From positions 124,001 through 188,000 of the forward strand of contig NZ_LWBU01000017.1 in NCBI RefSeq assembly GCF_001646665.1: 64,000 nucleotides of DNA. Direction: 5' to 3'. Each line of letters begins with the position of its first letter. Position 1 is the first letter of the stretch. Below, in pieces: positions 1 through 64,000 of this stretch. This DNA is from Streptomyces noursei (lineage in GTDB: Bacteria; Actinomycetota; Actinomycetes; Streptomycetales; Streptomycetaceae). A model generated the notes under the pieces. It was not told where the DNA came from and made no database searches. It worked only from the letters and a program-made list of their open reading frames with translations. The position numbers and the translations under genes were made by a program.

Positions 1-70
1 GGTCGTGGAACCAGTCCGCCGCGCGGTGCGTTATCCGGTACGACGCTAGGTACGAGGAAAGGGACTCTCC

Positions 71-646
71 ATGGCTGTAAGCCTGTCCAAGGGCGGCAAC
101 GTCTCGCTGACCAAGGAGGCGCCGGGTCTGACCGCCGTCACTGTGGGGCTCGGCTGGGACGTCCGCACCACCACGGGTACCGACTTCGACCTCGACGCGT
201 CCGCGATCGGCGTCGACGCGGCCGGCAAGGTCGCCTCCGACGCCCACTTCGTCTTCTTCAACAACAAGTCCACCCCGGACCAGACCATCGTCCACACCGG
301 TGACAACCGCACCGGCGAGGGCGGCGGCGACGACGAGCAGATCAACGTCAACCTCGCGGGCCTCCCCGCCAACGTCGACAAGATCGTCTTCCCGGTCTCG
401 ATCTACGACGCGGTCAGCCGCTCGCAGAACTTCGGCCAGGTCCGCAACGCCTACATCCGCATCATCAACCAGGCCGGCGGCGCCGAGATCGCCCGCTACG
501 ACCTGAGCGAGGACGCCGCCACCGAGACCGCCATGGTCTTCGGCGAGCTGTACCGCAACGGCGCGGAGTGGAAGTTCCGTGCCGTCGGCCAGGGCTACGC
601 CTCCGGCCTCGAGGGCATCGCCCGCGACTTCGGCGTCAACATCTGA
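71..646 (+). CDS. TerD family stress protein
   Basis: 191-aa TerD-domain protein, normal full length for the family. The Asp-rich calcium-binding stretch DFDLDASA lies at residues 38-45 and the conserved HFVFFNN motif follows near residue 62. TerD proteins bind calcium and belong to tellurite and stress-response systems; the exact role in Streptomyces is not settled. The start is fixed by the Shine-Dalgarno sequence GAGGAAAGGG seven bases upstream. It stands alone, followed by its own hairpin terminator. A second TerD domain occurs in this window, fused to a nuclease (13258-15444). Confidence 0.95.
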
Positions 647-664
647 CCGGCGCCCCCACGTGGC

Positions 665-694
665 GGCCCCGGCGGCGAAGTCCGCGCCGGGGCC
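665..694 (+). terminator. Hairpin terminator after terD
   Basis: Perfect 10-bp inverted repeat GGCCCCGGCG/CGCCGGGGCC with a 10-nt loop, 18 nt after the terD stop. The -10 hexamer of the next gene follows immediately. Confidence 0.7.
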
Positions 695-695
695 C

Positions 696-701
696 TACTG
701 T
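696..701 (+). promoter_or_regulatory. -10 element, leaderless GNAT gene
   Basis: TACTGT six nt before ATG 708, with no Shine-Dalgarno sequence. It fits a transcript that begins at the start codon and supports ATG 708 over upstream in-frame starts. Confidence 0.5.
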
Positions 702-707
702 TTCCGC

Positions 708-1220
708 ATGATCGTCGAACCGCTGGAGGTGGGCGAGGACGGCGCGCTGCCCGGCCCGCTGCTCACCGAGCTCACCGAGCTGTACGCGTCCAACCGGGAG
801 TTCCAGCAGCTCAGCGGGGACTTCCCGGACCCCGACGACATCCGGCCCGAGCAGGTCGCCGCGTCGCTCGCCCAGGAGCTGTCCCATCCGGACACCGAGG
901 TGCTGCTGGCCCGTTCGGCCGGGCACGTCATCGGCGTCTCGGTGACCCGCGCCCACCACCCCGACCCGGACGACCCCGACCCGTGGATCGGGCTGCTGAT
1001 GGTGCACGCCCGCGACCACCGGGCCGGCTTCGGCCGCGAGCTGGCCGAGATCGTCGAGAAGCGCTTCCGCGCGCTCGGCCGCGAGGGCATCCGCATCGCC
1101 GTCCTCGACAACAACCCGAACGGCATCGCGTTCTGGACGGCCCTCGGCTACGAGGAGGTCGACCGGCGCAAGGACCACCGGCTCGCCCGCGACTGCATCG
1201 TCATGAGGAAGGCGCTGTAG
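708..1220 (+). CDS. GNAT family N-acetyltransferase
   Basis: 170-aa GNAT-fold acetyltransferase. The acetyl-CoA binding region reads VHARDHRAGFGRELAE, a variant of the usual R/Q-x-x-G-x-G/A loop, and the C-terminal strand has NPNGIAFWTALGYEEVDRR, the typical terminal helix and strand. Substrate unknown. An in-frame start further upstream would overlap the terD tail and terminator, so ATG 708 is preferred. Its 3' end overlaps the convergent M1 peptidase gene by 20 bp. Confidence 0.85.
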   Translation: MIVEPLEVGEDGALPGPLLTELTELYASNREFQQLSGDFPDPDDIRPEQVAASLAQELSHPDTEVLLARSAGHVIGVSVTRAHHPDPDDPDPWIGLLMVHARDHRAGFGRELAEIVEKRFRALGREGIRIAVLDNNPNGIAFWTALGYEEVDRRKDHRLARDCIVMRKAL

Positions 1221-2595
1221 GCCGGTCCTGCCCGTACAGCCACACGTCCCACAGGTCCGTCAGGTCCTCGCCGGCCTGCTCCTCCACGTACCGGACGAAG
1301 TCCTCGGTCGAGGCGTTGGCGTGCCGGTACTTCGCCGGCCAGCCGCGCAGGACGGCGAAGAACGTCTCGTCGCCCACCGCCTCGCGGACCTTGTGCAGCA
1401 CCATCGCGCCCCGGAAGTAGACCGGCGGGTCCGACAGGTCGACGGCCGCGGGCGGCGCGGCGGGCGGGAAGGCCCAGTTCTCCGCCTCGGCGAACGCCTC
1501 GTCGAAGTTGTCCTGCACGGGCGTGCCCTCGTAGTCCTCCGCGTACAGCCATTCCGCGTACGTCGCGAAGCTCTCGTTCAGCCACATGTCCCGCCACGAC
1601 TTCGGCGAGACGGAGTTGCCGTACCACTGGTGGGCCAGCTCGTGCACCAGCGTGGCGGCGGTGAAGGTGCCCTTGTCGAAGAACGGCCGGCTCTGCGTCT
1701 CCAGCGCGTAACTGACGTCCAGCAGCGGCTCGACGATCGCGCCGGTCGAGGAGAAGGGGTACGGACCGAACTTCTCCACCTCCCAGGCGAGCAGCTCGGG
1801 GATCTCGCCGAGGAGGGCCGGCTCGCCCCGGGCGGCGGTGTGGACGGGCAGGCCCTCCGGCGTGCGGGAGGTCCGCGTCTCGTACCGGCCGATGGCGAGC
1901 GTCGCCAGGTAGCTCGCCATCGGTTCGGTGGAGCGCCAGGTGTACGTGGTGCGTCCGCCGCTGGTCCGTTCCGGGCCCGGTTCCCCGTTGGAGACGGCGC
2001 GCAGCCCCTGCGGGACGGTGACGGCCAGCGTGTACGTGGCCTTGTCGGACGGGTGGTGGTTGCCCGGGAACCAGGCCGTGGAACCGGTCGGCTCGCCGAG
2101 TGCGACCGCCCCGTCGGCGGTCCTGAGCCAGCCTTCCCGCGCCCCTTCGGCGTCGGTGATCGTGGCGGGTGTGCCGGAGTAGCGCACGACGGTACGGAAG
2201 GTGGCGCCGTCCGCGATGTCCTCGGCGGGGCGCAGGGTCAGTTCGCCGCCCGCGCGGCGGACGCCGGCGGGCTCACCGTCGACGGTGGCGCCGTGGACGG
2301 TGAGCCCGGTGAGGTCGAGGTTGAAGGCGCCGAGGTCCTGCGTGGCGCGGGCGGTGATGTCGGCGGTGCCGGTGAGGCGGCCGGTGCCCGGCTCGTAGGC
2401 GAGGGTCAGGGCGTAGTGGCGCACGTCGTAGCCGCCGTTGCCGAGGGCGGGGAAGTACGGGTCGCGCAGGCCGGCCGCGCCCCGGGCGGCCCGGTCGCCG
2501 CCGTCCCGGCCGTCCCGTTCGCCGGTGCATCCGGTGAGGGCGGCGGCGAGGAGGACGGCGACGGCGGCGAGAGCCCGGGGGCGGCGTGGGTCCAC
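1201..2595 (-). CDS. M1 family metallopeptidase, lipoprotein
   Basis: 464-aa zinc metallopeptidase with HELAH at residues 318-322 and the third zinc ligand Glu in NESFA at 341, the HExxH-x18-E pattern of the M1 aminopeptidase family. The N-terminus is a lipoprotein signal ending in the lipobox LTGC, so it should be anchored outside the membrane. It is about half the length of classical aminopeptidase N (about 850 aa) and keeps only the N-terminal and catalytic domains. GTG 2595 is chosen because a TACGAT hexamer sits 6 nt upstream and because it places the signal peptide at the N-terminus. Confidence 0.9.
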   Translation of the reverse strand: MDPRRPRALAAVAVLLAAALTGCTGERDGRDGGDRAARGAAGLRDPYFPALGNGGYDVRHYALTLAYEPGTGRLTGTADITARATQDLGAFNLDLTGLTVHGATVDGEPAGVRRAGGELTLRPAEDIADGATFRTVVRYSGTPATITDAEGAREGWLRTADGAVALGEPTGSTAWFPGNHHPSDKATYTLAVTVPQGLRAVSNGEPGPERTSGGRTTYTWRSTEPMASYLATLAIGRYETRTSRTPEGLPVHTAARGEPALLGEIPELLAWEVEKFGPYPFSSTGAIVEPLLDVSYALETQSRPFFDKGTFTAATLVHELAHQWYGNSVSPKSWRDMWLNESFATYAEWLYAEDYEGTPVQDNFDEAFAEAENWAFPPAAPPAAVDLSDPPVYFRGAMVLHKVREAVGDETFFAVLRGWPAKYRHANASTEDFVRYVEEQAGEDLTDLWDVWLYGQDRPTAPSS

Positions 2596-2601
2596 CCGGT
2601 G

Positions 2602-2607
2602 ATCGTA
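2602..2607 (-). promoter_or_regulatory. -10 element, leaderless M1 peptidase
   Basis: On the minus strand TACGAT lies 6 nt before GTG 2595; no Shine-Dalgarno sequence is present. Confidence 0.45.
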
Positions 2608-2626
2608 GAGGGGCGGGGCGGGCGGC

Positions 2627-3193
2627 TCAGCGGGCGAGGGCGGCGACACCCGCCTGGGCGAACTTCTCGTCCAGGGCCCCGCTGGGGGCGCCGGCCACCC
2701 CGATGCCCGCGATCGGGGCGCCCTTGGCGGCGACGGGGGCGCCGCCCGCGAGGAAGAGGGTGCCGGGGATGTCCTTGAGGTTCGGGGCGCTCTTCAGCCG
2801 CTCGGCCAGTTCGGACGTCGGCGCGTTCCACGACACGGCGGTGAACGCCTTGCGGACGGCCGACTCGTACGACTGCGGCCCGGTGCCGTCGCCCCGCAGG
2901 GTGACGACGGTGTTGCCGTTGCGGTCGACGACGGCCACGGTGACGCGCTGGTTCTCGCTCTCGGCCGCGTCCAGGGCGGCCTGCGCGGCCCGGGTGGCGG
3001 CGTCGATCGTCAGGTGGGTGGACTGCGTCAGGTCGCGCGGGTGGGCGGCGGCCGCGGCGGCGGGTGCCGGGGCCGGCTCGGCGGCGTTCGCGGAGATCGC
3101 GCCGAAGGTGCCGGCGCCGAGCGCGGCGGCGGCGACGGTGCCGGTCAGGAGGCGGGCGCGCAGCGACATCGTGTTCCTGGTGTGCTTGGTCAT
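2627..3193 (-). CDS. hbpS: HbpS-like secreted heme-binding protein
   Basis: 188-aa secreted protein of the GlcG/HbpS (DUF336) family. A basic N-terminus and hydrophobic core end at an ANA-A signal cleavage site around residue 37; the mature part has the family motifs AVVDRNGNTV and FLAGGAPV. In Streptomyces reticuli HbpS is an octameric extracellular heme and iron sensor that modulates the kinase SenS. Here it is divergent from a SenS/SenR-like pair, which makes the assignment strong. ATG 3169 is an alternative start with its own AGGAA. Confidence 0.88.
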   Translation of the reverse strand: MTKHTRNTMSLRARLLTGTVAAAALGAGTFGAISANAAEPAPAPAAAAAAHPRDLTQSTHLTIDAATRAAQAALDAAESENQRVTVAVVDRNGNTVVTLRGDGTGPQSYESAVRKAFTAVSWNAPTSELAERLKSAPNLKDIPGTLFLAGGAPVAAKGAPIAGIGVAGAPSGALDEKFAQAGVAALAR

Positions 3194-3306
3194 GCCTTCG
3201 ATCCTGGGCCCGGGAACGGGTGCCCCGGGTCAGCCGATCGGTTGATGCCCGCCGGGTCCGGCCGGGTGAGGATGGGCACGGAGATCGGTTACGAGGAGTG
3301 GTGGAC

Positions 3307-4413
3307 GTGGAGCCGGACCCCGACGCCCGCGGGCTGGCGCGGGTGATGCACGCCGCGTTCTTCGCGCTGCTGGGCGCCTCACTGGCGCGGTTCCTGCTGC
3401 GCCACCCGTGGCTGGAGCTGGGCCCCTGGGTGGTGGCGCTCTCGGCGGCGCTGGCCGTGCTGTACGTGCTGCCCGTGCCGCGCAGGCTGGCGTGGCTGTG
3501 CTCGGTCGTGGCCGTGTGGATGGTGCTGGTGGTGCTGGCGCCGAGCTTCGCCTGGTGCGCGGTCCCGCTGTTCTACACCGGGCTGCGGACGCTGCGGCCG
3601 CGCGCCGCGCTGGTGCTGGTCGCCCTGCTGACGGTGTTCGTCGTGGTCGCGCAGCTCCGGCTCGCGGACGGCGCCCCCGACCCGAACCTGCTGGTCGCCC
3701 CGCCCGCCGTCGCGGCCATCGCCACCGCCGTGTTCGTGCACGCCCAGCGTCAGGCGGAGCGGCTGGCCGCGACCGAGCGCCGGGAGGGCACCCTCGCCGA
3801 ACGGCAGCGGCTGTCGATGGAGATCCACGACAGCCTGGCCCAGGGGCTGTCCAGCCAGCGGATGCTGCTCCAGGCCGCCGACCGCACGTGGGACGCCGAC
3901 CTGCCGGCCGCGCGCCGCCATGTCCGTACGGCCGCGTCGATCGCCGAGCACAGCCTGGCGGAGGCCCGGCGGTTCGTGCACGACCTGGCGCCCGCCGACC
4001 TGGCCGGGGGCGGCGGCCTGGAGGACGCGCTGCGCGCCCTGGCGGCCCGCGAGTCCGGGGCCGCGCTGCCGGTCGGTTTCCGGGTCGACGGCCCGCCCGT
4101 GGACCTGCCCGACCGGGTGGGGGCGGCGCTGCTGCGGATCGCGCAGGGCGCCCTGGCCAACGTACGGGAGCACGCGCGGGCCACGTCGGCCGCGGTGACG
4201 CTCACGTACCTGGGCGACCAGGTGGTGCTGGACGTCGCCGACGACGGGCGGGGCTTCGATCCGCGGGCCGTGCCGCCGCCCGGCGCGCGGGGCCACGGTC
4301 TGCCCGCCGTCCGGGCGCGCGCCGAGCAGCTGGGCGGCACCCTGACCGTCGAGTCCGCGCCCGGCGAGGGCACGGTGCTGTCCGTCTCGATCCCCTTGGA
4401 GGAACCCCGGTGA
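3307..4413 (+). CDS. senS: SenS-like sensor histidine kinase
   Basis: 368-aa NarL-class kinase. About five hydrophobic segments fill the first 140 residues, followed by a HisKA_3 dimerisation domain with the phospho-acceptor His in SMEIHDSLAQGL and an HATPase domain (VADDGRGFDP; GLPAVRARAEQLGG). In S. reticuli SenS is controlled by HbpS in response to heme and redox stress, and the divergent hbpS neighbour supports the same role here. The start is uncertain: GTG 3298, 3301 and 3307 and ATG 3346 are all in frame; GAGGAG at 3293-3298 best serves GTG 3307. Confidence 0.87.
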   Translation: MEPDPDARGLARVMHAAFFALLGASLARFLLRHPWLELGPWVVALSAALAVLYVLPVPRRLAWLCSVVAVWMVLVVLAPSFAWCAVPLFYTGLRTLRPRAALVLVALLTVFVVVAQLRLADGAPDPNLLVAPPAVAAIATAVFVHAQRQAERLAATERREGTLAERQRLSMEIHDSLAQGLSSQRMLLQAADRTWDADLPAARRHVRTAASIAEHSLAEARRFVHDLAPADLAGGGGLEDALRALAARESGAALPVGFRVDGPPVDLPDRVGAALLRIAQGALANVREHARATSAAVTLTYLGDQVVLDVADDGRGFDPRAVPPPGARGHGLPAVRARAEQLGGTLTVESAPGEGTVLSVSIPLEEPR

Positions 4414-5018
4414 TCCGCGTCCTGATCTGCGACGACCACGCCGTGGTACGCGCCGGGCTCCTCGCGCTCCTCGCCAGCGCGCCCGGCATCGAGGTGGTCG
4501 GCGAGGCCGCCGGCGGCGAGGAGGCGGTCGCGACGGCCGCGAAACTGGCGCCGGACGTCGTCCTCATGGACCTCCAGCTGGGTCCCGGCATCGACGGGGT
4601 GGAGGCCACCCGGCGCATCGCCTCCCCCGACGTCCGCGTCCTGGTCCTCACCACCTACGACACGGACGCCGACGTCACCCGGGCGATCGGTGCCGGCGCC
4701 ACCGGCTACCTGCTGAAGGCCGAGCGTCCCGAGGAGCTGTTCGCCGCCATCCGCGCCGCCGCGCAGGGCCGTACCACCCTGTCGGCCCCCGTGGCCCGCC
4801 GCGCCGCCTCCGCACCGGCCGCCCCGGCGCTCACCGACCGCGAGCGGGACATCCTCGGCCAGCTCGCCCGCGGCCTGGGCAACCGCGAGATCGCCCGCGC
4901 GCTGTTCATCAGCGAAGCCACCGTCAAGACCCACCTGGGCCGCATCTACACCAAGCTCGGCGTCGACACCCGCGCGGGCGCGGTGGCCGTCGCCAAGGAG
5001 CAGCGCCTGCTGCCGTGA
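4410..5018 (+). CDS. senR: SenR-like response regulator
   Basis: 202-aa NarL/FixJ response regulator. The receiver domain has the acidic pair CDDH and the phospho-acceptor Asp in VVLMDLQLGPG, the conserved Thr in LVLTTYD and Lys in LLKAERPEE. A LuxR-type helix-turn-helix (ISEATVKTHLGRIYTKLGV) forms the C-terminus. GTG 4410 overlaps the senS stop by 4 nt, so the two are translationally coupled. In S. reticuli SenR regulates hbpS and the furS-cpeB operon. Confidence 0.9.
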   Translation: MIRVLICDDHAVVRAGLLALLASAPGIEVVGEAAGGEEAVATAAKLAPDVVLMDLQLGPGIDGVEATRRIASPDVRVLVLTTYDTDADVTRAIGAGATGYLLKAERPEELFAAIRAAAQGRTTLSAPVARRAASAPAAPALTDRERDILGQLARGLGNREIARALFISEATVKTHLGRIYTKLGVDTRAGAVAVAKEQRLLP

Positions 5019-5021
5019 CGG

Positions 5022-5633
5022 TCAGAACCGGCCGGTGTCGAGGTCGAAGCCGAGCGGATCGGGCAGCGGGACGACCTCGCCGAGCTTGTACGCGGCCTTG
5101 GCCCCGTAGTCCTCCCCGGACGGCTCCGTGCACACCACGGCCTGCTCGGACTCGCGGTCGATGAGCAGGTACACCGGGATCCCGGCACGGGCGTAGCCAC
5201 GGATCTTCTTCACCCGGTCGTTGCCGGCGGTGGAGCGCGAGGTGACCTCGGCGACGAGCAGGACGGCGGAGGGGTCGTGGTACTCCGCCTGGTCGTCGAA
5301 GCTGCCCTTGGGGGCGAGGACGATGTCCGGTTCGACCTTGCCGCTGACGGAGGCGCCTGGCAGGAAGAGCCCGATACCGGTGTAGCGCCCCAGGTCCTTT
5401 CGGTGATCCCGCACCTGGCCGGTCACCTCGGACACGATCTCTTCGTGCTCACCATTGGCAGGAGGCGTCACGTGGATCTCCCCTTCGATCAACTCCACGC
5501 GCCACCCCTTAGGGGCGACCGCACTGAACATGTCGAAGGCTTCCTCCACGGACAGGCCCGGAACCTGGTCCTTGAGCAACTCGGCCATGGACCGGTAGTC
5601 GACCGGCTCGCGCTCGGGAACGGGCAGTGCCAC
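5022..5633 (-). CDS. Uma2 family (DUF820) endonuclease-like protein
   Basis: 203-aa protein with a PD-(D/E)xK nuclease fold of the Uma2/DUF820 family: VEPDIVLA carries the Asp, LLVAEVTSRS the Glu, and KKIRGYARAGIPVYLLID the family helix. GTG 5633 follows AAGGAGGT with 5-nt spacing, which settles the start. These proteins are abundant and often multicopy in cyanobacteria and actinobacteria; their biological role is unknown. It converges on senR with 3 nt between the stops. Confidence 0.85.
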   Translation of the reverse strand: MALPVPEREPVDYRSMAELLKDQVPGLSVEEAFDMFSAVAPKGWRVELIEGEIHVTPPANGEHEEIVSEVTGQVRDHRKDLGRYTGIGLFLPGASVSGKVEPDIVLAPKGSFDDQAEYHDPSAVLLVAEVTSRSTAGNDRVKKIRGYARAGIPVYLLIDRESEQAVVCTEPSGEDYGAKAAYKLGEVVPLPDPLGFDLDTGRF

Positions 5634-5751
5634 GGCGGACCTCCTTCGATGCGGAGCAACGTTCCCAGCGTAGGCCGCGCCCCGTCCGGGAGATCGGGTG
5701 CCGTTCACTCGCACGTGTGAGCGCACGCCCGGCCGTGACACCATCGACCAC

Positions 5752-6252
5752 GTGCTCGACATCGGCTACTCCCTCTCCCGCCGCTTCCCGGACCCGCCGC
5801 AGACGGACTACCGCCACGCGGACGTCCACGCGCTGCGGCACGACCTGTTCTGCGGGGACGTGTACGTCGCCGACACCAAGGCCGACCGCGAGATCTCGAC
5901 GGCCTGGGGATGGGTGCCCGTGCTCGACTTCGCGTGGGCGCTGTGCGACATCGTCGAGCGGCTCGACCGCGACCCGCGCGGCAGCCGGTCGGCGCAGCCG
6001 CAGTACGCCGAGCTGGACTTCACCGAGTCCACGGACCGGATGCTGTTCGAGCGCCGCTTCGGGTGGGTGGACGTCGAGGCCGACTGGATGCCGGCCGAGG
6101 AACCGCCGCTGACGTTCAACCACGGGGTGCTGCGGCGGGAGGCCCGCGACTTCCTCCACGACCTGATCGCCGACCTCACGGACATGCACGAGGGCCTGGC
6201 GGACAACCCGGCGATCTGGACCCTCCAGTCCCGCTTCCCCCGCGTCCCCTGA
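5752..6252 (+). CDS. Conserved hypothetical protein
   Basis: 166-aa soluble acidic protein with no recognised domain, signal peptide or membrane segment. It is rich in Trp and Asp (PVLDFAWALCDIVERLDRD; ERRFGWVDVEADWMP) and predicted mainly alpha/beta. The start is a GTG without Shine-Dalgarno sequence; CACCAT seven nt upstream is a poor -10 candidate. In-frame start codons upstream to 5698 cannot be excluded. I do not recognise a function. Confidence 0.65.
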   Translation: MLDIGYSLSRRFPDPPQTDYRHADVHALRHDLFCGDVYVADTKADREISTAWGWVPVLDFAWALCDIVERLDRDPRGSRSAQPQYAELDFTESTDRMLFERRFGWVDVEADWMPAEEPPLTFNHGVLRREARDFLHDLIADLTDMHEGLADNPAIWTLQSRFPRVP

Positions 6253-6643
6253 CCCCCACCGCCCGGACACCCACCCGCCCGGCGGCACCACACCCCACTG
6301 CCCCGCACCCGGCACACCACCCCGGCGGGGCCGTGCAGGGTCGTCCCCGCAGGGGTCGGCGGCTCCGTGACGGCTCCCTGACCGGCGCCCAGGGCCGCCG
6401 GCCCCGAGGAGACGAGCCCGGAGGGGCCACGCCGGCCACCCCCGGCCGGCCCCGAGGCCCACCGGCACCCGCACCGCCATGGACCCCCGCACCCTGCACC
6501 CGGCCCGCACCCACCCGCGCCCCCACCCGGCCCGCACCCGCGCCCGCGCCCGCCGAGGGCCCGCATCCGGCCCGATGTCACACATCGCACCGCCCCACCC
6601 GTCATCCCCGAGGAACGGCCACACAACCTTCGGGAGAGACACC
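6253..6643. other. 391-bp intergenic stretch, C-rich low complexity
   Basis: No convincing gene on either strand. The region is made of degenerate short repeats based on CCCGCACC and GCCCGC, strongly strand-biased towards C. Any long open frames here are composition artefacts. The last 30 bases hold the ribosome-binding site of the next gene. Confidence 0.6.
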
Positions 6644-7819
6644 ATGCCCACCCCCATCACCATCATCGGCGGCGGCTTCGCCGGCCTCACCGCAGCCATC
6701 ACCGCCGCCGAAGCCGGCGCTTCCGTCACCCTCCACGAGGCGCACCGCGGCCTCGGCGGGCGGGCCCGCACCGCCGAGGGCCCGTACCGCACGAACGAAG
6801 GCCCCCACGCCCTCTACAACCGGGGCCCGCACTGGTCCTGGCTGGCGCGGCGCGGCCTGCTGGGGCCGATGGCCGCGGTGCCGCCCCTCGAGGGCGCCCG
6901 GTTCCGCTTCCACCTGGACGGCGAGCTGCGCCGCATGCCGCCCCTCGGGATGCTCCGCCTGACGCGCCGCAGGCCCGAGAAGGCCCCGGTGGACCTGGAC
7001 TTCGCCACCTGGTCGCAGAATCTCGTCGGCCACCCCGCCGGCCGCGCCGCCGCGCACTTCGCGGCCGTCGCGCTGTTCCACCACGACCCCGGCTCCCTCT
7101 CCGCCCGCTTCGTGCAGGAGCGGCTGCGCCGGGCCACCGCGCTGCCGCCCGAGGCGCACTACCCGCGCGGCGGCTGGGGCGGGGTCATCGACCGGATGGC
7201 CGCCCGTGCCCGGAACCTCGGTGTACGGATCGAGACCTCCGCACGTGTCGACGCGCTGCCCGACCGGGACGGCCCGGTCGTCGTCGCCACGTCCCTGGAC
7301 GCCGCAAGCCGCCTCCTCGGCGACCCGTCCCTCACCTGGCCCAGCGGGCGCACCGTCCTGCTCGACCTCGCGCTCCGGCCGCACCGCGGCGACCCGTTCG
7401 TCATCTCCGACCTGGACGCACCCGGCTGGCTGGAACGGTTCACCGCCCAGGACCCCTCCCTCGCCCCGGCCGGGCGGACCCTCCTCCAGGGCCAGTTCCC
7501 GATCGCCGCGCACCAGTCGAAGGCGGACGGCGTCGCCCATGCGGAGCGGCTGCTCGACAAGGGCTTCCCCGGCTGGCGGGAGCGCACCCTGTGGCGGCGC
7601 GAGGCCGTCGCCAACGGCCGTACGGGGGCGGTCGACCTGCCGGGCACCACTTGGCGCGACCGCCCGGCGATCGACCGGGGCGACGGGGTCCTCCTGGCGG
7701 GCGACCAGGTCGCGGCGCCCGGTGTCCTGAGCGAGGTGTCGTTCACCAGCGCGGTCGAGGCGGCCTCCCTCGCCCTGCGGGCCGCGCGTGTCACGCCGTC
7801 CCGTACGCCCGCCCCTTGA
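6644..7819 (+). CDS. FAD-dependent amine oxidase/desaturase-like oxidoreductase
   Basis: 391-aa flavoprotein. The dinucleotide-binding motif GGGFAGLTAAITAAEAGASV starts at residue 9 and is followed by the second conserved motif GGRARTAEGPYRTNEGPHALY, as in phytoene-desaturase and protoporphyrinogen-oxidase-like proteins. The C-terminal FAD motif is GVLLAGDQVAAPGVLSEVSF. Substrate unknown. ATG 6644 has GGGAGA upstream. It lies directly upstream of the SoxR-box gene at 7957 but is probably transcribed separately, because the SoxR promoter starts at its stop codon. Confidence 0.85.
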   Translation: MPTPITIIGGGFAGLTAAITAAEAGASVTLHEAHRGLGGRARTAEGPYRTNEGPHALYNRGPHWSWLARRGLLGPMAAVPPLEGARFRFHLDGELRRMPPLGMLRLTRRRPEKAPVDLDFATWSQNLVGHPAGRAAAHFAAVALFHHDPGSLSARFVQERLRRATALPPEAHYPRGGWGGVIDRMAARARNLGVRIETSARVDALPDRDGPVVVATSLDAASRLLGDPSLTWPSGRTVLLDLALRPHRGDPFVISDLDAPGWLERFTAQDPSLAPAGRTLLQGQFPIAAHQSKADGVAHAERLLDKGFPGWRERTLWRREAVANGRTGAVDLPGTTWRDRPAIDRGDGVLLAGDQVAAPGVLSEVSFTSAVEAASLALRAARVTPSRTPAP

Positions 7820-7846
7820 CCTCAAGCGAACTTGAGGCTGAAGGCT
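7816..7846 (+). promoter_or_regulatory. SoxR-regulated promoter (SoxR box 7820-7837)
   Basis: The operator CCTCAAGCGAACTTGAGG (7820-7837) is an 18-bp inverted repeat that differs from the E. coli-type SoxR box CCTCAAGTTAACTTGAGG only at three central positions. It lies between -35 TTGACC (7816-7821) and -10 AAGGCT (7841-7846) with the overlong 19-nt spacer typical of MerR-family activation. Confidence 0.85.
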
Positions 7847-7926
7847 CTCCCCGTACCCGCGGAACAGCGGCACCGCGAGCCCGCACCACCGCGAGCCCGC
7901 GGCTCCGCACGCCGTCCGCCCCGCCC

Positions 7927-7944
7927 AGCAAGCAAGCAAGCAAG
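7927..7944 (+). repeat. AGCA tetranucleotide repeat in the 5' leader
   Basis: Four to five copies of the tetramer AGCA stand just before the Shine-Dalgarno GGGAGAG of the gene at 7957. This is short and could vary in copy number; no function is shown. Confidence 0.5.
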
Positions 7945-7956
7945 GGAGAGCCCGCC

Positions 7957-8955
7957 ATGCACGCCATCCGCCTCCACGCCTTCGGCCCCGCCGAGAACCT
8001 CGCCCTCGAGGAGGTGCCGGACCCCGCGCCCGCCCCCGGCCAGGTCCGGATCGCCGTCACGGCGGCCGGGGTGCACGTCCTGGACACCGCCCTGCGCCGG
8101 GGCATGACCGGCCCGTACCCCGTCCCCGTCGAGCTGCCCACCGTTCCCGGCCGCGAGGTCGCCGGCACGGTGGACGCCCTCGGCGAGGGCACCGACCCCG
8201 CGTGGCTGGGCAAGCGCGTGGTCGCCCACCTCGGCATGGTGCCGGGCGGCTACGCCGAGCTGGCCGTCACCGATGCCGCCCGGCTCCACGAGATCCCGCC
8301 CGCGCTCGGTGACGCCGAGGCCGTCGCCATGATCGGCACCGGCCGCACCACCCTCGGCATCCTCCAGTTCACCGACCTCGGTCCGGACGCCGTCGCGCTG
8401 GTCACCGCGGCGGCCGGCGGCATCGGCACGCTCCTCGTCCAGTACGCCAAGAACGCCGGCGCCACCGTGATCGGCCTCGCCGGCGGCCCCGAGAAGGTCA
8501 CCCGGGTGCTGGCCAACGGCGCGGACCTCGCGGTCGACTACCGGCGGCCGGACTGGCCGGACCGGGTCCGCGCGTACCTGGACGGCCGGCGGGCGACCGT
8601 CCTGTTCGACGCCGTCGGCGGCGCCACCGGCCGCGCCGCCCTCGACCTCCTCGGCAGGGGCGGGCAGCACGTGGTCTACGGCTGGGCGGGCAAGGGGCCG
8701 CACGACGGCGAGCCGCTGACCCTCACCGACGAGGAGCTCACCCGGCGCGGCATCACCGCCCCGCCGATCCTCGGACCCGCCATGATCGAGAAGGCCGGCG
8801 GGGACATCCGCACCCTGGAGCTCCGCTCCCTGGACGAGGCCGCCGCCGGCCGCCTCCGCCCCGCCGTTCAGCGCTTCCCGCTCGCCGACGCGGCCGGCGC
8901 CCACCGCGCTCTGGAGACCCGCGCCACCATGGGCAAGGTGGTCCTCGTCCCGTGA
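7957..8955 (+). CDS. SoxR-regulated zinc-binding-type quinone oxidoreductase
   Basis: 332-aa medium-chain dehydrogenase/reductase of the NADPH:quinone reductase group. The N-terminal GroES-like domain (VPGREVAGTVDALGEG) is followed by a Rossmann fold with AAAGGIGTLLVQYAKNAGA; structural zinc cysteines are absent, as in quinone reductases. ATG 7957 follows GGGAGAG. The SoxR box in its promoter predicts induction by redox-cycling compounds such as the organism's own quinone antibiotics; in S. coelicolor a gene of this type (SCO4266) is a known SoxR target. Confidence 0.92.
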   Translation: MHAIRLHAFGPAENLALEEVPDPAPAPGQVRIAVTAAGVHVLDTALRRGMTGPYPVPVELPTVPGREVAGTVDALGEGTDPAWLGKRVVAHLGMVPGGYAELAVTDAARLHEIPPALGDAEAVAMIGTGRTTLGILQFTDLGPDAVALVTAAAGGIGTLLVQYAKNAGATVIGLAGGPEKVTRVLANGADLAVDYRRPDWPDRVRAYLDGRRATVLFDAVGGATGRAALDLLGRGGQHVVYGWAGKGPHDGEPLTLTDEELTRRGITAPPILGPAMIEKAGGDIRTLELRSLDEAAAGRLRPAVQRFPLADAAGAHRALETRATMGKVVLVP

Positions 8956-9193
8956 CCGGGCTCCCCGGCCGGTCGGGCTCCCCGGCCAGGACCCCGGACC
9001 CGCCCGGGTTCCGTGGCCGGGGTCTCGGGACCGGGTCCCGGGACCGGCCCGCCCATGACGCCGCCCGGGTGAACCGGCGTAAGGGAACCGGCGCAGTCCC
9101 CGCGTGGGGCGGACGTCACGGGCGTGCGCCTCCCGCACCATCCAAGCCGTCCGAGCCGACCGGGCCACCGAGCCCGCCGAGCAGGAGGCACCG

Positions 9194-10105
9194 ATGAGCA
9201 CGAGACCCCCCGCCAGGCTTCACGTACTGGGCGCCCTGGGCGCGCTGCTGCTGTGGACCGTCACCGCCGCGCACGCCACGCCGCCGCCCGCCCGGGCCGG
9301 CGCGGCCGCGCCGCCGCCCGCCACCGGCCCGGTCACCCACTGCGCCCCCGGCGGCACCCTGCGCGGCCCGCACGGCCAGTACGCCGACATCGCCCTGTGC
9401 GTCACCAACACCGGCGCGACCATGACCGTGTCGGCCGCGGCCACCTGCCGCCGGGGCACCACGCGGGTCCGGCCCGTCTGCCGCACCTCCGGCACCTGGA
9501 CCGCCCATCTCGCCGGCGGCCCCGCCGACCGCCCCGCCGCGACCGGAACCCTCGCCGGGCGCGCCGACTACCCGGGCCCGGGCACCTACGAGATCGACGC
9601 GGCCGTCCACGTACGCTCCGACGCGCAGGAGACCGACCTGCACGGCGACGCGCACGCCACCGTCACCCTCACCGACGCCAAGCCGCAGCCCAGCCACCGC
9701 GTCGACGTGACCACCGCGGGCGGCGCACCCGGCGTCCTGCGGCCGGGCACCACGTCCACCCTCACGTACACCGTCGCCCGCGTCGGGGACCAGGGCGACG
9801 GCAGCGCCCGGCTCGGCCTCATCGGCGAGGAGTCCTCGGGCATCCGGCTCACCACGACGGACCCGCGCTGCGTCAACCCGCTGCCCGGCCGCTACCCGTC
9901 CACGGCCCGGAGCATGTACGCGCTCGACTGCGCGCTCACCGACCTCCAGCCGGGCCGCCCGGCGACCGTCACCGTCCGGGCCACCCTGGCCGCCGCCTGC
10001 TCCACGATCGTGTCCAAGCTCGGCTACTGGACGCCCCGGGGCCAGGAGAGCACCGGGGGAATGCTCACCGGCCCCACCCTCACCTGCGACCCCGCGCGCA
10101 CCTGA
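9194..10105 (+). CDS. Secreted protein of unknown function
   Basis: 303-aa protein with a signal peptide: charged start, hydrophobic core VLGALGALLLWTVTAAHA and a likely cleavage near residue 29. The mature part has an even number of cysteines spread over two beta-rich halves (for example CAPGG, LCVTN, CRRG, VCRTSG, then DPRCVN, LDCALTD, ACSTIV, LTCDP), suggesting disulfide-bonded Ig-like domains. AGGAGG at 9183 gives a strong ribosome-binding site. No family recognised. The upstream region 8956-9193 is CCGG-rich and shows no gene. Confidence 0.75.
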   Translation: MSTRPPARLHVLGALGALLLWTVTAAHATPPPARAGAAAPPPATGPVTHCAPGGTLRGPHGQYADIALCVTNTGATMTVSAAATCRRGTTRVRPVCRTSGTWTAHLAGGPADRPAATGTLAGRADYPGPGTYEIDAAVHVRSDAQETDLHGDAHATVTLTDAKPQPSHRVDVTTAGGAPGVLRPGTTSTLTYTVARVGDQGDGSARLGLIGEESSGIRLTTTDPRCVNPLPGRYPSTARSMYALDCALTDLQPGRPATVTVRATLAAACSTIVSKLGYWTPRGQESTGGMLTGPTLTCDPART

Positions 10106-10170
10106 CCGCACACGCTGCCGCACCCGCGCACATGGGCCCGGGCCCGCACCCGCCCCGGGCCCGCACCCGT

Positions 10171-10257
10171 CCGAGCCGCGCACCCGTCCGGGCCCGCCCC
10201 CGCCCCGGGCCGCGCACCCGTCCGAGCCCGCCCCCGCCCCGGGCCGCGAGCCCACCC
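10171..10257. repeat. 34-bp GC-rich tandem repeat
   Basis: The unit CCGCGCACCCGTCCG plus a CCCGCCCCCGCCCCGGG tail recurs with a 34-bp period, about 2.4 copies, in the convergent gap between the secreted protein and the GNAT gene. It may act as a terminator-like GC block, but no clean hairpin is seen. Confidence 0.5.
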
Positions 10258-10292
10258 GGGCCAGGCCGGCCCGGGCCCGCCCCGCCCCGCGC

Positions 10293-10769
10293 CTACCCGC
10301 GTCGGCCCAGCTCCGCCAGCGCCTCGTCGGTCAGCCGGTACACCGTCCACTCGTCCTGCGGCCGCGCGCCCAGCGACTCGTAGAAGTCGATCGACGGGGT
10401 GTTCCAGTTCAGCACGGACCACTCCAGCCGTTCGTACCCCCGGGCCACACAGATCCGCGCCAGCTCCCGCAGCAGCGCCTTCCCGTGCCCGCCGCCGCGC
10501 AGCTCGGGCCGCACGTACAGGTCCTCCAGGTAGATGCCGTGCACCCCGCGCCACGTCGAGAAGTTGAGGAACCACAGGGCGAAGCCGGCGACCTCCCCCT
10601 CGTCGGTCTCCGCGATGTGCGCGAAGGCCGCGGGTCGCTCGCCGAAGAGCGCCTCCCGCAGCTGCTCCTCGCTCGCCCGCACCTCGTGCAGGGCCTTCTC
10701 GTACTCGGCGAGTTCACGGACCATCGCGTGGATGGCGGGTACGTCGTCGACGACAGCGCTACGAATCAT
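10293..10769 (-). CDS. GNAT N-acetyltransferase, diamine acetyltransferase-like
   Basis: 158-aa GNAT protein resembling spermidine/spermine and thialysine acetyltransferases: YLEDLYVRPELRGGGHGKAL contains the acetyl-CoA loop R-G-G-G-H-G-K, and LNWNTPSIDFYESLGA the C-terminal motif with the conserved Tyr. A polyamine or amino-acid substrate is inferred from this resemblance only. ATG 10769 has CAGGCT six nt upstream as a possible leaderless -10. It follows the APH-like gene in the same direction. Confidence 0.87.
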   Translation of the reverse strand: MIRSAVVDDVPAIHAMVRELAEYEKALHEVRASEEQLREALFGERPAAFAHIAETDEGEVAGFALWFLNFSTWRGVHGIYLEDLYVRPELRGGGHGKALLRELARICVARGYERLEWSVLNWNTPSIDFYESLGARPQDEWTVYRLTDEALAELGRRG

Positions 10770-10828
10770 GACCGCAGCCTGCCCCGCGCACCCCCCGCCG
10801 CGCCAGTAGCGTCCACACCCTGAACCCC

Positions 10829-11728
10829 TTACCGGCCCAGCAGCAGCCGCGCCACCTCCGGCCGCTCGCCCTCCAGCACCGTCTCCCCGTCCTCCACGCA
10901 CCACAGCGCGTCCTGCAGCACCCGCCCGAGCGTCCACGCCCCGGCCCGTTCCCGGTCCAGGCCCAGGACCTCCGTCAGCAGGTCGAACCGCCACAGCACC
11001 TCGTCCCGGTCGAAGCGGTTGAAGAGCGCCGGCAGCAGTTCGAACCCCGGGTCCCCCGCGAGCGGCTTGGGGTCGATCGCCAGCCACGGCTCCCGACGGG
11101 ACGCCAGTACGTTGCCGAAGTGCAGGTCCCAGTGGAGCAGCCGGTCCCCCGGCTCGCCGGCCACCTCCCGCACCGCCGCCGCGCAGTCCCGCACCAGCCG
11201 CCGGTCGTCCTCCCGCTCCAGCTCCCCCACCGCTTCGGTGACGTCGTCGAGCATCTCCGCCGCCATGTCGCCCAGGTTCCGCATCCCGGCCGGCGCCGCC
11301 ACGGCCACCAGCCGCGCCATCAGCCCGGCCAGCACCCGCGTCGCCTCCCGCGAGTCGGCCGTCCCCGCCAGGTCACGTCCCTCGTCCAGCCGTTCCAGCA
11401 GCAGCGTGCCGGTCCCCGGGTCCTCGGCCAGCAGCCGCACCGCGCCGTCACCGTCCCAGGCGCGCAGCGCCGCCGCCTCCCCCTCGTTCTCCTCGTCCAG
11501 CAGCTGCAACTTCAGCGCGGCCGGCGCCCCGTCCGCCACCACCGTCACCGGCAGCACCAGCGACACCATCCCGTACATCGCGGGACCGGTCCGCCGCAGT
11601 CCCCACTCCTCCAGGAACCGCTCCGCCCGCGCCGGCAACGCGGCGACGAACGCCCGCCCCTCCTCGCCGTTGAACCGGTCCTGCGCCGCGGCCAGCTCGG
11701 CCGGCACCTCGATCACCACGCACCCCAT
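10829..11728 (-). CDS. Aminoglycoside phosphotransferase-like kinase
   Basis: 299-aa APH/fructosamine-kinase fold protein. The catalytic loop is HWDLHFGNVL and the metal-binding motif AIDPKPLAGDPGFELLP, both canonical for streptomycin and hydroxyurea phosphotransferases (APH6 type). The nucleotide-binding Lys is likely in ALKLQLLD. Whether it confers drug resistance cannot be told. ATG 11728 lies right next to the repeated 14-mer GGGTGTGGACGCTA, which is also upstream of the next gene downstream. Confidence 0.85.
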   Translation of the reverse strand: MGCVVIEVPAELAAAQDRFNGEEGRAFVAALPARAERFLEEWGLRRTGPAMYGMVSLVLPVTVVADGAPAALKLQLLDEENEGEAAALRAWDGDGAVRLLAEDPGTGTLLLERLDEGRDLAGTADSREATRVLAGLMARLVAVAAPAGMRNLGDMAAEMLDDVTEAVGELEREDDRRLVRDCAAAVREVAGEPGDRLLHWDLHFGNVLASRREPWLAIDPKPLAGDPGFELLPALFNRFDRDEVLWRFDLLTEVLGLDRERAGAWTLGRVLQDALWCVEDGETVLEGERPEVARLLLGR

Positions 11729-11775
11729 CCGATAGCGTCCACACCCACTCACCGGCGACGCACCCGAGGAACCAC

Positions 11776-13167
11776 ATGAACACCGTCAACGGCGGCATAT
11801 CGTTCTGGTACGCCCAGGAGGGCACGCCCGCAGCGCGAGAGCCCCTCCCCGGCGACACCACGGCCGACGTCTGCATCGTCGGCGGCGGCTACACCGGCCT
11901 GTGGACGGCGTACTACCTCAAGAAGGCCGTCCCGTTCCTCAACATCATCGTCCTGGAAGGCCACTTCTGCGGCTACGGCGCTTCCGGCCGCAACGGTGGC
12001 TGGCTCTACAACGGCATCGCCGGCCGCGACCGCTACGCCAAGGCGCACGGGCACGAGGCCGCCGTACGGCTCCAGCAGGCGATGAACGCCACCGTCACCG
12101 AGGTGATCGAGACGGCCGCGGCCGAGGGCATCGACGCCGACGTCCACCGCGGCGGCGTCCTCGAGGTCGCCCGCACTCCGGCGCAGCTGGACCGCCTGAA
12201 GGCGTACCACTCCGTCGAGGTCGCCTTCGGCGAGACCGACCGCCGGCTGCTCGGCGCCCGCGAGACCGCCGAGCGCGTCCGCGTCACCGGAGCCGTCGGC
12301 TCGACGTGGACCCCGCACGGCGCCCGCATCCACCCGGTCAAGCTGGTCAAGGGCCTCGCCGCCACCGTGGAGGCCCTCGGTGTCACCATCCACGAGGGGA
12401 CGCCGGTCACCGGGATCGAGCCCAAGCACGCCGTCACCCCCTACGGCACGGTCCGCGCCCCCTACGTCCTGCGCTGCACCGAGGGGTTCACCGCCGGCAT
12501 CAAGGGCCACCGGCGGACCTGGCTCCCCATGAACTCCTCCATGATCGTCACCGACCCGCTCTCCCCGTCCGACTGGGACGACCTCGGCTGGACCGGCCGC
12601 GAGACCCTCGGCGACATGGCGCACGCCTACATGTACGCGCAGCGCACCGCCGACGACCGCATCGCCCTCGGCGGCCGCGGCATCCCCTACCGCTACGGAT
12701 CGCGGACCGACAACGACGGCCGCACGCAGCCCGCCACCGTCGACGCGCTCCGCGAGGTCCTCATCCGCATGTTCCCCCGGCTCGCGGGCACCGGCATCGC
12801 CCACGCCTGGTCCGGTGTCCTCGGCGTCCCGCGCGACTGGTGCGCCACCGTCACCCTCGACCGCTCCACCGGCCTCGGCTGGGCCGGCGGTTACGTCGGC
12901 TCCGGCGTCGCCACGGCCAACCTCGCCGCCCGCACCCTCCGCGACCTGATCCAGCAGGACTCCGGCCAGTCGGGGCCCACCGACCTCACCACCCTGCCGT
13001 GGGTGAACCACAAGGTCCGCCCCTGGGAGCCCGAACCCCTCCGCTGGCTCGGCGTCCGCACCCTCTACGCCGCCTACCGCGCCGCCGACCGCCGCGAGGC
13101 CACCGCCCACACCCCCACCACCGACCGCGTCGCCGCCCTCGCCGACCGCGTCTCCGGCCGCCACTGA
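11776..13167 (+). CDS. FAD-dependent oxidoreductase (DAO family)
   Basis: 463-aa D-amino-acid-oxidase-fold flavoprotein. The FAD motif VCIVGGGYTGLWTAYYLKK lies at residues 32-50, ASGRNGGW follows, and the C-terminal GWAGGYVGSGVATANLAART closes the FAD site. This pattern is typical of gamma-glutamylputrescine oxidase and related amine oxidases; the diamine-acetyltransferase-like gene nearby is consistent with polyamine use but does not prove it. GAGGAA gives the ribosome-binding site. It is divergent from the APH-like gene. Confidence 0.88.
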   Translation: MNTVNGGISFWYAQEGTPAAREPLPGDTTADVCIVGGGYTGLWTAYYLKKAVPFLNIIVLEGHFCGYGASGRNGGWLYNGIAGRDRYAKAHGHEAAVRLQQAMNATVTEVIETAAAEGIDADVHRGGVLEVARTPAQLDRLKAYHSVEVAFGETDRRLLGARETAERVRVTGAVGSTWTPHGARIHPVKLVKGLAATVEALGVTIHEGTPVTGIEPKHAVTPYGTVRAPYVLRCTEGFTAGIKGHRRTWLPMNSSMIVTDPLSPSDWDDLGWTGRETLGDMAHAYMYAQRTADDRIALGGRGIPYRYGSRTDNDGRTQPATVDALREVLIRMFPRLAGTGIAHAWSGVLGVPRDWCATVTLDRSTGLGWAGGYVGSGVATANLAARTLRDLIQQDSGQSGPTDLTTLPWVNHKVRPWEPEPLRWLGVRTLYAAYRAADRREATAHTPTTDRVAALADRVSGRH

Positions 13168-13181
13168 CCCCGCCCGCGACG

Positions 13182-13211
13182 AGGGCCCCGGACGTCGTCG
13201 CCCGGGGCCCT
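13182..13211. terminator. Bidirectional hairpin terminator
   Basis: AGGGCCCCGG/CCGGGGCCCT, a 10-bp perfect stem with a 10-nt loop, between two convergent genes; it can serve both. Confidence 0.7.
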
Positions 13212-13257
13212 TCGGCTCCGCTCCCGCCCGCGCGTCTCCCGCCCGCGCGTCTCCCGC

Positions 13258-15444
13258 CTACGCGACCTCGATGCCGAAATCACCCACCAGGGCCGCGAGA
13301 CCTCCCGGGTAGCCCTTGCCGCCGAGGACGAAGTCCCAGTCGCCTCCCGCCCGGCGCCGGAAGGACCCGAGCACCAGGGCCGTCTCCCCGGCCCGGCCGT
13401 CCGACACCGTCAGCCGGTCGAGCTCCACGCCCGACGCGTCGCGCAACCGGATCCCGGCGTCCGTGAACCCCGACAGGTCCGCGTCCGGATTCACCTCCGG
13501 GTCCACGGCGGCCACCAGCACCAGGCGGTCGGCCCGTTCGGGCAGCCCGTCGAACTCCACCCGGACCGCGGCCCGGTCTCCGGAGAACGCCCGCATCATG
13601 CGCACCGAACCGTCCGGTGTCCCCGGGTTGTTGAAGAAGACGAAGTGATCGTCACTGATGACGCGCGAGCCCGTGCACACCAGCGCGCACACGTCCAGGG
13701 CCACCGACCCCGACCAGTCCATGCCCAGGACGTTGAAGTCGGCCGTGTCGTCGTCGACCGACGCGTGGGAAGCCCCCGGTCCCGGATCGGACCCCGCCGC
13801 CGTCCCCGCCCCCGTGCCCGTGGCGGTCCCCGCGCGCGCCCCCGGCCCCGCCCCCGGTCCCGTCGCCGTCGCCGTTCCCGTCGCCGAGGACGTGTTCCCG
13901 AGCCGCCCGCGCAGACCATGCCGGTGCAGCAGGTCGACCAGTTCGGGACCGGAGACCAGCGTCAGCGGCTTGCCGTTGGCGAAGGCGTACGAACCGGGCC
14001 CGAAGCCCGACGTGGTGACCAGCACCCCTTTGTTCGCGCCCGCGCCCTGCACCGTCCCGTACAGGTCACGCACCGCGCTCGGCGGAACCGTGTTCCGGTA
14101 CCGCTTCACCTGGACGATGATCGACCCGCCGCTGATCGGATCCGGGTCGACGGCGTCGACGTCCACGCCACCGTCGTTCGACCGCTGCGTCGTCACCGCC
14201 TGGAGCCCCCGGGCCCGGAACAACTCGGCGACCAGCCCCTCGAACTCCACCGGGTCCATCGCCAGCAGGTCCGGCTCCTCACCACCTCCGTGCGACGCGA
14301 CCCCCGACCCCACCCGGTCGGGCGAGCGAACCGGCCGCACCGCCGCGCGCTGATCGGGCCGTGCCGACAACTGCCCCCGCAGCGCGACCGTCAGGCACTC
14401 GACGGCGTCCACCAGCTCCAGGTGGAGCCCCTCGAACACCTCCCGCTCCACCGCGACCGTCGCGAGCACCACCCGCGCCGGCCGCCCCGTCGCGGGGTCC
14501 CGATCGTCCACGAACCCGTTGAGCGCCACCGACCCGAGCGCACCCGCCTCGTCCGCGACGAACACCTCGCGCAGCGCCAGCAGCACGCACTGCGCCACCA
14601 CGTCCCGGTAGAGCGCACGCCGCTGCGTCACCGGCCGGGGAACCGGCTTCTCCTGATCCGTACCGACCAGGTACCGCACCCCCTTCGCCTCCGGCACCAC
14701 GTCGAACCCCGGCAGCGCCCAGTCCAGCACCAGCTGCCGGGCCCCCCGGTCGTAGGCGGCCGACACCTCCCGCGGAAAACCCTCCGGCCAGGCGGACGAC
14801 GCGTACAGGGCGGCCGAGAAGAACTCCACCACCGTCTCCGGCTCGCCCCGCCGCATCGCCTCGGCCAGGCCCGCGAGCCCCGCGTTGTGCTCCCGCGCCT
14901 GCCGCACCGTGTCGGCGGCCCACTCGTCGTACTGCCGCCGGTACTCCCGCAACTGTTCCGCGCGCCGGCTCTCCGCCGCCTGCGCCGCGTACCAGTCCCG
15001 CTCGTAGCGGGCCCTCGCCTCCCGCTCCGCCTGCGCCCGCCCGCTCGCCGTCCATCCGCCCTGCGCCTGGTACAGCGCCGGGTCCGGCATCGCCACCGGC
15101 CGGCCCAACGGCCCCGGCGAGAAGGGCTCCACGGACTCGTCGCGCCGCAGCGCCGACACCCGGAACGCCGGCGCACCGCACCCCGCCGCGAGCAGCCCCT
15201 CCAGCTCCGCCACCCGGGCGTCCAGCTCCTGCGTCCGCCGCAGGACGTCGGCCTCCCGGCGGCGCCGGTACTCCGCCCGCTGCTCCCGGTGCATCCGCGC
15301 CATGTCCCGCTCGTACGCCCGCTGCTCCCGCTCCGCCCGCTGCCGGTCGCGCACCACGGCCGTCCGCCGGGCCTCCGCCTGCCGCTGCTGCTGCCGCTGG
15401 GCCTCCGCCCACGCACCGATCAGCCCACCGGAACGACGACTCAT
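13258..15444 (-). CDS. Mrr-like restriction endonuclease fused to TerD domain
   Basis: 728-aa three-part protein. Residues about 10-75 and 130-190 are charged coiled coil rich in Arg, Glu and Gln. Around residues 410-525 lies an Mrr-type nuclease domain (DPVEFEGLVAELFRARG, NDGGVDVDA, IIVQVKRY) with the Asp and Q-x-K catalytic pattern. A low-complexity Gly/Ala/Thr linker follows, then a TerD domain from about 580 to the end (DDHFVFFNN, GFTDAGIRLRD, VGDFGIEVA). ATG 15444 is preferred; longer versions run into the tRNA gene. The fusion suggests DNA processing tied to Ter-type stress sensing; the target is unknown. Confidence 0.88.
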   Translation of the reverse strand: MSRRSGGLIGAWAEAQRQQQRQAEARRTAVVRDRQRAEREQRAYERDMARMHREQRAEYRRRREADVLRRTQELDARVAELEGLLAAGCGAPAFRVSALRRDESVEPFSPGPLGRPVAMPDPALYQAQGGWTASGRAQAEREARARYERDWYAAQAAESRRAEQLREYRRQYDEWAADTVRQAREHNAGLAGLAEAMRRGEPETVVEFFSAALYASSAWPEGFPREVSAAYDRGARQLVLDWALPGFDVVPEAKGVRYLVGTDQEKPVPRPVTQRRALYRDVVAQCVLLALREVFVADEAGALGSVALNGFVDDRDPATGRPARVVLATVAVEREVFEGLHLELVDAVECLTVALRGQLSARPDQRAAVRPVRSPDRVGSGVASHGGGEEPDLLAMDPVEFEGLVAELFRARGLQAVTTQRSNDGGVDVDAVDPDPISGGSIIVQVKRYRNTVPPSAVRDLYGTVQGAGANKGVLVTTSGFGPGSYAFANGKPLTLVSGPELVDLLHRHGLRGRLGNTSSATGTATATGPGAGPGARAGTATGTGAGTAAGSDPGPGASHASVDDDTADFNVLGMDWSGSVALDVCALVCTGSRVISDDHFVFFNNPGTPDGSVRMMRAFSGDRAAVRVEFDGLPERADRLVLVAAVDPEVNPDADLSGFTDAGIRLRDASGVELDRLTVSDGRAGETALVLGSFRRRAGGDWDFVLGGKGYPGGLAALVGDFGIEVA

Positions 15445-15494
15445 CCGACGCACCCCTCCCCAGGCACACCAGCCATTCACCCTCGAACGCAAAG

Positions 15495-15521
15495 TGTCCC
15501 GGACCAGAACGGTCCGGGACA
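15495..15521 (-). terminator. Terminator of the tRNA-Thr gene
   Basis: Perfect 11-bp stem TGTCCCGGACC/GGTCCGGGACA with a 5-nt loop, ten bases after the tRNA 3' end on the minus strand. Confidence 0.85.
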
Positions 15522-15530
15522 CGGTTTTGC

Positions 15531-15607
15531 TGGAGCCTCCTGTCGGAATCGAACCGACGACCTCGAGATTACAAGTCACGCGCTCTAGCCAACTGAGCTA
15601 AGGAGGC
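15531..15607 (-). tRNA. tRNA-Thr(TGT)
   Basis: Reading the minus strand, GCCTCCT pairs with AGGAGGC as the acceptor stem, followed by T and an encoded CCA. The T-arm GTCGGTTCGATTCCGAC and the anticodon loop CTTGTAA are intact; the anticodon TGT reads ACA. The anticodon stem has one apparent T-T mismatch (29-41). Encoded CCA is found in only part of the tRNA genes of Streptomyces. An own terminator follows. Confidence 0.95.
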
Positions 15608-15884
15608 AACGCCCACGTGCCGCGCACGTGAGAGGCATCACCACTCTACACAGCACCACATCCCCGGACCATGGAGTTCCCCGGCGCCACCGGGCACCGG
15701 CCGCGCTGCCGCCGGGGTGCGGCGCTCCGCCGCCGCCAGACCGCGGAATATCTTTCCGCCGCCTGCTGACAGACCGCATATCGGCAGGTAGCGTCACCCC
15801 AGGTCCGTTTGCCCGGACCAGACCACTCCCTCCCTCTACTCGGATCGTCCGGCACGTTCCTGCCGGTGAAGGGACTGCATCACC

Positions 15885-16982
<1,098 letters not shown>

Positions 16983-17002
16983 CCTTCCGGCAACCCGCCC
17001 GC

Positions 17003-17030
17003 ACGGCCCCGTACTTCGGTGCGGGGCCGT
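17003..17030 (+). terminator. Terminator of msiK
   Basis: ACGGCCCCGTAC/GTGCGGGGCCGT closes a 12-bp stem (one G-T pair) on a stable TTCG tetraloop, 20 nt after the msiK stop. Confidence 0.88.
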
Positions 17031-17204
17031 CGGCGTACCGTCCGGGACCGCCCTGGCCGACGGCCGGGAAGACGGTCAGGATGTCGACAAATACCCCGGC
17101 ACAACAGGCAATCCGGACAGTTGTCGTCAACATGTGATTCGAAAAGGAGCATCGAACCATCCCCCGTGGGGGTGACTGCGTGTCTCCTAATCATCACTGC
17201 CCGC

Positions 17205-17210
17205 TACGCT
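17205..17210 (+). promoter_or_regulatory. -10 element, leaderless gene at 17218
   Basis: TACGCT seven nt before GTG 17218; no Shine-Dalgarno sequence. A small CCCCC/GGGGG hairpin stands upstream at 17158-17174. Confidence 0.5.
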
Positions 17211-17217
17211 CACGTCC

Positions 17218-17631
17218 GTGACCCACACCGCACGCCGAATCGGCCGCTCCCTCGCCCTCGTCCTGCCCGTCGTCCTGGTGCTCTCCGGAACTCTCGCGGT
17301 CACCAGTGTCCCGTGGGCCGGAGGCAGCTCCCAGACCCAGATGCTCACCGCCTCCTCCGAGAACGTCTCGGTACGGGCCAAGCCCCGCGCCCCGCAGGAC
17401 GTTCTCCGCGACAAGCTCCTCGCGGAGCTCCAGGAGAAGGACCCGGGCGTCGCGCTGACGCACCTCCAGCGCACCGTGGAGGAGCGCCCGTCGCTCGCCA
17501 AGCACTGCATGTCGATCGCCCGCGCGCTCGGCAAGGCCGCCGTCCAGCACTACGGACCCGTCCGGGCGCAGACCTTCTCCCGGCCCGTGTGCGACACGTC
17601 CTACGCCGCCGGCGTCGCCCACGAGAGCTGA
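17218..17631 (+). CDS. Small secreted or membrane-anchored protein
   Basis: 137-aa protein with an N-terminal hydrophobic segment LALVLPVVLVLSGTLAV that can be an uncleaved anchor or signal peptide. The rest is a hydrophilic helical domain with two cysteines (KHCMSIARALG and RPVCDTSY). No family recognised. GTG start is supported by the leaderless -10. It is followed by the nucleotidyltransferase gene in the same direction, which has its own promoter. Confidence 0.7.
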   Translation: MTHTARRIGRSLALVLPVVLVLSGTLAVTSVPWAGGSSQTQMLTASSENVSVRAKPRAPQDVLRDKLLAELQEKDPGVALTHLQRTVEERPSLAKHCMSIARALGKAAVQHYGPVRAQTFSRPVCDTSYAAGVAHES

Positions 17632-17657
17632 GCCTGTCAGCCGCACCCGGGTGCGCC

Positions 17658-17663
17658 TATCGT
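17658..17663 (+). promoter_or_regulatory. -10 element, leaderless nucleotidyltransferase
   Basis: TATCGT seven nt before ATG 17671; no Shine-Dalgarno sequence. Confidence 0.45.
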
Positions 17664-17670
17664 GCGCGGT

Positions 17671-18381
17671 ATGCACACCTCTCCGACGCAGGCCGTGGTC
17701 CTGGCGGGCGGCCAGGGTTCACGACTGCGCCCATACACCGACGACCGCCCCAAGCCGATGGTCGAGATCCCGGGAACCGGGACCCCGATCATCGGCCATC
17801 AGCTTTCCTGGCTGGCCGCCGAGGGCGTGACCGACGCCGTCGTCTCCTGCGGCCACCTCGCCGAAGTCCTCCAGCGATGGCTGTCGACGGCCGAACTGCC
17901 CCTGCGGGTCACCACCGTTGTGGAGCCGGAGCCGCTGGGCCGCGGCGGCGGCCTCAAGTACGCGGCGGCGCGCCTGCCGCACCCCGACGAGCCGTGGTAC
18001 GCCACGAACGGTGACATCTGGACCCGTTTCTCGCTGCGCGAGATGGCCGCGTTCCACGCCGAGCGCGACGCCACCGCGACCCTCGCCCTGGCCCGTCCCC
18101 GTATCCCCTGGGGGGCCGTCGAGACGGACACCTTCGGGCACATCACCGACTTCATCGAGTCGCCGCCGTCGCCGTTCCTCATCAACGCGGGCGTGTACGT
18201 CTTCTCCCCGGCCTTCACGGCCGCCCTGCCCGACCGCGGGGACCACGAGCGCACCACCTTCCCCCGGCTGGCCCGTGAGCGGCGCCTGGCGGGCTTCCCG
18301 CTGCCCCAGGGGGCGTACTGGAGGGCCATCGACACCGCGAAGGACCTCCAGGAGGCGGCGAAGGAGCTGGCGGCCTCCTGA
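17671..18381 (+). CDS. Sugar-phosphate nucleotidyltransferase
   Basis: 236-aa NTP-transferase fold protein. The nucleotide-binding signature VVLAGGQGSRLRPYTDDRPKPMVEI is present near residue 9, ATNGDIWTRF holds the metal-binding Asp, and FLINAGVYVFSP and WRAIDTAKDL match mannose-1-phosphate guanylyltransferase-type enzymes. It lacks the C-terminal beta-helix of GlmU-like or long guanylyltransferases. It probably makes an NDP-sugar for glycan or envelope synthesis; which sugar is unclear, and no sugar genes adjoin it. Confidence 0.87.
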   Translation: MHTSPTQAVVLAGGQGSRLRPYTDDRPKPMVEIPGTGTPIIGHQLSWLAAEGVTDAVVSCGHLAEVLQRWLSTAELPLRVTTVVEPEPLGRGGGLKYAAARLPHPDEPWYATNGDIWTRFSLREMAAFHAERDATATLALARPRIPWGAVETDTFGHITDFIESPPSPFLINAGVYVFSPAFTAALPDRGDHERTTFPRLARERRLAGFPLPQGAYWRAIDTAKDLQEAAKELAAS

Positions 18382-18400
18382 CGGCGCCCGAAGGACCGCT

Positions 18401-18440
18401 GAGTGGCCCTGAGAGGCCCTGAGAGGTCCTGAGAGGCTCC
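18401..18440. repeat. 10-bp tandem repeat
   Basis: Four consecutive degenerate copies of GAGAGGCCCT follow the nucleotidyltransferase gene. They are non-coding; meaning unknown. Confidence 0.7.
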
Positions 18441-18504
18441 CGCGCCCGCCGGCCGGAAGGACGACGCACGGCACGCACCGCGCGGGCCGGGGGCGGGACC
18501 GACG

Positions 18505-18547
18505 GCAGGAGGGGCGGGCACCGTGGTCCGGTGCCCGCCCCTCCTGC
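18505..18547. terminator. Strong bidirectional terminator, 19-bp stem
   Basis: A perfect 19-bp inverted repeat with the 5-nt loop TGGTC, between the convergent nucleotidyltransferase and DoxX genes. The stem begins GCAGGAGGGGCGGGCACCG. It should stop transcription from both sides. Confidence 0.9.
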
Positions 18548-18558
18548 GTGGGTGTGCG

Positions 18559-20154
18559 TCAGCCGAGCAGGCCGCCGATCGGGTTGCGGTTGCCGCCGGT
18601 GGACGAACCGCCGTCGTTCCCGCCGGAGCCGTTGCCGCCGCTCGTACCGGTGTCGTCGCCGCCGCCACCGCCGGTGCTGCCGCCGGTGCCGGAGCCGCCC
18701 GTGGAGGTGGGGCCGGCGCTGCTGGTCGGCGGGGGAACCGGCTCGGACTCCTCCGGCGCCTCCTGGCCGGTGCCCTGCGAGGCGGTCGGCCGCTCCTCCT
18801 CGATGCGCTCCTCCTCGGTGACCGTCTCGGCCGGGGAGGACGACTCCTCCTCGGCGGTCGGGCCCTCGGACGCGGACACCGACGGCTCGGGGCTCGGGGA
18901 GGACCGGCGGGCCGACGGGGTGCTCTCGCCGGGCTCCTCGGGGAGCGGCCGGCCGGGCAGGTGGTTGGTCGGGTCGTCGTTGGGTCCGGGGACGGTGACC
19001 ATCTCCGTGGACCGTACGGCGCCGCCGAGGACCGAGCCGATCAGCAGGGTGAGGCCGACGACCACGGTGGCGACGACCACGCCGCGCCGCAGCACCCGGC
19101 GGCGCAGGTCCCAGAGGGCGGAGCGGGGGCCGAGGGTGCGCCAGGCCTCGCCGGCGAGGCGTCCGTCGATGGAGTAGACGGGCGCGCCGGCGATGATCAG
19201 CGGGGACCAGGCGGCGAGTTGCATGATGTCGGGCGCGTCGTAGACGGGGACGGTCTTCCAGCTGACGGTGAGGAGCAGCGCGGCGGAGAGCATCACCCCG
19301 AACACGGCGGCGACCCGCTGCCAGAGGCCCAGCACGGTGAGGACGCCGACGATGACCTGGGCGAAGGCGACGGTGAGGCCGGCGCCGACGGGGTGGGCGA
19401 GGGCGAAGTCGCGCAGCGGCTCCGCGAGGGCCCACGGGTGGAGGGAGTTGAGCCACTTCACCATGGAGCCGCGCTCGCCGCCGTCGAAGTAGACGGGGTC
19501 GCAGAGCTTGCCCATGCCGGCGTAGATGGAGATGAAGCCGAGGAACACGCGCAGCGGCAGCAGGACGACGCCGAGGTTCATCCTGCGGCCGGGGTAGTAC
19601 GCGTGCCGGTGGGCCGGTCCGGTGTACGCGCCGTCCGCCGCGCGGTCGTCGTCGCGGCCGGGGCGGCGGTCGTCGCCGTCGTACGGATCGGTGGGGGAGT
19701 CGGTGTACGGGGCGGGCTGTTCGTCGTAGTCGCTCATGGCGCGGCGCATGGGCGGCAGGAGCGGGGGGGCGTCGGGGCCGCGGCGGGTGCCGACGACGGG
19801 GGTCGGCATGGTGTCGTCGAGGCGGGGGATGACCTGGGTGGCGCCGGCGTCGAGGGTGTCGACGGCCGTGGATTCGCGCACCGCCTGGAGCAGTCCGGTG
19901 GCGCCCGGGTCGCCGGGCGAGGACTTCCCGCTCCAGACGACGGGGGCGCGCCGCCGGGCCACCGCGCCGCCGGCGCCGCTCATGGCGGGCACGCGGGCGG
20001 GGCCGGCCGACCGGGGCTTGTTCGCCGGGGCGAGCTGCACACGGAAACTGGCGTGGTTCACGATGACCTGCGCGGGATCGCAATCCACCTTGACCATGCT
20101 CAGCGCAGGCTGATCGTCGAAACCGGGCCGGGGCGTTCTGGTGTCCACACTCAT
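18559..20154 (-). CDS. DoxX family membrane protein with long disordered tails
   Basis: 531-aa protein. The first 185 residues are hydrophilic and disordered; a DoxX-type domain with about four membrane segments follows (LLPLRVFLGFISIYAGMGKL, VAFAQVIVGVLTVLGLWQRV, VMLSAALLLTV, then VVVATVVVGLTLLIGSVLGG). The C-terminal 140 residues are Ser/Pro/Glu- then Gly-rich, ending GGNRNPIGGLLG. DoxX proteins are linked to redox balance and thiol stress in actinobacteria. Much longer than minimal DoxX (about 140 aa). Confidence 0.8.
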   Translation of the reverse strand: MSVDTRTPRPGFDDQPALSMVKVDCDPAQVIVNHASFRVQLAPANKPRSAGPARVPAMSGAGGAVARRRAPVVWSGKSSPGDPGATGLLQAVRESTAVDTLDAGATQVIPRLDDTMPTPVVGTRRGPDAPPLLPPMRRAMSDYDEQPAPYTDSPTDPYDGDDRRPGRDDDRAADGAYTGPAHRHAYYPGRRMNLGVVLLPLRVFLGFISIYAGMGKLCDPVYFDGGERGSMVKWLNSLHPWALAEPLRDFALAHPVGAGLTVAFAQVIVGVLTVLGLWQRVAAVFGVMLSAALLLTVSWKTVPVYDAPDIMQLAAWSPLIIAGAPVYSIDGRLAGEAWRTLGPRSALWDLRRRVLRRGVVVATVVVGLTLLIGSVLGGAVRSTEMVTVPGPNDDPTNHLPGRPLPEEPGESTPSARRSSPSPEPSVSASEGPTAEEESSSPAETVTEEERIEEERPTASQGTGQEAPEESEPVPPPTSSAGPTSTGGSGTGGSTGGGGGDDTGTSGGNGSGGNDGGSSTGGNRNPIGGLLG

Positions 20155-20208
20155 CTAACCGAGTGACGGTGGTTTAGGACACTGCCTTGACGGCCGGGAA
20201 ATGTCCGA

Positions 20209-20232
20209 GACCCGTCAAGATCATGACGGGTC
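20209..20232 (-). terminator. Terminator of rlmB
   Basis: GACCCGTCA/TGACGGGTC, a 9-bp stem with a 6-nt loop, 17 nt after the rlmB stop on the minus strand. Confidence 0.8.
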
Positions 20233-20248
20233 CCGGGGTCGTGCGGGG

Positions 20249-21199
20249 TCAGGCGCGGCGGCGGGCCGCCTCGTACAGCACCACACCGGCGGCGACACCG
20301 GCGTTGAGGGACTCGGCGCCGCCCGGCATGGGGATGCGGACGAGGTGGTCGCACGTCTCGCCCACGAGGCGGGACAGGCCCTTGCCCTCGCTGCCGACGA
20401 CGATGACGACCGGGCCGCCGAGGGCCTCCAGCTCGCCGACCTCCATGTCACCGTCGGCGGCGAGGCCGACGACCGTGATGCCGGCCTTCTGGTACGCCTC
20501 CAGGGCGCGGGTGAGGTTGGTGGCGCGGGCGACCGGGGTACGGGCGGCGGTGCCCGCGGCGGTCTTCCAGGCACCGGCGGTCATCCCGGCGGCGCGCCGC
20601 TCGGGCACGACCACGCCGTGGCCGCCGAAGGCGGAGACGGAGCGGACGACGGCGCCGAGGTTGCGCGGGTCGGTGACGCCGTCGAGGGCGACGATCAGCG
20701 GGTCCTCGCCGTTGTCGAAGGCGACCGCGGCCAGGTCCTCGGGGTGGGCGTACTCGTAGGGCGGGACCTGGAGGACGAGGCCCTGGTGGTTCAGGCCGTT
20801 GGTCATCCGGTCGAGCTCGGGCCGCGGGGCCTCCATGAGGTTGATGCCGCCGCGGTCGGCCGCGAGCTTGAGCGCGTCGCGCACCCGCTCGTCGTTGTCG
20901 ATGAACTGCTGGACGTAGAGCGTCGTCGCCGGGACGCCGTCGCGCAGCGCCTCGAAGACGGGGTTGCGGCCGACGACCATCTCGGAGAGGCCCTTGCCGC
21001 CGCGCCGGGCGACCTGGCGGCGGTGCGCCTGCTTGGCCTTGGCGTTGGCGGCCCGGTTCTTCACATGGCCCTTGCGGGCGGACGCGGGCGGCGTGGGGCC
21101 CTTGCCTTCCAGGCCCCGGCGCCGCTGGCCACCGCTGCCGACCGTCGCGCCCTTCTTGTTGGACGTGCGGCGGTTCCTGCGCTGGCTGTTCCCGGCCAT
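20249..21199 (-). CDS. rlmB: 23S rRNA 2'-O-methyltransferase RlmB (SpoU family)
   Basis: 316-aa SPOUT methyltransferase. A basic N-terminal tail of about 70 residues (Arg/Lys-rich) is typical of actinobacterial members. The substrate-binding domain begins at [12 protein letters not shown], and the knotted catalytic domain carries [31 protein letters not shown] and [17 protein letters not shown], the three SpoU motifs. It methylates a guanosine in 23S rRNA (G2251 in E. coli). It follows cysS in the same direction; the pairing is common in actinobacteria. Confidence 0.93.
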
Positions 21200-21262
21200 G
21201 ACTTACCTGCTCTGTCGATGCGTGTCGTACGTACGTGTATATGAAGTGTGCCAGCGCGGGGC

Positions 21263-22657
<1,395 letters not shown>

Positions 22658-22663
22658 CACTCC

Positions 22664-22669
22664 AGGGTA
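22664..22669 (-). promoter_or_regulatory. -10 element, leaderless cysS
   Basis: TACCCT on the minus strand, 6 nt before GTG 22657; the 139-bp gap to ispF allows a separate promoter. Confidence 0.45.
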
Positions 22670-22796
22670 GTGGGCCGGTGCCGGTGCCCCGTCCCCCAGG
22701 TGCTCGCGGGGTCCCGCCGGGCGGGGCGCGACGGCGGGACGTACCGGGCCGCCCGCGCGGTCCGGCGCGGCCGGGCGGGGCGCCCCGGGCGGCTGC

Positions 22797-23282
22797 TCAG
22801 ACGTGCCGGACGAGCAGGGCGGTGGCGACGGCCGCGAGGCCCTCGGCGCGGCCGGTCAGCCCGAGGCCGTCCGTGGTGGTGCCGGACACCGACACGGGGG
22901 CGCCCGCGGCCGTGCTCAGCGCCTTCTGGGCCTCGTCGCGCCGCTTGCCGATCTTCGGGCGCACGCCGATGACCTGGACGGCGATGTTGCCGATCTCGAA
23001 GCCCTCGGCGCGGACGATCCGGGCGGCCTCGGCGAGCAGGGTCACCCCGGAGGCGCCCGACCACTCGGGGCGCGAGGTGCCGAAGTGGGCCCCGAGGTCG
23101 CCGATGCCGGCGGCGGAGAACAGCGCGTCGCAGGCGGCGTGGGCGGCCACGTCGCCGTCGGAGTGGCCCGCGAGCCCGTACTCCTCGCCCTCCCAGAGAA
23201 GGCCGGCGCACCACAGCTCACGGCCGCGTTCGAAGGCGTGGACGTCGGTGCCGATGCCGACGCTGGGCAGGCTAGAAGCCAT
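22797..23282 (-). CDS. ispF: 2-C-methyl-D-erythritol 2,4-cyclodiphosphate synthase
   Basis: 161-aa IspF, the MEP-pathway enzyme that cyclises CDP-methylerythritol 2-phosphate. The zinc ligands are in [10 protein letters not shown] (Asp, His) and the later His of [19 protein letters not shown] and the C-terminal [14 protein letters not shown] are canonical. It overlaps ispD by 11 nt, so the pair is co-translated. This is a conserved arrangement, and some bacteria fuse the two. Confidence 0.95.
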
Positions 23283-24009
23283 CGTTGGCCCTCCTCCGGG
23301 CGAGCACGGCCTCGGCGAGCACGAGGTCGAGGGGGCGGGTCACCTTGAACGCCTCCTCGTGGCCGGGCACGACGACGACCGGTTCGCCGAGCTGCTCGAC
23401 CATGCTCGCGTCGTCGGTCACGTTGTCGGTGACGGTGGCGTGGGCGCGGACGAGGGTGTCGCGGGCGAAGCCCTGCGGGGTCTGCACGGCGCGGAGGGCG
23501 GCGCGGTCGGGTGTGGCGAGGACCCGCTCGGGCTCGCCCTTCCCGCGCGGCTCGACCTGCTTGACGGTGTCGGCGAGCGGTACGGCGGGCACGACGGCGA
23601 CGGCGCCGTCGCGGACGGCCTCGATGACCGCGTCGACGGTGTCGACGGGCACGAGCGGGCGGGCCGCGTCGTGGACCAGGACGGTGGTGATGCCGTCGGG
23701 CAGCGCGTCCAGGCCGAGGCGGACGGACGCCTGGCGGGTCTCGCCGCCGGGCACGACCAGGTAGTCGGTCCTCTCGGGCAGCGCGTGCGTGTCGAGCAGG
23801 TTCTTGACCTCGGGCGCGCCGTCGGGCGGGGCGACGACCACGACGAGGGACACCGCGCGGGAGGCCGCCATGGCGCGGACCGCGTGGATCAGCATGGGCG
23901 TGCCGCTGAGGGCACGGAGCGCCTTGGGGGCGCCCGGGCCGAGCCGTACACCGCGGCCGGCCGCGGGGATCACCGCGGCGGTGCGGGCGGGGGGGCTTGC
24001 GTCTGACAT
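23272..24009 (-). CDS. ispD: 2-C-methyl-D-erythritol 4-phosphate cytidylyltransferase
   Basis: 245-aa IspD. The CTP-binding loop is [28 protein letters not shown] contains the conserved Asp and Arg, and [13 protein letters not shown] and [10 protein letters not shown] complete the active site. It makes CDP-methylerythritol in the MEP isoprenoid pathway. ATG 24009 has GGAG nine nt upstream; frames reaching 24231 lack support. Downstream of carD but separated from it by 272 bp. Confidence 0.94.
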
Positions 24010-24281
24010 CGGTTGCACTCCGGCAGGTTTGTCGACTCGGCCGACGTGGGTATGGCCTCTGCGGGGCGGTGCGACGCCTCGTCCGGGACCCTTTCCGTGA
24101 CCCCGGGCGAAACGGGCGCCATCCGCCCGGCAGGAAGCACGTGCGGGCTGTGGCCGGGCTTGGAGCTGGACATGCCGCAGCGCCCGGCGACATTGCTGCT
24201 TGTCACAGCATGTCAGCGGGCACCGCGGCATCGCTTCACATCAGCTGCGCGTCACGCCGGCCCGTGGCCGCGCGGGACGCG

Positions 24282-24764
24282 TCAGGACGCGAGGACCTCG
24301 TCGAGCAGGGCCTCGGCCTTGTCCTCGTTGGTGTTCTCGGCGAGTGCGAGCTCACTCACCAGGATCTGGCGCGCCTTGGCGAGCATGCGCTTCTCTCCGG
24401 CGGAGAGACCGCGCTCACGCTCACGGCGCCACAGGTCGCGCACCACTTCGGCGACCTTGATGACATCGCCGGAGGCGAGCTTCTCGAGATTTGCCTTGTA
24501 GCGACGGGACCAGTTCGTCGGCTCTTCGGCGTACGGCGCGCGAAGCACCTCGAAGACCCGGTCCAGTCCGTCCTGACCGACCACATCGCGCACGCCGACG
24601 AACTCCGCGTTGTCCGCTGGCACACGAACCGTCAAGTCGCCCTGGGCGACCTTGAGCACCAAGTAGGTCTTGTCCACGCCTTTGATCTGGCGAGTTTCGA
24701 TGGCCTCGATCAGCGCGGCCCCGTGATGGGGATAGACCACGGTGTCGCCAACCTTGAACGTCAT
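24282..24764 (-). CDS. carD: CarD family RNA polymerase-binding regulator
   Basis: 160-aa CarD. The N-terminal RNAP-interacting Tudor-like domain starts [20 protein letters not shown]; the basic helical DNA-binding domain includes [17 protein letters not shown] and ends [18 protein letters not shown]. In mycobacteria CarD stabilises open complexes and is essential; Streptomyces orthologs are very similar. It is encoded upstream of ispD, a gene order conserved across Actinobacteria. Confidence 0.95.
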
Positions 24765-25429
24765 GTGACAGGTACCCCTTCCGTGGCTATCCAGGGTAAC
24801 ACGGATACGGCTTCTTCTGAATGGCGTTTTCGCAGGTCAGGGCATATCTCGGGGCTTGACAACAGCGATGCGAACGTGCTTCGGAGGGCTTCCGGAAGGG
24901 GGTATTCGCAGGTCGGAGCGGCTGCGCGGGCGGCCCGAAACGGGCACGTCACACCCCTTGACGGGACGCCGCGCGGGTCGAATCATCCCGATATGTCGGG
25001 TTCCACGAGGTGAACTTCCCGTACTCCGTTCGGCCGCCGCTCACTCGTACGGACGGCAGTCCCGGTTGTTTGTCGAAATTGACGGCCACGGGCCGCGCGT
25101 TGACGGCGGAGCTTGATCGGGAGCGCGATCGGGAGGGGCTTTTCCCGGGAATGCGGGACGGCCGCGGAATTGATCAAGAGCGGTTTTGTGAACGCGGTGC
25201 GAAGAACCGGGACGGGCGGGCGCGCCGCCGGAGCGGGGCGGACGGGAGCCGAGCCCGAGGGGGGCGTGGGGCGGGTCGGGTGCGGGGCGGGGTGGAGGGG
25301 TCGGTAACCTGAGCGCGCCGACTGATCTCCGGGCCGTGTCAAGGCGGGTTCCGGGGTCGGCCGGACACAGCCAGTACCACCAGACCGTGCCCGTCCCTCC
25401 GTCCGTACGTCCTAGGAGTTGCCGCCGCC
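24765..25429. other. 665-bp intergenic region without a recognised gene
   Basis: Divergent gap between carD and the lipoprotein gene. The first 150 bases are relatively AT-rich and must hold the carD promoter; on the minus strand GTGTTACCCTGGATAG includes a possible -10. The middle (25080-25200) shows a repeated GATCGGGAG and a TTTTCCCGGGAA element. No credible protein, and no hairpin I would call. Confidence 0.5.
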
Positions 25430-26116
25430 GTGAGCCGCAGCCTTCGACGCGGCGCCCTCGCCGCCACCGCCATCGTGTTCTCGATCGCCTCGCTCTCCGC
25501 CTGCGGTGCGGGCAACGACGCCCAGACCCTCGGGGTCAAGCCGGACAACGCCGCCACCTCGGTCGGCACCGTCAAGGTCCAGAACGCCGTCGTGATCACG
25601 CAGCCGAAGCCGGACGCGGAGGGTCCCGCCGTCGTGTCGGCGATGCTCTTCAACAACGGCGCCAAGGCGGAGACGCTGGAGGCGATCGAGCTGCCCGGCT
25701 CGAAGCTCCCGGTCAAGCTCACCGCCGCGGGCGGCTCCGGCCCCATCACCGTCCCCGCGGGCGGCTCGGTCCTGATCGGCGGCAAGAACAACGCGTCGGC
25801 GGTCATCGAGCAGGGCCGTGAGACGGCGAAGAACGGCGACGTGCAGGAGGTCGTCTTCAAGCTCAGCGAGACGGGTGACGTCCGGCTGAAGGCGTTCGTC
25901 GTCCCGGCGACCAGCTACTTCGCGGGCTACGGCCCGGAAGAGGTGCCGCAGAAGCCGGCGGAGCAGCCGTCGTCCACCCCGCCCGCGCCGCCGTCGGGCG
26001 CCCCCACCGCCAGCCCCAGCGGCTCCCCCGCCGCCCCGGACGCCCCGGCGGAGGGCGACGAGGCCCCGGAGGTCCCGTCGGACTCCGCCTCGGCCTCGCA
26101 CGGCGAGGACCACTGA
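25430..26116 (+). CDS. Lipoprotein, DUF461/PCuAC-like
   Basis: 228-aa lipoprotein: lipobox LSAC at residue 24, then a beta-rich domain of about 130 residues (VQNAVVITQPKPDAEGPAVVSAMLFNNGAK) like DUF461/PCuAC proteins, some of which carry copper to cytochrome oxidase. I see no clear H(M)x10Mx21HxM copper motif, so metal binding is doubtful. The C-terminal 60 residues are Pro/Ser/Ala-rich and probably span the wall. GTG 25430 follows TAGGAG. It precedes convergent phoP. Confidence 0.78.
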   Translation: MSRSLRRGALAATAIVFSIASLSACGAGNDAQTLGVKPDNAATSVGTVKVQNAVVITQPKPDAEGPAVVSAMLFNNGAKAETLEAIELPGSKLPVKLTAAGGSGPITVPAGGSVLIGGKNNASAVIEQGRETAKNGDVQEVVFKLSETGDVRLKAFVVPATSYFAGYGPEEVPQKPAEQPSSTPPAPPSGAPTASPSGSPAAPDAPAEGDEAPEVPSDSASASHGEDH

Positions 26117-26125
26117 CGTACGCGA

Positions 26126-26165
26126 AGGGAGGGGCGCCCCACCGGCCGGTGGGGCGCCCCTCCCT
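26126..26165. terminator. Strong bidirectional terminator, 40-bp palindrome
   Basis: AGGGAGGGGCGCCCCACCGG joined directly to its complement; the hairpin would have a 16-18 bp stem and a tiny GGCC loop. It lies after the lipoprotein gene, facing the phoP end. Confidence 0.9.
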
Positions 26166-26308
26166 CATGTCCGCGCGGCCCGCGCTCCCGGGCGGGCGGC
26201 CCGGGCGGGGCGCTCCCGCGCCGGCGGACCGGGCACGCGGCGGGCACCCGGCCGGTCCGCCCGGCCCGCGGCGTCCCGCGCGGCCGGACCGGCGGGGCGC
26301 CGGCCCCC

Positions 26309-26989
26309 TCAGGGCTCGAACTTGTAGCCGAGGCCGCGGACGGTGACCAGGTACCTGGGGGCGCCCGGGTCCGGCTCGATCTTGGCGCGCAGGCGCTTGA
26401 CGTGGACGTCGAGCGTCTTGGTGTCGCCGACGTAGTCCGCGCCCCACACCCGGTCGATCAGCTGCATCCGGGTCAGCACCCGGCCGGCGTTGCGCAGCAG
26501 CATCTCCAGCAGGTCGAACTCCTTCAGCGGCAGGTCGACCTTGCCGCCCGCGACGGTCACCACGTGACGGTCGACGTCCATCCGGACCGGCCCGGCCTCC
26601 AGGGCCGCCGGGGCGACCTCCTCCGGCTCGCCGCGGCGCCGCAGCACCGCGCGGATCCGGGCGACCAGCTCGCGGGACGAGAAGGGCTTCGTGACGTAGT
26701 CGTCCGCTCCTATCTCCAGGCCGACGACCTTGTCGATCTCGCTGTCCTTGGCGGTCACCATGATGACCGGGACGTTCGACCGGCCGCGCAGCTGGCGGCA
26801 GACCTCGGTGCCGGGCAGGCCGGGCAGCATGAGGTCGAGCAGGACGAGGTCGGCGCCGTTGCGCTCGAACTCATCCAGCCCCTCGGGCCCGGTGGTCGCC
26901 ACGGCGACCTCGAAGCCTTCCTTGCGGAGCATGTAGGACAGGGCGTCGCTGAAGGATTCCTCATCCTCGACGACGAGCACTCGGGTCAC
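26309..26989 (-). CDS. phoP: Phosphate response regulator PhoP
   Basis: 226-aa OmpR-class regulator. Receiver: acidic EDEE, phospho-acceptor Asp in LVLLDLMLPG, Thr in IMVTAKD, Lys in YVTKPFSSRE. The winged-helix domain ends LDVHVKRLRAKIEPDPG and VRGLGYKFEP. It is the Streptomyces master regulator of phosphate starvation, which also represses antibiotic production. GTG 26989 overlaps the phoR stop by 4 nt. Identity rests on the phoR-phoP/phoU layout and the PHO box at 28286. Confidence 0.95.
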   Translation of the reverse strand: MTRVLVVEDEESFSDALSYMLRKEGFEVAVATTGPEGLDEFERNGADLVLLDLMLPGLPGTEVCRQLRGRSNVPVIMVTAKDSEIDKVVGLEIGADDYVTKPFSSRELVARIRAVLRRRGEPEEVAPAALEAGPVRMDVDRHVVTVAGGKVDLPLKEFDLLEMLLRNAGRVLTRMQLIDRVWGADYVGDTKTLDVHVKRLRAKIEPDPGAPRYLVTVRGLGYKFEP

Positions 26990-28212
26990 GGAAGGACCTC
27001 CGGGGCTGTGAGCGGTTCGGTGGTGGTGTGGTCGTGGTGGGACCGCGTGGCGCGGTCCCGGCCGGCGCCGGCCTCGGGGAGGCGGAGGGTGAAGGTGGAG
27101 CCCTGACCCTCGGTGCTCCACACGGTGACCTCCCCGCCGTGCGAGGCGGCCACGTGCTTGACGATGGCGAGGCCCAGTCCCGTGCCGCCGGTGGCGCGGG
27201 AGCGGGCGGGGTCGACGCGGTAGAAGCGCTCGAAGATGCGCTCCTTGTCCTTGTCGGGGATGCCGATGCCCTGGTCGGTGACGGCGATCTCTATCAGGTC
27301 GCCGCCGGGCGCGGTGACGCGGCGGGCGGCGATGCCGACGCGGGTGTGGGCCGGGGAGTAGTTGACGGCGTTCTCGACGAGGTTGCCGAGGGCGGCGGCG
27401 AGCTGGCCGCGGTGGCCCCAGACGTGCAGGTCGGCGGTGCCGCCCGCGGCCATGGTGATCTGCTTGGTGGAGGCGGGCTGCCGGGAGCGGTCGATGGCCT
27501 CGGCGACCAGTTCGTCCACCCGGACGGGCTCGGCGTCCTCCAGCGGGTCGTCGTTCTGGACGCGGGAGAGGTCGATGAGCTCCTGCACGAGGTTGGTGAG
27601 GCGGGTGGCCTCTATCTGCATGCGCCCGGCGAAGCGCATGACCGCCTCGGGGTCGTCGGAGGCGTCCATGACAGCCTCGGAGAGCAGGGAGAGGGCGCCG
27701 ACCGGGGTCTTGAGCTCGTGGCTGACGTTGGCGACGAAGTCGCGGCGTACGGCTTCGATGCGGCGGGCCTCGGTGAGGTCCTCGACCAGGAGCAGGACGA
27801 GGCGGGAGCCGAGGGGGGCGACGCGGGCGGAGACGGCGAGGGCCTCGCCGCGTCCGGTGCCGCGGCGGGGGAGGTCCAGCTCCACCTGGCGTATCTCGCC
27901 GTCGCGGCGGGTGTCGCGGGCCATGTGGAGCATCGGCTCGACGGCGAGCTTGCCGCCGCGGACGAGCCCGAGGGCGTACGCCGCCGAGCTGGCCTTGACG
28001 ACGGAGTCGCTCTCGTCGAGGACGACCGCGGAGGAGCGCAGCACGGACAGGACCGTGTCCACGCCGGGCGGCAGCACCGCGTCGGTGTGCAGGGAGGTCC
28101 TGGTGGGTCTGGCCTGGTCGCGCTCGCTCCAGCGGAACGCCAGCATGGCGATCACGCCGGTGCACGCCCCGGCGATCGCGGCCACTGCGGCGACCGCCGC
28201 GTTCACGTCCAT
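26986..28212 (-). CDS. phoR: Phosphate sensor kinase PhoR
   Basis: 408-aa histidine kinase. One N-terminal membrane segment (AAVAAVAAIAGACTGVIAML), a PAS-like region, HisKA with the phospho-His in FVANVSHELKTPVGAL, and HATPase motifs DQGIGIPDKDKERIFERFY and GTGLGLAIVKH. There is no large extracellular sensor, as expected for PhoR, which is controlled through PhoU and the Pst system. The transcript is probably leaderless from TAACCT. Confidence 0.95.
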   Translation of the reverse strand: MDVNAAVAAVAAIAGACTGVIAMLAFRWSERDQARPTRTSLHTDAVLPPGVDTVLSVLRSSAVVLDESDSVVKASSAAYALGLVRGGKLAVEPMLHMARDTRRDGEIRQVELDLPRRGTGRGEALAVSARVAPLGSRLVLLLVEDLTEARRIEAVRRDFVANVSHELKTPVGALSLLSEAVMDASDDPEAVMRFAGRMQIEATRLTNLVQELIDLSRVQNDDPLEDAEPVRVDELVAEAIDRSRQPASTKQITMAAGGTADLHVWGHRGQLAAALGNLVENAVNYSPAHTRVGIAARRVTAPGGDLIEIAVTDQGIGIPDKDKERIFERFYRVDPARSRATGGTGLGLAIVKHVAASHGGEVTVWSTEGQGSTFTLRLPEAGAGRDRATRSHHDHTTTEPLTAPEVLP

Positions 28213-28218
28213 GCGTCC

Positions 28219-28224
28219 AGGTTA
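28219..28224 (-). promoter_or_regulatory. -10 element, leaderless phoRP
   Basis: TAACCT on the minus strand, 6 nt before ATG 28212; the PHO box lies about 65 bp further upstream. Confidence 0.5.
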
Positions 28225-28285
28225 TGCGGGTGCTCGGACACTCTCCCAGCCGTCGGGGGGCGACCTCGGACAGTCGTCGCCCAGA

Positions 28286-28318
28286 GTTCACCGAGGGGAA
28301 AGTGACGGTTCACTTGTG
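28286..28318. promoter_or_regulatory. PHO box (PhoP-binding direct repeats)
   Basis: Three 11-bp units: GTTCACCGAGG, GGAAAGTGACG, GTTCACTTGTG. The first and third keep the GTTCAC core of the Streptomyces PhoP direct-repeat unit and are spaced exactly 22 bp. It is placed between divergent phoRP and phoU, so it can autoregulate both. Confidence 0.88.
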
Positions 28319-28413
28319 AGGGAGGCCCCGGACTTTTTGGACTCCGACCGTGGGAGCGTGGGGGTCCGAGGCCCCACCGGACCCCTGTTGGGCGTAGTGA
28401 GAGAGGGACATCC

Positions 28414-29094
28414 ATGCGGGACGCGTACCACGAGGAACTGGACTCGATCGGCGAGAGTCTGGTCGAGATGGCCCGGCTGGTCGGGTCGGCCGTCGGGCGC
28501 GCCACCACGGCGATGCTCGACGCGGATCTGAAGCTGGCGGAGGCCGTGATCGCCGCCGACCAGAAGGTCGACGACCTCCAGCACGAACTGGAGGCCAGGG
28601 CCATAGCCCTGCTGGCGCGCCAGCAGCCCGTCGCGACGGACCTGCGGATCGTGGTGACCTCGCTGCGGATGAGCGCGGACCTGGAGCGCTCCGGCGACCT
28701 GGCGCAGCACGTGGCCAAGCTGGCGCGGCTGCGGTTCCCGGACGCGGCGGTGCCGCGGGACCTGCACGCCACGATCCTGGAGATGGGCCAGCTGGCGCAG
28801 CGTCTGATGGCGAAGGCGGCGGAGGTCATCATCACCAAGGACGTCGACCTGGCGCTCCAGCTGGAGCACGACGACGACGAGATGGACCGGCTGCACCGGA
28901 CGCTGTTCCAGCACCTGATGGACGACCGCTGGAAGCACGGCATCGAGACGGCGGTCGACGTCACCCTGCTGGGCCGCTACTACGAGCGTTTCGCCGACCA
29001 CGCGGTGTCGGTCGCCAAGCGGGTGGTCTACCTGGTCACGGGCGAGCACGCCGACGAGCTCCAGCAGTCGGAGGCTCCGGTCGAGGGCGCGTAG
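28414..29094 (+). CDS. phoU: Phosphate signalling protein PhoU
   Basis: 226-aa all-helical PhoU with the two tandem three-helix bundles. The conserved metal-site motifs appear as DLRIVVTSLRMSADLERSGDLA (residues about 75-96) and ETAVDVTLLGRYYERFADHAV (about 180-200). It signals phosphate sufficiency from the Pst importer to PhoR. GAGAGGGA provides the ribosome-binding site. Divergent from phoRP across the PHO box. Confidence 0.95.
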   Translation: MRDAYHEELDSIGESLVEMARLVGSAVGRATTAMLDADLKLAEAVIAADQKVDDLQHELEARAIALLARQQPVATDLRIVVTSLRMSADLERSGDLAQHVAKLARLRFPDAAVPRDLHATILEMGQLAQRLMAKAAEVIITKDVDLALQLEHDDDEMDRLHRTLFQHLMDDRWKHGIETAVDVTLLGRYYERFADHAVSVAKRVVYLVTGEHADELQQSEAPVEGA

Positions 29095-29237
29095 GGGGTG
29101 GCCCGGGGGGTGCGGGCGCAGGGCGCGCCGGCGGGGGTTCGCACATCTGTGCGCCGTTGATGCGCCTTGGCGGCTGGGCATGCAATGGGGAGAGGCGACG
29201 TACGCCTTGGAACGTACGGCCTTCGAGGAGGGACCCC

Positions 29238-29387
29238 ATGGCAGACACGCCCATGACCGACCCCGAGCAGGAAGTATCCGTCGAAGTGCTCCGCCTGCCC
29301 GTGCTGGGTGCCTGCGGCTGCGGCTCGGGCTGCGGCTGCGGGTGCCAGTCGGGCGCACCGTGCCAGTGCGGCGGCTGCTGCGGCTGA
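29238..29387 (+). CDS. Cys-rich small peptide, metallothionein- or RiPP-like
   Basis: 49-aa peptide. An acidic 23-residue N-terminal half (DTPMTDPEQEVSVEVLRLPV) is followed by a tail with nine cysteines in CGCGSGCGCGCQSG and PCQCGGCCG spacing, mostly C-x-C and C-x-x-C. It may bind metal ions like a metallothionein; the split leader/core shape also resembles a ribosomally made peptide precursor, but no modification enzyme is adjacent. GAGGAGGGA is a strong ribosome-binding site, making translation likely. Confidence 0.78.
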   Translation: MADTPMTDPEQEVSVEVLRLPVLGACGCGSGCGCGCQSGAPCQCGGCCG

Positions 29388-29589
29388 CCGGCCGGGCGTT
29401 CCCGGCAGGGCCCCGTCCGTGCCCCGGGCGGGGCCCTTTCCCGTGCGCTCGGGCGGGGTGCGGGAAGCCCGGTCCGGTTGTTACCGGTGAGGACCCGTTG
29501 ACATGGGTGGGCGGCCGGAGAAACGTGGCCCTCGGACGCCGCATCGTCCGTCCCGCAGGTGAAGACGGATCGAGGAGGCTGAGCGTCAG

Positions 29590-29826
29590 ATGACTTCGAC
29601 CAGAAAGCGCGTGGGCGCGGCGATCGCCACGGTGGCCGCTTCCTTCGCCCTCGGGCTCGGTGGCGCGAGCATCGCCGAGGCGAAGATCCAGCCGGTGGAC
29701 GTCTCCTGTGAGAACCGGGGCGGCCAGGAGCCCGGCGGCCAGCAGCCGTCGTGCAAGGGCGGCGGCCTGGTGCAGGAGAGCGAGAACCAGAACCCGTCGG
29801 GCCACGCACCGCCCGGACAGAACTGA
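29590..29826 (+). CDS. Small secreted protein
   Basis: 78-aa precursor with a clear Sec signal (IATVAASFALGLGGASIAEA, cleavage before K32) and a 47-residue mature part rich in Gly, Gln, Asn and Pro with two cysteines (VSCENR and PSCKGG), perhaps one disulfide. GAGGCTGAG lies upstream of ATG 29590. No family recognised. The 200-bp gap before it shows GC-rich hairpin-forming sequence only. Confidence 0.72.
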   Translation: MTSTRKRVGAAIATVAASFALGLGGASIAEAKIQPVDVSCENRGGQEPGGQQPSCKGGGLVQESENQNPSGHAPPGQN

Positions 29827-29842
29827 CCGTCGCACAGGAGAG

Positions 29843-29879
29843 CGAGCCCCCGGCGCCATCTGCCGCGTCCGGGGGCTCG
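29843..29879. terminator. Hairpin terminator
   Basis: CGAGCCCCCGG/CCGGGGGCTCG, an 11-bp stem with a 15-nt loop, 17 nt after the secreted-peptide gene. Confidence 0.75.
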
Positions 29880-29912
29880 GCGCGTCCCGCGGCCCGGGCC
29901 GGGGCCCGGACG

Positions 29913-29960
29913 GACCGGCTCCCCCGCTCGCCCGGGGCGGGGCGGGCGGGGGAGCCGGTC
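29913..29960. terminator. Hairpin terminator next to gpmA
   Basis: GACCGGCTCCCCCG/CGGGGGAGCCGGTC, a 14-bp stem, 24 nt beyond the gpmA stop on the minus strand; with the hairpin at 29843 it separates two convergent genes. Confidence 0.78.
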
Positions 29961-29983
29961 ACGCGGAGGGCGGGGCTCCCGCC

Positions 29984-30745
29984 CTACTTCTTCTTGCCCT
30001 GGTTCTTGACCGCCTCGATGGCCGCCTTGGCCGCCTCGGGGTCCAGGTAGGTGCCGCCCTTGACGAGGGGCTTGAAGTCGGCGTCCAGCTCGTAGGCGAG
30101 CGGGATGCCGGTCGGGATGTTCAGGCCCGCGATGTCCTCGTCGGAGATGCCGTCCAGGTGCTTGACCAGGGCGCGCAGGCTGTTGCCGTGGGCGGCGACG
30201 AGGACCGTGCGGCCGGCGAGGAGGTCGGGGACGATGCCGTCGTACCAGTACGGCAGCATGCGGACGACGACGTCCTTGAGGCACTCGGTGCGGGGGCGCA
30301 GCTCCGGCGGGATGGTGGCGTACCGGGCGTCGTCGGCCTGCGAGAACTCGTTGTCGTCGGCGAGGACCGGCGGCGGGGTGTCGTAGGAGCGGCGCCACAG
30401 CATGAACTGCTCCTCGCCGAACTCGGCGAGCGTCTGCGCCTTGTCCTTGCCCTGGAGCGCGCCGTAGTGCCGCTCGTTCAGGCGCCAGGAGCGGTGCACC
30501 GGGATCCAGTGGCGGTCGGCGGCCTCCAGCGCGAGCTGCGCGGTGCGGATGGCGCGCTTCTGGAGGGAGGTGTGCAGCACGTCGGGGAGCAGACCGGCGT
30601 CCTTGAGCAGCTCACCGCCGCGGACTGCCTCCTTCTCGCCCTTCTCGGTGAGGTTGACGTCCACCCAGCCGGTGAACAGGTTCTTCGCGTTCCATTCGCT
30701 CTCGCCGTGGCGGAGGAGGATCAGCTTGTACGGTGCGTCGGCCAT
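29984..30745 (-). CDS. gpmA: 2,3-bisphosphoglycerate-dependent phosphoglycerate mutase
   Basis: 253-aa glycolytic enzyme. The catalytic His is in [12 protein letters not shown], the second in [32 protein letters not shown] and the C-terminal [10 protein letters not shown] are typical. Interconverts 3- and 2-phosphoglycerate. The tail ends in a basic KNQGKKK. ATG 30745 is preceded by TAATCT at 7 nt, suggesting a leaderless mRNA. Confidence 0.96.
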
Positions 30746-30752
30746 GTGTACG

Positions 30753-30758
30753 AGATTA
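30753..30758 (-). promoter_or_regulatory. -10 element, leaderless gpmA
   Basis: TAATCT on the minus strand, 7 nt before ATG 30745; no Shine-Dalgarno sequence. Confidence 0.5.
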
Positions 30759-30862
30759 ATGGACGCCGGGACACTTGACGGCTCCCGTCAAACGAGTGGC
30801 TCCCCGCGGTGCGCTGCCCGTAATTTTCACTCACCGGGTCGGCCACTTACGGGGGGTTACAC

Positions 30863-32128
30863 ATGTCCGTCTCCACGCTCAAACGGGCGGTGAGGGAGAG
30901 CGTCTCGGGCCTGCCGCGGGCCTTCTGGTGGCTGTGGGCCAGCACACTGATCAACCGGCTGGGCGCCTTCGTGGCCACCTTCATGGCCCTCTACCTGACC
31001 CTGGACCGGGGCTACTCCGCCTCGTACGCGGGTCTCGTCGCCTCCCTGCACGGCCTGGGCGGTGTCATGTCGTCGGTCGCCGGCGGGGTGATGACCGACC
31101 GGCTCGGCCGGCGGCCCACCATGCTGATCGCCCAGGTGGCCTCGGCCGTCTCCGTCGCCGTCCTCGGTTTCATGGAGCACCCGGTCGCCATCGCCGCGGT
31201 CGCCTTCTTCGTCGGCGCCGCCTCGAACGCCTCGCGGCCCGCCGTGCAGGCGATGATGGCGGACATCGTGCGCCCCGAGGACCGGGTGCGGGCATTCTCG
31301 CTCAACTACTGGGCGATCAACCTGGGGTTCGCCGTCTCGGCGGCGGGCGCCGGTTTCCTCGCCGAGTACAGCTACCTCGCCGGTTTCCTCGGCGAGGCCG
31401 CCCTGACCCTGGCCTGCGCGGTGCTCGTGTTCCTGCGCGTCCCGGAGTCCCGGCCCGTCCGCGCCGCCGCCGGCCCCGGGAAGGCCGCGGAGCCGGAGAT
31501 CGGCATGGGCGGCGTGCTGCGCGACGGCCGGTTCATGGGCGTGGTGGGGCTGTCCTTCCTCATCTCGCTGATCTTCCAGCAGGGGTACGTGGGGCTGCCG
31601 GTCGCCATGGGCGCCGACGGCTTCGGCTCGGCGGACTTCGGGCTGGCCATGGCGGTGAACGGCGTCCTCATCGTGGCGCTCCAGATCCCCGTCACGCGCG
31701 TCATCGAGCACCGCGACCCGCGCGGACTGCTGATCGCCTCGTCGCTGCTCGCGGGGTACGGGTTCGGGCTGACCGCCTTCGCCGGGTCGGTCGGAGTGTA
31801 CGCGCTGACCGTCTGCGTCTGGACGCTCGCCGAGATCGTCAACGCCCCGACCCAGACGAGCCTGGTGGTGCGCCTCTCCCCGCTCCACGGGCGGGGCCGC
31901 TACCAGGGCGTGTACGGCATGTCGTGGTCGGTCGCGGCGCTGATCGCGCCGCTGATGTCGGGGTGGACCATCGACCGGTACGGCGCGGAGTGGCTGTGGG
32001 CCGCGTGCGCGGTCATCGGGACGGTGGCCGGGCTCGGGTACTGGCTGCTGATGCGGAGCCTGCCCGAGGAGGACGGGACGCCCGCGCCGGTGCCGGCCGC
32101 GCAGGCCCCGGAGACGGTCGGCGCCTGA
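30863..32128 (+). CDS. MFS transporter
   Basis: 421-aa major facilitator with about 12 membrane segments. The motif A loop between TM2 and TM3 reads GGVMTDRLGRRPTML. TM4-TM5 include RVRAFSLNYWAINLGFAVSA, common in drug-efflux (DHA1) members. Substrate unknown. GGGGGG upstream of ATG 30863 may act as ribosome-binding site. It is divergent from gpmA. Confidence 0.87.
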   Translation: MSVSTLKRAVRESVSGLPRAFWWLWASTLINRLGAFVATFMALYLTLDRGYSASYAGLVASLHGLGGVMSSVAGGVMTDRLGRRPTMLIAQVASAVSVAVLGFMEHPVAIAAVAFFVGAASNASRPAVQAMMADIVRPEDRVRAFSLNYWAINLGFAVSAAGAGFLAEYSYLAGFLGEAALTLACAVLVFLRVPESRPVRAAAGPGKAAEPEIGMGGVLRDGRFMGVVGLSFLISLIFQQGYVGLPVAMGADGFGSADFGLAMAVNGVLIVALQIPVTRVIEHRDPRGLLIASSLLAGYGFGLTAFAGSVGVYALTVCVWTLAEIVNAPTQTSLVVRLSPLHGRGRYQGVYGMSWSVAALIAPLMSGWTIDRYGAEWLWAACAVIGTVAGLGYWLLMRSLPEEDGTPAPVPAAQAPETVGA

Positions 32129-32246
32129 GGGGCGGCGGCCGGGAGGGGCGCACAGGTTCCGGGGGCGGACGGTCACGGGGGTGCCGTACGCCCCCGGTCG
32201 GCGGTGGCCGGCAGGGGTGTCGCCCGTCGGGGCGCGCCGGTGGGGG

Positions 32247-32735
32247 CTACTTGTCCGGGCGGGTCAGATGGGCGAACGCCTCCAGGTTGCGCGTGGACTC
32301 GCCGCGCGCGACCCGCCAGGCGTACTCCTTGCGGATCGCCGTCGCGAAGCCCAGCTCCAGGAGGGTGTTGAACGCCCCGTCCGCCGCTTCCAGGACCGAG
32401 CCGAGCACCCGGTCCAGCTCCTCCGGGGTGACCACGGAGAGCGGCAGTCTGCCGGTCAGGTAGACGTCGCCGAGGCTGTCGACCGCGTACGCCACGCCGT
32501 ACAGCCGCAGGTTCCGCTCCAGCAGCCAGCGGTGGACGGCCGTCTCGTTCTCGTCGGGGTGCCGGATCACGAACGCGTTCAGCGACAGCGAGTGCCGGCC
32601 GAGGCGCAGCGACAGGGTGGTGGAGAGCTTGCGCGTACCGGGAAGGGTGACGACGTACGAGCCGGGCTCCGGGGACTCCCAGGTCAGCTCGGCGTCGGTC
32701 AGCGCGGATTCGATGATCTTCCGGGCGTCAGCCAT
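32247..32735 (-). CDS. YbjN domain protein
   Basis: 162-aa YbjN-like protein: the N-terminal [20 protein letters not shown] and the central [34 protein letters not shown] are characteristic of the family, which has a type III secretion-chaperone-like fold. Function unknown. ATG 32735 overlaps the mshA stop by 8 nt, yet a leaderless -10 (TACGCT) lies inside the mshA end, so it may have its own promoter besides readthrough from mshA. Confidence 0.87.
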
Positions 32736-34089
32736 GACGCGAGCGTACGCCACGGCGGTGTTCGTGCATGGCGGCGGTGTACACGTCCGCCGTACCCGCC
32801 GCCGCGGTGTCCCAGCCGAACGAGCCGGCGTGCCGGGCCGCCGCCTCGCCCAGGCGCCCGGACAGCGACGGGTCGGCGACGAAGCGGCGCAGCGCGGCCG
32901 CGTAGTCGCCCGGGTCGTGGCCGCGCACCAGGTAGCCGGTCGAGCCGTCGCGCACCGCCACCGGCAGCCCGCCCACCGAGGCGGCCACCACCGGCGTCCC
33001 GGCCGCCTGCGCCTCGATGGCGACGAGCCCGAACGACTCGCTGTACGACGGCATGACGAGCACCGACGCCGCCCGGAACCAGTCGGCGAGCCGTTCCTGG
33101 TCGACCGGCGGGTGGAAGCGCACCACGTCGGCGATGCCGAGGCGGGCGGCGAGCTTCTGCAGGCCCTCGGGCTTGGCCAGGCCGCTGCCGCTGGGCCCGC
33201 CGACGACGGGGACGAGCATCCGGCCCCGCAGTGACGGGTCCTGCTCCAGCAGCAGGGCGGCGGCGCGCAGCAGGATGTCGGGGGCCTTCAGGGGCTGGAT
33301 GCGCCCGGCGAAGACGGGGATGAACGCGTCGGCCGGGAGTCCGAGCCGGGCGCGGGCGGCGGCCCGCCCGTCGGCCGGCCGGAACCGGTCGAGGTTGACG
33401 CCCGGATGCACGACGGCGACCTTCGACGGCTCGGCCTCGTAGAAGCGGACGAGCTCGTCGGCCTCCCCCGCGGTGTTGGCGATCAGCCGGTCGGCGGCCC
33501 GCACGATCTGGGTCTCGCCGATGACCCGCGCCGCCGGTTCCGGGGTGTCGCCGTGGGCCAGCGAGGCGTTCTTGACCTTGGCCATGGTGTGCATGGCGTG
33601 CACCAGCGGGACGCCCCACCGCTCGGCGGCGAGCCAGCCGACGTGGCCGGAGAGCCAGTAGTGGGAGTGGACCAGGTCGTAGTGGCCGGGCCGGTGCCCC
33701 GCCCAGGCCCGCATGACGCCGTGCGTGAAGGCGCACAGCTGGGCGGGCAGCTCCTCCTTGGCGAGCCCTTCGTAGGGGCCGGCGTCGACGTGCCGGACGA
33801 GGACGCCGGGCGCCAGCTCCACGGCCGGGGGGAGCCCGCCGGTGGTGGCCCGGGTGAAGATCTCGACCTCGATGTTGATCGCCGCCAGGCGCTTGGCCAG
33901 CTCGACGATGTAAACGTTCATGCCGCCGGCGTCGCCCGTGCCGGGCTGGTGCAGGGGGGAGGTGTGGACGCTGAGCATGGCGACCCGGCGCGGCGCCCGC
34001 GCCCGGCCGGGCAGCCGCAGCCGGTGGGGTCCGGCGGCCCGGTGCGGCCCGGCCAGGGTGCCGGCGAACCGGGACACGTACTGGCTCAC
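32728..34089 (-). CDS. mshA: D-inositol-3-phosphate glycosyltransferase MshA
   Basis: 453-aa GT4 glycosyltransferase that starts mycothiol synthesis by joining GlcNAc to inositol 3-phosphate. [23 protein letters not shown] is the MshA-specific N-terminal signature; [24 protein letters not shown] and [22 protein letters not shown] cover the active and UDP-sugar sites. GTG 34089 follows GGAAGGA. The N-terminal 37 residues before the Rossmann fold are Arg/Pro/Gly-rich, as in other Streptomyces MshA. Confidence 0.95.
32742..32747 (-). promoter_or_regulatory. -10 element inside mshA, for the YbjN gene
   Basis: TACGCT on the minus strand, 6 nt before ATG 32735, just inside the 3' end of mshA. Confidence 0.4.
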
Positions 34090-34217
34090 GTCGGCAGTCC
34101 TTCCGCTGTGCGGGCATGGCAAGCGGAGGACACGCCCGCGCCTGTGCGTACGGCCCTCCCGACAGCGACAACAGCGGACGGGGTCCTCCGCATTTCCGCT
34201 TTGCCAATTCATTACGC

Positions 34218-34285
34218 GCGCGGGGAGGCGCCCGCGCGCGTACCGCACCGCCCGGCGCGGGGAGGCGCCCGCGCGTACCGCACCG
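34218..34285. repeat. Direct repeat of about 31 bp upstream of a methyltransferase gene
   Basis: GCGCGGGGAGGCGCCCGCGC followed by GTACCGCACCG occurs twice, about 37 bp apart (34218-34250 with two extra bases, 34255-34285). It is non-coding, in the mshA/methyltransferase divergent gap. Confidence 0.65.
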
Positions 34286-34310
34286 GCCGGGGCTCCGGCC
34301 GCGCACCGCT

Positions 34311-34316
34311 TACCCT
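34311..34316 (+). promoter_or_regulatory. -10 element, leaderless methyltransferase
   Basis: TACCCT seven nt before ATG 34324; no Shine-Dalgarno sequence. Confidence 0.5.
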
Positions 34317-34323
34317 CGTGCCC

Positions 34324-35139
34324 ATGGCCCCGCGCACCGCCCGCCCCGCCGGGACCCGCCCCGTCGGCACCCCGACCCGCGGGACCACCAACCCCAACCG
34401 CCTGCGCCGCATGGACCGGTGGATCGCCGCCGTCCACGGCGCCGGGCTGCGGCGTGCCGAGCGGGCCCCCACGGCGGTGGACCTGGGGTACGGGGCCGCT
34501 CCGTGGACCGCCGTCGAACTGCTCCGGCGGCTGCGCGACGACGCCGATCCGCGCACCCGGGTGGTGGGCGTCGAGATCGAGCCGGCCCGGGTGGAGGCCG
34601 CCCGGCCGTACGAGCGGGACGGGCTGACGTTCGTCCACGGGGGCTTCGAGGTCCCGGTGGACGGTTCCCCGGCGCTGATCCGGGCGGCGAACGTGCTGCG
34701 CCAGTACGACGAGGACCAGGTGGCGGCGGTGTGGGCGCGGCTGTGCGCGCGGCTCGCGCCGGGCGGGCTGCTGGTGGAGGGGACGTGCGACGAGATCGGG
34801 CGGCGTCACGTGTGGGTGGCGCTCGGGCCCGAGGGGCCGCGGACGGTGACGTTCGCCACGCGGCTCGCTTCGCTGGAGCGGCCGTCGGACCTGGCGGAGC
34901 GGCTGCCGAAGGCGCTGATCCACCGGAACGTGCCGGGTGAGCCGGTGCACGCGTTCCTGCGGGACTTCGACCGGGCGTGGGCGGCGGCCGCTCCGTACGC
35001 CTCGCTGGGGGCCCGGCAGCGGTGGATCAGGACGGCGGCGGACCTGGCGGCCGACTGGCCGCTGGTGGACGGCCGACGGCGGTGGCGCCAGGGCGAGGTG
35101 ACGGTCCGGTGGTCGGCGCTGGCGCCGGGCTCGTACTGA
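34324..35139 (+). CDS. Class I SAM-dependent methyltransferase-like protein
   Basis: 271-aa protein with a Rossmann-type AdoMet-binding motif I ([17 protein letters not shown]), motif II ([17 protein letters not shown]), and [20 protein letters not shown] around motif IV. The C-terminal part ([19 protein letters not shown]) is characteristic of a conserved actinobacterial family with no known substrate. The N-terminal 20 residues are Pro/Arg/Thr-rich. Divergent from mshA. Confidence 0.82.
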
Positions 35140-35272
35140 GCGGAACGCTTCTCCACGATCTTTCGTCCCCCCTGTGGGTGACACCCTGTCGTTTTCGCCA
35201 CCGCCGTGGCACCATCTCGATCGGCACCCGAAGTTACTGACGGTAAATCAGATGGGGAGATGGGGGACGTCC

Positions 35273-36364
35273 GTGAACCGACGCCGCTGTGCCACCGCCG
35301 CGCTCACCGTGGTCTGCGCGCTGACCGTGCTGGCGTCTCCGGCCCAGGCGGCGTACGCGGCGCCCGTCCCGCCCGTCGCCCCTCCCCCGCCCGTGGCGGC
35401 CACCCCGCCCCCGGCCTCCGCCACCTCGGGCAGGAGCCTCGAAGAGGTGCGCCGCGAGATCGACGCCCTCTACCGCCAGGCCGCCTCCGCCACCGACGCG
35501 TACAACCTCGCCGACGAACGGGCCAGGAAGCAGTCGGCCGAGATCGTCCGGCTGTCGCAGGCGATCGTGGACGGGCAGGCCCGGATCGCGGACCTGAGGA
35601 ACCGGGCCGGTGCCGCCGCCCGCGCCCAGTACCGCAACGGCGGGATTCCCGACGAGGCGCAGCTCGTGCTCGCCGACGACCCGCAGCTCTTCCTGAGCGG
35701 CGTGGGCCGCCTCCAGCAGGGCCAGAAGGCCACCCGCGACCTCCTGGCCGAACTGGCGGGGCGGCAGGCCGACTTGGAGGCCTACACCAAGGAGGCCAGC
35801 GCGCACTGGACCCGGCTGGAGGCCAACCGGCTCCAGCAGGCCAGGACGAAGAAGCAGGTCGAGACCAAGATCGCTGCCGCGAAGGCGCTGGAGTCCCGGC
35901 TGGAGACCGAGGAGCGCGAGCGGCTGCTGAGGCTGGAGCAGGCCGAGCAGGCACGGGCGCAGACCGCGTGGCTCGGGTCCGGAGTGCTCGACCGGGCCGG
36001 GCGCGAGGCCGGGCCCCAGGGAAGCAGGGCGATCGCGTACGCGAGGGCTCAGCTCGGCAAGCCGTACGTGTGGGGCGCCGAGGGTCCGGGGTCGTTCGAC
36101 TGCTCGGGGCTGACGTCGCAGGCGTGGGCCGCGGCCGGCACGGACATCCCCCGCACCTCGCAGGAGCAGTGGCGGCTGCTGCCCCGGATCGACGTCGAGG
36201 ACATGCGCCCCGGCGACCTGATCATCTACCACGCGGACGCCAGCCACGTCGGCCTCTACATCGGCGACGGTTCGATCATCCACGCCCCCCGGCCGGGACG
36301 GAACGTGACGGTGGCGGGCGCCGGCTCGATGGCGATCCTCGGAGTGGTCCGCCCCGGCGGGTGA
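35273..36364 (+). CDS. Secreted NlpC/P60 peptidoglycan hydrolase
   Basis: 363-aa endopeptidase. Signal peptide AALTVVCALTVLASPAQA, a Pro-rich linker, a long coiled coil (about residues 60-225) like RipA-type hydrolases, then a C-terminal NlpC/P60 domain with catalytic Cys in SFDCSGLTSQAW, His in DASHVGLYIG and the third polar residue in SIIHAPRPG. It cleaves peptide stems in the wall. GTG 35273 is preferred because of a G-rich ribosome-binding site; ATG 35252 is in frame but lacks one. Confidence 0.9.
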   Translation: MNRRRCATAALTVVCALTVLASPAQAAYAAPVPPVAPPPPVAATPPPASATSGRSLEEVRREIDALYRQAASATDAYNLADERARKQSAEIVRLSQAIVDGQARIADLRNRAGAAARAQYRNGGIPDEAQLVLADDPQLFLSGVGRLQQGQKATRDLLAELAGRQADLEAYTKEASAHWTRLEANRLQQARTKKQVETKIAAAKALESRLETEERERLLRLEQAEQARAQTAWLGSGVLDRAGREAGPQGSRAIAYARAQLGKPYVWGAEGPGSFDCSGLTSQAWAAAGTDIPRTSQEQWRLLPRIDVEDMRPGDLIIYHADASHVGLYIGDGSIIHAPRPGRNVTVAGAGSMAILGVVRPGG

Positions 36365-36623
36365 CGCTTCCCGCGCCCCGCGCCCCGGCCGATGAGACCC
36401 GCGCCACCCTGTCGTATACGTCCGGGATGTGACGGGGCCTACACGCGGCGCGTGACGTTCGTCATGAGGGGCTGCCCAACTACCTCCCACTGCGCGGCAT
36501 ATGCCAACGGCTCTTCGCCGATCACCATTCCGTTCGGCCGCCGCGGGCCGCTATGGTCCCCGTCGGTGGTGTGTCGTCCGACGCGCCACCGTGCCCTCGG
36601 GGGGAGGGAAGGAAACCGAACCG

Positions 36624-37973
36624 ATGCCCGTACCCGTACCGCGACAGAGGGTGAGCACGCCGAGCAGTCCCAGTGCCCCGGGCACGCCGGGCGGCTCGAG
36701 CACCCCGGACACCCCGGCGGCCGCCCCCGCCGCGCCCGGAACCAGCGACCTCGTCCTCCTGGTGATCGAGGACGACCCCGCGGGCACGTTCACCGTCCCC
36801 GAGCTGGTCGACCCGTCCGGCAACCGGGTCCGCATCCGCACCGCCCGCAACCTCACCGAGGCCGAGCGGCTGCTCACCGACGACGTGCACTGCGTGCTCG
36901 TCGACCTGGCGCTCGCCTCCTGCCGGACCGGCGACGACCGGCTCGGCGCGCTCCACCACGTGCTGCGCCTCGCGCCGCGCCACGCCGTCCTGGCGCTGAC
37001 CCCGTCCGGTGACGCCGAGCTGGCGGCCGAGGCGGTACGCGTCGGGGCGCAGGACCACCTGTGCCGCGAGGAGCTGGACGGGCCGCTGCTCAGCCGGGCC
37101 ATCCGGTACGCGGTGGAGCGCAAGCGGGCCGACTCGGTGCAGGTCAAGCTGGCCGAGTCCCGGCTGCGCGCGCAGGAGAACGCCCGCCTGGAGCGGGGCC
37201 TGCTGCCCACGCCGCTGCTCCAGGGCTCCGAGCTGCGCTTCGCCGCCCGCTACCGGCCCGGACGCTCCCGCGCGCTGCTGGGCGGCGACTTCTACGACAC
37301 CGTCCGCACCCCGGACGGGACCGTGCACGCCATGATCGGCGACGTCTGCGGGCACGGGCCGGACGAGGCCGCGCTCGGTGTCGAGCTGCGGATCGCCTGG
37401 CGGGCGCTGACGCTGGCGGGCCTGTGCGGCGACGAACTCCTCTCGACGCTCCAGCAGGTGCTGGAGCACGAGCGGGACAACGAGGAGATCTTCGCGACCC
37501 TCTGCACGGTGGACATCGCGCCGGACGGGCGCCGCGCGGGGCTGTGCCTGGCGGGCCACCCCTCGCCGCTGATCGCCCGGCACGGCAGCCAGGCGCGCCT
37601 CCTGCCGTACGAGGACAGCGGTCCCGCCCTGGGGCTGCTGCCGCGCGCCCGCTGGCCGCGCCGCCAGGTGGAGCTGGGCGGCTCGTGGAGCCTGATGATG
37701 TACACGGACGGCCTGATCGAGGGCCGGTCGGCGGGCCCCGGCTCGCCCCGGCTGGGCCAGGACGGCATGGTCGAGATGATCAACCGCCAGCTGTCGCAGG
37801 GCCTCGGCGGCGAGGAGCTGCTGGAGGCCGCGGTGGCGGAGGTGCGGGAACTGAACGGCGGCGAGCTGACGGACGACGTGGCGGTGCTGCTGCTCGCCCG
37901 TGAGCGGACGGCCGCCGACCGGGCGGCGCGCCCGGACCGCGCGCCGGGCCGGCGCGCGTCCCGCCGCCGCTGA
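36624..37973 (+). CDS. PP2C-type phosphatase with receiver-like domain
   Basis: 449-aa protein. After a Pro/Thr/Ser-rich start, residues 45-165 form a receiver-like domain (VLLVIEDDPAGTFTVPEL, HCVLVDLAL with the expected Asp), then a short coiled coil (RLRAQENARLERGLLP) and an SpoIIE/RsbU PP2C domain with metal ligands in LLGGDFYDTV, MIGDVCGHGPDEAA and ELTDDVAVLLL. Such proteins set anti-sigma/anti-anti-sigma partner switching. GGGAAGGA serves ATG 36624. Confidence 0.9.
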   Translation: MPVPVPRQRVSTPSSPSAPGTPGGSSTPDTPAAAPAAPGTSDLVLLVIEDDPAGTFTVPELVDPSGNRVRIRTARNLTEAERLLTDDVHCVLVDLALASCRTGDDRLGALHHVLRLAPRHAVLALTPSGDAELAAEAVRVGAQDHLCREELDGPLLSRAIRYAVERKRADSVQVKLAESRLRAQENARLERGLLPTPLLQGSELRFAARYRPGRSRALLGGDFYDTVRTPDGTVHAMIGDVCGHGPDEAALGVELRIAWRALTLAGLCGDELLSTLQQVLEHERDNEEIFATLCTVDIAPDGRRAGLCLAGHPSPLIARHGSQARLLPYEDSGPALGLLPRARWPRRQVELGGSWSLMMYTDGLIEGRSAGPGSPRLGQDGMVEMINRQLSQGLGGEELLEAAVAEVRELNGGELTDDVAVLLLARERTAADRAARPDRAPGRRASRRR

Positions 37974-38108
37974 GCCCCGGGCCGGGGGCGCAAGGGGCCC
38001 GGTGGCGTGCGGAACGGCGGCGTGAGGGGCCCGCTGGTGCCGGGAGCCCGCGGCTTCAGGGCCCGGGGTGCCGGAGGCTCGCGCCGGTCGATGCGGTGAC
38101 GCGGCCGG

Positions 38109-38447
38109 TCAGCGGCCGCCGTTGTACGGGCCGTAGGGCCCGTCGCTGCTCGACCCGCCGCGCCGGCGGCCCTTGCCGCCGGAGACCTGCTGGAGCGCGG
38201 GCCGTACGTCGACCATGAAGACGATCGAGGCGACGAGCCCGGCGATCTGCAGGAACAGCATCGGCACGAGCAGGTTCACCGCGACCGTGACGCCCAGGAT
38301 GATCAGCCAGAACGTCTTGGTCTGCTTGTCGGCGGCGCGGTAGGCGTCCTCGCGGGCCGTGACCGCGATGAACAGCGCGACCACGGCGATCAGGAGCATC
38401 GCCAGGTTGAGCAGGAAGAGGAACGTGCTGAATCCAGCGAGCAACAT
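38109..38447 (-). CDS. DUF2516 family membrane protein
   Basis: 112-aa protein with an N-terminal helix FLFLLNLAMLLIAVVALFIAV and a second pair of segments (FWLIILGVTVAVNLLV; IAGLVASIVFMVDVRP). The cytoplasmic tail ends in a Gly/Arg/Ser-rich GPYGPYNGGR. The family is confined to actinobacteria; function unknown. AGGCGG lies 8 nt before ATG 38447; GTG 38456 is an alternative. It follows the gene at 38603 in the same direction. Confidence 0.85.
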   Translation of the reverse strand: MLLAGFSTFLFLLNLAMLLIAVVALFIAVTAREDAYRAADKQTKTFWLIILGVTVAVNLLVPMLFLQIAGLVASIVFMVDVRPALQQVSGGKGRRRGGSSSDGPYGPYNGGR

Positions 38448-38602
38448 GCTGAGCACCGCCTAGTCAGTGAAGGGGACACCTCGCGGCCAAGGTACCCGTA
38501 CAACGTCCCGGCCACCCCGTACGTGCCCGGCCGGGGCCGCGCGCCGCCGGGGGTGACCGACGGGCGGGCGGACCCGGCCGGGTGCCGCGCCGGGGCGGAC
38601 CG

Positions 38603-39145
38603 TCAGGAGTCCGAGGCCGTCGCCTTCTTCGCGGCGGGCTTGCGCGGCGCCGGGGCCTTCTTGGCCTGGGCGGCCTTCTTGGCGGCCGCCGCCTCCGGCT
38701 CGGCGGCGGCCCTGGGCTCCGGGTCGGGCTCGACGGCGATGGCGATCTCGTTGATCTCCTCGGCCGCCTCACCGCGCCACTGCTTCACGGCCTGCTCGCC
38801 GTGCTCGGCGACCTTTTCGTAGGCCTCCCGGGCCCGGACCGCGTACTCGGCGGCCACGCCGACGCCGCGCAGCGCCAGGTGCTGGGCGTTCTCGCCGAGC
38901 TTCTTGAGGTCCGTGTCCAGGGAGCCGAGCACCTCGGTGACCTTGGCCTGGGCCTCCTTGGCCTGGACGGTCACCTTCTCCTGCACGGCCTTGGGGTCGG
39001 TGTTGCGCACCGCGTCGATGCGGGCGGGCGCCTCCGCGGCGATCTGCTCGATCAGACCGGGCACCTTCCTGGCCTGCCGCACGGCCAGGTCGGCCGTACC
39101 GGCGGCGAAGTAGAGGGGCGTGCGGAGTTCTTCGATGATGGCCAC
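38603..39145 (-). CDS. Helical Lys/Ala-rich protein
   Basis: 180-aa protein, predicted long helices (VPGLIEQIAAEAPARIDAVR, EKVTVQAKEAQAKVTEVLGS) and a basic Ala/Lys/Pro C-terminal tail (AKKAPAPRKPAAKKATASDS). The overall plan, helix then Lys-Ala-Pro repeats, resembles mycobacterial heparin-binding hemagglutinin HbhA, but the similarity may be compositional. It is encoded just downstream of the XRE regulator, 26 nt apart, probably as an operon. Confidence 0.78.
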   Translation of the reverse strand: MAIIEELRTPLYFAAGTADLAVRQARKVPGLIEQIAAEAPARIDAVRNTDPKAVQEKVTVQAKEAQAKVTEVLGSLDTDLKKLGENAQHLALRGVGVAAEYAVRAREAYEKVAEHGEQAVKQWRGEAAEEINEIAIAVEPDPEPRAAAEPEAAAAKKAAQAKKAPAPRKPAAKKATASDS

Positions 39146-39171
39146 GACTGTGGTCCTCCCGGATCGCAGAG

Positions 39172-39576
39172 TCAGAGTTCGGGTGAGGTGCCGTCCTCAG
39201 TGGTGTTGTCGGCACCTTTCGTCTCCGTATCGAGTCCGTTCTCCTTGCGGAACGATTCGTAGATCTGGAGCAGCACCTGCTTCTGCCGCTCGTTGATCGA
39301 CGGGTCGGCGAGGATGACGGCACGCGTCTCCACGTCCTCGCGCTCCCGCTCGTCCAGGATTCCGGCCCGCACGTACAGCGTCTCGGCGGAGATCCGCAGG
39401 GCCTTGGCGACCTGCTGGAGCACCTCCGCGCTCGGCTTGCGCAGCCCGCGCTCGATCTGGCTCAGATACGGATTGGACACCCCGGCGGCATCGGCGAGCT
39501 GCCGCAGCGACAGCTGGGCGTTACGCCGCTGTTCGCGCAGGTACTCACCGAGATTGCCGACGTTGAGTGATGCCAT
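39172..39576 (-). CDS. XRE family transcriptional regulator
   Basis: 134-aa regulator. Cro/C1 helix-turn-helix at residues 10-65: LGEYLREQRRNAQLSLRQLA then ADAAGVSNPYLSQIERGLRK. The C-terminal half is acidic and helical. ATG 39576 is chosen because the domain starts at once and the promoter region with a TTGCAAGC inverted repeat lies directly upstream; extending to 39936 would translate that promoter. Confidence 0.9.
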   Translation of the reverse strand: MASLNVGNLGEYLREQRRNAQLSLRQLADAAGVSNPYLSQIERGLRKPSAEVLQQVAKALRISAETLYVRAGILDEREREDVETRAVILADPSINERQKQVLLQIYESFRKENGLDTETKGADNTTEDGTSPEL

Positions 39577-39605
39577 GCCTCGATGGTGCACCCACTTGCT
39601 AACTA

Positions 39606-39625
39606 TTGCAAGCGAGTGCTTGCAA
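39606..39625. promoter_or_regulatory. Candidate autoregulatory operator
   Basis: TTGCAAGC-GAGT-GCTTGCAA, a perfect 8-bp inverted repeat 30 bp upstream of the XRE regulator, in an AT-richer patch with further partial copies (ACTTGCTAAC, TTGCAAGAGTGCA). Confidence 0.65.
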
Positions 39626-39751
39626 GAGTGCACTATCGAGCCATCCACACCACCCCCTCGCACGGGGACGACGGTGTCCGTTCTCAGTAGATGTGGCGAG
39701 TCCCCGTGGTCCTGGCTAACGACCTGACGGAGTCCCGGCGAAGCTGGCCTG

Positions 39752-39757
39752 TACGGT
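39752..39757 (+). promoter_or_regulatory. -10 element, leaderless SUKH gene
   Basis: TACGGT seven nt before ATG 39765; no Shine-Dalgarno sequence. Confidence 0.45.
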
Positions 39758-39764
39758 CCACCGC

Positions 39765-40526
39765 ATGGTTGACGAGTTCGATGTGGCTCAAGTTCTGCGC
39801 GGCGGGATACCCCACAGGGCACGAGCCTGGGCCTTCGTTCGGGACTTTGCCGCAACGTGGGCGGAGCCGCTCGCCGACAACGCCGGTGCGCGATTGGAGG
39901 AGCTGGAGCGAGCCGAAGAGACGCTGGGGCTCGCACTGCCGACTGCGTTGCGTGAGGCCTACTCGCTTCTCGGCACGCGCCACGACCTCACCGGCAACCA
40001 GGACCCTTTGCTACGGCCCTCCGAACTGTTCGTGCATGACGAGTTCGGCGGAGTACTCGTCTTCCGCACCGAGAACCAGGGGTGCGCATTCTGGGGAGTC
40101 CGACTGCGGGATCTCGACCAGGACGATCCGCCGGTGTTCGTCCAGTCACGGGACGGCTGGGTTCTCTTCCTGGAGCGAGTCTCCCTGACCTGGATCGAGC
40201 TCATCCTCAGCGAGACGCTACTCGGCCGCGAAGAACGGCTCTACAACGCCTGTGAACTTCCCGCCGGGCTGATCCGAGAGCTGCCGAGCCAGTTCTCGCG
40301 GGTGGAGTTTCCCGAGTACCCGATGTGGACGGGGAAGGAAGAGTCACCCGTGTGCTGGTTCTCCGCACCGGGGAAGCTCTTGCGGCTCGACGGCCTGAGT
40401 GACCACAGCTGGCTGCACGTCCGGGGGAGGACGCCGGCCGACCTGGAGTCGCTCTGCGCGACCGTTCCCGGGCACTGGGTACGTGGGTACTCAGAACCGT
40501 TGGAAGCCGACGAACTGCCTTTCTAG
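39765..40526 (+). CDS. SUKH (SMI1/KNR4) family protein
   Basis: 253-aa protein. The SUKH signature helix RLEELERAEETLGLALPTALREAYSLLG begins at residue 43, followed by the usual beta-rich part. SUKH proteins often act as immunity proteins against polymorphic or contact toxins, but many stand alone and their function is unknown. No toxin gene adjoins. Base composition drops here compared with both flanks; this is the left edge of the accessory island. Confidence 0.8.
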   Translation: MVDEFDVAQVLRGGIPHRARAWAFVRDFAATWAEPLADNAGARLEELERAEETLGLALPTALREAYSLLGTRHDLTGNQDPLLRPSELFVHDEFGGVLVFRTENQGCAFWGVRLRDLDQDDPPVFVQSRDGWVLFLERVSLTWIELILSETLLGREERLYNACELPAGLIRELPSQFSRVEFPEYPMWTGKEESPVCWFSAPGKLLRLDGLSDHSWLHVRGRTPADLESLCATVPGHWVRGYSEPLEADELPF

Positions 40527-40590
40527 TCACCCGGTGGTCTGCTTGGATGGCTGGGAAGGTCTGTGAATCGAGCGCAACGGGGGTGTGGGA

Positions 40591-41007
40591 ATGGCTGATC
40601 CGTACATCACTCTCAACGAGCTCGCCCAGGAGCTTCGGCCGATGTCACAGGGCATCGAGTGGTTCGAGAGCCTCTCCGCTGAAGAGCAGTCCAACACCCT
40701 GCGCCTCCTTTCACATTTCTGCATCCAGGCCCGCGCCACCACCGAGGACGGCCCGGAAAGTATCCGACGTGCCGGACTTCGCGCCACGCACACACCGGCA
40801 GTTCTGATCGCACGAGGGCGGATCGACCAGCAACTCGGGAAGATCGTCAGCCTCACTCCCCACGACGAGCGCCTCAAGTCATTCCGGCTACTGATCGCGG
40901 TGCTGGCCGTCGCCGACGGACGTCGACGGGAGCGCTACTGCTCCGACGGTTGCAGCCACGAATGGCATCGCCTGTCCGTCGACACCCTTGCCGAAACGCT
41001 GACCTGA
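40591..41007 (+). CDS. DUF5958 family protein
   Basis: 138-aa protein resembling the DUF5958 family from memory: LNELAQELRPMSQGIEWFES at the start, then FCIQARATTEDGPESIRRAG, THTPAVLIARGRI, and a C-terminal RRRERYCSDGCSHEWHRLS whose Cys-x4-Cys-x-His-x2-His may bind zinc. Function unknown. The GTG six nt upstream is an alternative start. It is 64 bp downstream of the SUKH gene. Confidence 0.75.
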   Translation: MADPYITLNELAQELRPMSQGIEWFESLSAEEQSNTLRLLSHFCIQARATTEDGPESIRRAGLRATHTPAVLIARGRIDQQLGKIVSLTPHDERLKSFRLLIAVLAVADGRRRERYCSDGCSHEWHRLSVDTLAETLT

Positions 41008-41025
41008 TTCCTCGAGCTGTCGCCC

Positions 41026-41616
41026 CTACCGGGCTAGCGGCCCCAGAGGAAACATCGCGCTCAGCCGAGGCAGTTTGCGCGCCGCCTCGGCTTCGCTCCG
41101 CACGTCCCACTGCTCGCCGAGCGGCCCTCGGCTGCGCCCCATATCGCCTTGCTCGGCTTCGACGGCTTCATAGAAGGCGTCGCCGCAGTCGTCGATGCCG
41201 GTAAGGAGCCCGTACGCCTCCTTGGCGGCGTAGTCGAGAGACTCCCACTCGGGCCAATCGTCGTTCCAGAGCTCGTGAGGGCGAGCCACCAGGCACTGGA
41301 CCTCAGGGGCATCGGCCAGAGTGTCGGGATCGGCCACTGCCCGAGAAAAGGCGTCCCGGCCGAGCCCCACCATCCACAGGCCGAAGTAGCAGAACCCGTC
41401 GTCCGAACACCAGCCGCCGAAGATACGCTCCGCCGCAGCCCATAGATCCCAGGTGAAGGCTTCATGCGTCACTTCGTCCAGGCGAACCTGGAATTGCACA
41501 ATCTCTGTCAGCGGCCTCCGCAACAACTCGTCACGCAACCACGCCAGGCCTTCGTCCCGGTCCCGCGTCTGCCGTCGGCACTCTTCGATGAGCTTCCAGA
41601 AGGAATCGATGTCCAC
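41026..41616 (-). CDS. DUF4240 family protein
   Basis: 196-aa acidic protein of the DUF4240 type: DIDSFWKLIEECRRQTRD at the start and AAERIFGGWCSDDGFCYFGLWMVGLGRD in the middle. The family is frequent next to SUKH-like and other small accessory genes; no activity is known. GTG 41616 has CACAGT 6 nt upstream as a weak leaderless -10. It converges on the DUF5958 gene. Confidence 0.78.
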   Translation of the reverse strand: MDIDSFWKLIEECRRQTRDRDEGLAWLRDELLRRPLTEIVQFQVRLDEVTHEAFTWDLWAAAERIFGGWCSDDGFCYFGLWMVGLGRDAFSRAVADPDTLADAPEVQCLVARPHELWNDDWPEWESLDYAAKEAYGLLTGIDDCGDAFYEAVEAEQGDMGRSRGPLGEQWDVRSEAEAARKLPRLSAMFPLGPLAR

Positions 41617-41661
41617 GGCGGCACTGTGCCAGGCACCTCTGACACCGCGTGGTCGGCGAAC

Positions 41662-41667
41662 TATGTT
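41662..41667 (+). promoter_or_regulatory. -10 element, leaderless gene at 41674
   Basis: TATGTT six nt before GTG 41674. Confidence 0.4.
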
Positions 41668-41673
41668 CGAGCA

Positions 41674-41940
41674 GTGGAGAACGCGGAGATCATCATCAAG
41701 CTCACCCCTGATGAGGCACTGGTCCTGTCCGATTGGCTGGAGAGGGTGCAGATGACGGACCTCAGCCGTCTCGTCGACGATGAGGCGGTCTGGGCACCCA
41801 TTCATAGGCTGGCCGGCACGCTCGACAAGTCCCTGCCGGGGATCTTCGCGGCGGACTACGACGAACGCCTGTCTGCGGCACGTCGCAGGCTTCGACCCGC
41901 CTCAGACGATGCCGCCAATGATCACACAACCTCTGACTGA
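41674..41940 (+). CDS. Small hypothetical protein
   Basis: 88-aa protein, ALVLSDWLERVQMTDLSRLV then IHRLAGTLDKSLPGIFAADY; predicted helical, with no signal peptide or known domain. The start is chosen by the leaderless -10 and because frames further upstream run antisense to the DUF4240 gene. It is a plausible real gene of the island but unconfirmed. Confidence 0.55.
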   Translation: MENAEIIIKLTPDEALVLSDWLERVQMTDLSRLVDDEAVWAPIHRLAGTLDKSLPGIFAADYDERLSAARRRLRPASDDAANDHTTSD

Positions 41941-42022
41941 GCTGGCTCGCAGCATCACTCACTTGAGGGGTTTCATCCCAAAACTTCTGGTGGATTCCCG
42001 TTGATTCTGGACAGTGAAGTCC

Positions 42023-43000
42023 ATGGGGCTGGGTGGGACGAGCGATACGGCACCGCTACACGTAGACGAATTCGAGGTCGGTTGGCGGGATGCCAGAGGT
42101 GAACACCGACGACCGCTGAGTGAGGCGGAAGAGGTCGAGTTCGAGACGGGACTACCAGTACGTGGCTTCCCTTCATACCGCGGTCAGCGGAACTTCCCGG
42201 GCCTGTACTGGTCGGCCACGACGGGCGGGCACGTGGTCGGCGTCCCGATCGACATGCTGCAACGCTCCCTCCCCGCCTTCGCCCGTCTCGCCGCCCGCGC
42301 CAACGGCACTGGAGAATCCGTCCACGCCCACTACGACCTCTACGTCGTCTGTCGGCTCTGCATGCTGCGACATGGCATCCACGAGCCCGTGCTGGCACAC
42401 ATGGCTCCGGCCCTTCGGCTCTGCCGCAGGCACGCCATCTGGCTCGACGGTGCATGCCACCCCCACGTCGGCCATCTCGACGGACTGATCAAGGCACAGC
42501 GCCAGCACTTCGGGCTGGTCCGTCGTTTCCCCGACACTATCGACATGGCCACGAAGGAGGCGGACAAACTCGTCCGCTCCTGGTTGATGACGAACTACCA
42601 GCCAGTTCTTCAAAAGCGTTGGCAGAAACGGCTGGTGCAGCTCCCTCGGGAGGAACCGCGCTACAGCGACGTGGTCCGCCAACGCCATGATGAGTGGGAG
42701 CGCATCGTGACCTACCCCGAGTTCGTCAGCCTCCTGGGACTCATCGCTGATCCACGTTGGCGAGCCCACCGCGTCCCCACTGACCGGCACGTCAGCGTTG
42801 AAGATCACCACGACGCCATCGCCGTCATTTTCGCCGAGGCCGAACGCCGGCTCTCCGTTCCGACGCTCCGCGTCATGCCCGAACGCAGGACCTTCCACAA
42901 CGACCCCCTGTTCCGCTGGACCGACCCCAGCGGCAGAGTCCGCTTTCCACGCAGAGACGAACCGCACACCGTCATCCGACGTCCCAGCCACGCTGGATGA
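42023..43000 (+). CDS. TnsA-N/TniQ-like chimeric transposon remnant
   Basis: 325-aa protein in two parts. Residues 13-65 (FEVGWRDARGEHRRPLSEAE, GLPVRGFPSYRGQRNFPGLY, SATTGGHV) look like the start of the TnsA-like endonuclease of actinobacterial Tn7-like elements, but the catalytic part is missing. From about residue 70 it reads like a TniQ/TnsD-type protein, with a zinc-finger pattern CRLC and LCRRHAIWL, and a conserved GLIADPRWRAHRV tail. The join suggests an in-frame deletion of transposase and ATPase genes. No terminal repeats identified. The start is uncertain; GTG 42014 is in frame. Confidence 0.6.
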   Translation: MGLGGTSDTAPLHVDEFEVGWRDARGEHRRPLSEAEEVEFETGLPVRGFPSYRGQRNFPGLYWSATTGGHVVGVPIDMLQRSLPAFARLAARANGTGESVHAHYDLYVVCRLCMLRHGIHEPVLAHMAPALRLCRRHAIWLDGACHPHVGHLDGLIKAQRQHFGLVRRFPDTIDMATKEADKLVRSWLMTNYQPVLQKRWQKRLVQLPREEPRYSDVVRQRHDEWERIVTYPEFVSLLGLIADPRWRAHRVPTDRHVSVEDHHDAIAVIFAEAERRLSVPTLRVMPERRTFHNDPLFRWTDPSGRVRFPRRDEPHTVIRRPSHAG

Positions 43001-43230
43001 GCACAGGTCAACCGCACCGGCCGCCGCCAGTTCTACTGGGACACCATGAGGCCAGCGATCACACGAATTCCCACAACCACATGCGCTGGGACGCCAAGGA
43101 CTCACGGTGTTCCGCTCCAACTGACGGGACTCTGGTCAGAGGCGTCGCTCTCCGCCGCTTCTACGGGGAACGGACAACGACGGGCGCTCAAGACGTCTCT
43201 TTTCGAACAATCCGCTACGGACCCACTGGG

Positions 43231-43236
43231 TACGCT
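43231..43236 (+). promoter_or_regulatory. -10 element, leaderless marR-type gene
   Basis: TACGCT six nt before ATG 43243. Confidence 0.45.
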
Positions 43237-43242
43237 GGGGGA

Positions 43243-43731
43243 ATGACCGCCATGTCGCCCGCCCGTACCGAGCCCGACCTCTCCTTCCTCCTGGACCACA
43301 CCAGCCATGTGCTGCGTACCCGGATGTCGGCCGCGCTGGCCGAGATCGGCCTCACGGCGCGGATGCACTGCGTCCTCGTCCACGCCCTGGAGGAGGAGCG
43401 CACCCAGATCCAGCTCGCCGAGATCGGCGACATGGACAAGACGACCATGGTGGTGACGGTCGACGCCCTGGAGAAGGCCGGGCTCGCCGAGCGCCGTCCG
43501 TCCAGCACCGACCGGCGCGCCCGGATCATCGCGGTCACCGAGGAGGGGGCCCGGGTCGCCCGGCGCAGCCAGGAGATCGTCGACCGGGTGCATCAGGAGG
43601 CGCTCGGGTCGCTGGACGCCGGGGACCGCGAGGTGTTCCTGCGGGCGCTCGGGCAGCTGGTCGGAGGGCATCTCGCCACCCCGGTGGAGGGCCCCCGGCC
43701 GGCCCGGCGGGCACGGCAGCGCGAGAAGTAG
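43243..43731 (+). CDS. MarR family transcriptional regulator
   Basis: 162-aa MarR-type winged helix: LAEIGDMDKTTMVVTVDALEKAGL is the recognition helix and DRRARIIAVTEEG the wing with the conserved DxRA motif. The C-terminal 20 residues are Pro/Arg-rich. It sits 86 bp upstream of a drug exporter in the same direction, the usual layout for a repressor and its target. ATG 43252 is an alternative start. Confidence 0.9.
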   Translation: MTAMSPARTEPDLSFLLDHTSHVLRTRMSAALAEIGLTARMHCVLVHALEEERTQIQLAEIGDMDKTTMVVTVDALEKAGLAERRPSSTDRRARIIAVTEEGARVARRSQEIVDRVHQEALGSLDAGDREVFLRALGQLVGGHLATPVEGPRPARRARQREK

Positions 43732-43749
43732 GCGTCACAGCATCCGAAA

Positions 43750-43775
43750 CAGATCGTCTATAACAAAACTATCTG
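43750..43775. promoter_or_regulatory. Candidate MarR operator region
   Basis: CAGAT and ATCTG flank CGTCTATAACAAAACT, an AT-rich imperfect palindrome in an otherwise GC-rich gap before the exporter. It is the only place where a MarR protein would find a typical AT-rich site. Confidence 0.4.
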
Positions 43776-43779
43776 CTAC

Positions 43780-43814
43780 GGTCTCTCCTGTCGGGTCCCA
43801 TGACAGGAGAGACC
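43780..43814 (+). promoter_or_regulatory. Hairpin covering the exporter ribosome-binding site
   Basis: GGTCTCTCCTGTC/GACAGGAGAGACC, perfect 13-bp arms with a 9-nt loop. The 3' arm contains the AGGAGAG Shine-Dalgarno sequence of the gene starting at 43818, so the folded mRNA would hide it. Confidence 0.75.
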
Positions 43815-43817
43815 GCC

Positions 43818-45260
43818 ATGTCCCTCGCTCCACGCACCCTCGCCCTCGGCGTCATCGCCACCGGCATGCTGATGACCGTCCTCGACGGCAGCATCGTGAC
43901 CGTCGCCATGCCGGCCATCCAGAACGACCTGGGCTTCTCCGCGGCCGGCCTCAGCTGGGTCGTCAACGCCTACCTGATCGCCTTCGGCAGCCTGCTGCTG
44001 CTGGCCGGCCGGCTGGGCGACCTCATCGGCCGCAAGCGGATGTTCCTCGCCGGAACCGGCGTGTTCACGGCCGCCTCGCTGCTGGCGGGCGTGGCGGGGT
44101 CGCCCGCCGTGCTGATCGCCGCCCGCTTCCTCCAGGGCGCCGGGAGCGCGATGGCCTCCGCCGTCAGCCTCGGCATCCTCGTCACGCTCTTCACCGAACC
44201 CCGCGAACGCGCCAGGGCCATCGCCGTGTTCAGCTTCACCGGCGCGGCGGGCGCCTCGCTCGGCCAGGTCCTCGGCGGAGTCCTCACCGACCTCCTGGAC
44301 TGGCACTGGATCTTCTTCATCAACCTGCCGATCGGGGTCGCCGCGCTCGCCGTCGCCGTCCCCGCGCTCCCCGCCGACCGCGGCCGCGGAGGGGCCGCCG
44401 GCGCCGACGTGCTCGGCGCGGCACTGGTCACGGCCGGCCTGATGCTCGGCATCTACACGGTGGTCGGGGTCGAGACGTACGGCTGGACCTCCGCGCACAC
44501 CCTGGGCCTGGGCGCCCTCTCCCTGGTGCTGCTCGTCGCCTTCGCCGTACGCCAGGCCACCGCCGCCGACCCGCTGATGCCGCTGCGGATACTCCGCTCG
44601 CGCAGCGTCGCCGGAGCCAACCTGGTCCAGGTCCTCATGGTCGCCGCGCTGTTCTCCTTCCAGGTCCTCGTCGCGCTCCACCTCCAGAAGGTCCTCGGGT
44701 ACGGGGCCGCCGCCACCGGCCTCGCGATGCTGCCGGCCGCCGCCGTGATCGGTGCCGTCTCCCTCGGCGTGTCCGCCCGCCTCAACGCCCGCTTCGGCGA
44801 ACGGACCGTCCTGCTGGCCGGACTGGTCATGCTGATGGGCGTCCTCGGACTGCTCACCCGCGTCCCGGTGGGGGCCGACTACGTCGTCGACCTGCTGCCC
44901 GTGATGCTGCTCGCCGCCGGCTTCGGGCTCGCCCTCCCCGCCCTCACCGCGCTCGGCATGTCGGACGCCGGCGAGGACGACGCCGGCCTGGCGTCCGGGC
45001 TGTTCAACACCACCCAGCAGATCGGCATGGCGCTCGGCGTCGCCGTCCTGTCCACCCTGGCCTCCTCCCGCACGGAGAGCCTGCTGGCGGCCGGCAGCGG
45101 ACGGGCCGAGGCCCTCACCGGCGGCTACCGGCTCGCCTTCGGCGTCGGCACCGGGCTCCTCGTCGCCGCCTTCGCCGTCGCGCTCACCGTGCTGCGCCGG
45201 CCGCGCCCCACACCCGGCGCCCCCGCCGGGCAGCCCCTCAAGCCCGCCGCAACGGCGTAG
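43818..45260 (+). CDS. MFS multidrug exporter, DHA2 (EmrB/QacA) family
   Basis: 480-aa carrier with about 14 membrane segments. TM1 has the DHA2 motif LDGSIVTVAMPAIQNDL, loop 2-3 has GRLGDLIGRKRMFL, and TM5 holds the antiporter motif C-like GAAGASLGQVLGGVLTD. Expected to expel drugs by proton antiport, under control of the preceding MarR protein. ATG 43818 follows AGGAGAG, which lies inside the hairpin at 43780-43814. The 3' end overlaps helD by 23 bp. Confidence 0.92.
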   Translation: MSLAPRTLALGVIATGMLMTVLDGSIVTVAMPAIQNDLGFSAAGLSWVVNAYLIAFGSLLLLAGRLGDLIGRKRMFLAGTGVFTAASLLAGVAGSPAVLIAARFLQGAGSAMASAVSLGILVTLFTEPRERARAIAVFSFTGAAGASLGQVLGGVLTDLLDWHWIFFINLPIGVAALAVAVPALPADRGRGGAAGADVLGAALVTAGLMLGIYTVVGVETYGWTSAHTLGLGALSLVLLVAFAVRQATAADPLMPLRILRSRSVAGANLVQVLMVAALFSFQVLVALHLQKVLGYGAAATGLAMLPAAAVIGAVSLGVSARLNARFGERTVLLAGLVMLMGVLGLLTRVPVGADYVVDLLPVMLLAAGFGLALPALTALGMSDAGEDDAGLASGLFNTTQQIGMALGVAVLSTLASSRTESLLAAGSGRAEALTGGYRLAFGVGTGLLVAAFAVALTVLRRPRPTPGAPAGQPLKPAATA

Positions 45261-47217
45261 GCAGCGGCAGGCCGTGCACCACGTCGAGGCGCGAGACCGC
45301 GCGGGTGAGGACCACGTACAGGCGGTTCAGCCCGCGCGGCTCGGCCGCGACCACCTCGGCGGGTTCGGCCACCACGACGTGGTCGTACTCCAGGCCCTTG
45401 GCGAGCGTGGCGGGCAGGAGCGTCACCCGGGGGCCGGTGAGGCCCGCGGCGTCCAGCGCGGCGCGCAGCCCGGCGACCGCCCGCTCGGCGGCGATCACGC
45501 CGACGGAGCCCTCGCGGTCCAGCGCCGCCCGCACCGCGGCGACCACGCCCTCCCGCACGTCCCGCACCTCGCGGAACGTCACCTCGCCGTCCCGGCGCAG
45601 CGACCGGCCGGGCGGCACGTCCACGCCGAGCGCGCCGAGCAGCCGGTTCGCCAGGGCCACGACCCCGGCCGGCACCCGGTAACCGGTCGTCAGGGCGACC
45701 ACCGGCACCGACGTCCGCCCCAGGTGCGCCAGTTGCTCCGCCCAGTCGCGGGCGGCCCACGGGGTGGTGCCCTGCGCCAGGTCGCCGAGGACGGTCAGGG
45801 TGCCGAAGTCCGCGCGGCGGGCGATCGCCCGGCACTGCATCGGGGAGAGGTCCTGGGCCTCGTCGATCACGATGTGCCCGTAACCGGCGGGGCGTTCGAT
45901 CAGCCCGGCCAGCTCGTCGAGCAGCAGCAGGTCGGCCGCGCTCCAGGGCGCCGAGCGGTACGAGCGCGGTGACCGCCGCCGGCGGATCGCCTCCCGCTCC
46001 GCGCCGGTGAGCGCCGGGTCGGACGGGTCGGCCAGCACCCCGGCGAGGACCTCCTCGGGCGTGACCTTCGGCCAGCAGGCGTCCACCAGCGCGGTCACGG
46101 CCCGCGTCCGCCCGATCCGCCGCGCCCACGCCGCGCCCCTCGGCCCGGCCCGCCGCTCCGCCCGCAGCCGGACCGCGGACACCACGCGGCTGAGCACCCG
46201 CTCCCTCCCCACCGCGTAGGGCGGCGCCTCCTCCCGTACCGCGGTGACGACGGCGGCGAGCTCGCCGGCCGGCACCCGCCAGCGGTAGGAGCCGTCCGGG
46301 ACGACCAGGTCCTCGGTGGGCGGGGCGACCCGGGCGTACAGGGCGCGGTGCAGGACGCCGGCCATGCGGGCGTCGTGCTTGACCGCCTCGGCCTCGGGCG
46401 CGTCCGTCTCCCGCACCGGGTGGCCCCGGTCGATCTCCTCCTCGATCGTGGACTGCCGGACGTCCGACTCGCCGAGCGCGGGCAGGACTTCGGAGACGTA
46501 CGACAGGAACGTGCGGTTGGGGCCGAGGATCAGCAGGCCGCCGCGCCGGATGCGCTGCGGGTGGGTGTAGAGCAGGTACGCGGCCCGGTGCAGCCCCACG
46601 GCGGTCTTCCCGGTGCCGGGGGCGCCCTGGACGCAGAGGGACTCGGTGAGCCCGGCCCGCACCAGGTCGTCCTGCTCGGGCTGGAGGGTGGCCGCGATGT
46701 CGCGCATGGGCCCGACGCGGGGGCGCTCGATCTCCCCGGTGAGGATCGCGCCGGGCGGGGCGTCCTCCCCGGCGGCCAGGTGCTCGTCCTCCAGCCCGGT
46801 CAGGTCGGCGGAGTCGCCGTCGCTGAACGGCGCCCACCCGAACCGGCGGCGCACCAGCACGCCCTGGGGGTCGCGGGTGCTCGCCCGGTAGAAGGCGCGG
46901 GCGACGGGGGCGCGCCAGTCGACGACCAGGGGCGGCGCCGCCGGGTGCTCCCCGATGCGGCGGCGGCCGATGTGGTGGTGCCGGCCGTCCTCGTGGTCGA
47001 CGCGGCCGAAGAACAGCGGGCCCGGTGCCTCCTCGCGCAGCGCCTTGGCGCGGCTGCGCAGGTGACGGCCGAGGGTCTCCGCGTCGGCGCCCGAGGCGGA
47101 GACGTCCTCGCCGGTGACGACGTGGTGGGCGGCCCCGTCGATCATGCGGCTCAGGGCGGCGCGGCAGGCGTCGTGGTGGGCCCGTTCCCTGCTCAGTTCC
47201 TCGTCGAGTGATGTCAT
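45238..47217 (-). CDS. helD: HelD-type RNA polymerase-associated ATPase
   Basis: 659-aa UvrD/Rep-like superfamily 1 protein. Walker A GAPGTGKTAVG, Walker B HIVIDEAQDLSPMQ, and the DWRAPVARAFYRAS motif shared by HelD proteins; an N-terminal helical arm (LDEELSRERAHHDACRAAL) fits the secondary-channel arm. HelD strips and recycles stalled RNA polymerase, and some actinobacterial relatives (HelR) give rifamycin resistance. I see no rifamycin-associated element upstream. A leaderless -10 (TATTCT) fixes ATG 47217. Confidence 0.87.
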   Translation of the reverse strand: MTSLDEELSRERAHHDACRAALSRMIDGAAHHVVTGEDVSASGADAETLGRHLRSRAKALREEAPGPLFFGRVDHEDGRHHHIGRRRIGEHPAAPPLVVDWRAPVARAFYRASTRDPQGVLVRRRFGWAPFSDGDSADLTGLEDEHLAAGEDAPPGAILTGEIERPRVGPMRDIAATLQPEQDDLVRAGLTESLCVQGAPGTGKTAVGLHRAAYLLYTHPQRIRRGGLLILGPNRTFLSYVSEVLPALGESDVRQSTIEEEIDRGHPVRETDAPEAEAVKHDARMAGVLHRALYARVAPPTEDLVVPDGSYRWRVPAGELAAVVTAVREEAPPYAVGRERVLSRVVSAVRLRAERRAGPRGAAWARRIGRTRAVTALVDACWPKVTPEEVLAGVLADPSDPALTGAEREAIRRRRSPRSYRSAPWSAADLLLLDELAGLIERPAGYGHIVIDEAQDLSPMQCRAIARRADFGTLTVLGDLAQGTTPWAARDWAEQLAHLGRTSVPVVALTTGYRVPAGVVALANRLLGALGVDVPPGRSLRRDGEVTFREVRDVREGVVAAVRAALDREGSVGVIAAERAVAGLRAALDAAGLTGPRVTLLPATLAKGLEYDHVVVAEPAEVVAAEPRGLNRLYVVLTRAVSRLDVVHGLPLPTPLRRA

Positions 47218-47223
47218 GGGCCC

Positions 47224-47229
47224 AGAATA
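47224..47229 (-). promoter_or_regulatory. -10 element, leaderless helD
   Basis: TATTCT on the minus strand, 6 nt before ATG 47217, next to an unusually AT-rich stretch (AAAAATATTACC). Confidence 0.55.
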
Positions 47230-47329
47230 AAGCAACTCGGTAATATTTTTGTCTCGGTTGCTCAATGCCGGGGACGAGTGGCACGCATGGTGATGGCATG
47301 CGTACGCACCGGTAACGGCCGAGCGTCCA

Positions 47330-47359
47330 TTGACACTCTCCGTGTCCGGAAGCTAACTT
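47330..47359 (+). promoter_or_regulatory. Vegetative promoter of the CDPS-P450 operon
   Basis: Consensus -35 TTGACA (47330-47335), 18-nt spacer, -10 TAACTT (47354-47359). It predicts a leader of about 60 nt before the TTG start at 47428. Confidence 0.65.
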
Positions 47360-47427
47360 CACGGCGTCGTCGCCACACCAGGAGCACGAGGCTCCTTCCG
47401 GGACTAGCGACGCGAAGGACTTCCCAG

Positions 47428-48201
47428 TTGACGACTGAAGCCGTCTTCGAGATTCGGCCCTTCACCTCTCCGGACACCGCTGCCGGACCGTTCACCGTCC
47501 GGCCCTACACCGCCCACTGCGGGGTGATCCACGCCGAGGGCGCCCACGCCGTGATCGGCGTCTCGCCGGGCAACAGCTACTTCTCCGCGGGGCGCGTCAC
47601 CGACCTGGCCCGCTGGGGCGCCGCCCACTTCGACCGGGTGGACCTCGTCTACACCGACCTCCACGTGGCAGAGATGTACGAGGCCTCCGGCTACACGCCC
47701 GAGGACGCCCGCCGCAAGGCGGTCAAGAACCTCCGCGGCGTACGGGCCAAGGTCACCAACGCGGTGGCCGCCGTCGACCCCGAGGGGCGGCGCCTGCGGG
47801 CCCGGCCCATGTCGGCCTTCCGCGACGAGCCGGCCTACCGGGAGATCCACCGGCACCTGCTGCGCCGGCTGGAGACCGACACCGACTTCCGCGCCACCTG
47901 CGACGCGCTCATCGACGCGTTCCTCTCCTCCAAGGTCCTGGCCGGCAGGACACCCACGGCACGGCAGCGCGAGGTGTGTTTCGCGTACGTGTGCGCCGAG
48001 GCGCCGCTGTTCCTCGACACCCCGGCCATCGTGGGCGTCCCGTCCTCCCTGAACTGCTACCACCAGCTGCTGCCGCTGGCCGAGTTGCTCTACGCGCGCG
48101 GCTCCGGGCTGCGCGCCTCGCGCAACCAGGGCCACGCCGTCGTCACCCCCGTACGGCGCGGCCGGCACGCCGCCGAAGGAGAGCCCTCCCATGTCCGTTG
48201 A
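47428..48201 (+). CDS. tRNA-dependent cyclodipeptide synthase
   Basis: 257-aa CDPS, which joins two amino acids taken from aminoacyl-tRNAs into a diketopiperazine. [10 protein letters not shown] carries the nucleophilic Ser and the Asn of the NYH subfamily; [13 protein letters not shown] carries the conserved Tyr and Glu; [17 protein letters not shown] provides Tyr-His. Basic helix residues for tRNA binding are in [18 protein letters not shown]. The start is TTG 47428 with GAAGGA upstream; no ATG or GTG fits. It overlaps the P450 gene by 11 nt. A Tyr-Tyr product is inferred from the P450 partner. Confidence 0.92.
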
Positions 48202-49387
48202 GACACCGCCCGACCAGCTTCCCGACTTCCCCTTCTCCTGGCGCGGCGACCGGCTGCCCCCCGAGATCGAGCTGCTGCGCGGCGAACCGGTCAAGCGGGT
48301 GCGGACCATCGCCGGTGACGAGGCGTGGCTGGTGTCCTCCCACGCCCTGTGCAAGCAGGTCCTGGAGGACCCGCGCTTCAGCCTGAAGGACACCTCGGCG
48401 CCGGGCGTGCCCCGGCAGTACGCGCTGACGATCCCGCCCGAGGTCGTCAACAACATGGGCAACATCACCGGCGCCGGCCTGCGCAAGGCCGTGCTCAAGG
48501 CGCTCAACCCGAAGGCTCCCGGACTGGTGGAGTGGATGCGGTCGGCCGCCGCCGACCTGGCCGACCGCATCCTCGGCGACGGCGCGCCGGGGGACCTGCG
48601 CGGCTCGTTCGCCGACCCCTACTCCGCCGCCCTGCACTGCCACATCCTGGGCATCCCGCAGGCGGACGCGCCCCGGCTGATGCGCAGCCTGGACATCGCG
48701 TTCATGAACTCCGCCTGCCCGGTCGCCGGCGCCCGGCTCAACTGGGACCGCGACATCGCCTACATGGTGGAGCGCCTCGACGACCCGTCCACGACCGGGC
48801 TGATGGCCGAACTGGCGGCGCTGCGCGGGGATCCGCAGTACGCCCACCTCACCGACGAGATGCTGGCGACGGTCGGGGTGACCATGTTCGGCGCCGGGGT
48901 GATCTCCACCTCCGGCTTCCTGACCATGGCCCTGGTCTCGCTGATCCAGCACCCGGAGCTGAAGGACGCGCTCCTCGCCGACCGCGGGCTGATCCCGGCG
49001 GCCGTCGACGAGCTGCTGCGGATCAACCTCTCCATCGGCGACGGGCTGCCCCGCCTGGCGACGCGGGACGTGACGCTCGGGGACGTGGAGGTGCGCGAGG
49101 GCGAGCTGGTCCTGGTGCTGGTCGAGGGCGCCAACTTCGACCCGGAGGTGTTCGCCGACCCGCACACCGTGGACCTCGCGCGGGAGAACAGCGCCGCCCA
49201 CCTGTCGTTCGGCGGCGGCCGGCACTACTGCCCGGCCACCGCGCTGGGCAAGAGGCACGCGGAGGTCGCGCTGGAGACCCTGCTCGACCGGATGCCCGGG
49301 TTCCGGCTGGCGGTGCCGATCGAGCAGCTGGTGTGGCGCACCGGCTTCATGAAGCGGATCCCGGAGCGGCTGCCCGTGATGTGGTGA
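48191..49387 (+). CDS. Cytochrome P450, CYP121-like
   Basis: 398-aa P450. Heme ligand Cys in [14 protein letters not shown]; the EXXR motif is in [10 protein letters not shown]; the I-helix reads [10 protein letters not shown] without the usual acid-alcohol pair, as in M. tuberculosis CYP121. By memory it matches CYP121 along its length ([46 protein letters not shown]). CYP121 couples the two rings of cyclo(Tyr-Tyr) to form mycocyclosin. Two pocket residues differ (see findings). GAAGGAGAG serves ATG 48191; co-translated with the CDPS. Confidence 0.92.
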
Positions 49388-49393
49388 CGGCGA

Positions 49394-49434
49394 CCGGGGG
49401 TCCGCGGGCTCCAGGCGGGGCGGCGGACCCCCGG
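49394..49434. terminator. Bidirectional terminator
   Basis: CCGGGGGTCCGC/GCGGACCCCCGG, a 12-bp stem with a 17-nt loop, between the P450 and the convergent TetR gene. Confidence 0.82.
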
Positions 49435-49448
49435 ACGCACGCCGCCGT

Positions 49449-50063
49449 TCACAGGGGCAGGCCCTCCGCCAGCCGTCGGAAGGCCAGCCCCGCGGCGGCC
49501 AGCGCGTCCGGCTCCACCGCGCCGGCGGTCTCGCCCGCCTCGATCCGCCGCCAGTTCTCCTCCGCGAGGATCCGCTGCACGGCGACGATCTGGCCCGCCG
49601 CGATCCGGTCCTGGACACCGCCTCCCCCCAGCGCGCCGGCCAGCGCCGCCTCGGACTCCCGCTGGTACGCGTACAGGCGCGCGACCAGCGCGGGGGTGCC
49701 GTACAGCAGCCGGTGGAAGGCGAGCACGTCCGGGTCGTCGCAGAGCCCGGTCACCGGGTCGCGGCGCAGGAGCCCGCCGGTGAAGTGGCGGTGCAGCGCC
49801 TCCAGCGCGCCGACCCCGCCGGGTCGGCCCGCGACCACGCGCGCCGCCTCCTCGCGGTGGTCGGCGAACCGGTGCAGGACCAGGTCCTCCTTGGCGGGGA
49901 AGTACCGGAAGAGCGTGGGCTTGGAGACCTCGGCGGCCGCGGCGACCTCGGCGACCGACACCCGGTCGAAGCCGCGCTCCAGGAAGAGGGCGATCGCCGT
50001 CTCGGAGATCGTCCGGTACGTCCGCTGCTTCTTGCGCTCGCGCAGACCCGTCTCACCGCTCAT
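49449..50063 (-). CDS. TetR family regulator
   Basis: 204-aa TetR. The N-terminal helix-turn-helix is SVAEVAAAAEVSKPTLFRYFPAKEDLV (residues about 37-62). The C-terminal domain is helical and ligand-unassigned. ATG 50063 has TAGGCT at 7 nt. It is divergent from a quinone oxidoreductase gene, and the MerR-like palindrome at 50089 lies between them, so the oxidoreductase may answer to more than this regulator. Confidence 0.88.
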   Translation of the reverse strand: MSGETGLRERKKQRTYRTISETAIALFLERGFDRVSVAEVAAAAEVSKPTLFRYFPAKEDLVLHRFADHREEAARVVAGRPGGVGALEALHRHFTGGLLRRDPVTGLCDDPDVLAFHRLLYGTPALVARLYAYQRESEAALAGALGGGGVQDRIAAGQIVAVQRILAEENWRRIEAGETAGAVEPDALAAAGLAFRRLAEGLPL

Positions 50064-50070
50064 GCCGCCG

Positions 50071-50076
50071 AGCCTA
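50071..50076 (-). promoter_or_regulatory. -10 element, leaderless TetR gene
   Basis: TAGGCT on the minus strand, 7 nt before ATG 50063. Confidence 0.45.
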
Positions 50077-50084
50077 CGCACCTG

Positions 50085-50115
50085 TTGACCTCAACCGGAC
50101 TTGACGTTCCAGACT
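50085..50115 (+). promoter_or_regulatory. MerR/SoxR-like promoter of the second quinone oxidoreductase
   Basis: -35 TTGACC (50085-50090) overlaps CCTCAACCGGACTTGACG, a degenerate SoxR-type palindrome with intact CTCAA and TTGA arms; a CAGACT -10 candidate follows after a 19-nt spacer. Confidence 0.5.
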
Positions 50116-50171
50116 CGTCCCCGCGGGCGCCGGACGGACCGGCCGAGCCCGCCTGCGGGAGGGGTGTGAGC

Positions 50172-51149
50172 GTGATGCGCGTGGCACGGGCGACGGGGTT
50201 CGGCGGACCGGAGGTCCTGGTGACGGCGGACGTGCCGGAACCGGCGGCGGGGCCGGGGCAGGTGGTGGTGGAGGTCGCCGCGGCGGACACGATCTTCCTG
50301 GACACCCAGCTGCGGTCCGGCTGGGGCGGCGAGTACTTCACCCTCGAACCGCCGTACGTCCCCGGCGGCGGCGTCGCCGGGACGGTCCGGGCCGTCGGGG
50401 CGGGCGCCGACGCGGCCGCGTGGCTCGGCCGCCGGGTGGCCGCCTCGATCGGCTTCACCGGCGGGTACGCCGAGCGGGCGGTCACCGGCGTCGAGTCGCT
50501 TGCGGCGGTCCCGGACGGGCTGGCGCTCACGGACGCGGCGGCCCTGGTGCACGACGGGGTCACGGCGACCGCGCTGCTGGACCTGACGGAACCGAAGCCC
50601 GGCGAGACGGTCCTGGTGGTCGGCGCGTCCGGCGGGATGGGCACGCTGCTGGTCCAGCTGGCGAAGGCGGCCGGCGCCCGGGTCGTCGGCACCGCGCGCG
50701 GCGGGCGCAAGACCGCGCTCGTACGGGAGCTGGGCGCCGACGCGGTGATCGACGCGGGCGCCCCCGACTGGGTCGTGCGGGCCCGCGAGGCGCTCGGGCC
50801 CGCCGGGGCGGACGTCGTGCTGGACGGGGTGGGCGGCGAGGTGGGCGCGGCGGCGTTCGCGCTGGTGGCGGACGGTGGCAGGTTCTCCGCGCACGGGGCG
50901 CCGACCGGCGGTTTCGCCCCGGTCGACCCGGCCGCGGCGCGGCGGCGGGGGGTGCGGCTGCTGGGCATCGGGGACGTCCAGCTGTCGGTGCGGGAGCACG
51001 CGGCGCTCCTGGAGCGGGTGCTCGCCGAGGCGGCGGGCGGGCGGCTGCGGCCGGTGATCGGCGGGCTGTTCCCGCTGGAGCGGGCGGCCGGGGCGCACGC
51101 GGCGATCGAGGACCGGAGCCTGCTGGGCAAGGTGGTCATCCGGGTGTGA
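50172..51149 (+). CDS. Zinc-binding-type NADPH:quinone oxidoreductase
   Basis: 325-aa MDR enzyme: GroES-like half with YVPGGGVAGTVRAVGAGAD, Rossmann half with VGASGGMGTLLVQLAKAAGARVVG. No zinc-ligand cysteines, so a quinone reductase/enoyl reductase type. It is a distant paralog of the gene at 7957 and, like it, has a TTGACCTCAA-type promoter. GGAGG lies 9 nt before GTG 50172; ATG 50175 follows immediately. It overlaps the next, convergent TetR gene by 14 bp. Confidence 0.9.
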   Translation: MMRVARATGFGGPEVLVTADVPEPAAGPGQVVVEVAAADTIFLDTQLRSGWGGEYFTLEPPYVPGGGVAGTVRAVGAGADAAAWLGRRVAASIGFTGGYAERAVTGVESLAAVPDGLALTDAAALVHDGVTATALLDLTEPKPGETVLVVGASGGMGTLLVQLAKAAGARVVGTARGGRKTALVRELGADAVIDAGAPDWVVRAREALGPAGADVVLDGVGGEVGAAAFALVADGGRFSAHGAPTGGFAPVDPAAARRRGVRLLGIGDVQLSVREHAALLERVLAEAAGGRLRPVIGGLFPLERAAGAHAAIEDRSLLGKVVIRV

Positions 51150-51891
51150 CCCGGTCCACCAGCACCTGGATCCCGTCCAGGACGCGGTCCAGCCCGAAGG
51201 TGAACTCGAAGTCCGGGTCGTCCGGCTCGTCCATCACTCCCGAGGCCAGCATCCGCGCGACGGCCGGGTAGCGGTCGGGGTCCGCCAGCCGGCGCAGCGT
51301 GCGGGCGTGACGGCTCATCACCTGCTGGGGTGTCCCACCGGTCGCGCGGATCGCTGCGTCGAGGTCGGCCATGAGGCCGGCCTCGCTGCGCACATAGCCG
51401 CTGACCAGCAGGATCACCGAGATCTTGGCGCCCTCGTCGAGTCCGGTGCCGTCGAGGGCGACCATGCCCCGCTCCCACCAGGCGACCGAGTTCGGGGTGA
51501 TCGGCGGTCCCGAGACGGGGACGCGCAGCATCCAGAGGTTGCGCCGCAGGGCGTCGCGCTGCTGCCACGCCCAGGCGGCGAGGGCCTCGCGCCATCCGGT
51601 GCCTGGGGCGGGCGGCGGGGGCGGGGCGCCGATGGCGCGGTCCAGCATCAGCACGTACAGCTCGTCCTTGGCGCCGACGTACCGGTAGAGGGACATCGTG
51701 GAGGCGCCGAGCTCCTTGGCGACACGGCCCATGGAGACCGCTCCGAGCCCCTCGGCCGCGGCCAGGCCGACCGCCGCGTCGACGATCCGCTCCAGGCTCA
51801 GCCCCGGCCTGGGGCCCTTGCCGGGGCGTTCCCGCAGGCCCCAGGCGGCCTCGAGGCTCGCCGACAGCCCCGTACCGTCGCTGTCGCTCAT
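51136..51891 (-). CDS. TetR family regulator of the adjacent ABC exporter
   Basis: 251-aa TetR with an N-terminal extension of about 30 residues, helix-turn-helix MGRVAKELGASTMSLYRYVGAKDELY, and a TetR_C-like ligand domain (WWERGMVALDGTGLDEGAKI). It is divergent from the ABC transporter at 51981 and the 89-bp gap holds two TGCGTA-type palindromes, so it most likely represses the transporter and itself. Confidence 0.9.
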   Translation of the reverse strand: MSDSDGTGLSASLEAAWGLRERPGKGPRPGLSLERIVDAAVGLAAAEGLGAVSMGRVAKELGASTMSLYRYVGAKDELYVLMLDRAIGAPPPPPAPGTGWREALAAWAWQQRDALRRNLWMLRVPVSGPPITPNSVAWWERGMVALDGTGLDEGAKISVILLVSGYVRSEAGLMADLDAAIRATGGTPQQVMSRHARTLRRLADPDRYPAVARMLASGVMDEPDDPDFEFTFGLDRVLDGIQVLVDRVTPG

Positions 51892-51928
51892 CGGTCCGCC
51901 TCCCTCTGCTTGACGCCCATCCTAGTTA

Positions 51929-51966
51929 TGCGTAACCCTTACGCAGTAGTGCGTATGGCATACGCA
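51929..51966. promoter_or_regulatory. Tandem TetR operators
   Basis: TGCGTAA-CCC-TTACGCA (51929-51945) and TGCGTAT-GGC-ATACGCA (51950-51966), two perfect 7-bp inverted repeats with centres 21 bp apart, i.e. two helical turns. Consensus TGCGTA-N5-TACGCA. Confidence 0.85.
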
Positions 51967-51980
51967 GAAGGGGGAGCCCC

Positions 51981-52913
51981 ATGACCCGGCACCCGGCCAT
52001 CGAGGCCACCGGCCTCCGCAAGACCTACGACGACGTGCCCGTGCTGGACGGGATCGACCTGCGCGTCGAACCCGGCACCGTCCACGCCCTGCTCGGCCCC
52101 AACGGCGCGGGCAAGACGACCACCGTCCGCATCCTCGCCACGCTCACCCGCGCGGACGCGGGCACGGCCCGGGTCGCCGGGTACGACGTGGTCACCGAGC
52201 GGGCCCGGGTCCGCCGCGCCCTCAGCCTCACCGGACAGTTCGCGGCGGTCGACGCCATGCAGACCGGCGAGGAGAACCTGCGGATGATGGCCCGGCTGAC
52301 GGGACTCTCCCGCACCGCCGCCGCCCGCCGCGCCGACGAGCTGCTCGAACGCTTCGGACTCGGCGACGCCCGGAGCCGTCTCGCCGGCACCTACTCGGGC
52401 GGCATGCGACGGCGCCTCGACCTCGCGGCCGGCCTGGTCGGCGACCCCGAGGTCGTCTTCCTCGACGAGCCCACCACCGGCCTCGACCCGCGCAGCCGCC
52501 GCGAACTGTGGCAGGTGGTCGCCGAGGTCGCGGCCCGGGGCGCGACGATCCTGCTCACCACCCAGTACCTGGAGGAGGCCGACCGGCTGGCCGACCGCAT
52601 CGGCGTGCTGAACGCCGGGCGGCTGGTCGCCGAGGGCACCGCCGACGAACTGAAGACCCGCGTCGCCGGACACCGCCTCGACCTCGTCCTCGCCGACCGG
52701 GCCGCCTACCGGCGCCTCGCCCCGCACGCCGTCCACGAGGCCCCGGAGACCCTCACCCTCGGCATCCCCACGGACGGCACCGCCGCCCACGTACGCGCCC
52801 TGCTCGACGAACTCGACCCCGCCCGCACCGACATCACCCGCTTCACCCTGCACAGCGCCACGCTCGACGACGTCTTCCTCGCCCTGACGGCCAAGGAGCC
52901 GGCCCATGCCTGA
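51981..52913 (+). CDS. DrrA-like ABC exporter ATPase
   Basis: 310-aa ATPase: Walker A GPNGAGKTTTVRIL, signature YSGGMRRRLDLAAGL, Walker B VVFLDEPTTGLDPRSR, H-loop LLTTQYLEEADRLADRIGVL, and the C-terminal daunorubicin-resistance DrrA domain (HSATLDDVFLALT). Energises a drug or lipid exporter with the permease that overlaps it by 8 nt. Controlled by the divergent TetR gene. Confidence 0.94.
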   Translation: MTRHPAIEATGLRKTYDDVPVLDGIDLRVEPGTVHALLGPNGAGKTTTVRILATLTRADAGTARVAGYDVVTERARVRRALSLTGQFAAVDAMQTGEENLRMMARLTGLSRTAAARRADELLERFGLGDARSRLAGTYSGGMRRRLDLAAGLVGDPEVVFLDEPTTGLDPRSRRELWQVVAEVAARGATILLTTQYLEEADRLADRIGVLNAGRLVAEGTADELKTRVAGHRLDLVLADRAAYRRLAPHAVHEAPETLTLGIPTDGTAAHVRALLDELDPARTDITRFTLHSATLDDVFLALTAKEPAHA

Positions 52914-53661
52914 CACCGTCACCCACGCCCTGACCCTGACCGGGCGCGGCATCCGGCTCAGCCGCCGCAACGTCGACGCCGTCATCACCGCGCTGGCCCT
53001 GCCGGTCATGCTGATGCTGATCTTCGTCTACTTCTTCGGCGGGGCCATCGACACCGGCACCGCGTACGTGACCTACGTCGTCCCCGGCGTCCTGCTGCTC
53101 TGCGCCGGCTTCGGCTCCTCGACCACCGCCGTGCGCGTCAGCGAGGACATGAAGGAGGGCATCGTCGACCGCTTCCGGTCGATGGACGTCGGCGCCACCC
53201 CGATCCTCGCCGCGCACGTCGCCGCGAGCACCGCCCGCAACCTGCTGTCGACGGCCCTCGTCCTCGGCGTCGCGTTCCTGATCGGCTTCCGCCCCTCGGC
53301 CTCGGCGGCCGGGTGGCTCGCCGCCCTCGGCGTCCTGCTCGCCTTCGTGCTCGCCGTCTCCTGGCTGTCGGCGGCGGTCGGACTGCTGGCCCGCACCCCG
53401 GAGGCGGCGAGCGGCTTCACCTTCCTCATGATGTTCCTGCCCTACCCGAGCAGCGCCTTCGTCCCCATCGACACCATGCCGTCCTGGCTCCACGGCTTCG
53501 CCGACCACCAGCCGGTCACCCCGGTGATCGAATCGCTCCGCGGCCTGCTCCTCGACCAGCCGGTCGGCACCGCCCCCGCCCTGGCCCTCGCCTGGTGCGC
53601 CGGGATCCTCGCCGTCGCGGCCGGCCTGTCAGGCGCGCTGTTCCGAGTACGTACCCGCTGA
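52906..53661 (+). CDS. ABC-2 type exporter permease
   Basis: 251-aa permease with about six membrane segments (ITALALPVMLMLIFVYFFGG to LALAWCAGILAVAAGLSGAL), an ABC-2/DrrB type. RVSEDMKEGIVDRFRSM is the amphipathic coupling segment. ATG 52906 overlaps drrA-like gene, so the pair is co-translated. Its end overlaps the convergent HAD-like gene by 33 bp. Confidence 0.92.
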   Translation: MPDTVTHALTLTGRGIRLSRRNVDAVITALALPVMLMLIFVYFFGGAIDTGTAYVTYVVPGVLLLCAGFGSSTTAVRVSEDMKEGIVDRFRSMDVGATPILAAHVAASTARNLLSTALVLGVAFLIGFRPSASAAGWLAALGVLLAFVLAVSWLSAAVGLLARTPEAASGFTFLMMFLPYPSSAFVPIDTMPSWLHGFADHQPVTPVIESLRGLLLDQPVGTAPALALAWCAGILAVAAGLSGALFRVRTR

Positions 53662-54132
53662 GCGCCGGGCCGCCGCGCGCACGGCGGCGAGCACCGGCTC
53701 CAGCGACTCCACCACCCGCTCCGCCCCCGCCCCGCGCAGCAGGTCCACCGCCCGCTCGTCGGGGCCGTGGCCCAGGAACGGCACCCCCGCCTCCCGCGCC
53801 GCCGCCAGCTCCGCGGGCGTGGCGCCGACCATCAGGGACGCGGCCGGGCGGGCCCCCAGCGCGGCGAGCGCGCCGGCGACGTCCCCGTACACGTGCGTGC
53901 CGAAGCAGCCGGCCAGGCCCCGGCCCGCGAGGTAGGCGCGCACCGTGGGCGCGGGCGTCGCGCCGCCGACCACGGCGAGGCCGGTGCCGACCGCGGCAAG
54001 GGTGCGGACCAGGGGATCGGCGTACGGGGTGGGCCAGGCGGCCGCCCCGCCGCGGGTGCGGCACAGGGGGCCGTCGAAGCCGAACAGGACGTGCTCGGTG
54101 CCGCCGATGACATCGACGAGGTCGTCGTACAC
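53629..54132 (-). CDS. HAD-like protein lacking the usual nucleophile
   Basis: 167-aa HAD-fold protein. Motif I reads VLFGFDGPLCR, where the normal catalytic Asp of DxDGT is Gly; the later motif MVGATPAELAAAREAG corresponds to the substrate-recognition/Asp region but also lacks a clear acid pair. It may be inactive or a binding protein. The GTG start with AGGCGG is only a best guess; the upstream sequence has no clear start. Confidence 0.65.
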   Translation of the reverse strand: MYDDLVDVIGGTEHVLFGFDGPLCRTRGGAAAWPTPYADPLVRTLAAVGTGLAVVGGATPAPTVRAYLAGRGLAGCFGTHVYGDVAGALAALGARPAASLMVGATPAELAAAREAGVPFLGHGPDERAVDLLRGAGAERVVESLEPVLAAVRAAARRSAGTYSEQRA

Positions 54133-54253
54133 AGCTGCCGCCTGGGGGTCGGGGGCGGGGGGTAGGTCGAGGGTGCCAGATCCCGGCGGGCCCGCACAGG
54201 CCCCCGCCCGCGGGGCGCCCGCCCGGCGGACCGCCGTCCGGGTCGGAACGCGG

Positions 54254-55495
54254 TCAGAACATGTCCGGGCACCACGGCCGGCGCGAGGTGCGCAGCAGCG
54301 CGTCGGCCGCCGCCGCCGCGCCCGGCCGGCACTCCTCCACCCGCCCGAGGGCCGCGAGCCGCACCGCGGACTCGTCCCCCAGGTACAGCGTCCCCAGCGC
54401 CGCCACGTCCATGGAGAGGTCCGCCGACGCGGTGGTGGGCACGCACGACGCGCCCTGCGGGGAGGCGTCCAGCCGGTAGCGGCCGCCCGCGAGCCCCGCC
54501 GGGTCGGCCAGCTCCAGCACGAGGGCGCCGGAGGCCGCGTACGTACGCGTCTCCAGGGCCCGGACGACGTCGAGGATCCGCAGCCACACCAGGTCGGCAT
54601 GGGTCGTGACGCGCGCCGCCCGCGGGTCGGGCAGCAGCAGCGGCAGCAGGTCGTCGGGGGCGCGGTGACCGGACCTCACCGTGGTCGTCCAGTCGTGCGA
54701 GCAGACGAAGTGCCACAGGGCCCGCTCGGCCGCCGGGGTCACGGCGATCAGGTCGCGCACGGTCGCGCTGCACAGCGGCTGCTTGTCCTCCCAGGTGTCG
54801 TCCGTGGTGTAGCAGACGTACCCCTCCACCTCCCCCGCCGCCGAGCGGTACGTCGCATACAGGGGCTCCGTCCACGGCCGGCCGGGCAGCACCACGGCGC
54901 CCGTGCCGATCTCCCAGGCCCGCCGGTCCCGGTCCACCACGCCGTGCCGGACGGCGCCGAGCCGGTCGTGGAGGCCGGGGCCGAACGCCCGGACGTCCGC
55001 CGCCTCGACCAGGTCGACGCGGCCGCCGTCGTCCGGCCCCGCCCAGCGGGGGTCCAGACCGGCCCGCCGCACGTCGACGGTCCACTCGGTGATCCAGGTC
55101 GCCGGGCCGTACCCGTACCGCCCGTAGATCGGGTACTCGGCGGCGACCAGCGTCGACACGGCGTCCCCGCGCTCCTTGGCCTCCGCCAGCTCCGCCGCCA
55201 TCAGACGGCTCAGCAGCCCGCGCCGCCGGTGCGTCGGCAGGACGCTCACGTTGGTCACCGCGCTCGCGCCGATCCGGGCACCGCCGGGCACCGTCAGCCG
55301 CTGCGCGAACGACCGCAGCGTCGCGACGCAGCGCCCGCCGTCGAACACCCCCCGGGTGCGCCGGAGGTCCACGTACGGGAGCCGCTGCGCGACCTCCTCG
55401 TCCGGGACGACGGGCGGCTGCAGGAACGCGATGCGGCGGGCGCGCAGCCAGTCGGGGAACTCCGACTCGGTGACCGTACGGACCTCATGGCTCAT
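54254..55495 (-). CDS. Eis-like GNAT acetyltransferase
   Basis: 413-aa protein of the Eis type: N-terminal GNAT domain with [16 protein letters not shown] (acetyl-CoA loop), a second GNAT-like domain, and a sterol-carrier-like C-terminal domain ending in the catalytic-terminus pattern RRPWCPDMF. Eis enzymes acetylate amines, including aminoglycosides. Substrate here unknown. A TAGCGT 7 nt before ATG 55495 suggests a leaderless mRNA. Confidence 0.9.
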
Positions 55496-55502
55496 GGCGG
55501 CC

Positions 55503-55508
55503 ACGCTA
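55503..55508 (-). promoter_or_regulatory. -10 element, leaderless Eis-like gene
   Basis: TAGCGT on the minus strand, 7 nt before ATG 55495. Confidence 0.45.
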
Positions 55509-55665
55509 GGCGCGGCATTCCGCCGCCCGCATCCGGTTTTCCGGCGCCCCCGCGCGGGCCGTACGGGGGCACCCACCGGGCCCGCCCACCGGGGCCCGCG
55601 CCCGGGCACCCCACCGGGGCCCGCCCGGGCCGGCGTACCGCCCGCGTCCGCGCCTCCCGGGCCCG

Positions 55666-56631
55666 TCAGAAGGCCGCCCGGACCTCCCCCACCCGCTGCC
55701 CGCCGCCCAGCAGCGGGACGTCGGCGATGCGGTCCACCACCGGGGAGTCGACGCCGAGGATCCGCAGCGCCCGCGCGAGGACCGGGCCCGTCGCCCGCCC
55801 GGAACCGTCGTCGATCTTGAAGGCGAGCGCCCGCCCGTCCGCGAGGGCGACCGCCTGGACGGCCTCGGCGCCCATCTTGGACAGCGCCCCCGGCACCTCC
55901 CGCATCAGCCACGTGTCCGGCCGCCGGGTCCCCGCCACGTACTCCGGGTGCGCCCGCATCGCGTCCGCGACCCGCCGCTGCGGCGTCCCCGGCTCGGCGA
56001 GCACGTACGAGCGGAACGCCCGCGCGAGGCCCACCAGGCCGACCGCCATCAGCGGCGCACCGCACCCGTCGGTGCCGACCACCGCCACCGTCTCGCCGGT
56101 CGCGGTCTCGATCTCGTCGCGGACGAGCCGCTGCAGCGGGTGCTCCGGGTCCAGGTAGGCGGCCGGGTCCCAGCCGTTGTGCGCGCAGGCGGCCAGCATC
56201 GCCGCGTGCTTGCCCGAGCAGTTCATGACGACCCGCTCCCGGACGCCGCCGGCGGCCAGGTGCGCCTCGGCCTCCACCTGGTCGAGCGGCAGGCCGGGCG
56301 GGGTCCGCAGGTCGGACTCGGTGAACCCGTGCTCGGCGAGCATCTTGCGGACCAGGTCCAGGTGGAACGGCTCGCCGGAGTGGCTGGAGGTGGCCAGCGC
56401 CAGCCGCTCCCCGGTCAGCTCCGCACCGGCCCGCAGCACCGCCGCGGCCTGGAGGGGCTTGTTCGACGAGCGCGGGAACACCGGGGCCGACGGGTCGCCG
56501 GCCGACATCTCGACGGTGCCGTCCGCGCCGAGCAGGACGAGCGACCCCCGGTGGTGCCCCTCGACGTACCCGGAGCGGACCACCTCGGCGAGGACCGGGG
56601 GGATGACTGCGGTGCTGGTGGAGGAACTCAT
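55666..56631 (-). CDS. Asparaginase (asparaginase II family)
   Basis: 321-aa protein of the Asparaginase_II family (Rhizobium etli AnsA type): [55 protein letters not shown] and [20 protein letters not shown] are the conserved blocks. The Ser-Lys pairs and the Cys in NCSGKH are consistent with the family's active site. It hydrolyses asparagine to aspartate and ammonia. GGAAGGAAGG lies upstream of ATG 56631. Confidence 0.9.
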
Positions 56632-56679
56632 GGCGGCCGGCCTTCCTTCCGGGGAACGGTGCCCCGCCGCCTCGCGGCC

Positions 56680-57276
56680 TCAGCGGAGCAGGTCGTCCAC
56701 TTGTGCTTCGCCCTCACGGTACCGGCGGGCGATCTCGGCGCTGCAGTCGTCGGCCGTGCGCTGGAGCTGCTGCCGGCGCCGGGAGACCTGCTGTTCGTAG
56801 CGTGCCAGCCGTCCCATCGCGGCGTGCAGCTCTTCGTCCGTTCGGGCGGTCAGGTCGGACAGCTCGACCTCCGCCAGCATCTCGGCGGCCAGCCGCCGGT
56901 ACTCCTCGCCGCGGGGGGTGGCCACCGTCACGTGGCGGGCGGACGACCGGTGCCGCGACGGGGTGTCGGCGAGGATCTCCGACAGCCGGTCGACCACCGG
57001 CACCTCCGTCCCGCCCCGCCGCGCCAGCTCGGCGCGGAGGATGTCGATCCGGCCCTGCAGCAGCCTGCGCACGTAGCTCAGGTCCGCCTCGTCGCCGTGC
57101 GAGTCCCGGCGCAGGGCCCGCAGCTCCGGCAGCCGCAGGTTCGTGAGGTCGTGCTGCCGCGCCTCCGGCAGGACGGCATCACCGGTCCGCTGGGTGGGGG
57201 GCCGCAGCGGCCCCCTGCCGGCGGCACATGTCATCGGTACGGGATGCGGCGTCTGCCCGGCGCCTGGTGTGCTCAT
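56680..57276 (-). CDS. rsiG: Anti-sigma factor RsiG
   Basis: 198-aa helical protein. It carries two copies of the c-di-GMP signature E-x3-S-x2-R-x3-Q-x3-[17 protein letters not shown] near residue 62 and [16 protein letters not shown] near 161. In Streptomyces RsiG binds c-di-GMP through these and holds the sporulation sigma factor WhiG inactive. The first 40 residues are variable. ATG 57276 has GAGGGGA about 9 nt upstream. Confidence 0.93.
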
Positions 57277-57407
57277 AGGAATCCGTCCCCTCGACCGGTG
57301 CTCGAGGTCTCCCCGGGCCCGAAGGGCCGAGGGGAAGCACCGCCTGAGAGGCATGGTGCCATTTGTGCCGGTGCCGATGCAGTCGCGTGCACCCGTTCGG
57401 ACGCGGA

Positions 57408-57413
57408 TAGGTT
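57408..57413 (+). promoter_or_regulatory. -10 element, leaderless dtd
   Basis: TAGGTT seven nt before ATG 57421. Confidence 0.5.
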
Positions 57414-57420
57414 GGTCCGC

Positions 57421-57846
57421 ATGCGTGCAGTGGTACAGAGGGTCGACGGGGCCGAGGTCGTCGTCGACGGTGAGACGGTCGGCGCGATTCACGGCGAGGG
57501 GCTGTGCGTCCTGGTGGGCGTGACCCACGAGGACACAGCCGAGAAGGCCGCGACGCTGGCCCGGAAGCTGTGGTCGGTGCGGATCCTGGAGGGCGAGAAG
57601 TCCTGCTCGGACGTCGGGGCACCCCTGTTGGTGATCTCGCAGTTCACCCTCTACGGGGACGCCCGCAAGGGCCGTCGCCCCACGTGGAACGCCGCGGCGC
57701 CGGGCGAGGTCGCCGAGCCGCTGGTCGACGAGGTGGTGGCGCGGCTGCGGGAGCTGGGGGCGACGGTGGAGACGGGCCGGTTCGGGGCGGACATGCGGGT
57801 CTCGCTCACCAACCACGGCCCGTTCACCATCGTCATCGACGTGTGA
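57421..57846 (+). CDS. dtd: D-aminoacyl-tRNA deacylase
   Basis: 141-aa Dtd, which removes D-amino acids from mischarged tRNA. The signatures [12 protein letters not shown] (Ser-Gln-x-Thr) and [12 protein letters not shown] (Gly-cis-Pro) are both intact, and the length is that of the family. It begins MRAVVQRV, as usual. It is divergent from rsiG with 144 bp between. Confidence 0.95.
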
Positions 57847-57876
57847 GGCGCCCGGATCCAGGCGCCCCGGCGGCGC

Positions 57877-58857
57877 CTACGCCTCGACCACGACCTCCTG
57901 GGCGGCGGCCGTACCGCCCGCCAGCAGGTCGGCGTCCACCGGCACGTTCCGCTTCACCAGGGCGAGCGCGATCGGGCCCAGCTCGTGGTGGCGTACGGCG
58001 GTGGTGACGAACCCGAGCTGCCGGCCCTCCTCGCCGTCGGCCTTCAGCCGGATCGGGGTCCCGTGCGCGGGCAGGTGCACCTCGCTGCCGTCGAGGTGCA
58101 GGAAGACCATCCGGCGCGGCGGCTTCCCCAGGTTGTGGACGCGCGCCACGGTCTCCTGACCGCGGTAGCAGCCCTTCTGGAGGTGGACGGCGGTGCCGAT
58201 CAGGCCGATCTCGTGCGGGATGGTGCGGTGGTCGGTCTCGAACCCGAGCCGGGGCCGGTGCGCCTCGACGCGCAGCGCCTCGTACGCCCAGATGCCGGCG
58301 AGCGGGCCGTGGCTCCCGGCGTACGCCTCCAGGTCGCCGCGCGGCAGGAACAGGTCCCGGCCGTGCGGGGTCTCCCGGACGACGACGCCCTCGGGGACGT
58401 CGGCGATCGAACCGGCCGGCAGGTGGACGACGGCGATCTCGTCGGTCCGGTCGGCCACCTCGACCCGGTAGAAGAACTTCATCGACTCCAGGTAGCCGAT
58501 CAGCGCCTCCTGCGTGCCGGGCTCGACGTGCGCCCAGACCGTCTCGCCGTCGTCGACCAGGTACAGCGCGTGCTCGATGTGGCCGTTGGCGGAGAGGATC
58601 AGCGCCTCGGTGGCCTGCCCGGCGGGGAGTTCGCTGACGGCCTGCGTGAGGAGCAGGTGCAGCCAGCCGAGCCGGTCGGGGCCGGTGACGGTGACGACAC
58701 CGCGGTGGCTCAGGTCGACCAGGCCGGTGCCGGCGGCCAGGGCACGCTGTTCGCGGAACAGGTCGCCGTAGTGCGCGGCGACGCCCTCGTCCGGCCCCTC
58801 GGCGGGCACGGCGCCTGGCAGGGACAGCAGGGGGCTGGTCGGTGATGGTCGCAGCAT
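57877..58857 (-). CDS. ygfZ: YgfZ/GcvT-like folate-binding protein
   Basis: 326-aa GcvT-fold protein. The YgfZ signature KGCYRGQETVAR with its Cys is present, along with LSHRGVVTVTGPDRLGWLH at the folate domain. YgfZ helps assemble or repair iron-sulfur clusters. An LNRL-type mix: normal length. TAGGCT lies 6 nt before ATG 58857. It is next to nur, a common actinobacterial arrangement. Confidence 0.92.
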   Translation of the reverse strand: MLRPSPTSPLLSLPGAVPAEGPDEGVAAHYGDLFREQRALAAGTGLVDLSHRGVVTVTGPDRLGWLHLLLTQAVSELPAGQATEALILSANGHIEHALYLVDDGETVWAHVEPGTQEALIGYLESMKFFYRVEVADRTDEIAVVHLPAGSIADVPEGVVVRETPHGRDLFLPRGDLEAYAGSHGPLAGIWAYEALRVEAHRPRLGFETDHRTIPHEIGLIGTAVHLQKGCYRGQETVARVHNLGKPPRRMVFLHLDGSEVHLPAHGTPIRLKADGEEGRQLGFVTTAVRHHELGPIALALVKRNVPVDADLLAGGTAAAQEVVVEA

Positions 58858-58863
58858 GTGATC

Positions 58864-58869
58864 AGCCTA
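58864..58869 (-). promoter_or_regulatory. -10 element, leaderless ygfZ
   Basis: TAGGCT on the minus strand, 6 nt before ATG 58857, within the 3' end of nur. Confidence 0.45.
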
Positions 58870-59340
58870 CGACTCGCCGCCGGACGGGGCGTCGGCGTCC
58901 TCGGCCTCTTCGCCCGTCCCGGCCTTCCGCGCACAGTTCTCGCACAGCCCGAAGATGGCGAAGTGCTTCATGTCGGTGTCGAAGCCGAAGGTGCGGCGGA
59001 GCTTCGCGGTGAACTCGGCGGCCACCTCCACGTCCGCCTCGATGACGCCGGTGCAGTCGCGGCACACCAAATGCAGGTGGTGGTGCCGGTCGGCGAGGTG
59101 GTAGGTCGGGGCGCCGTGGCCCAGGTGGGCGTGGCTGACCAGGCCCAGTTCCTCCAGCAGCTCCAGCGTCCGGTAGACGGTGGAGATGTTCACGCCGGAG
59201 GCGGTCCTGCGCACCTCGCCGAGGATGTCGTCGGGCGTCGCGTGCCCCAGGACGTCCACCGCCTCCAGGACAAGCTGGCGCTGGGGAGTCAGCCGGTAGC
59301 CGCGCTGCCGCAGGTCGCTCTTCCAGTCGGTGCTCACCAC
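58867..59340 (-). CDS. nur: Nickel uptake regulator Nur (Fur family)
   Basis: 157-aa Fur-family repressor. The N-terminal winged helix (LRQRGYRLTPQRQLVLEAVD) and the metal site HLADRHHHLHLVCRDC with the second CxxC (CENCARK) are intact. It is nearly identical, by memory, to S. coelicolor Nur, which represses nickel transport and Fe-SOD in response to nickel. GTG 59340 has TACACT at 7 nt. Confidence 0.93.
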   Translation of the reverse strand: MVSTDWKSDLRQRGYRLTPQRQLVLEAVDVLGHATPDDILGEVRRTASGVNISTVYRTLELLEELGLVSHAHLGHGAPTYHLADRHHHLHLVCRDCTGVIEADVEVAAEFTAKLRRTFGFDTDMKHFAIFGLCENCARKAGTGEEAEDADAPSGGES

Positions 59341-59347
59341 GCGCTCC

Positions 59348-59353
59348 AGTGTA
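59348..59353 (-). promoter_or_regulatory. -10 element, leaderless nur
   Basis: TACACT on the minus strand, 7 nt before GTG 59340. Confidence 0.5.
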
Positions 59354-59379
59354 GGAGCACCGACCGCGAAGCCCCAGGG

Positions 59380-59952
59380 CTACTTGAAGAACGCGATGCC
59401 GTCGTCCGGCAGGTCGCCGAGGTCCTTGGCCCAGGCCTCGACCTGCTCGGGCGTGACGACCTTCTTCAGGTGGGCCGACATGTACGGGCGCAGCGGCACC
59501 TCGGGCGTCGACTTCTCGCCGACCCACATCAGGTCGCCCTTCACGTAGCCGTACAGCCGCTTGCCGCCGCTGTACGGCCCGGAGGCGGCCGTCCGCGCGA
59601 CGGCGTCGGTGACCAGGTCGATCTGCGGCTTCTGGTCGGCGAGCTCGCCGTACCAGACCTCGACGATGCCCTGGTCGCGCACCATCACGATCTCGACCTT
59701 GCGCTCCTTGTCGATGCGCCAGTAGCCGCTCTCGGACTCCAGGGGCTTGACCTTGTTGCCCTCGGCGTCCAGGACCCAGGTGCGGGAGGTGTACTCGATG
59801 AAGTCCCGGCCGTCGTGGCTGAAGGTCACGGACTGGCCGAAGTTGCACTTCTCGGCGCCGGGGAAGTCGGAGACGCCCGCGCCCTCCCACGTGCCCAGGA
59901 GGAACGCGAGGGGGACGAGGTCGGGGTTCAGGTCGGACGGAATCTCGATCAT
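59380..59952 (-). CDS. FABP-like nitrobindin family protein
   Basis: 190-aa beta-barrel heme protein of the nitrobindin type: GTWEGAGVSDFPG is the signature Gly-x-Trp-x-Gly-x-Gly, and the C-terminal RPYMSAHLKKV carries the likely heme-ligand His. Nitrobindins bind and detoxify nitric oxide or peroxynitrite. It is upstream of nur in the same direction, 39 bp apart, but nur has its own promoter. Confidence 0.92.
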   Translation of the reverse strand: MIEIPSDLNPDLVPLAFLLGTWEGAGVSDFPGAEKCNFGQSVTFSHDGRDFIEYTSRTWVLDAEGNKVKPLESESGYWRIDKERKVEIVMVRDQGIVEVWYGELADQKPQIDLVTDAVARTAASGPYSGGKRLYGYVKGDLMWVGEKSTPEVPLRPYMSAHLKKVVTPEQVEAWAKDLGDLPDDGIAFFK

Positions 59953-59980
59953 GAGCAGCTCAGTCGATCTGTAGGAGTGG

Positions 59981-60082
59981 TCAGCGCTGGCCCTGGTACA
60001 GCTTCTTCACGGTCAGCACGGCGAAGCCGAGCACGCCGACGCAGACCAGGACCAGCAGGGCGGAGAAGAAAGCCTCAAGCAC
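59981..60082 (-). CDS. 33-aa single-pass membrane peptide
   Basis: A 33-residue peptide: one hydrophobic helix (FFSALLVLVCVGVLGFAVLTV) and a basic C-terminus KKLYQGQR. GTG 60082 follows GAGGAG at 6 nt, a very good ribosome-binding site, so it is likely translated. It directly precedes the nitrobindin gene in the same direction (28 bp). Function unknown. Confidence 0.75.
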   Translation of the reverse strand: MLEAFFSALLVLVCVGVLGFAVLTVKKLYQGQR

Positions 60083-60186
60083 AGGGTGCTCCTCGGTGAG
60101 CGGTATGGGCGAAGAAAAGGGCCGGGTCCCAGCGTAATGGGTGGGGGCACGGCCCTCCGTGTGAGGTTGCGCCCAGGCGGGCGCAC

Positions 60187-60192
60187 TACAGT
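60187..60192 (+). promoter_or_regulatory. -10 element, leaderless dsrE-like gene
   Basis: TACAGT seven nt before ATG 60200. Confidence 0.5.
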
Positions 60193-60199
60193 TCCGCAC

Positions 60200-60562
60200 A
60201 TGGCGAAGAAGCTCGTGATCAAGGTGACCGCAGGTGCCGACGCCCCCGAGCGCTGCTCGCAGGCCTTCACGGTCGCGGCGGTCGCCGTGGCCAGCGGGGT
60301 GGAGGTCTCGCTCTGGCTGACCGGCGAGTCCTCGTGGTTCGCGCTGCCGGGGCGGGCGGCGGAGTTCGAGCTGCCGCACGCGGCGCCGCTGCCGGACCTG
60401 ATCGACTCGGTGCTGGCGGCCGGGAAGGTCACGCTGTGCACGCAGTGCGCGGCGCGGCGCGGCATCACGGAGGAGGACGTGCTGGAGGGCGTGCGGATCG
60501 CGGGGGCGCAGGTGTTCGTGAGCGAGGCGCTGGGCGACGGCACTCAGGCGCTCGTCTACTGA
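60200..60562 (+). CDS. DsrE family protein
   Basis: 120-aa DsrE/F-like small protein. The fold motif AFTVAAVAVASGVEVSLWLT and the C-terminal CTQCAARRGI with two close cysteines are seen; DsrE proteins relay sulfur or act in thiol chemistry. Here the Cys pair could take part in sulfur transfer, but this is not shown. It is divergent from the 33-aa membrane peptide. Confidence 0.85.
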   Translation: MAKKLVIKVTAGADAPERCSQAFTVAAVAVASGVEVSLWLTGESSWFALPGRAAEFELPHAAPLPDLIDSVLAAGKVTLCTQCAARRGITEEDVLEGVRIAGAQVFVSEALGDGTQALVY

Positions 60563-60581
60563 CGCCCGCGCACGGCGGTAC

Positions 60582-60606
60582 GCCGGCCCGGGGTCCCGGG
60601 GCCGGC
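60582..60606. terminator. Bidirectional hairpin terminator
   Basis: GCCGGCCC/GGGCCGGC, an 8-bp stem with a 9-nt loop, between the convergent DsrE and DUF3099 genes. Confidence 0.65.
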
Positions 60607-60608
60607 CG

Positions 60609-60869
60609 TCACCGGCGTCTCCGCTTGCCGTCGAGCTCGTCCCACCACTCGTCGGACTTCGGGTCGCCGCTGGGGTCGTCCCACCAGCGGTCCTCCGGGC
60701 CGCGCCGGTTCGCGACCATCGCGGCGACCGGCGGGATGACCATGGCGACGAAGCACATGGCGACGGCGGCGGGCGTGGACCACAGCCGTACGACGGCCCA
60801 GGCGCCCACGAAGAGCACCAGGCAGGCCGTCATCATCGCGAAGTAGACGTGCCGACGCCGGGCGTACAT
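60609..60869 (-). CDS. DUF3099 family membrane protein
   Basis: 86-aa protein of the actinobacterial DUF3099 family: MYARRRHVYFAMMTACLVLF at the start, two membrane helices, a PEDRWWDDP acidic-aromatic segment and a basic KRRRR tail. Function unknown. ATG 60869 has TACGCT at 6 nt; the longer in-frame version to 60929 would include that promoter. Confidence 0.82.
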   Translation of the reverse strand: MYARRRHVYFAMMTACLVLFVGAWAVVRLWSTPAAVAMCFVAMVIPPVAAMVANRRGPEDRWWDDPSGDPKSDEWWDELDGKRRRR

Positions 60870-60875
60870 ACGTCC

Positions 60876-60881
60876 AGCGTA
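60876..60881 (-). promoter_or_regulatory. -10 element, leaderless DUF3099 gene
   Basis: TACGCT on the minus strand, 6 nt before ATG 60869. Confidence 0.5.
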
Positions 60882-60893
60882 GGACGGGAACGA

Positions 60894-60953
60894 CCGAAGG
60901 GCCGCACCTCGGTCCCGGTAAGCGTCCAACCCCCAGGAGGCGCGGCCCTTCGG
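60894..60953 (-). terminator. Terminator candidate after the DUF1416 gene
   Basis: CCGAAGGGCCGC/GCGGCCCTTCGG, perfect 12-bp arms with a 36-nt loop, 17 nt after the DUF1416 stop. Confidence 0.55.
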
Positions 60954-60970
60954 CCAGTACAGCGGTGCCG

Positions 60971-61258
60971 TCAGACGGCGATGGCGACCTCGGCCAGGCC
61001 GCCCTGCTGGGCGACGACCGTGCGGTCGGCGGTGCCGCCGGGGACGAGGGCACGGACGGTCCAGGTGCCCTCGGCCGCGTAGAAGCGGAACTGTCCGGTC
61101 GCGGAGGTCGGGACCTCGGCGGTGAACTCGCCGGTCGAGTCCAGCAGGCGCACGTAACCGACGACGGGCTCGCCGTCCTTGGTCACCTGGCCCTGGATGG
61201 TGGTCTCACCGGGCTTGATCGTCGAAGCGTCCGGGCCGCCGGCCTGTGCTCCACACAT
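60971..61258 (-). CDS. DUF1416 (SseC-like) protein
   Basis: 95-aa protein with a transthyretin-like beta fold: MCGAQAGG with an N-terminal Cys, then ETTIQGQVTKDGEPVVGYVRLLD and GQFRFYAAEGTWTVRALV. It matches mycobacterial SseC, always found beside thiosulfate sulfurtransferases. Probably a sulfur-metabolism partner protein. AGGAG before ATG 61258 is a good ribosome-binding site; 50 nt after the sulfurtransferase. Confidence 0.9.
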   Translation of the reverse strand: MCGAQAGGPDASTIKPGETTIQGQVTKDGEPVVGYVRLLDSTGEFTAEVPTSATGQFRFYAAEGTWTVRALVPGGTADRTVVAQQGGLAEVAIAV

Positions 61259-61308
61259 GGGTACTCCTGAGGGGTCTTCGGGGGAGGGGGAGGACGGGAG
61301 GTCCGGGA

Positions 61309-62154
61309 CTACTTGTTGGCGCCGAGCTCGATCGGCACGCCGACGAGGGAGCCGTACTCGGTCCACGAGCCGTCGTAGTTCTTGACGTTCTCCTGGCCGA
61401 GCAGCTCGTGCAGCACGAACCAGGTCAGGGCCGAGCGCTCACCGATGCGGCAGTAGGCGATGGTGTCCTTCGCCAGGTCGACCTGCTCGTCGGCGTAGAG
61501 CGCCTTGAGCTCCTCGTCGGACTTGAAGGTGCCGTCGTCGTTGGCGTTCTTCGACCACGGGATGTTGCGGGCGCTGGGCACGTGGCCGGGGCGCTGCGAC
61601 TGCTCCTGCGGGAGGTGCGCCGGGGCGAGCAGCTTGCCGCTGAACTCGTCGGGGGAACGCACGTCGACCAGGTTCAGGTTGCCGATCGCGGCCACGACGT
61701 CGTCGCGGAAGGCGCGGATGGAGGTGTCCTGGGCCTTGGCCTTGTACTCGGTGGCCGGGCGGCTGGGGACCTCGGAGCCGTCGACCAGGTCGCGGGAGTC
61801 GAGCTCCCACTTCTTGCGGCCGCCGTCGAGGAGCTTGACGCTCTCGTGGCCGTACAGCTTGAAGTACCAGTAGGCGTACGAGGCGAACCAGTTGTTGTTG
61901 CCGCCGTAGAGGACGACGGTGTCGTCGTTGGCGATGCCCTTCGCGGAGAGGAGCTTCTCGAAGCCCTCCTGGTCGACGAAGTCGCGGCGGACCGGGTCCT
62001 GGAGGTCCTGCTTCCAGTCGATCCGGACGGCGTTCTTGATGTGGTTCTTGTCGTACGCCGACGTGTCCTCGTCGACCTCGACGATGACGACCTTCGGGTC
62101 GTCGATGTGGGCCTCGACCCAGTCGGCGTCTACCAGGACGTCGCTGCGGCTCAT
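61309..62154 (-). CDS. Thiosulfate sulfurtransferase (rhodanese)
   Basis: 281-aa two-domain rhodanese. The N-terminal domain (VLVDADWVEAHIDD) is inactive-like; the C-terminal active loop is AYCRIGERSALTW with the catalytic Cys. CysA/SseA type of actinobacteria. It passes sulfane sulfur to acceptors. GGAGGAGAAA before ATG 62154 is a strong ribosome-binding site. A leader peptide and hairpin lie upstream and suggest control by cysteine supply. Confidence 0.94.
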   Translation of the reverse strand: MSRSDVLVDADWVEAHIDDPKVVIVEVDEDTSAYDKNHIKNAVRIDWKQDLQDPVRRDFVDQEGFEKLLSAKGIANDDTVVLYGGNNNWFASYAYWYFKLYGHESVKLLDGGRKKWELDSRDLVDGSEVPSRPATEYKAKAQDTSIRAFRDDVVAAIGNLNLVDVRSPDEFSGKLLAPAHLPQEQSQRPGHVPSARNIPWSKNANDDGTFKSDEELKALYADEQVDLAKDTIAYCRIGERSALTWFVLHELLGQENVKNYDGSWTEYGSLVGVPIELGANK

Positions 62155-62308
62155 GCTGTTTCTCCTCCGGGGCAGTGTGCGGCGGGGTGTGGCGGGGTGG
62201 TGCCGGGTGCTCTTCGCCTCTGCGCGCTTCCCGGTACGGGGGGTACGGGTCCACGCGGCGGATTCGGCACAGGGGTGGGCCTCGGGGTGCGTGACGGGCC
62301 CTGGGATA

Positions 62309-62326
62309 CGGGAGGCCGGGCTCCCG
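62309..62326 (-). promoter_or_regulatory. Attenuator-like hairpin after the leader peptide
   Basis: CGGGAG-CCCGGC-CTCCCG on the minus strand, just downstream of the leader stop codon; six GC pairs with a 6-nt loop. Confidence 0.5.
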
Positions 62327-62327
62327 C

Positions 62328-62408
62328 TCAGACGGAGCGACAGAGCATGGCGGCGACGCGGCACAGGTCTACTGCCCGCCGCTTCGTGAGGTCCGCCTGT
62401 CGCTTCAT
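62328..62408 (-). CDS. 26-aa cysteine-containing leader peptide
   Basis: Encodes MKRQADLTKRRAVDLCRV then AAMLCRSV, 26 residues, stop TGA. The RRAVDLCRV and LCR motifs resemble the short leader peptides found before sulfur-metabolism operons in Streptomyces. Cys codons near the end could sense charged tRNA-Cys. A leaderless -10 (TACGAT) lies 7 nt upstream. The sulfurtransferase ATG is 173 nt downstream. Confidence 0.72.
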   Translation of the reverse strand: MKRQADLTKRRAVDLCRVAAMLCRSV

Positions 62409-62415
62409 GACGCCG

Positions 62416-62421
62416 ATCGTA
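62416..62421 (-). promoter_or_regulatory. -10 element, leaderless leader peptide
   Basis: TACGAT on the minus strand, 7 nt before ATG 62408. The 440-bp gene-free gap 62155-62594 otherwise holds only the leader, its hairpin and the palindrome at 62457. Confidence 0.5.
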
Positions 62422-62456
62422 GGGACGGTCGGGCCGCCGTGTCACCGGCGTGTCGT

Positions 62457-62471
62457 ATCGTGAGACACGAT
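62457..62471. promoter_or_regulatory. Palindrome upstream of the sulfurtransferase promoter
   Basis: ATCGTG-AGA-CACGAT, a perfect 6-bp inverted repeat about 36 bp upstream of the -10; position fits a regulator-binding site. Confidence 0.45.
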
Positions 62472-62594
62472 CGTCCGCGATGTGGGACGACGTACCGCCC
62501 GGGAGGGGCTCCGCCGGGCGCGGGGCGGAGTCCGGCCGCCGACCATCTGCGGATCGGACGCCACCGTCTCACCATGTGGCCGAAGAGCGGTTTT

Positions 62595-63287
62595 TCAGCC
62601 GGTCAGCACGACGTCCTCGCCGGTGACGGTGACCACGACGCCCTCCGGCGTCGCCTCGACCTTCCGCAGCTTCAGACCGGCCGGCAGCCCGCCGACCTGG
62701 CGGTCGAAGTCGGTGCGCTCGCGGACGCGCTCCTCCACACCCGGCAGCCCCTCGCCGGGGACCTTGTCGGCGCGCACGCGGATGGTGTCGTCACCGGCCA
62801 GGCTGACCGAGGACAGCACGCTGCGGGTGACCCGGCCCAGCACCGGGATCTCGACCGAGCCGGTGACCTTGACCTTGCCGTTGCCGCCGTAGCCGACGGT
62901 CACGTCCTCGCTGGACGCCGCGCCGAGGTCGGCGTACGAGATGCGGGCGGTGCCGTCGGCGGAGGCGGCCACCGCCCGCGAGAAGTTGCTCTCCAGCCGT
63001 ACGTCGTGCAGGGCGGCCTTCATCTCGGTCACCCGGACCTTCCGCCCGCCGGCCGTCGCCTCGACGTCGGTGAGGGTGACGTCGACCCGGTCCAGCTCCT
63101 TGCCCATGACCTGGGTCAGGAAGGGGAAGCCCGCTATGCGGACGTCGGCGGAGCCGGCCCGGCCCTGAGCCGCCCGTATGCGCTCGGCCGCCTCGGACTC
63201 GGCGTAGTTCACCGCCAGGCGGTCGGCGATGACGAAGAGGCCACCGAGGACCACGGCGGTGATCAGCAGTATTCGCAGTGCTCGCAT
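62595..63287 (-). CDS. LmeA-like (DUF2993) phospholipid-binding protein
   Basis: 230-aa protein of the LmeA/DUF2993 family: an N-terminal hydrophobic anchor (ALRILLITAVVLGGLFVIAD), then a beta-rich TULIP-type domain (RIAGFPFLTQVMGKELDRVD). In mycobacteria LmeA acts in lipomannan elongation. ATG 63287 is chosen; GTG 63305 is in frame. Convergent with nothing; its 3' end faces the sulfur operon promoter. Confidence 0.85.
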   Translation of the reverse strand: MRALRILLITAVVLGGLFVIADRLAVNYAESEAAERIRAAQGRAGSADVRIAGFPFLTQVMGKELDRVDVTLTDVEATAGGRKVRVTEMKAALHDVRLESNFSRAVAASADGTARISYADLGAASSEDVTVGYGGNGKVKVTGSVEIPVLGRVTRSVLSSVSLAGDDTIRVRADKVPGEGLPGVEERVRERTDFDRQVGGLPAGLKLRKVEATPEGVVVTVTGEDVVLTG

Positions 63288-63386
63288 TGCTCGGTGTTCC
63301 CCCACCCTGTCCGCGACCGGCCCCCCGTCACGTCATGATCGACGCGCGGGTCCGCTCGTTGGTTCCCCTTCCCCCACACACGCCGC

Positions 63387-64000
63387 TCAGGCCAGCGCAC
63401 GCCCCAGCAGGTACACGGCGGGCGCGGCGAGCGCGAGCGGCAGCGCCACCCCGGCCGTCATGTGGACGAAGCGGGACGGGTAGTCGTAGGCGGCCACCCG
63501 GTGCCCCACCAGGGCGCACACCCCGGCGCCCAGGCCCAGCAGCGCGCCCTGCGCCCCCATGCCGGTCAGCCCGCCGGCGGCGGCACCCGCGCCGGCGGCC
63601 GCGAGGAGCGCCACCACCAGCGTGGCGACGCCCGGCAGCGGCAGGGCGCGGGCCACGATCGTGACGGCGACCGCGAGGCCGCCCACGACGACCGCGTCGG
63701 ACGCGGCGGCCAGGTACCCGGTGGCGACGACCGCGAGGGCCGACGAGGCGACGGTGGCCATCAGGCCGTACTGGCGCTCGTCGGAGCCCGCGTGGCTGCG
63801 CAGCTGGAGCACGATCACCAGCAGGACCCACACGCCGAGCGTGCCGAGGATCGCGGCGGGCGCGTGCTCCTTGCCGACCGCCAGCAGCGCGGCGTCCGAG
63901 ACGAGGCCGCCCGCGAAGGCGAGCGCGATGCCCTGGCGGGCGGGCCACATGCCGTTGAGCCGGAACCAGCCGGCGGCGGTGACGGCCTGGAGCAGGACGA
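63387..64000 (-). CDS. Integral membrane protein, 5' end outside the window
   Basis: At least 204 codons; the frame stays open to base 64000, so the start lies beyond. About six hydrophobic segments (for example GIALAFAGGLVSDAALLAV, AILGTLGVWVLLVIVLQL, ATLVVALLAAAGAGAAAGG). An ATG at 63950 is possible, but sequence upstream (TAAGWFRLNG) reads as coding. No family recognised; a small Gly/Ala-rich transporter-like or DUF membrane protein. Confidence 0.7.
   Translation of the reverse strand, partial: VLLQAVTAAGWFRLNGMWPARQGIALAFAGGLVSDAALLAVGKEHAPAAILGTLGVWVLLVIVLQLRSHAGSDERQYGLMATVASSALAVVATGYLAAASDAVVVGGLAVAVTIVARALPLPGVATLVVALLAAAGAGAAAGGLTGMGAQGALLGLGAGVCALVGHRVAAYDYPSRFVHMTAGVALPLALAAPAVYLLGRALA

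What the first reader, a model, noticed from the sequence alone, without database searches (positions are those of the whole stretch)
29238..29387. 49-aa peptide with a nine-cysteine tail downstream of phoU
The clean division into an acidic Cys-free front and a tail consisting almost only of Cys, Gly, Ser and Gln is unusual. It could be a bacterial metallothionein or a ribosomally synthesised peptide whose maturation genes are elsewhere. A strong ribosome-binding site argues that it is made.
Basis: partly seen in the sequence, partly recalled or inferred. Interest (0 to 1): 0.52.

Follow-up and report, generated by a model that had tools for sequence, protein, structure and literature searches.

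The report
Known Streptomyces metallothionein-like peptide, MtpA
The small cysteine-packed protein is real and strongly conserved, and it is very probably the gene already called mtpA, a predicted metal-binding peptide of Streptomyces.

Summary
The 49-aa ORF at 29238-29387 is real and its Cys core is under strong purifying selection. It lies downstream of phoU in 125 of 145 related loci and has a match in 101 of 101 Streptomyces genomes, some marginal. By position and description it is mtpA (SCO4227), listed as a metallothionein in print and transcribed mainly from its own promoter in one strain.

New here: a 19-residue core (CxC-x3-CxCxC-x5-CxC) without a Pfam or NCBIfam model; a nearly gene-specific promoter element with an 11-bp direct repeat; and relatives elsewhere: behind cydAB in 15 of 20 loci of a Nocardiopsis/Thermobifida-type family, and, in a Streptomyces, within a metal island of ZnuA, ABC-3, FUR-family, CobW and Nramp genes. 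The RiPP reading is weak: none of 38 neighbour proteins scanned is a maturation enzyme, and MNIO enzymes are in 3 of 20 peptide carriers outside Streptomyces. Best reading: a cytosolic thiolate metal buffer, metal unknown.

The parts
29238..29387 (+). mtpA-like ORF, 49 aa, nine-Cys tail
   Evidence: translation; homologs; selection
29313..29369 (+). 19-codon conserved core CGCGSGCGCGCQSGAPCQC
   Evidence: found without insertion or deletion in 145 of 145 loci (loci were picked by a looser Cys pattern)
29225..29232 (+). Shine-Dalgarno sequence GAGGAGGG
   Evidence: relatives have such sites too, but my start choice favoured them
29150..29166 (+). conserved promoter element, first half: TGCGCCGTTGATGCGCC (TGCGCC repeated 11 bp apart, flanking a TTGATG -35-like hexamer at 29157-29162)
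   Evidence: the only exact site in the genome
29176..29189 (+). conserved promoter element, second half: GGGCATGCAATGGG (TGCAAT at 29181-29186 lies 18 nt after the TTGATG)
   Evidence: fixed spacing in 60 non-redundant sites
29391..29437 (+). two GC-rich hairpins after the stop codon; possible transcription end, T-run short
   Evidence: -41.5 kcal/mol, z -2.07; 8 of 200 shuffles fold as well; the terminator scan found none
28414..29094 (+). phoU, conserved upstream neighbour
   Evidence: Pfam PhoU; same strand, upstream in 125 of 145 loci
26986..28212 (-). phoR-like sensor kinase, divergent from phoU
   Evidence: HisKA and HATPase_c; the name phoR is by position
26309..26989 (-). phoP-like response regulator
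   Evidence: Response_reg and Trans_reg_C; the name phoP is by position

Best explanation
This is the window strain's mtpA: a small peptide without a signal sequence, whose conserved Cys core most likely wraps a few soft metal ions (Cu+ and/or Zn2+), so that it works as a metallothionein-type metal buffer, made from its own conserved promoter downstream of phoU and regulated with phosphate and redox state. Shown here: a real, selected coding frame, genus-wide conservation, a conserved promoter element, the gene contexts. Shown in print (as read in passages): annotation, transcription mainly from its own promoter, response to stress conditions. Inferred: metal binding, which metal, buffering, and that the variable acidic front is a solubility or stability tail rather than a leader.
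For: Matches in 101 of 101 Streptomyces genomes at E<=0.01, some marginal, and in 187 of 200 genomes of the family at E<=0.001. Seven core Cys are invariant in both alignments (14 and 18 rows). Core pN/pS 0.175 against 0.68 in the front. SCO4227 next to phoU SCO4228 is listed as 'Metallothionein protein (mtpA)' (PMC2267785), and mtpA is called metallothionein-encoding (PMC3282765). RNA-seq suggested that mtpA is expressed mainly from its own promoter, with read-through from phoU (PMC11019849). Metal context of a paralog: L114 lies in an island with ZnuA-, ABC-3- and FUR-family genes upstream and CobW and Nramp genes downstream, and a His-rich ORF between. 0 of 41 Streptomyces genomes have a member of the standard bacterial metallothionein family PF02069; the control genome Synechococcus elongatus does. 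Cys-only chemistry with CxC spacing resembles fungal Cu-thioneins (recall).
Against: I found no metal-binding measurement. The mtpA promoter in Streptomyces WAC07094 rose with magnesium but not with manganese or zinc, which is not classic metallothionein induction; copper is not mentioned in the passages seen. Loss of mtpA, as part of the four-gene mtpA-phoU-phoRP deletion, did not change the Mg effect on antibiotic production. SCO4227 falls to 0.14-fold under oxidative stress, the opposite of a simple protective response. No match to any metallothionein model. The FUR-family proteins of L114 and L117 score better against Fur than against Zur models and below every NCBIfam cut-off, so 'zinc' rests on the ZnuA/ABC-3 and CobW/Nramp neighbours. 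I could not align the peptide with the S. coelicolor SCO4227 sequence itself; identity rests on position and description.
Confidence: 0.75

Rival explanations
1. A thiol redox buffer or sensor: the Cys tail reacts with oxidants or disulfides and protects, or signals to, the phosphate system; metal binding is incidental.
For: Published idea that PhoU and the mtpA product sense or resist oxidative stress (PMC7866108); SCO4227 responds to oxidative stress through HbpS-SenS-SenR (PMC4991794). In relatives the gene follows cydAB, a respiratory oxidase.
Against: A dense CxC core with invariant spacing fits a metal cluster better than a reactive pair (inference); expression falls rather than rises under the stress; one paralog sits in a metal island.
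Confidence: 0.13
2. RiPP precursor: the acidic front is a leader and the Cys tail a core modified by unlinked enzymes, for example of the MNIO type.
For: Leader/core-like division; a PF05114 enzyme is in 30 of 31 Streptomyces genomes.
Against: The front is the least conserved part and varies from 3 to 46 residues in phoU-linked copies and 11 to 14 in the second family. None of 38 neighbour proteins scanned is a maturation enzyme. PF05114 is in 3 of 20 peptide carriers of the second family, and in 46 of the other 100 genomes of that sample if searches drew the same 120 (not fully listed).
Confidence: 0.06
3. A Cys-codon leader ORF that controls a downstream gene through cysteine-dependent translation, the peptide itself being irrelevant.
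For: Cys-rich short ORFs that act this way are known in mycobacteria (recall).
Against: Gly and Gln positions are conserved along with Cys, with synonymous change; the core is kept beside phoU, cydAB, metal-uptake and cupin genes; the window's downstream 78-aa gene was found in 4 of 73 loci of about 1.5 kb each side, the window's own copy included.
Confidence: 0.03
4. A spurious ORF born of GGC/TGC-rich DNA.
For: The tail is built largely of GGC and TGC codons.
Against: Purifying selection fits this frame best, with genus-wide presence, a ribosome-binding site and a conserved promoter element.
Confidence: 0.01

Closest known systems
mtpA / SCO4227 of Streptomyces (phoU-mtpA locus)
   Same: Position directly downstream of phoU, small metal-binding or metallothionein product as described, own promoter
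   Different: No difference found; the SCO4227 sequence itself was not aligned
Bacterial metallothioneins SmtA/BmtA (Pfam PF02069 Metallothio_Pro)
   Same: Small, Cys-rich, proposed metal buffer
   Different: No profile match and no PF02069 member in 41 Streptomyces genomes; no His in the window peptide (SmtA has His by recall)
MymT of Mycobacterium tuberculosis (Cu+ metallothionein)
   Same: Short actinobacterial Cys-rich peptide (recall)
   Different: Different Cys spacing by recall; not compared by a call
Fungal copper metallothionein type (Neurospora)
   Same: Mostly Cys, Gly and Ser, CxC runs, no His or aromatics (recall)
   Different: No detectable homology: the profile search of PDB sequences gave only one chance-level hit to another protein, E 0.052

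Membership tests
mtpA (Streptomyces) | gene directly downstream of phoU, same strand | tested here: met
   window; 125 of 145 loci
mtpA (Streptomyces) | small Cys-rich product | tested here: met
mtpA (Streptomyces) | own promoter | tested here: inconclusive
   conserved promoter-like element, not called by the simple scan; transcription reported in another strain
mtpA (Streptomyces) | sequence identity to SCO4227 | not tested
   no named S. coelicolor record was reached
Metallothioneins in the broad sense | short, Cys-rich with CxC motifs, few or no aromatics | tested here: met
   9 Cys of 49, none of F, W, Y, H; 5 of 145 relatives have a His or Tyr in the tail
Metallothioneins in the broad sense | binds metal in thiolate clusters | not testable with these tools
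   needs purified peptide
Metallothioneins in the broad sense | induced by the metal it binds | not testable with these tools
   print: reporter raised by Mg, not by Zn or Mn
PF02069 bacterial metallothionein (SmtA/BmtA) | match to the family profile | tested here: not met
   E up to 10; 18 members, E up to 0.1
RiPP precursor | linked maturation or export genes | tested here: not met
   0 of 38 neighbour proteins scanned
RiPP precursor | conserved leader recognised by an enzyme | tested here: not met
   front variable in sequence and length
RiPP precursor | phyletic co-occurrence with an MNIO enzyme | tested here: not met
   30 of 31 Streptomyces have one, but only 3 of 20 carriers of the second family

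The most novel reading that the evidence does not exclude
MtpA founds an unregistered actinobacterial metallothionein family with one constant core, moved intact between phosphate (phoU), respiratory oxidase (cydAB) and metal-uptake (ZnuA/ABC-3/FUR/CobW/Nramp) loci. In Streptomycetaceae it is driven by a nearly private, near-invariant operator with an 11-bp direct repeat, so that a metal store is tied to phosphate and respiratory state by a regulator not yet named.
Probability: 0.4. Interest if true: 0.55.

Novelty: already known. Interest (0 to 1): 0.3.

Why it matters
The gene itself is named in print. What would matter is the link: a Streptomyces-wide, probably metal-binding peptide beside the phosphate regulator that affects antibiotic production, with a dedicated conserved promoter element. 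If metal binding is shown, it would join phosphate starvation, metal buffering and redox state in these producers, and it would give curators a family model that the Pfam and NCBIfam copies searched here lack.

Tried and rejected
RiPP with an unlinked MNIO enzyme: tested by co-occurrence, not supported outside Streptomyces; within Streptomyces both are near-universal, so it cannot be excluded there. Standard bacterial metallothionein: no profile match, 0 of 41 genomes. RNA element upstream: no Rfam match in 28200-29700. Sigma-70 consensus promoter and standard terminator: none by the simple scan. Classic PHO box at the mtpA promoter: no exact GTTCACC there; the nearest is at 28286 in the phoR-phoU gap. 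Print disagrees: one paper says that mtpA rises in low phosphate independently of PhoP, another that SCO4227 is regulated by PhoRP. Structure prediction was not run: a metal-free model of such a peptide would mean little.

Limits. The phylum search (12 of 396, all in the window's genus) scored only 18 candidates per genome, so its misses are weak. Loci are partly redundant (137 distinct peptides in 145). With up to two mismatches the promoter half-site is no commoner in the window's genome than the reversed control (15 against 26), so only exact sites carry weight. Start codons of relatives were chosen partly by ribosome-binding site. In one locus (L030) phoU lies on the opposite strand, and L017 shows none within its flank. 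The MNIO neighbourhood (L204) was fetched but not read. Ghorbel 2006 and the PHO-box paper (PMC2275107) were not held, and Darbon 2012 was not looked up; I know all three only as citations. PMC7244524, PMC4433243 and PMC4415409 gave only reference-list hits and PMC4186839 no hit.

Full report
Observation. The ORF is as described: 29238-29387, 49 aa, nine Cys in the last 24 residues, a strong ribosome-binding site, 143 nt after the phoU stop. Among 821 stop-to-stop frames of 30 or more codons in the window it has the densest Cys stretch. The window is Streptomyces DNA by its homologs: the best named locus is S. lavendofoliae JCM 4391 (96% identity). The surroundings are ordinary: a CarD protein, a response regulator and a histidine kinase (phoP/phoR by position), PhoU, a histidine-phosphatase-family protein, an MFS transporter and a YbjN protein.

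Conservation. With the peptide as query, 101 of 101 genomes of the genus (the window's own included) had a match at E<=0.01 (the weakest, such as G018 at 0.0086, are marginal), 187 of 200 in the family at E<=0.001, and 40 of 296 in the class (27 of the same genus, 12 of one other family called f17, and 1 weak match, 5e-4, in a third family). With alignment A2, 20 of 120 genomes of f17 matched. Named loci with the same kind of peptide and neighbours are Thermobifida fusca, Streptomonospora alba and Nocardiopsis sinuspersici, so f17 is taken to be their family (inference). In 145 loci (137 distinct peptides) the 19-residue core is always present without insertion or deletion. Pooled pairwise pN/pS is 0.175 in the core and 0.68 in the first 24 codons of 55 equal-length sequences. 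The front ranges from 3 to 46 residues in the 125 phoU-linked copies and from 11 to 14 in 20 f17 copies. Of the 125, 61 have eight Cys, 38 seven and 26 nine, as the window has. Neither Pfam nor NCBIfam has a model that hits the window peptide at E up to 10 or any of 18 family members at E up to 0.1.

Identity. In 125 of 145 loci phoU lies upstream on the same strand, 94-448 nt away. In S. coelicolor SCO4227 is the gene next to phoU (SCO4228) and is listed as metallothionein protein mtpA (PMC2267785, passage). PMC3282765 (passages) calls mtpA metallothionein-encoding and says, citing others, that it is up in low phosphate independently of PhoP. PMC4991794 (passages) counts SCO4227 as PhoRP-regulated and finds it down to 0.14-fold under oxidative stress, dependent on HbpS-SenS-SenR. 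PMC7866108 (passages) suggests that PhoU and the mtpA product may sense or resist oxidative stress. PMC11019849 (passages) reports transcription mainly from an own mtpA promoter, a rise with Mg but not with Mn or Zn, and no role of mtpA in saquayamycin localisation. None of these passages reports metal binding, and the listings of searches showed no such paper; those listings were capped, and most subscription papers are not held. The finding is therefore, very probably, a known and named gene.

Promoter. An alignment of 44 upstream regions and an ungapped anchored profile of 60 non-redundant sites give TGCGCCGTTGAYGCGCC-N9-GGGCATGCAATGGG. The first half is exact in 106 of 145 loci and within three mismatches in 124. 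The window's copy is the only exact one in its genome. In 41 genus genomes the exact half-site occurs in 31, with 33 sites; in each of those 31 genomes one site lies 53-134 nt upstream of the matched start of the peptide, two sites lie elsewhere, and the reversed control pattern gave 2 sites. Ten of the 41 genomes lack an exact site. The TGCGCC repeats are 11 bp apart and flank a TTGAYG hexamer 18 nt from TGCAAT, which is how an OmpR/PhoB-type regulator might sit on a -35 box (inference). The element was not found within three mismatches in the cydAB-, FUR- and cupin-linked loci tested.

Other contexts. In f17 the peptide gene follows cydAB-type genes (Pfam PF01654, PF02322 in L118, L105 and L109) in 15 of 20 loci by tblastn, one of them by a short hit, and is followed by an unassigned 115-120 aa protein in 16 of 20 (no Pfam or NCBIfam match). 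Some loci without cydAB have a methyltransferase/spermidine-synthase-like gene instead (L071). Some Streptomyces carry further copies. L114 lies in a metal island: ZnuA-like, ABC-3 and FUR-family genes upstream, a His-rich ORF, then the peptide, then CobW and Nramp genes. L117 also follows a FUR-family gene. L122 and L131 follow a cupin gene. The FUR proteins cannot be called Zur: they score better against Fur models and below all cut-offs. Where another copy in the genome of a phoU-less locus was fetched it lay beside phoU, 3 of 3 (L201, L202, L203); in one genome the fetched pair was a FUR-linked and a cupin-linked copy, its two further copies not fetched. A peptide that keeps its core while changing company, with a metal island among its hosts, fits a stand-alone metal-binding role.

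RiPP test. None of 38 neighbour proteins scanned is a known maturation enzyme. MNIO enzymes are in 30 of 31 Streptomyces but in 3 of 20 peptide carriers of f17; 49 of 120 genomes of that family have one, so 46 of the other 100 if both searches drew the same genomes. Related genomes are not independent, so this is a pattern, not a test with odds. It does not exclude other enzymes in Streptomyces but removes the reason to assume one.

Verdict. Known gene mtpA; a metallothionein-like buffer is the best reading (0.75); the metal is not known. Cys-only chemistry leans to Cu+ (recall), the ZnuA/CobW/Nramp context leans to Zn2+ or a similar ion, and the published reporter result (no rise with Zn or Mn) counts against simple zinc induction.

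Noticed in passing
29590-29826 (+): 78-aa ORF with a signal-peptide-like start and a Gly/Gln/Pro-rich end; no Pfam or NCBIfam match; found near the peptide gene in 4 of 73 loci, the window's own included.
   Followed up: partly
L118:4331-4678 and L111:4284-4643 (+): Unassigned 115-120 aa protein with a Cys-rich end, directly downstream of the peptide in 16 of 20 f17 loci.
   Followed up: partly
L114:3495-3800 (-): His-rich ORF between a FUR-family gene and the Cys-rich peptide gene in a metal island; a longer version with repeated units in L117.
   Followed up: partly
G000:C91:185639-186433: PF05114 (MNIO) gene, present in 30 of 31 Streptomyces genomes; its substrate was not looked for.
   Followed up: no
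whole window: GTTCACC, the core of the PHO-box unit (recall), occurs 22 times against 6.1 expected from shuffles; codon use may explain it.
   Followed up: no
L030: phoU lies on the strand opposite to the peptide gene, unlike the 125 other linked loci: perhaps a local rearrangement.
   Followed up: no
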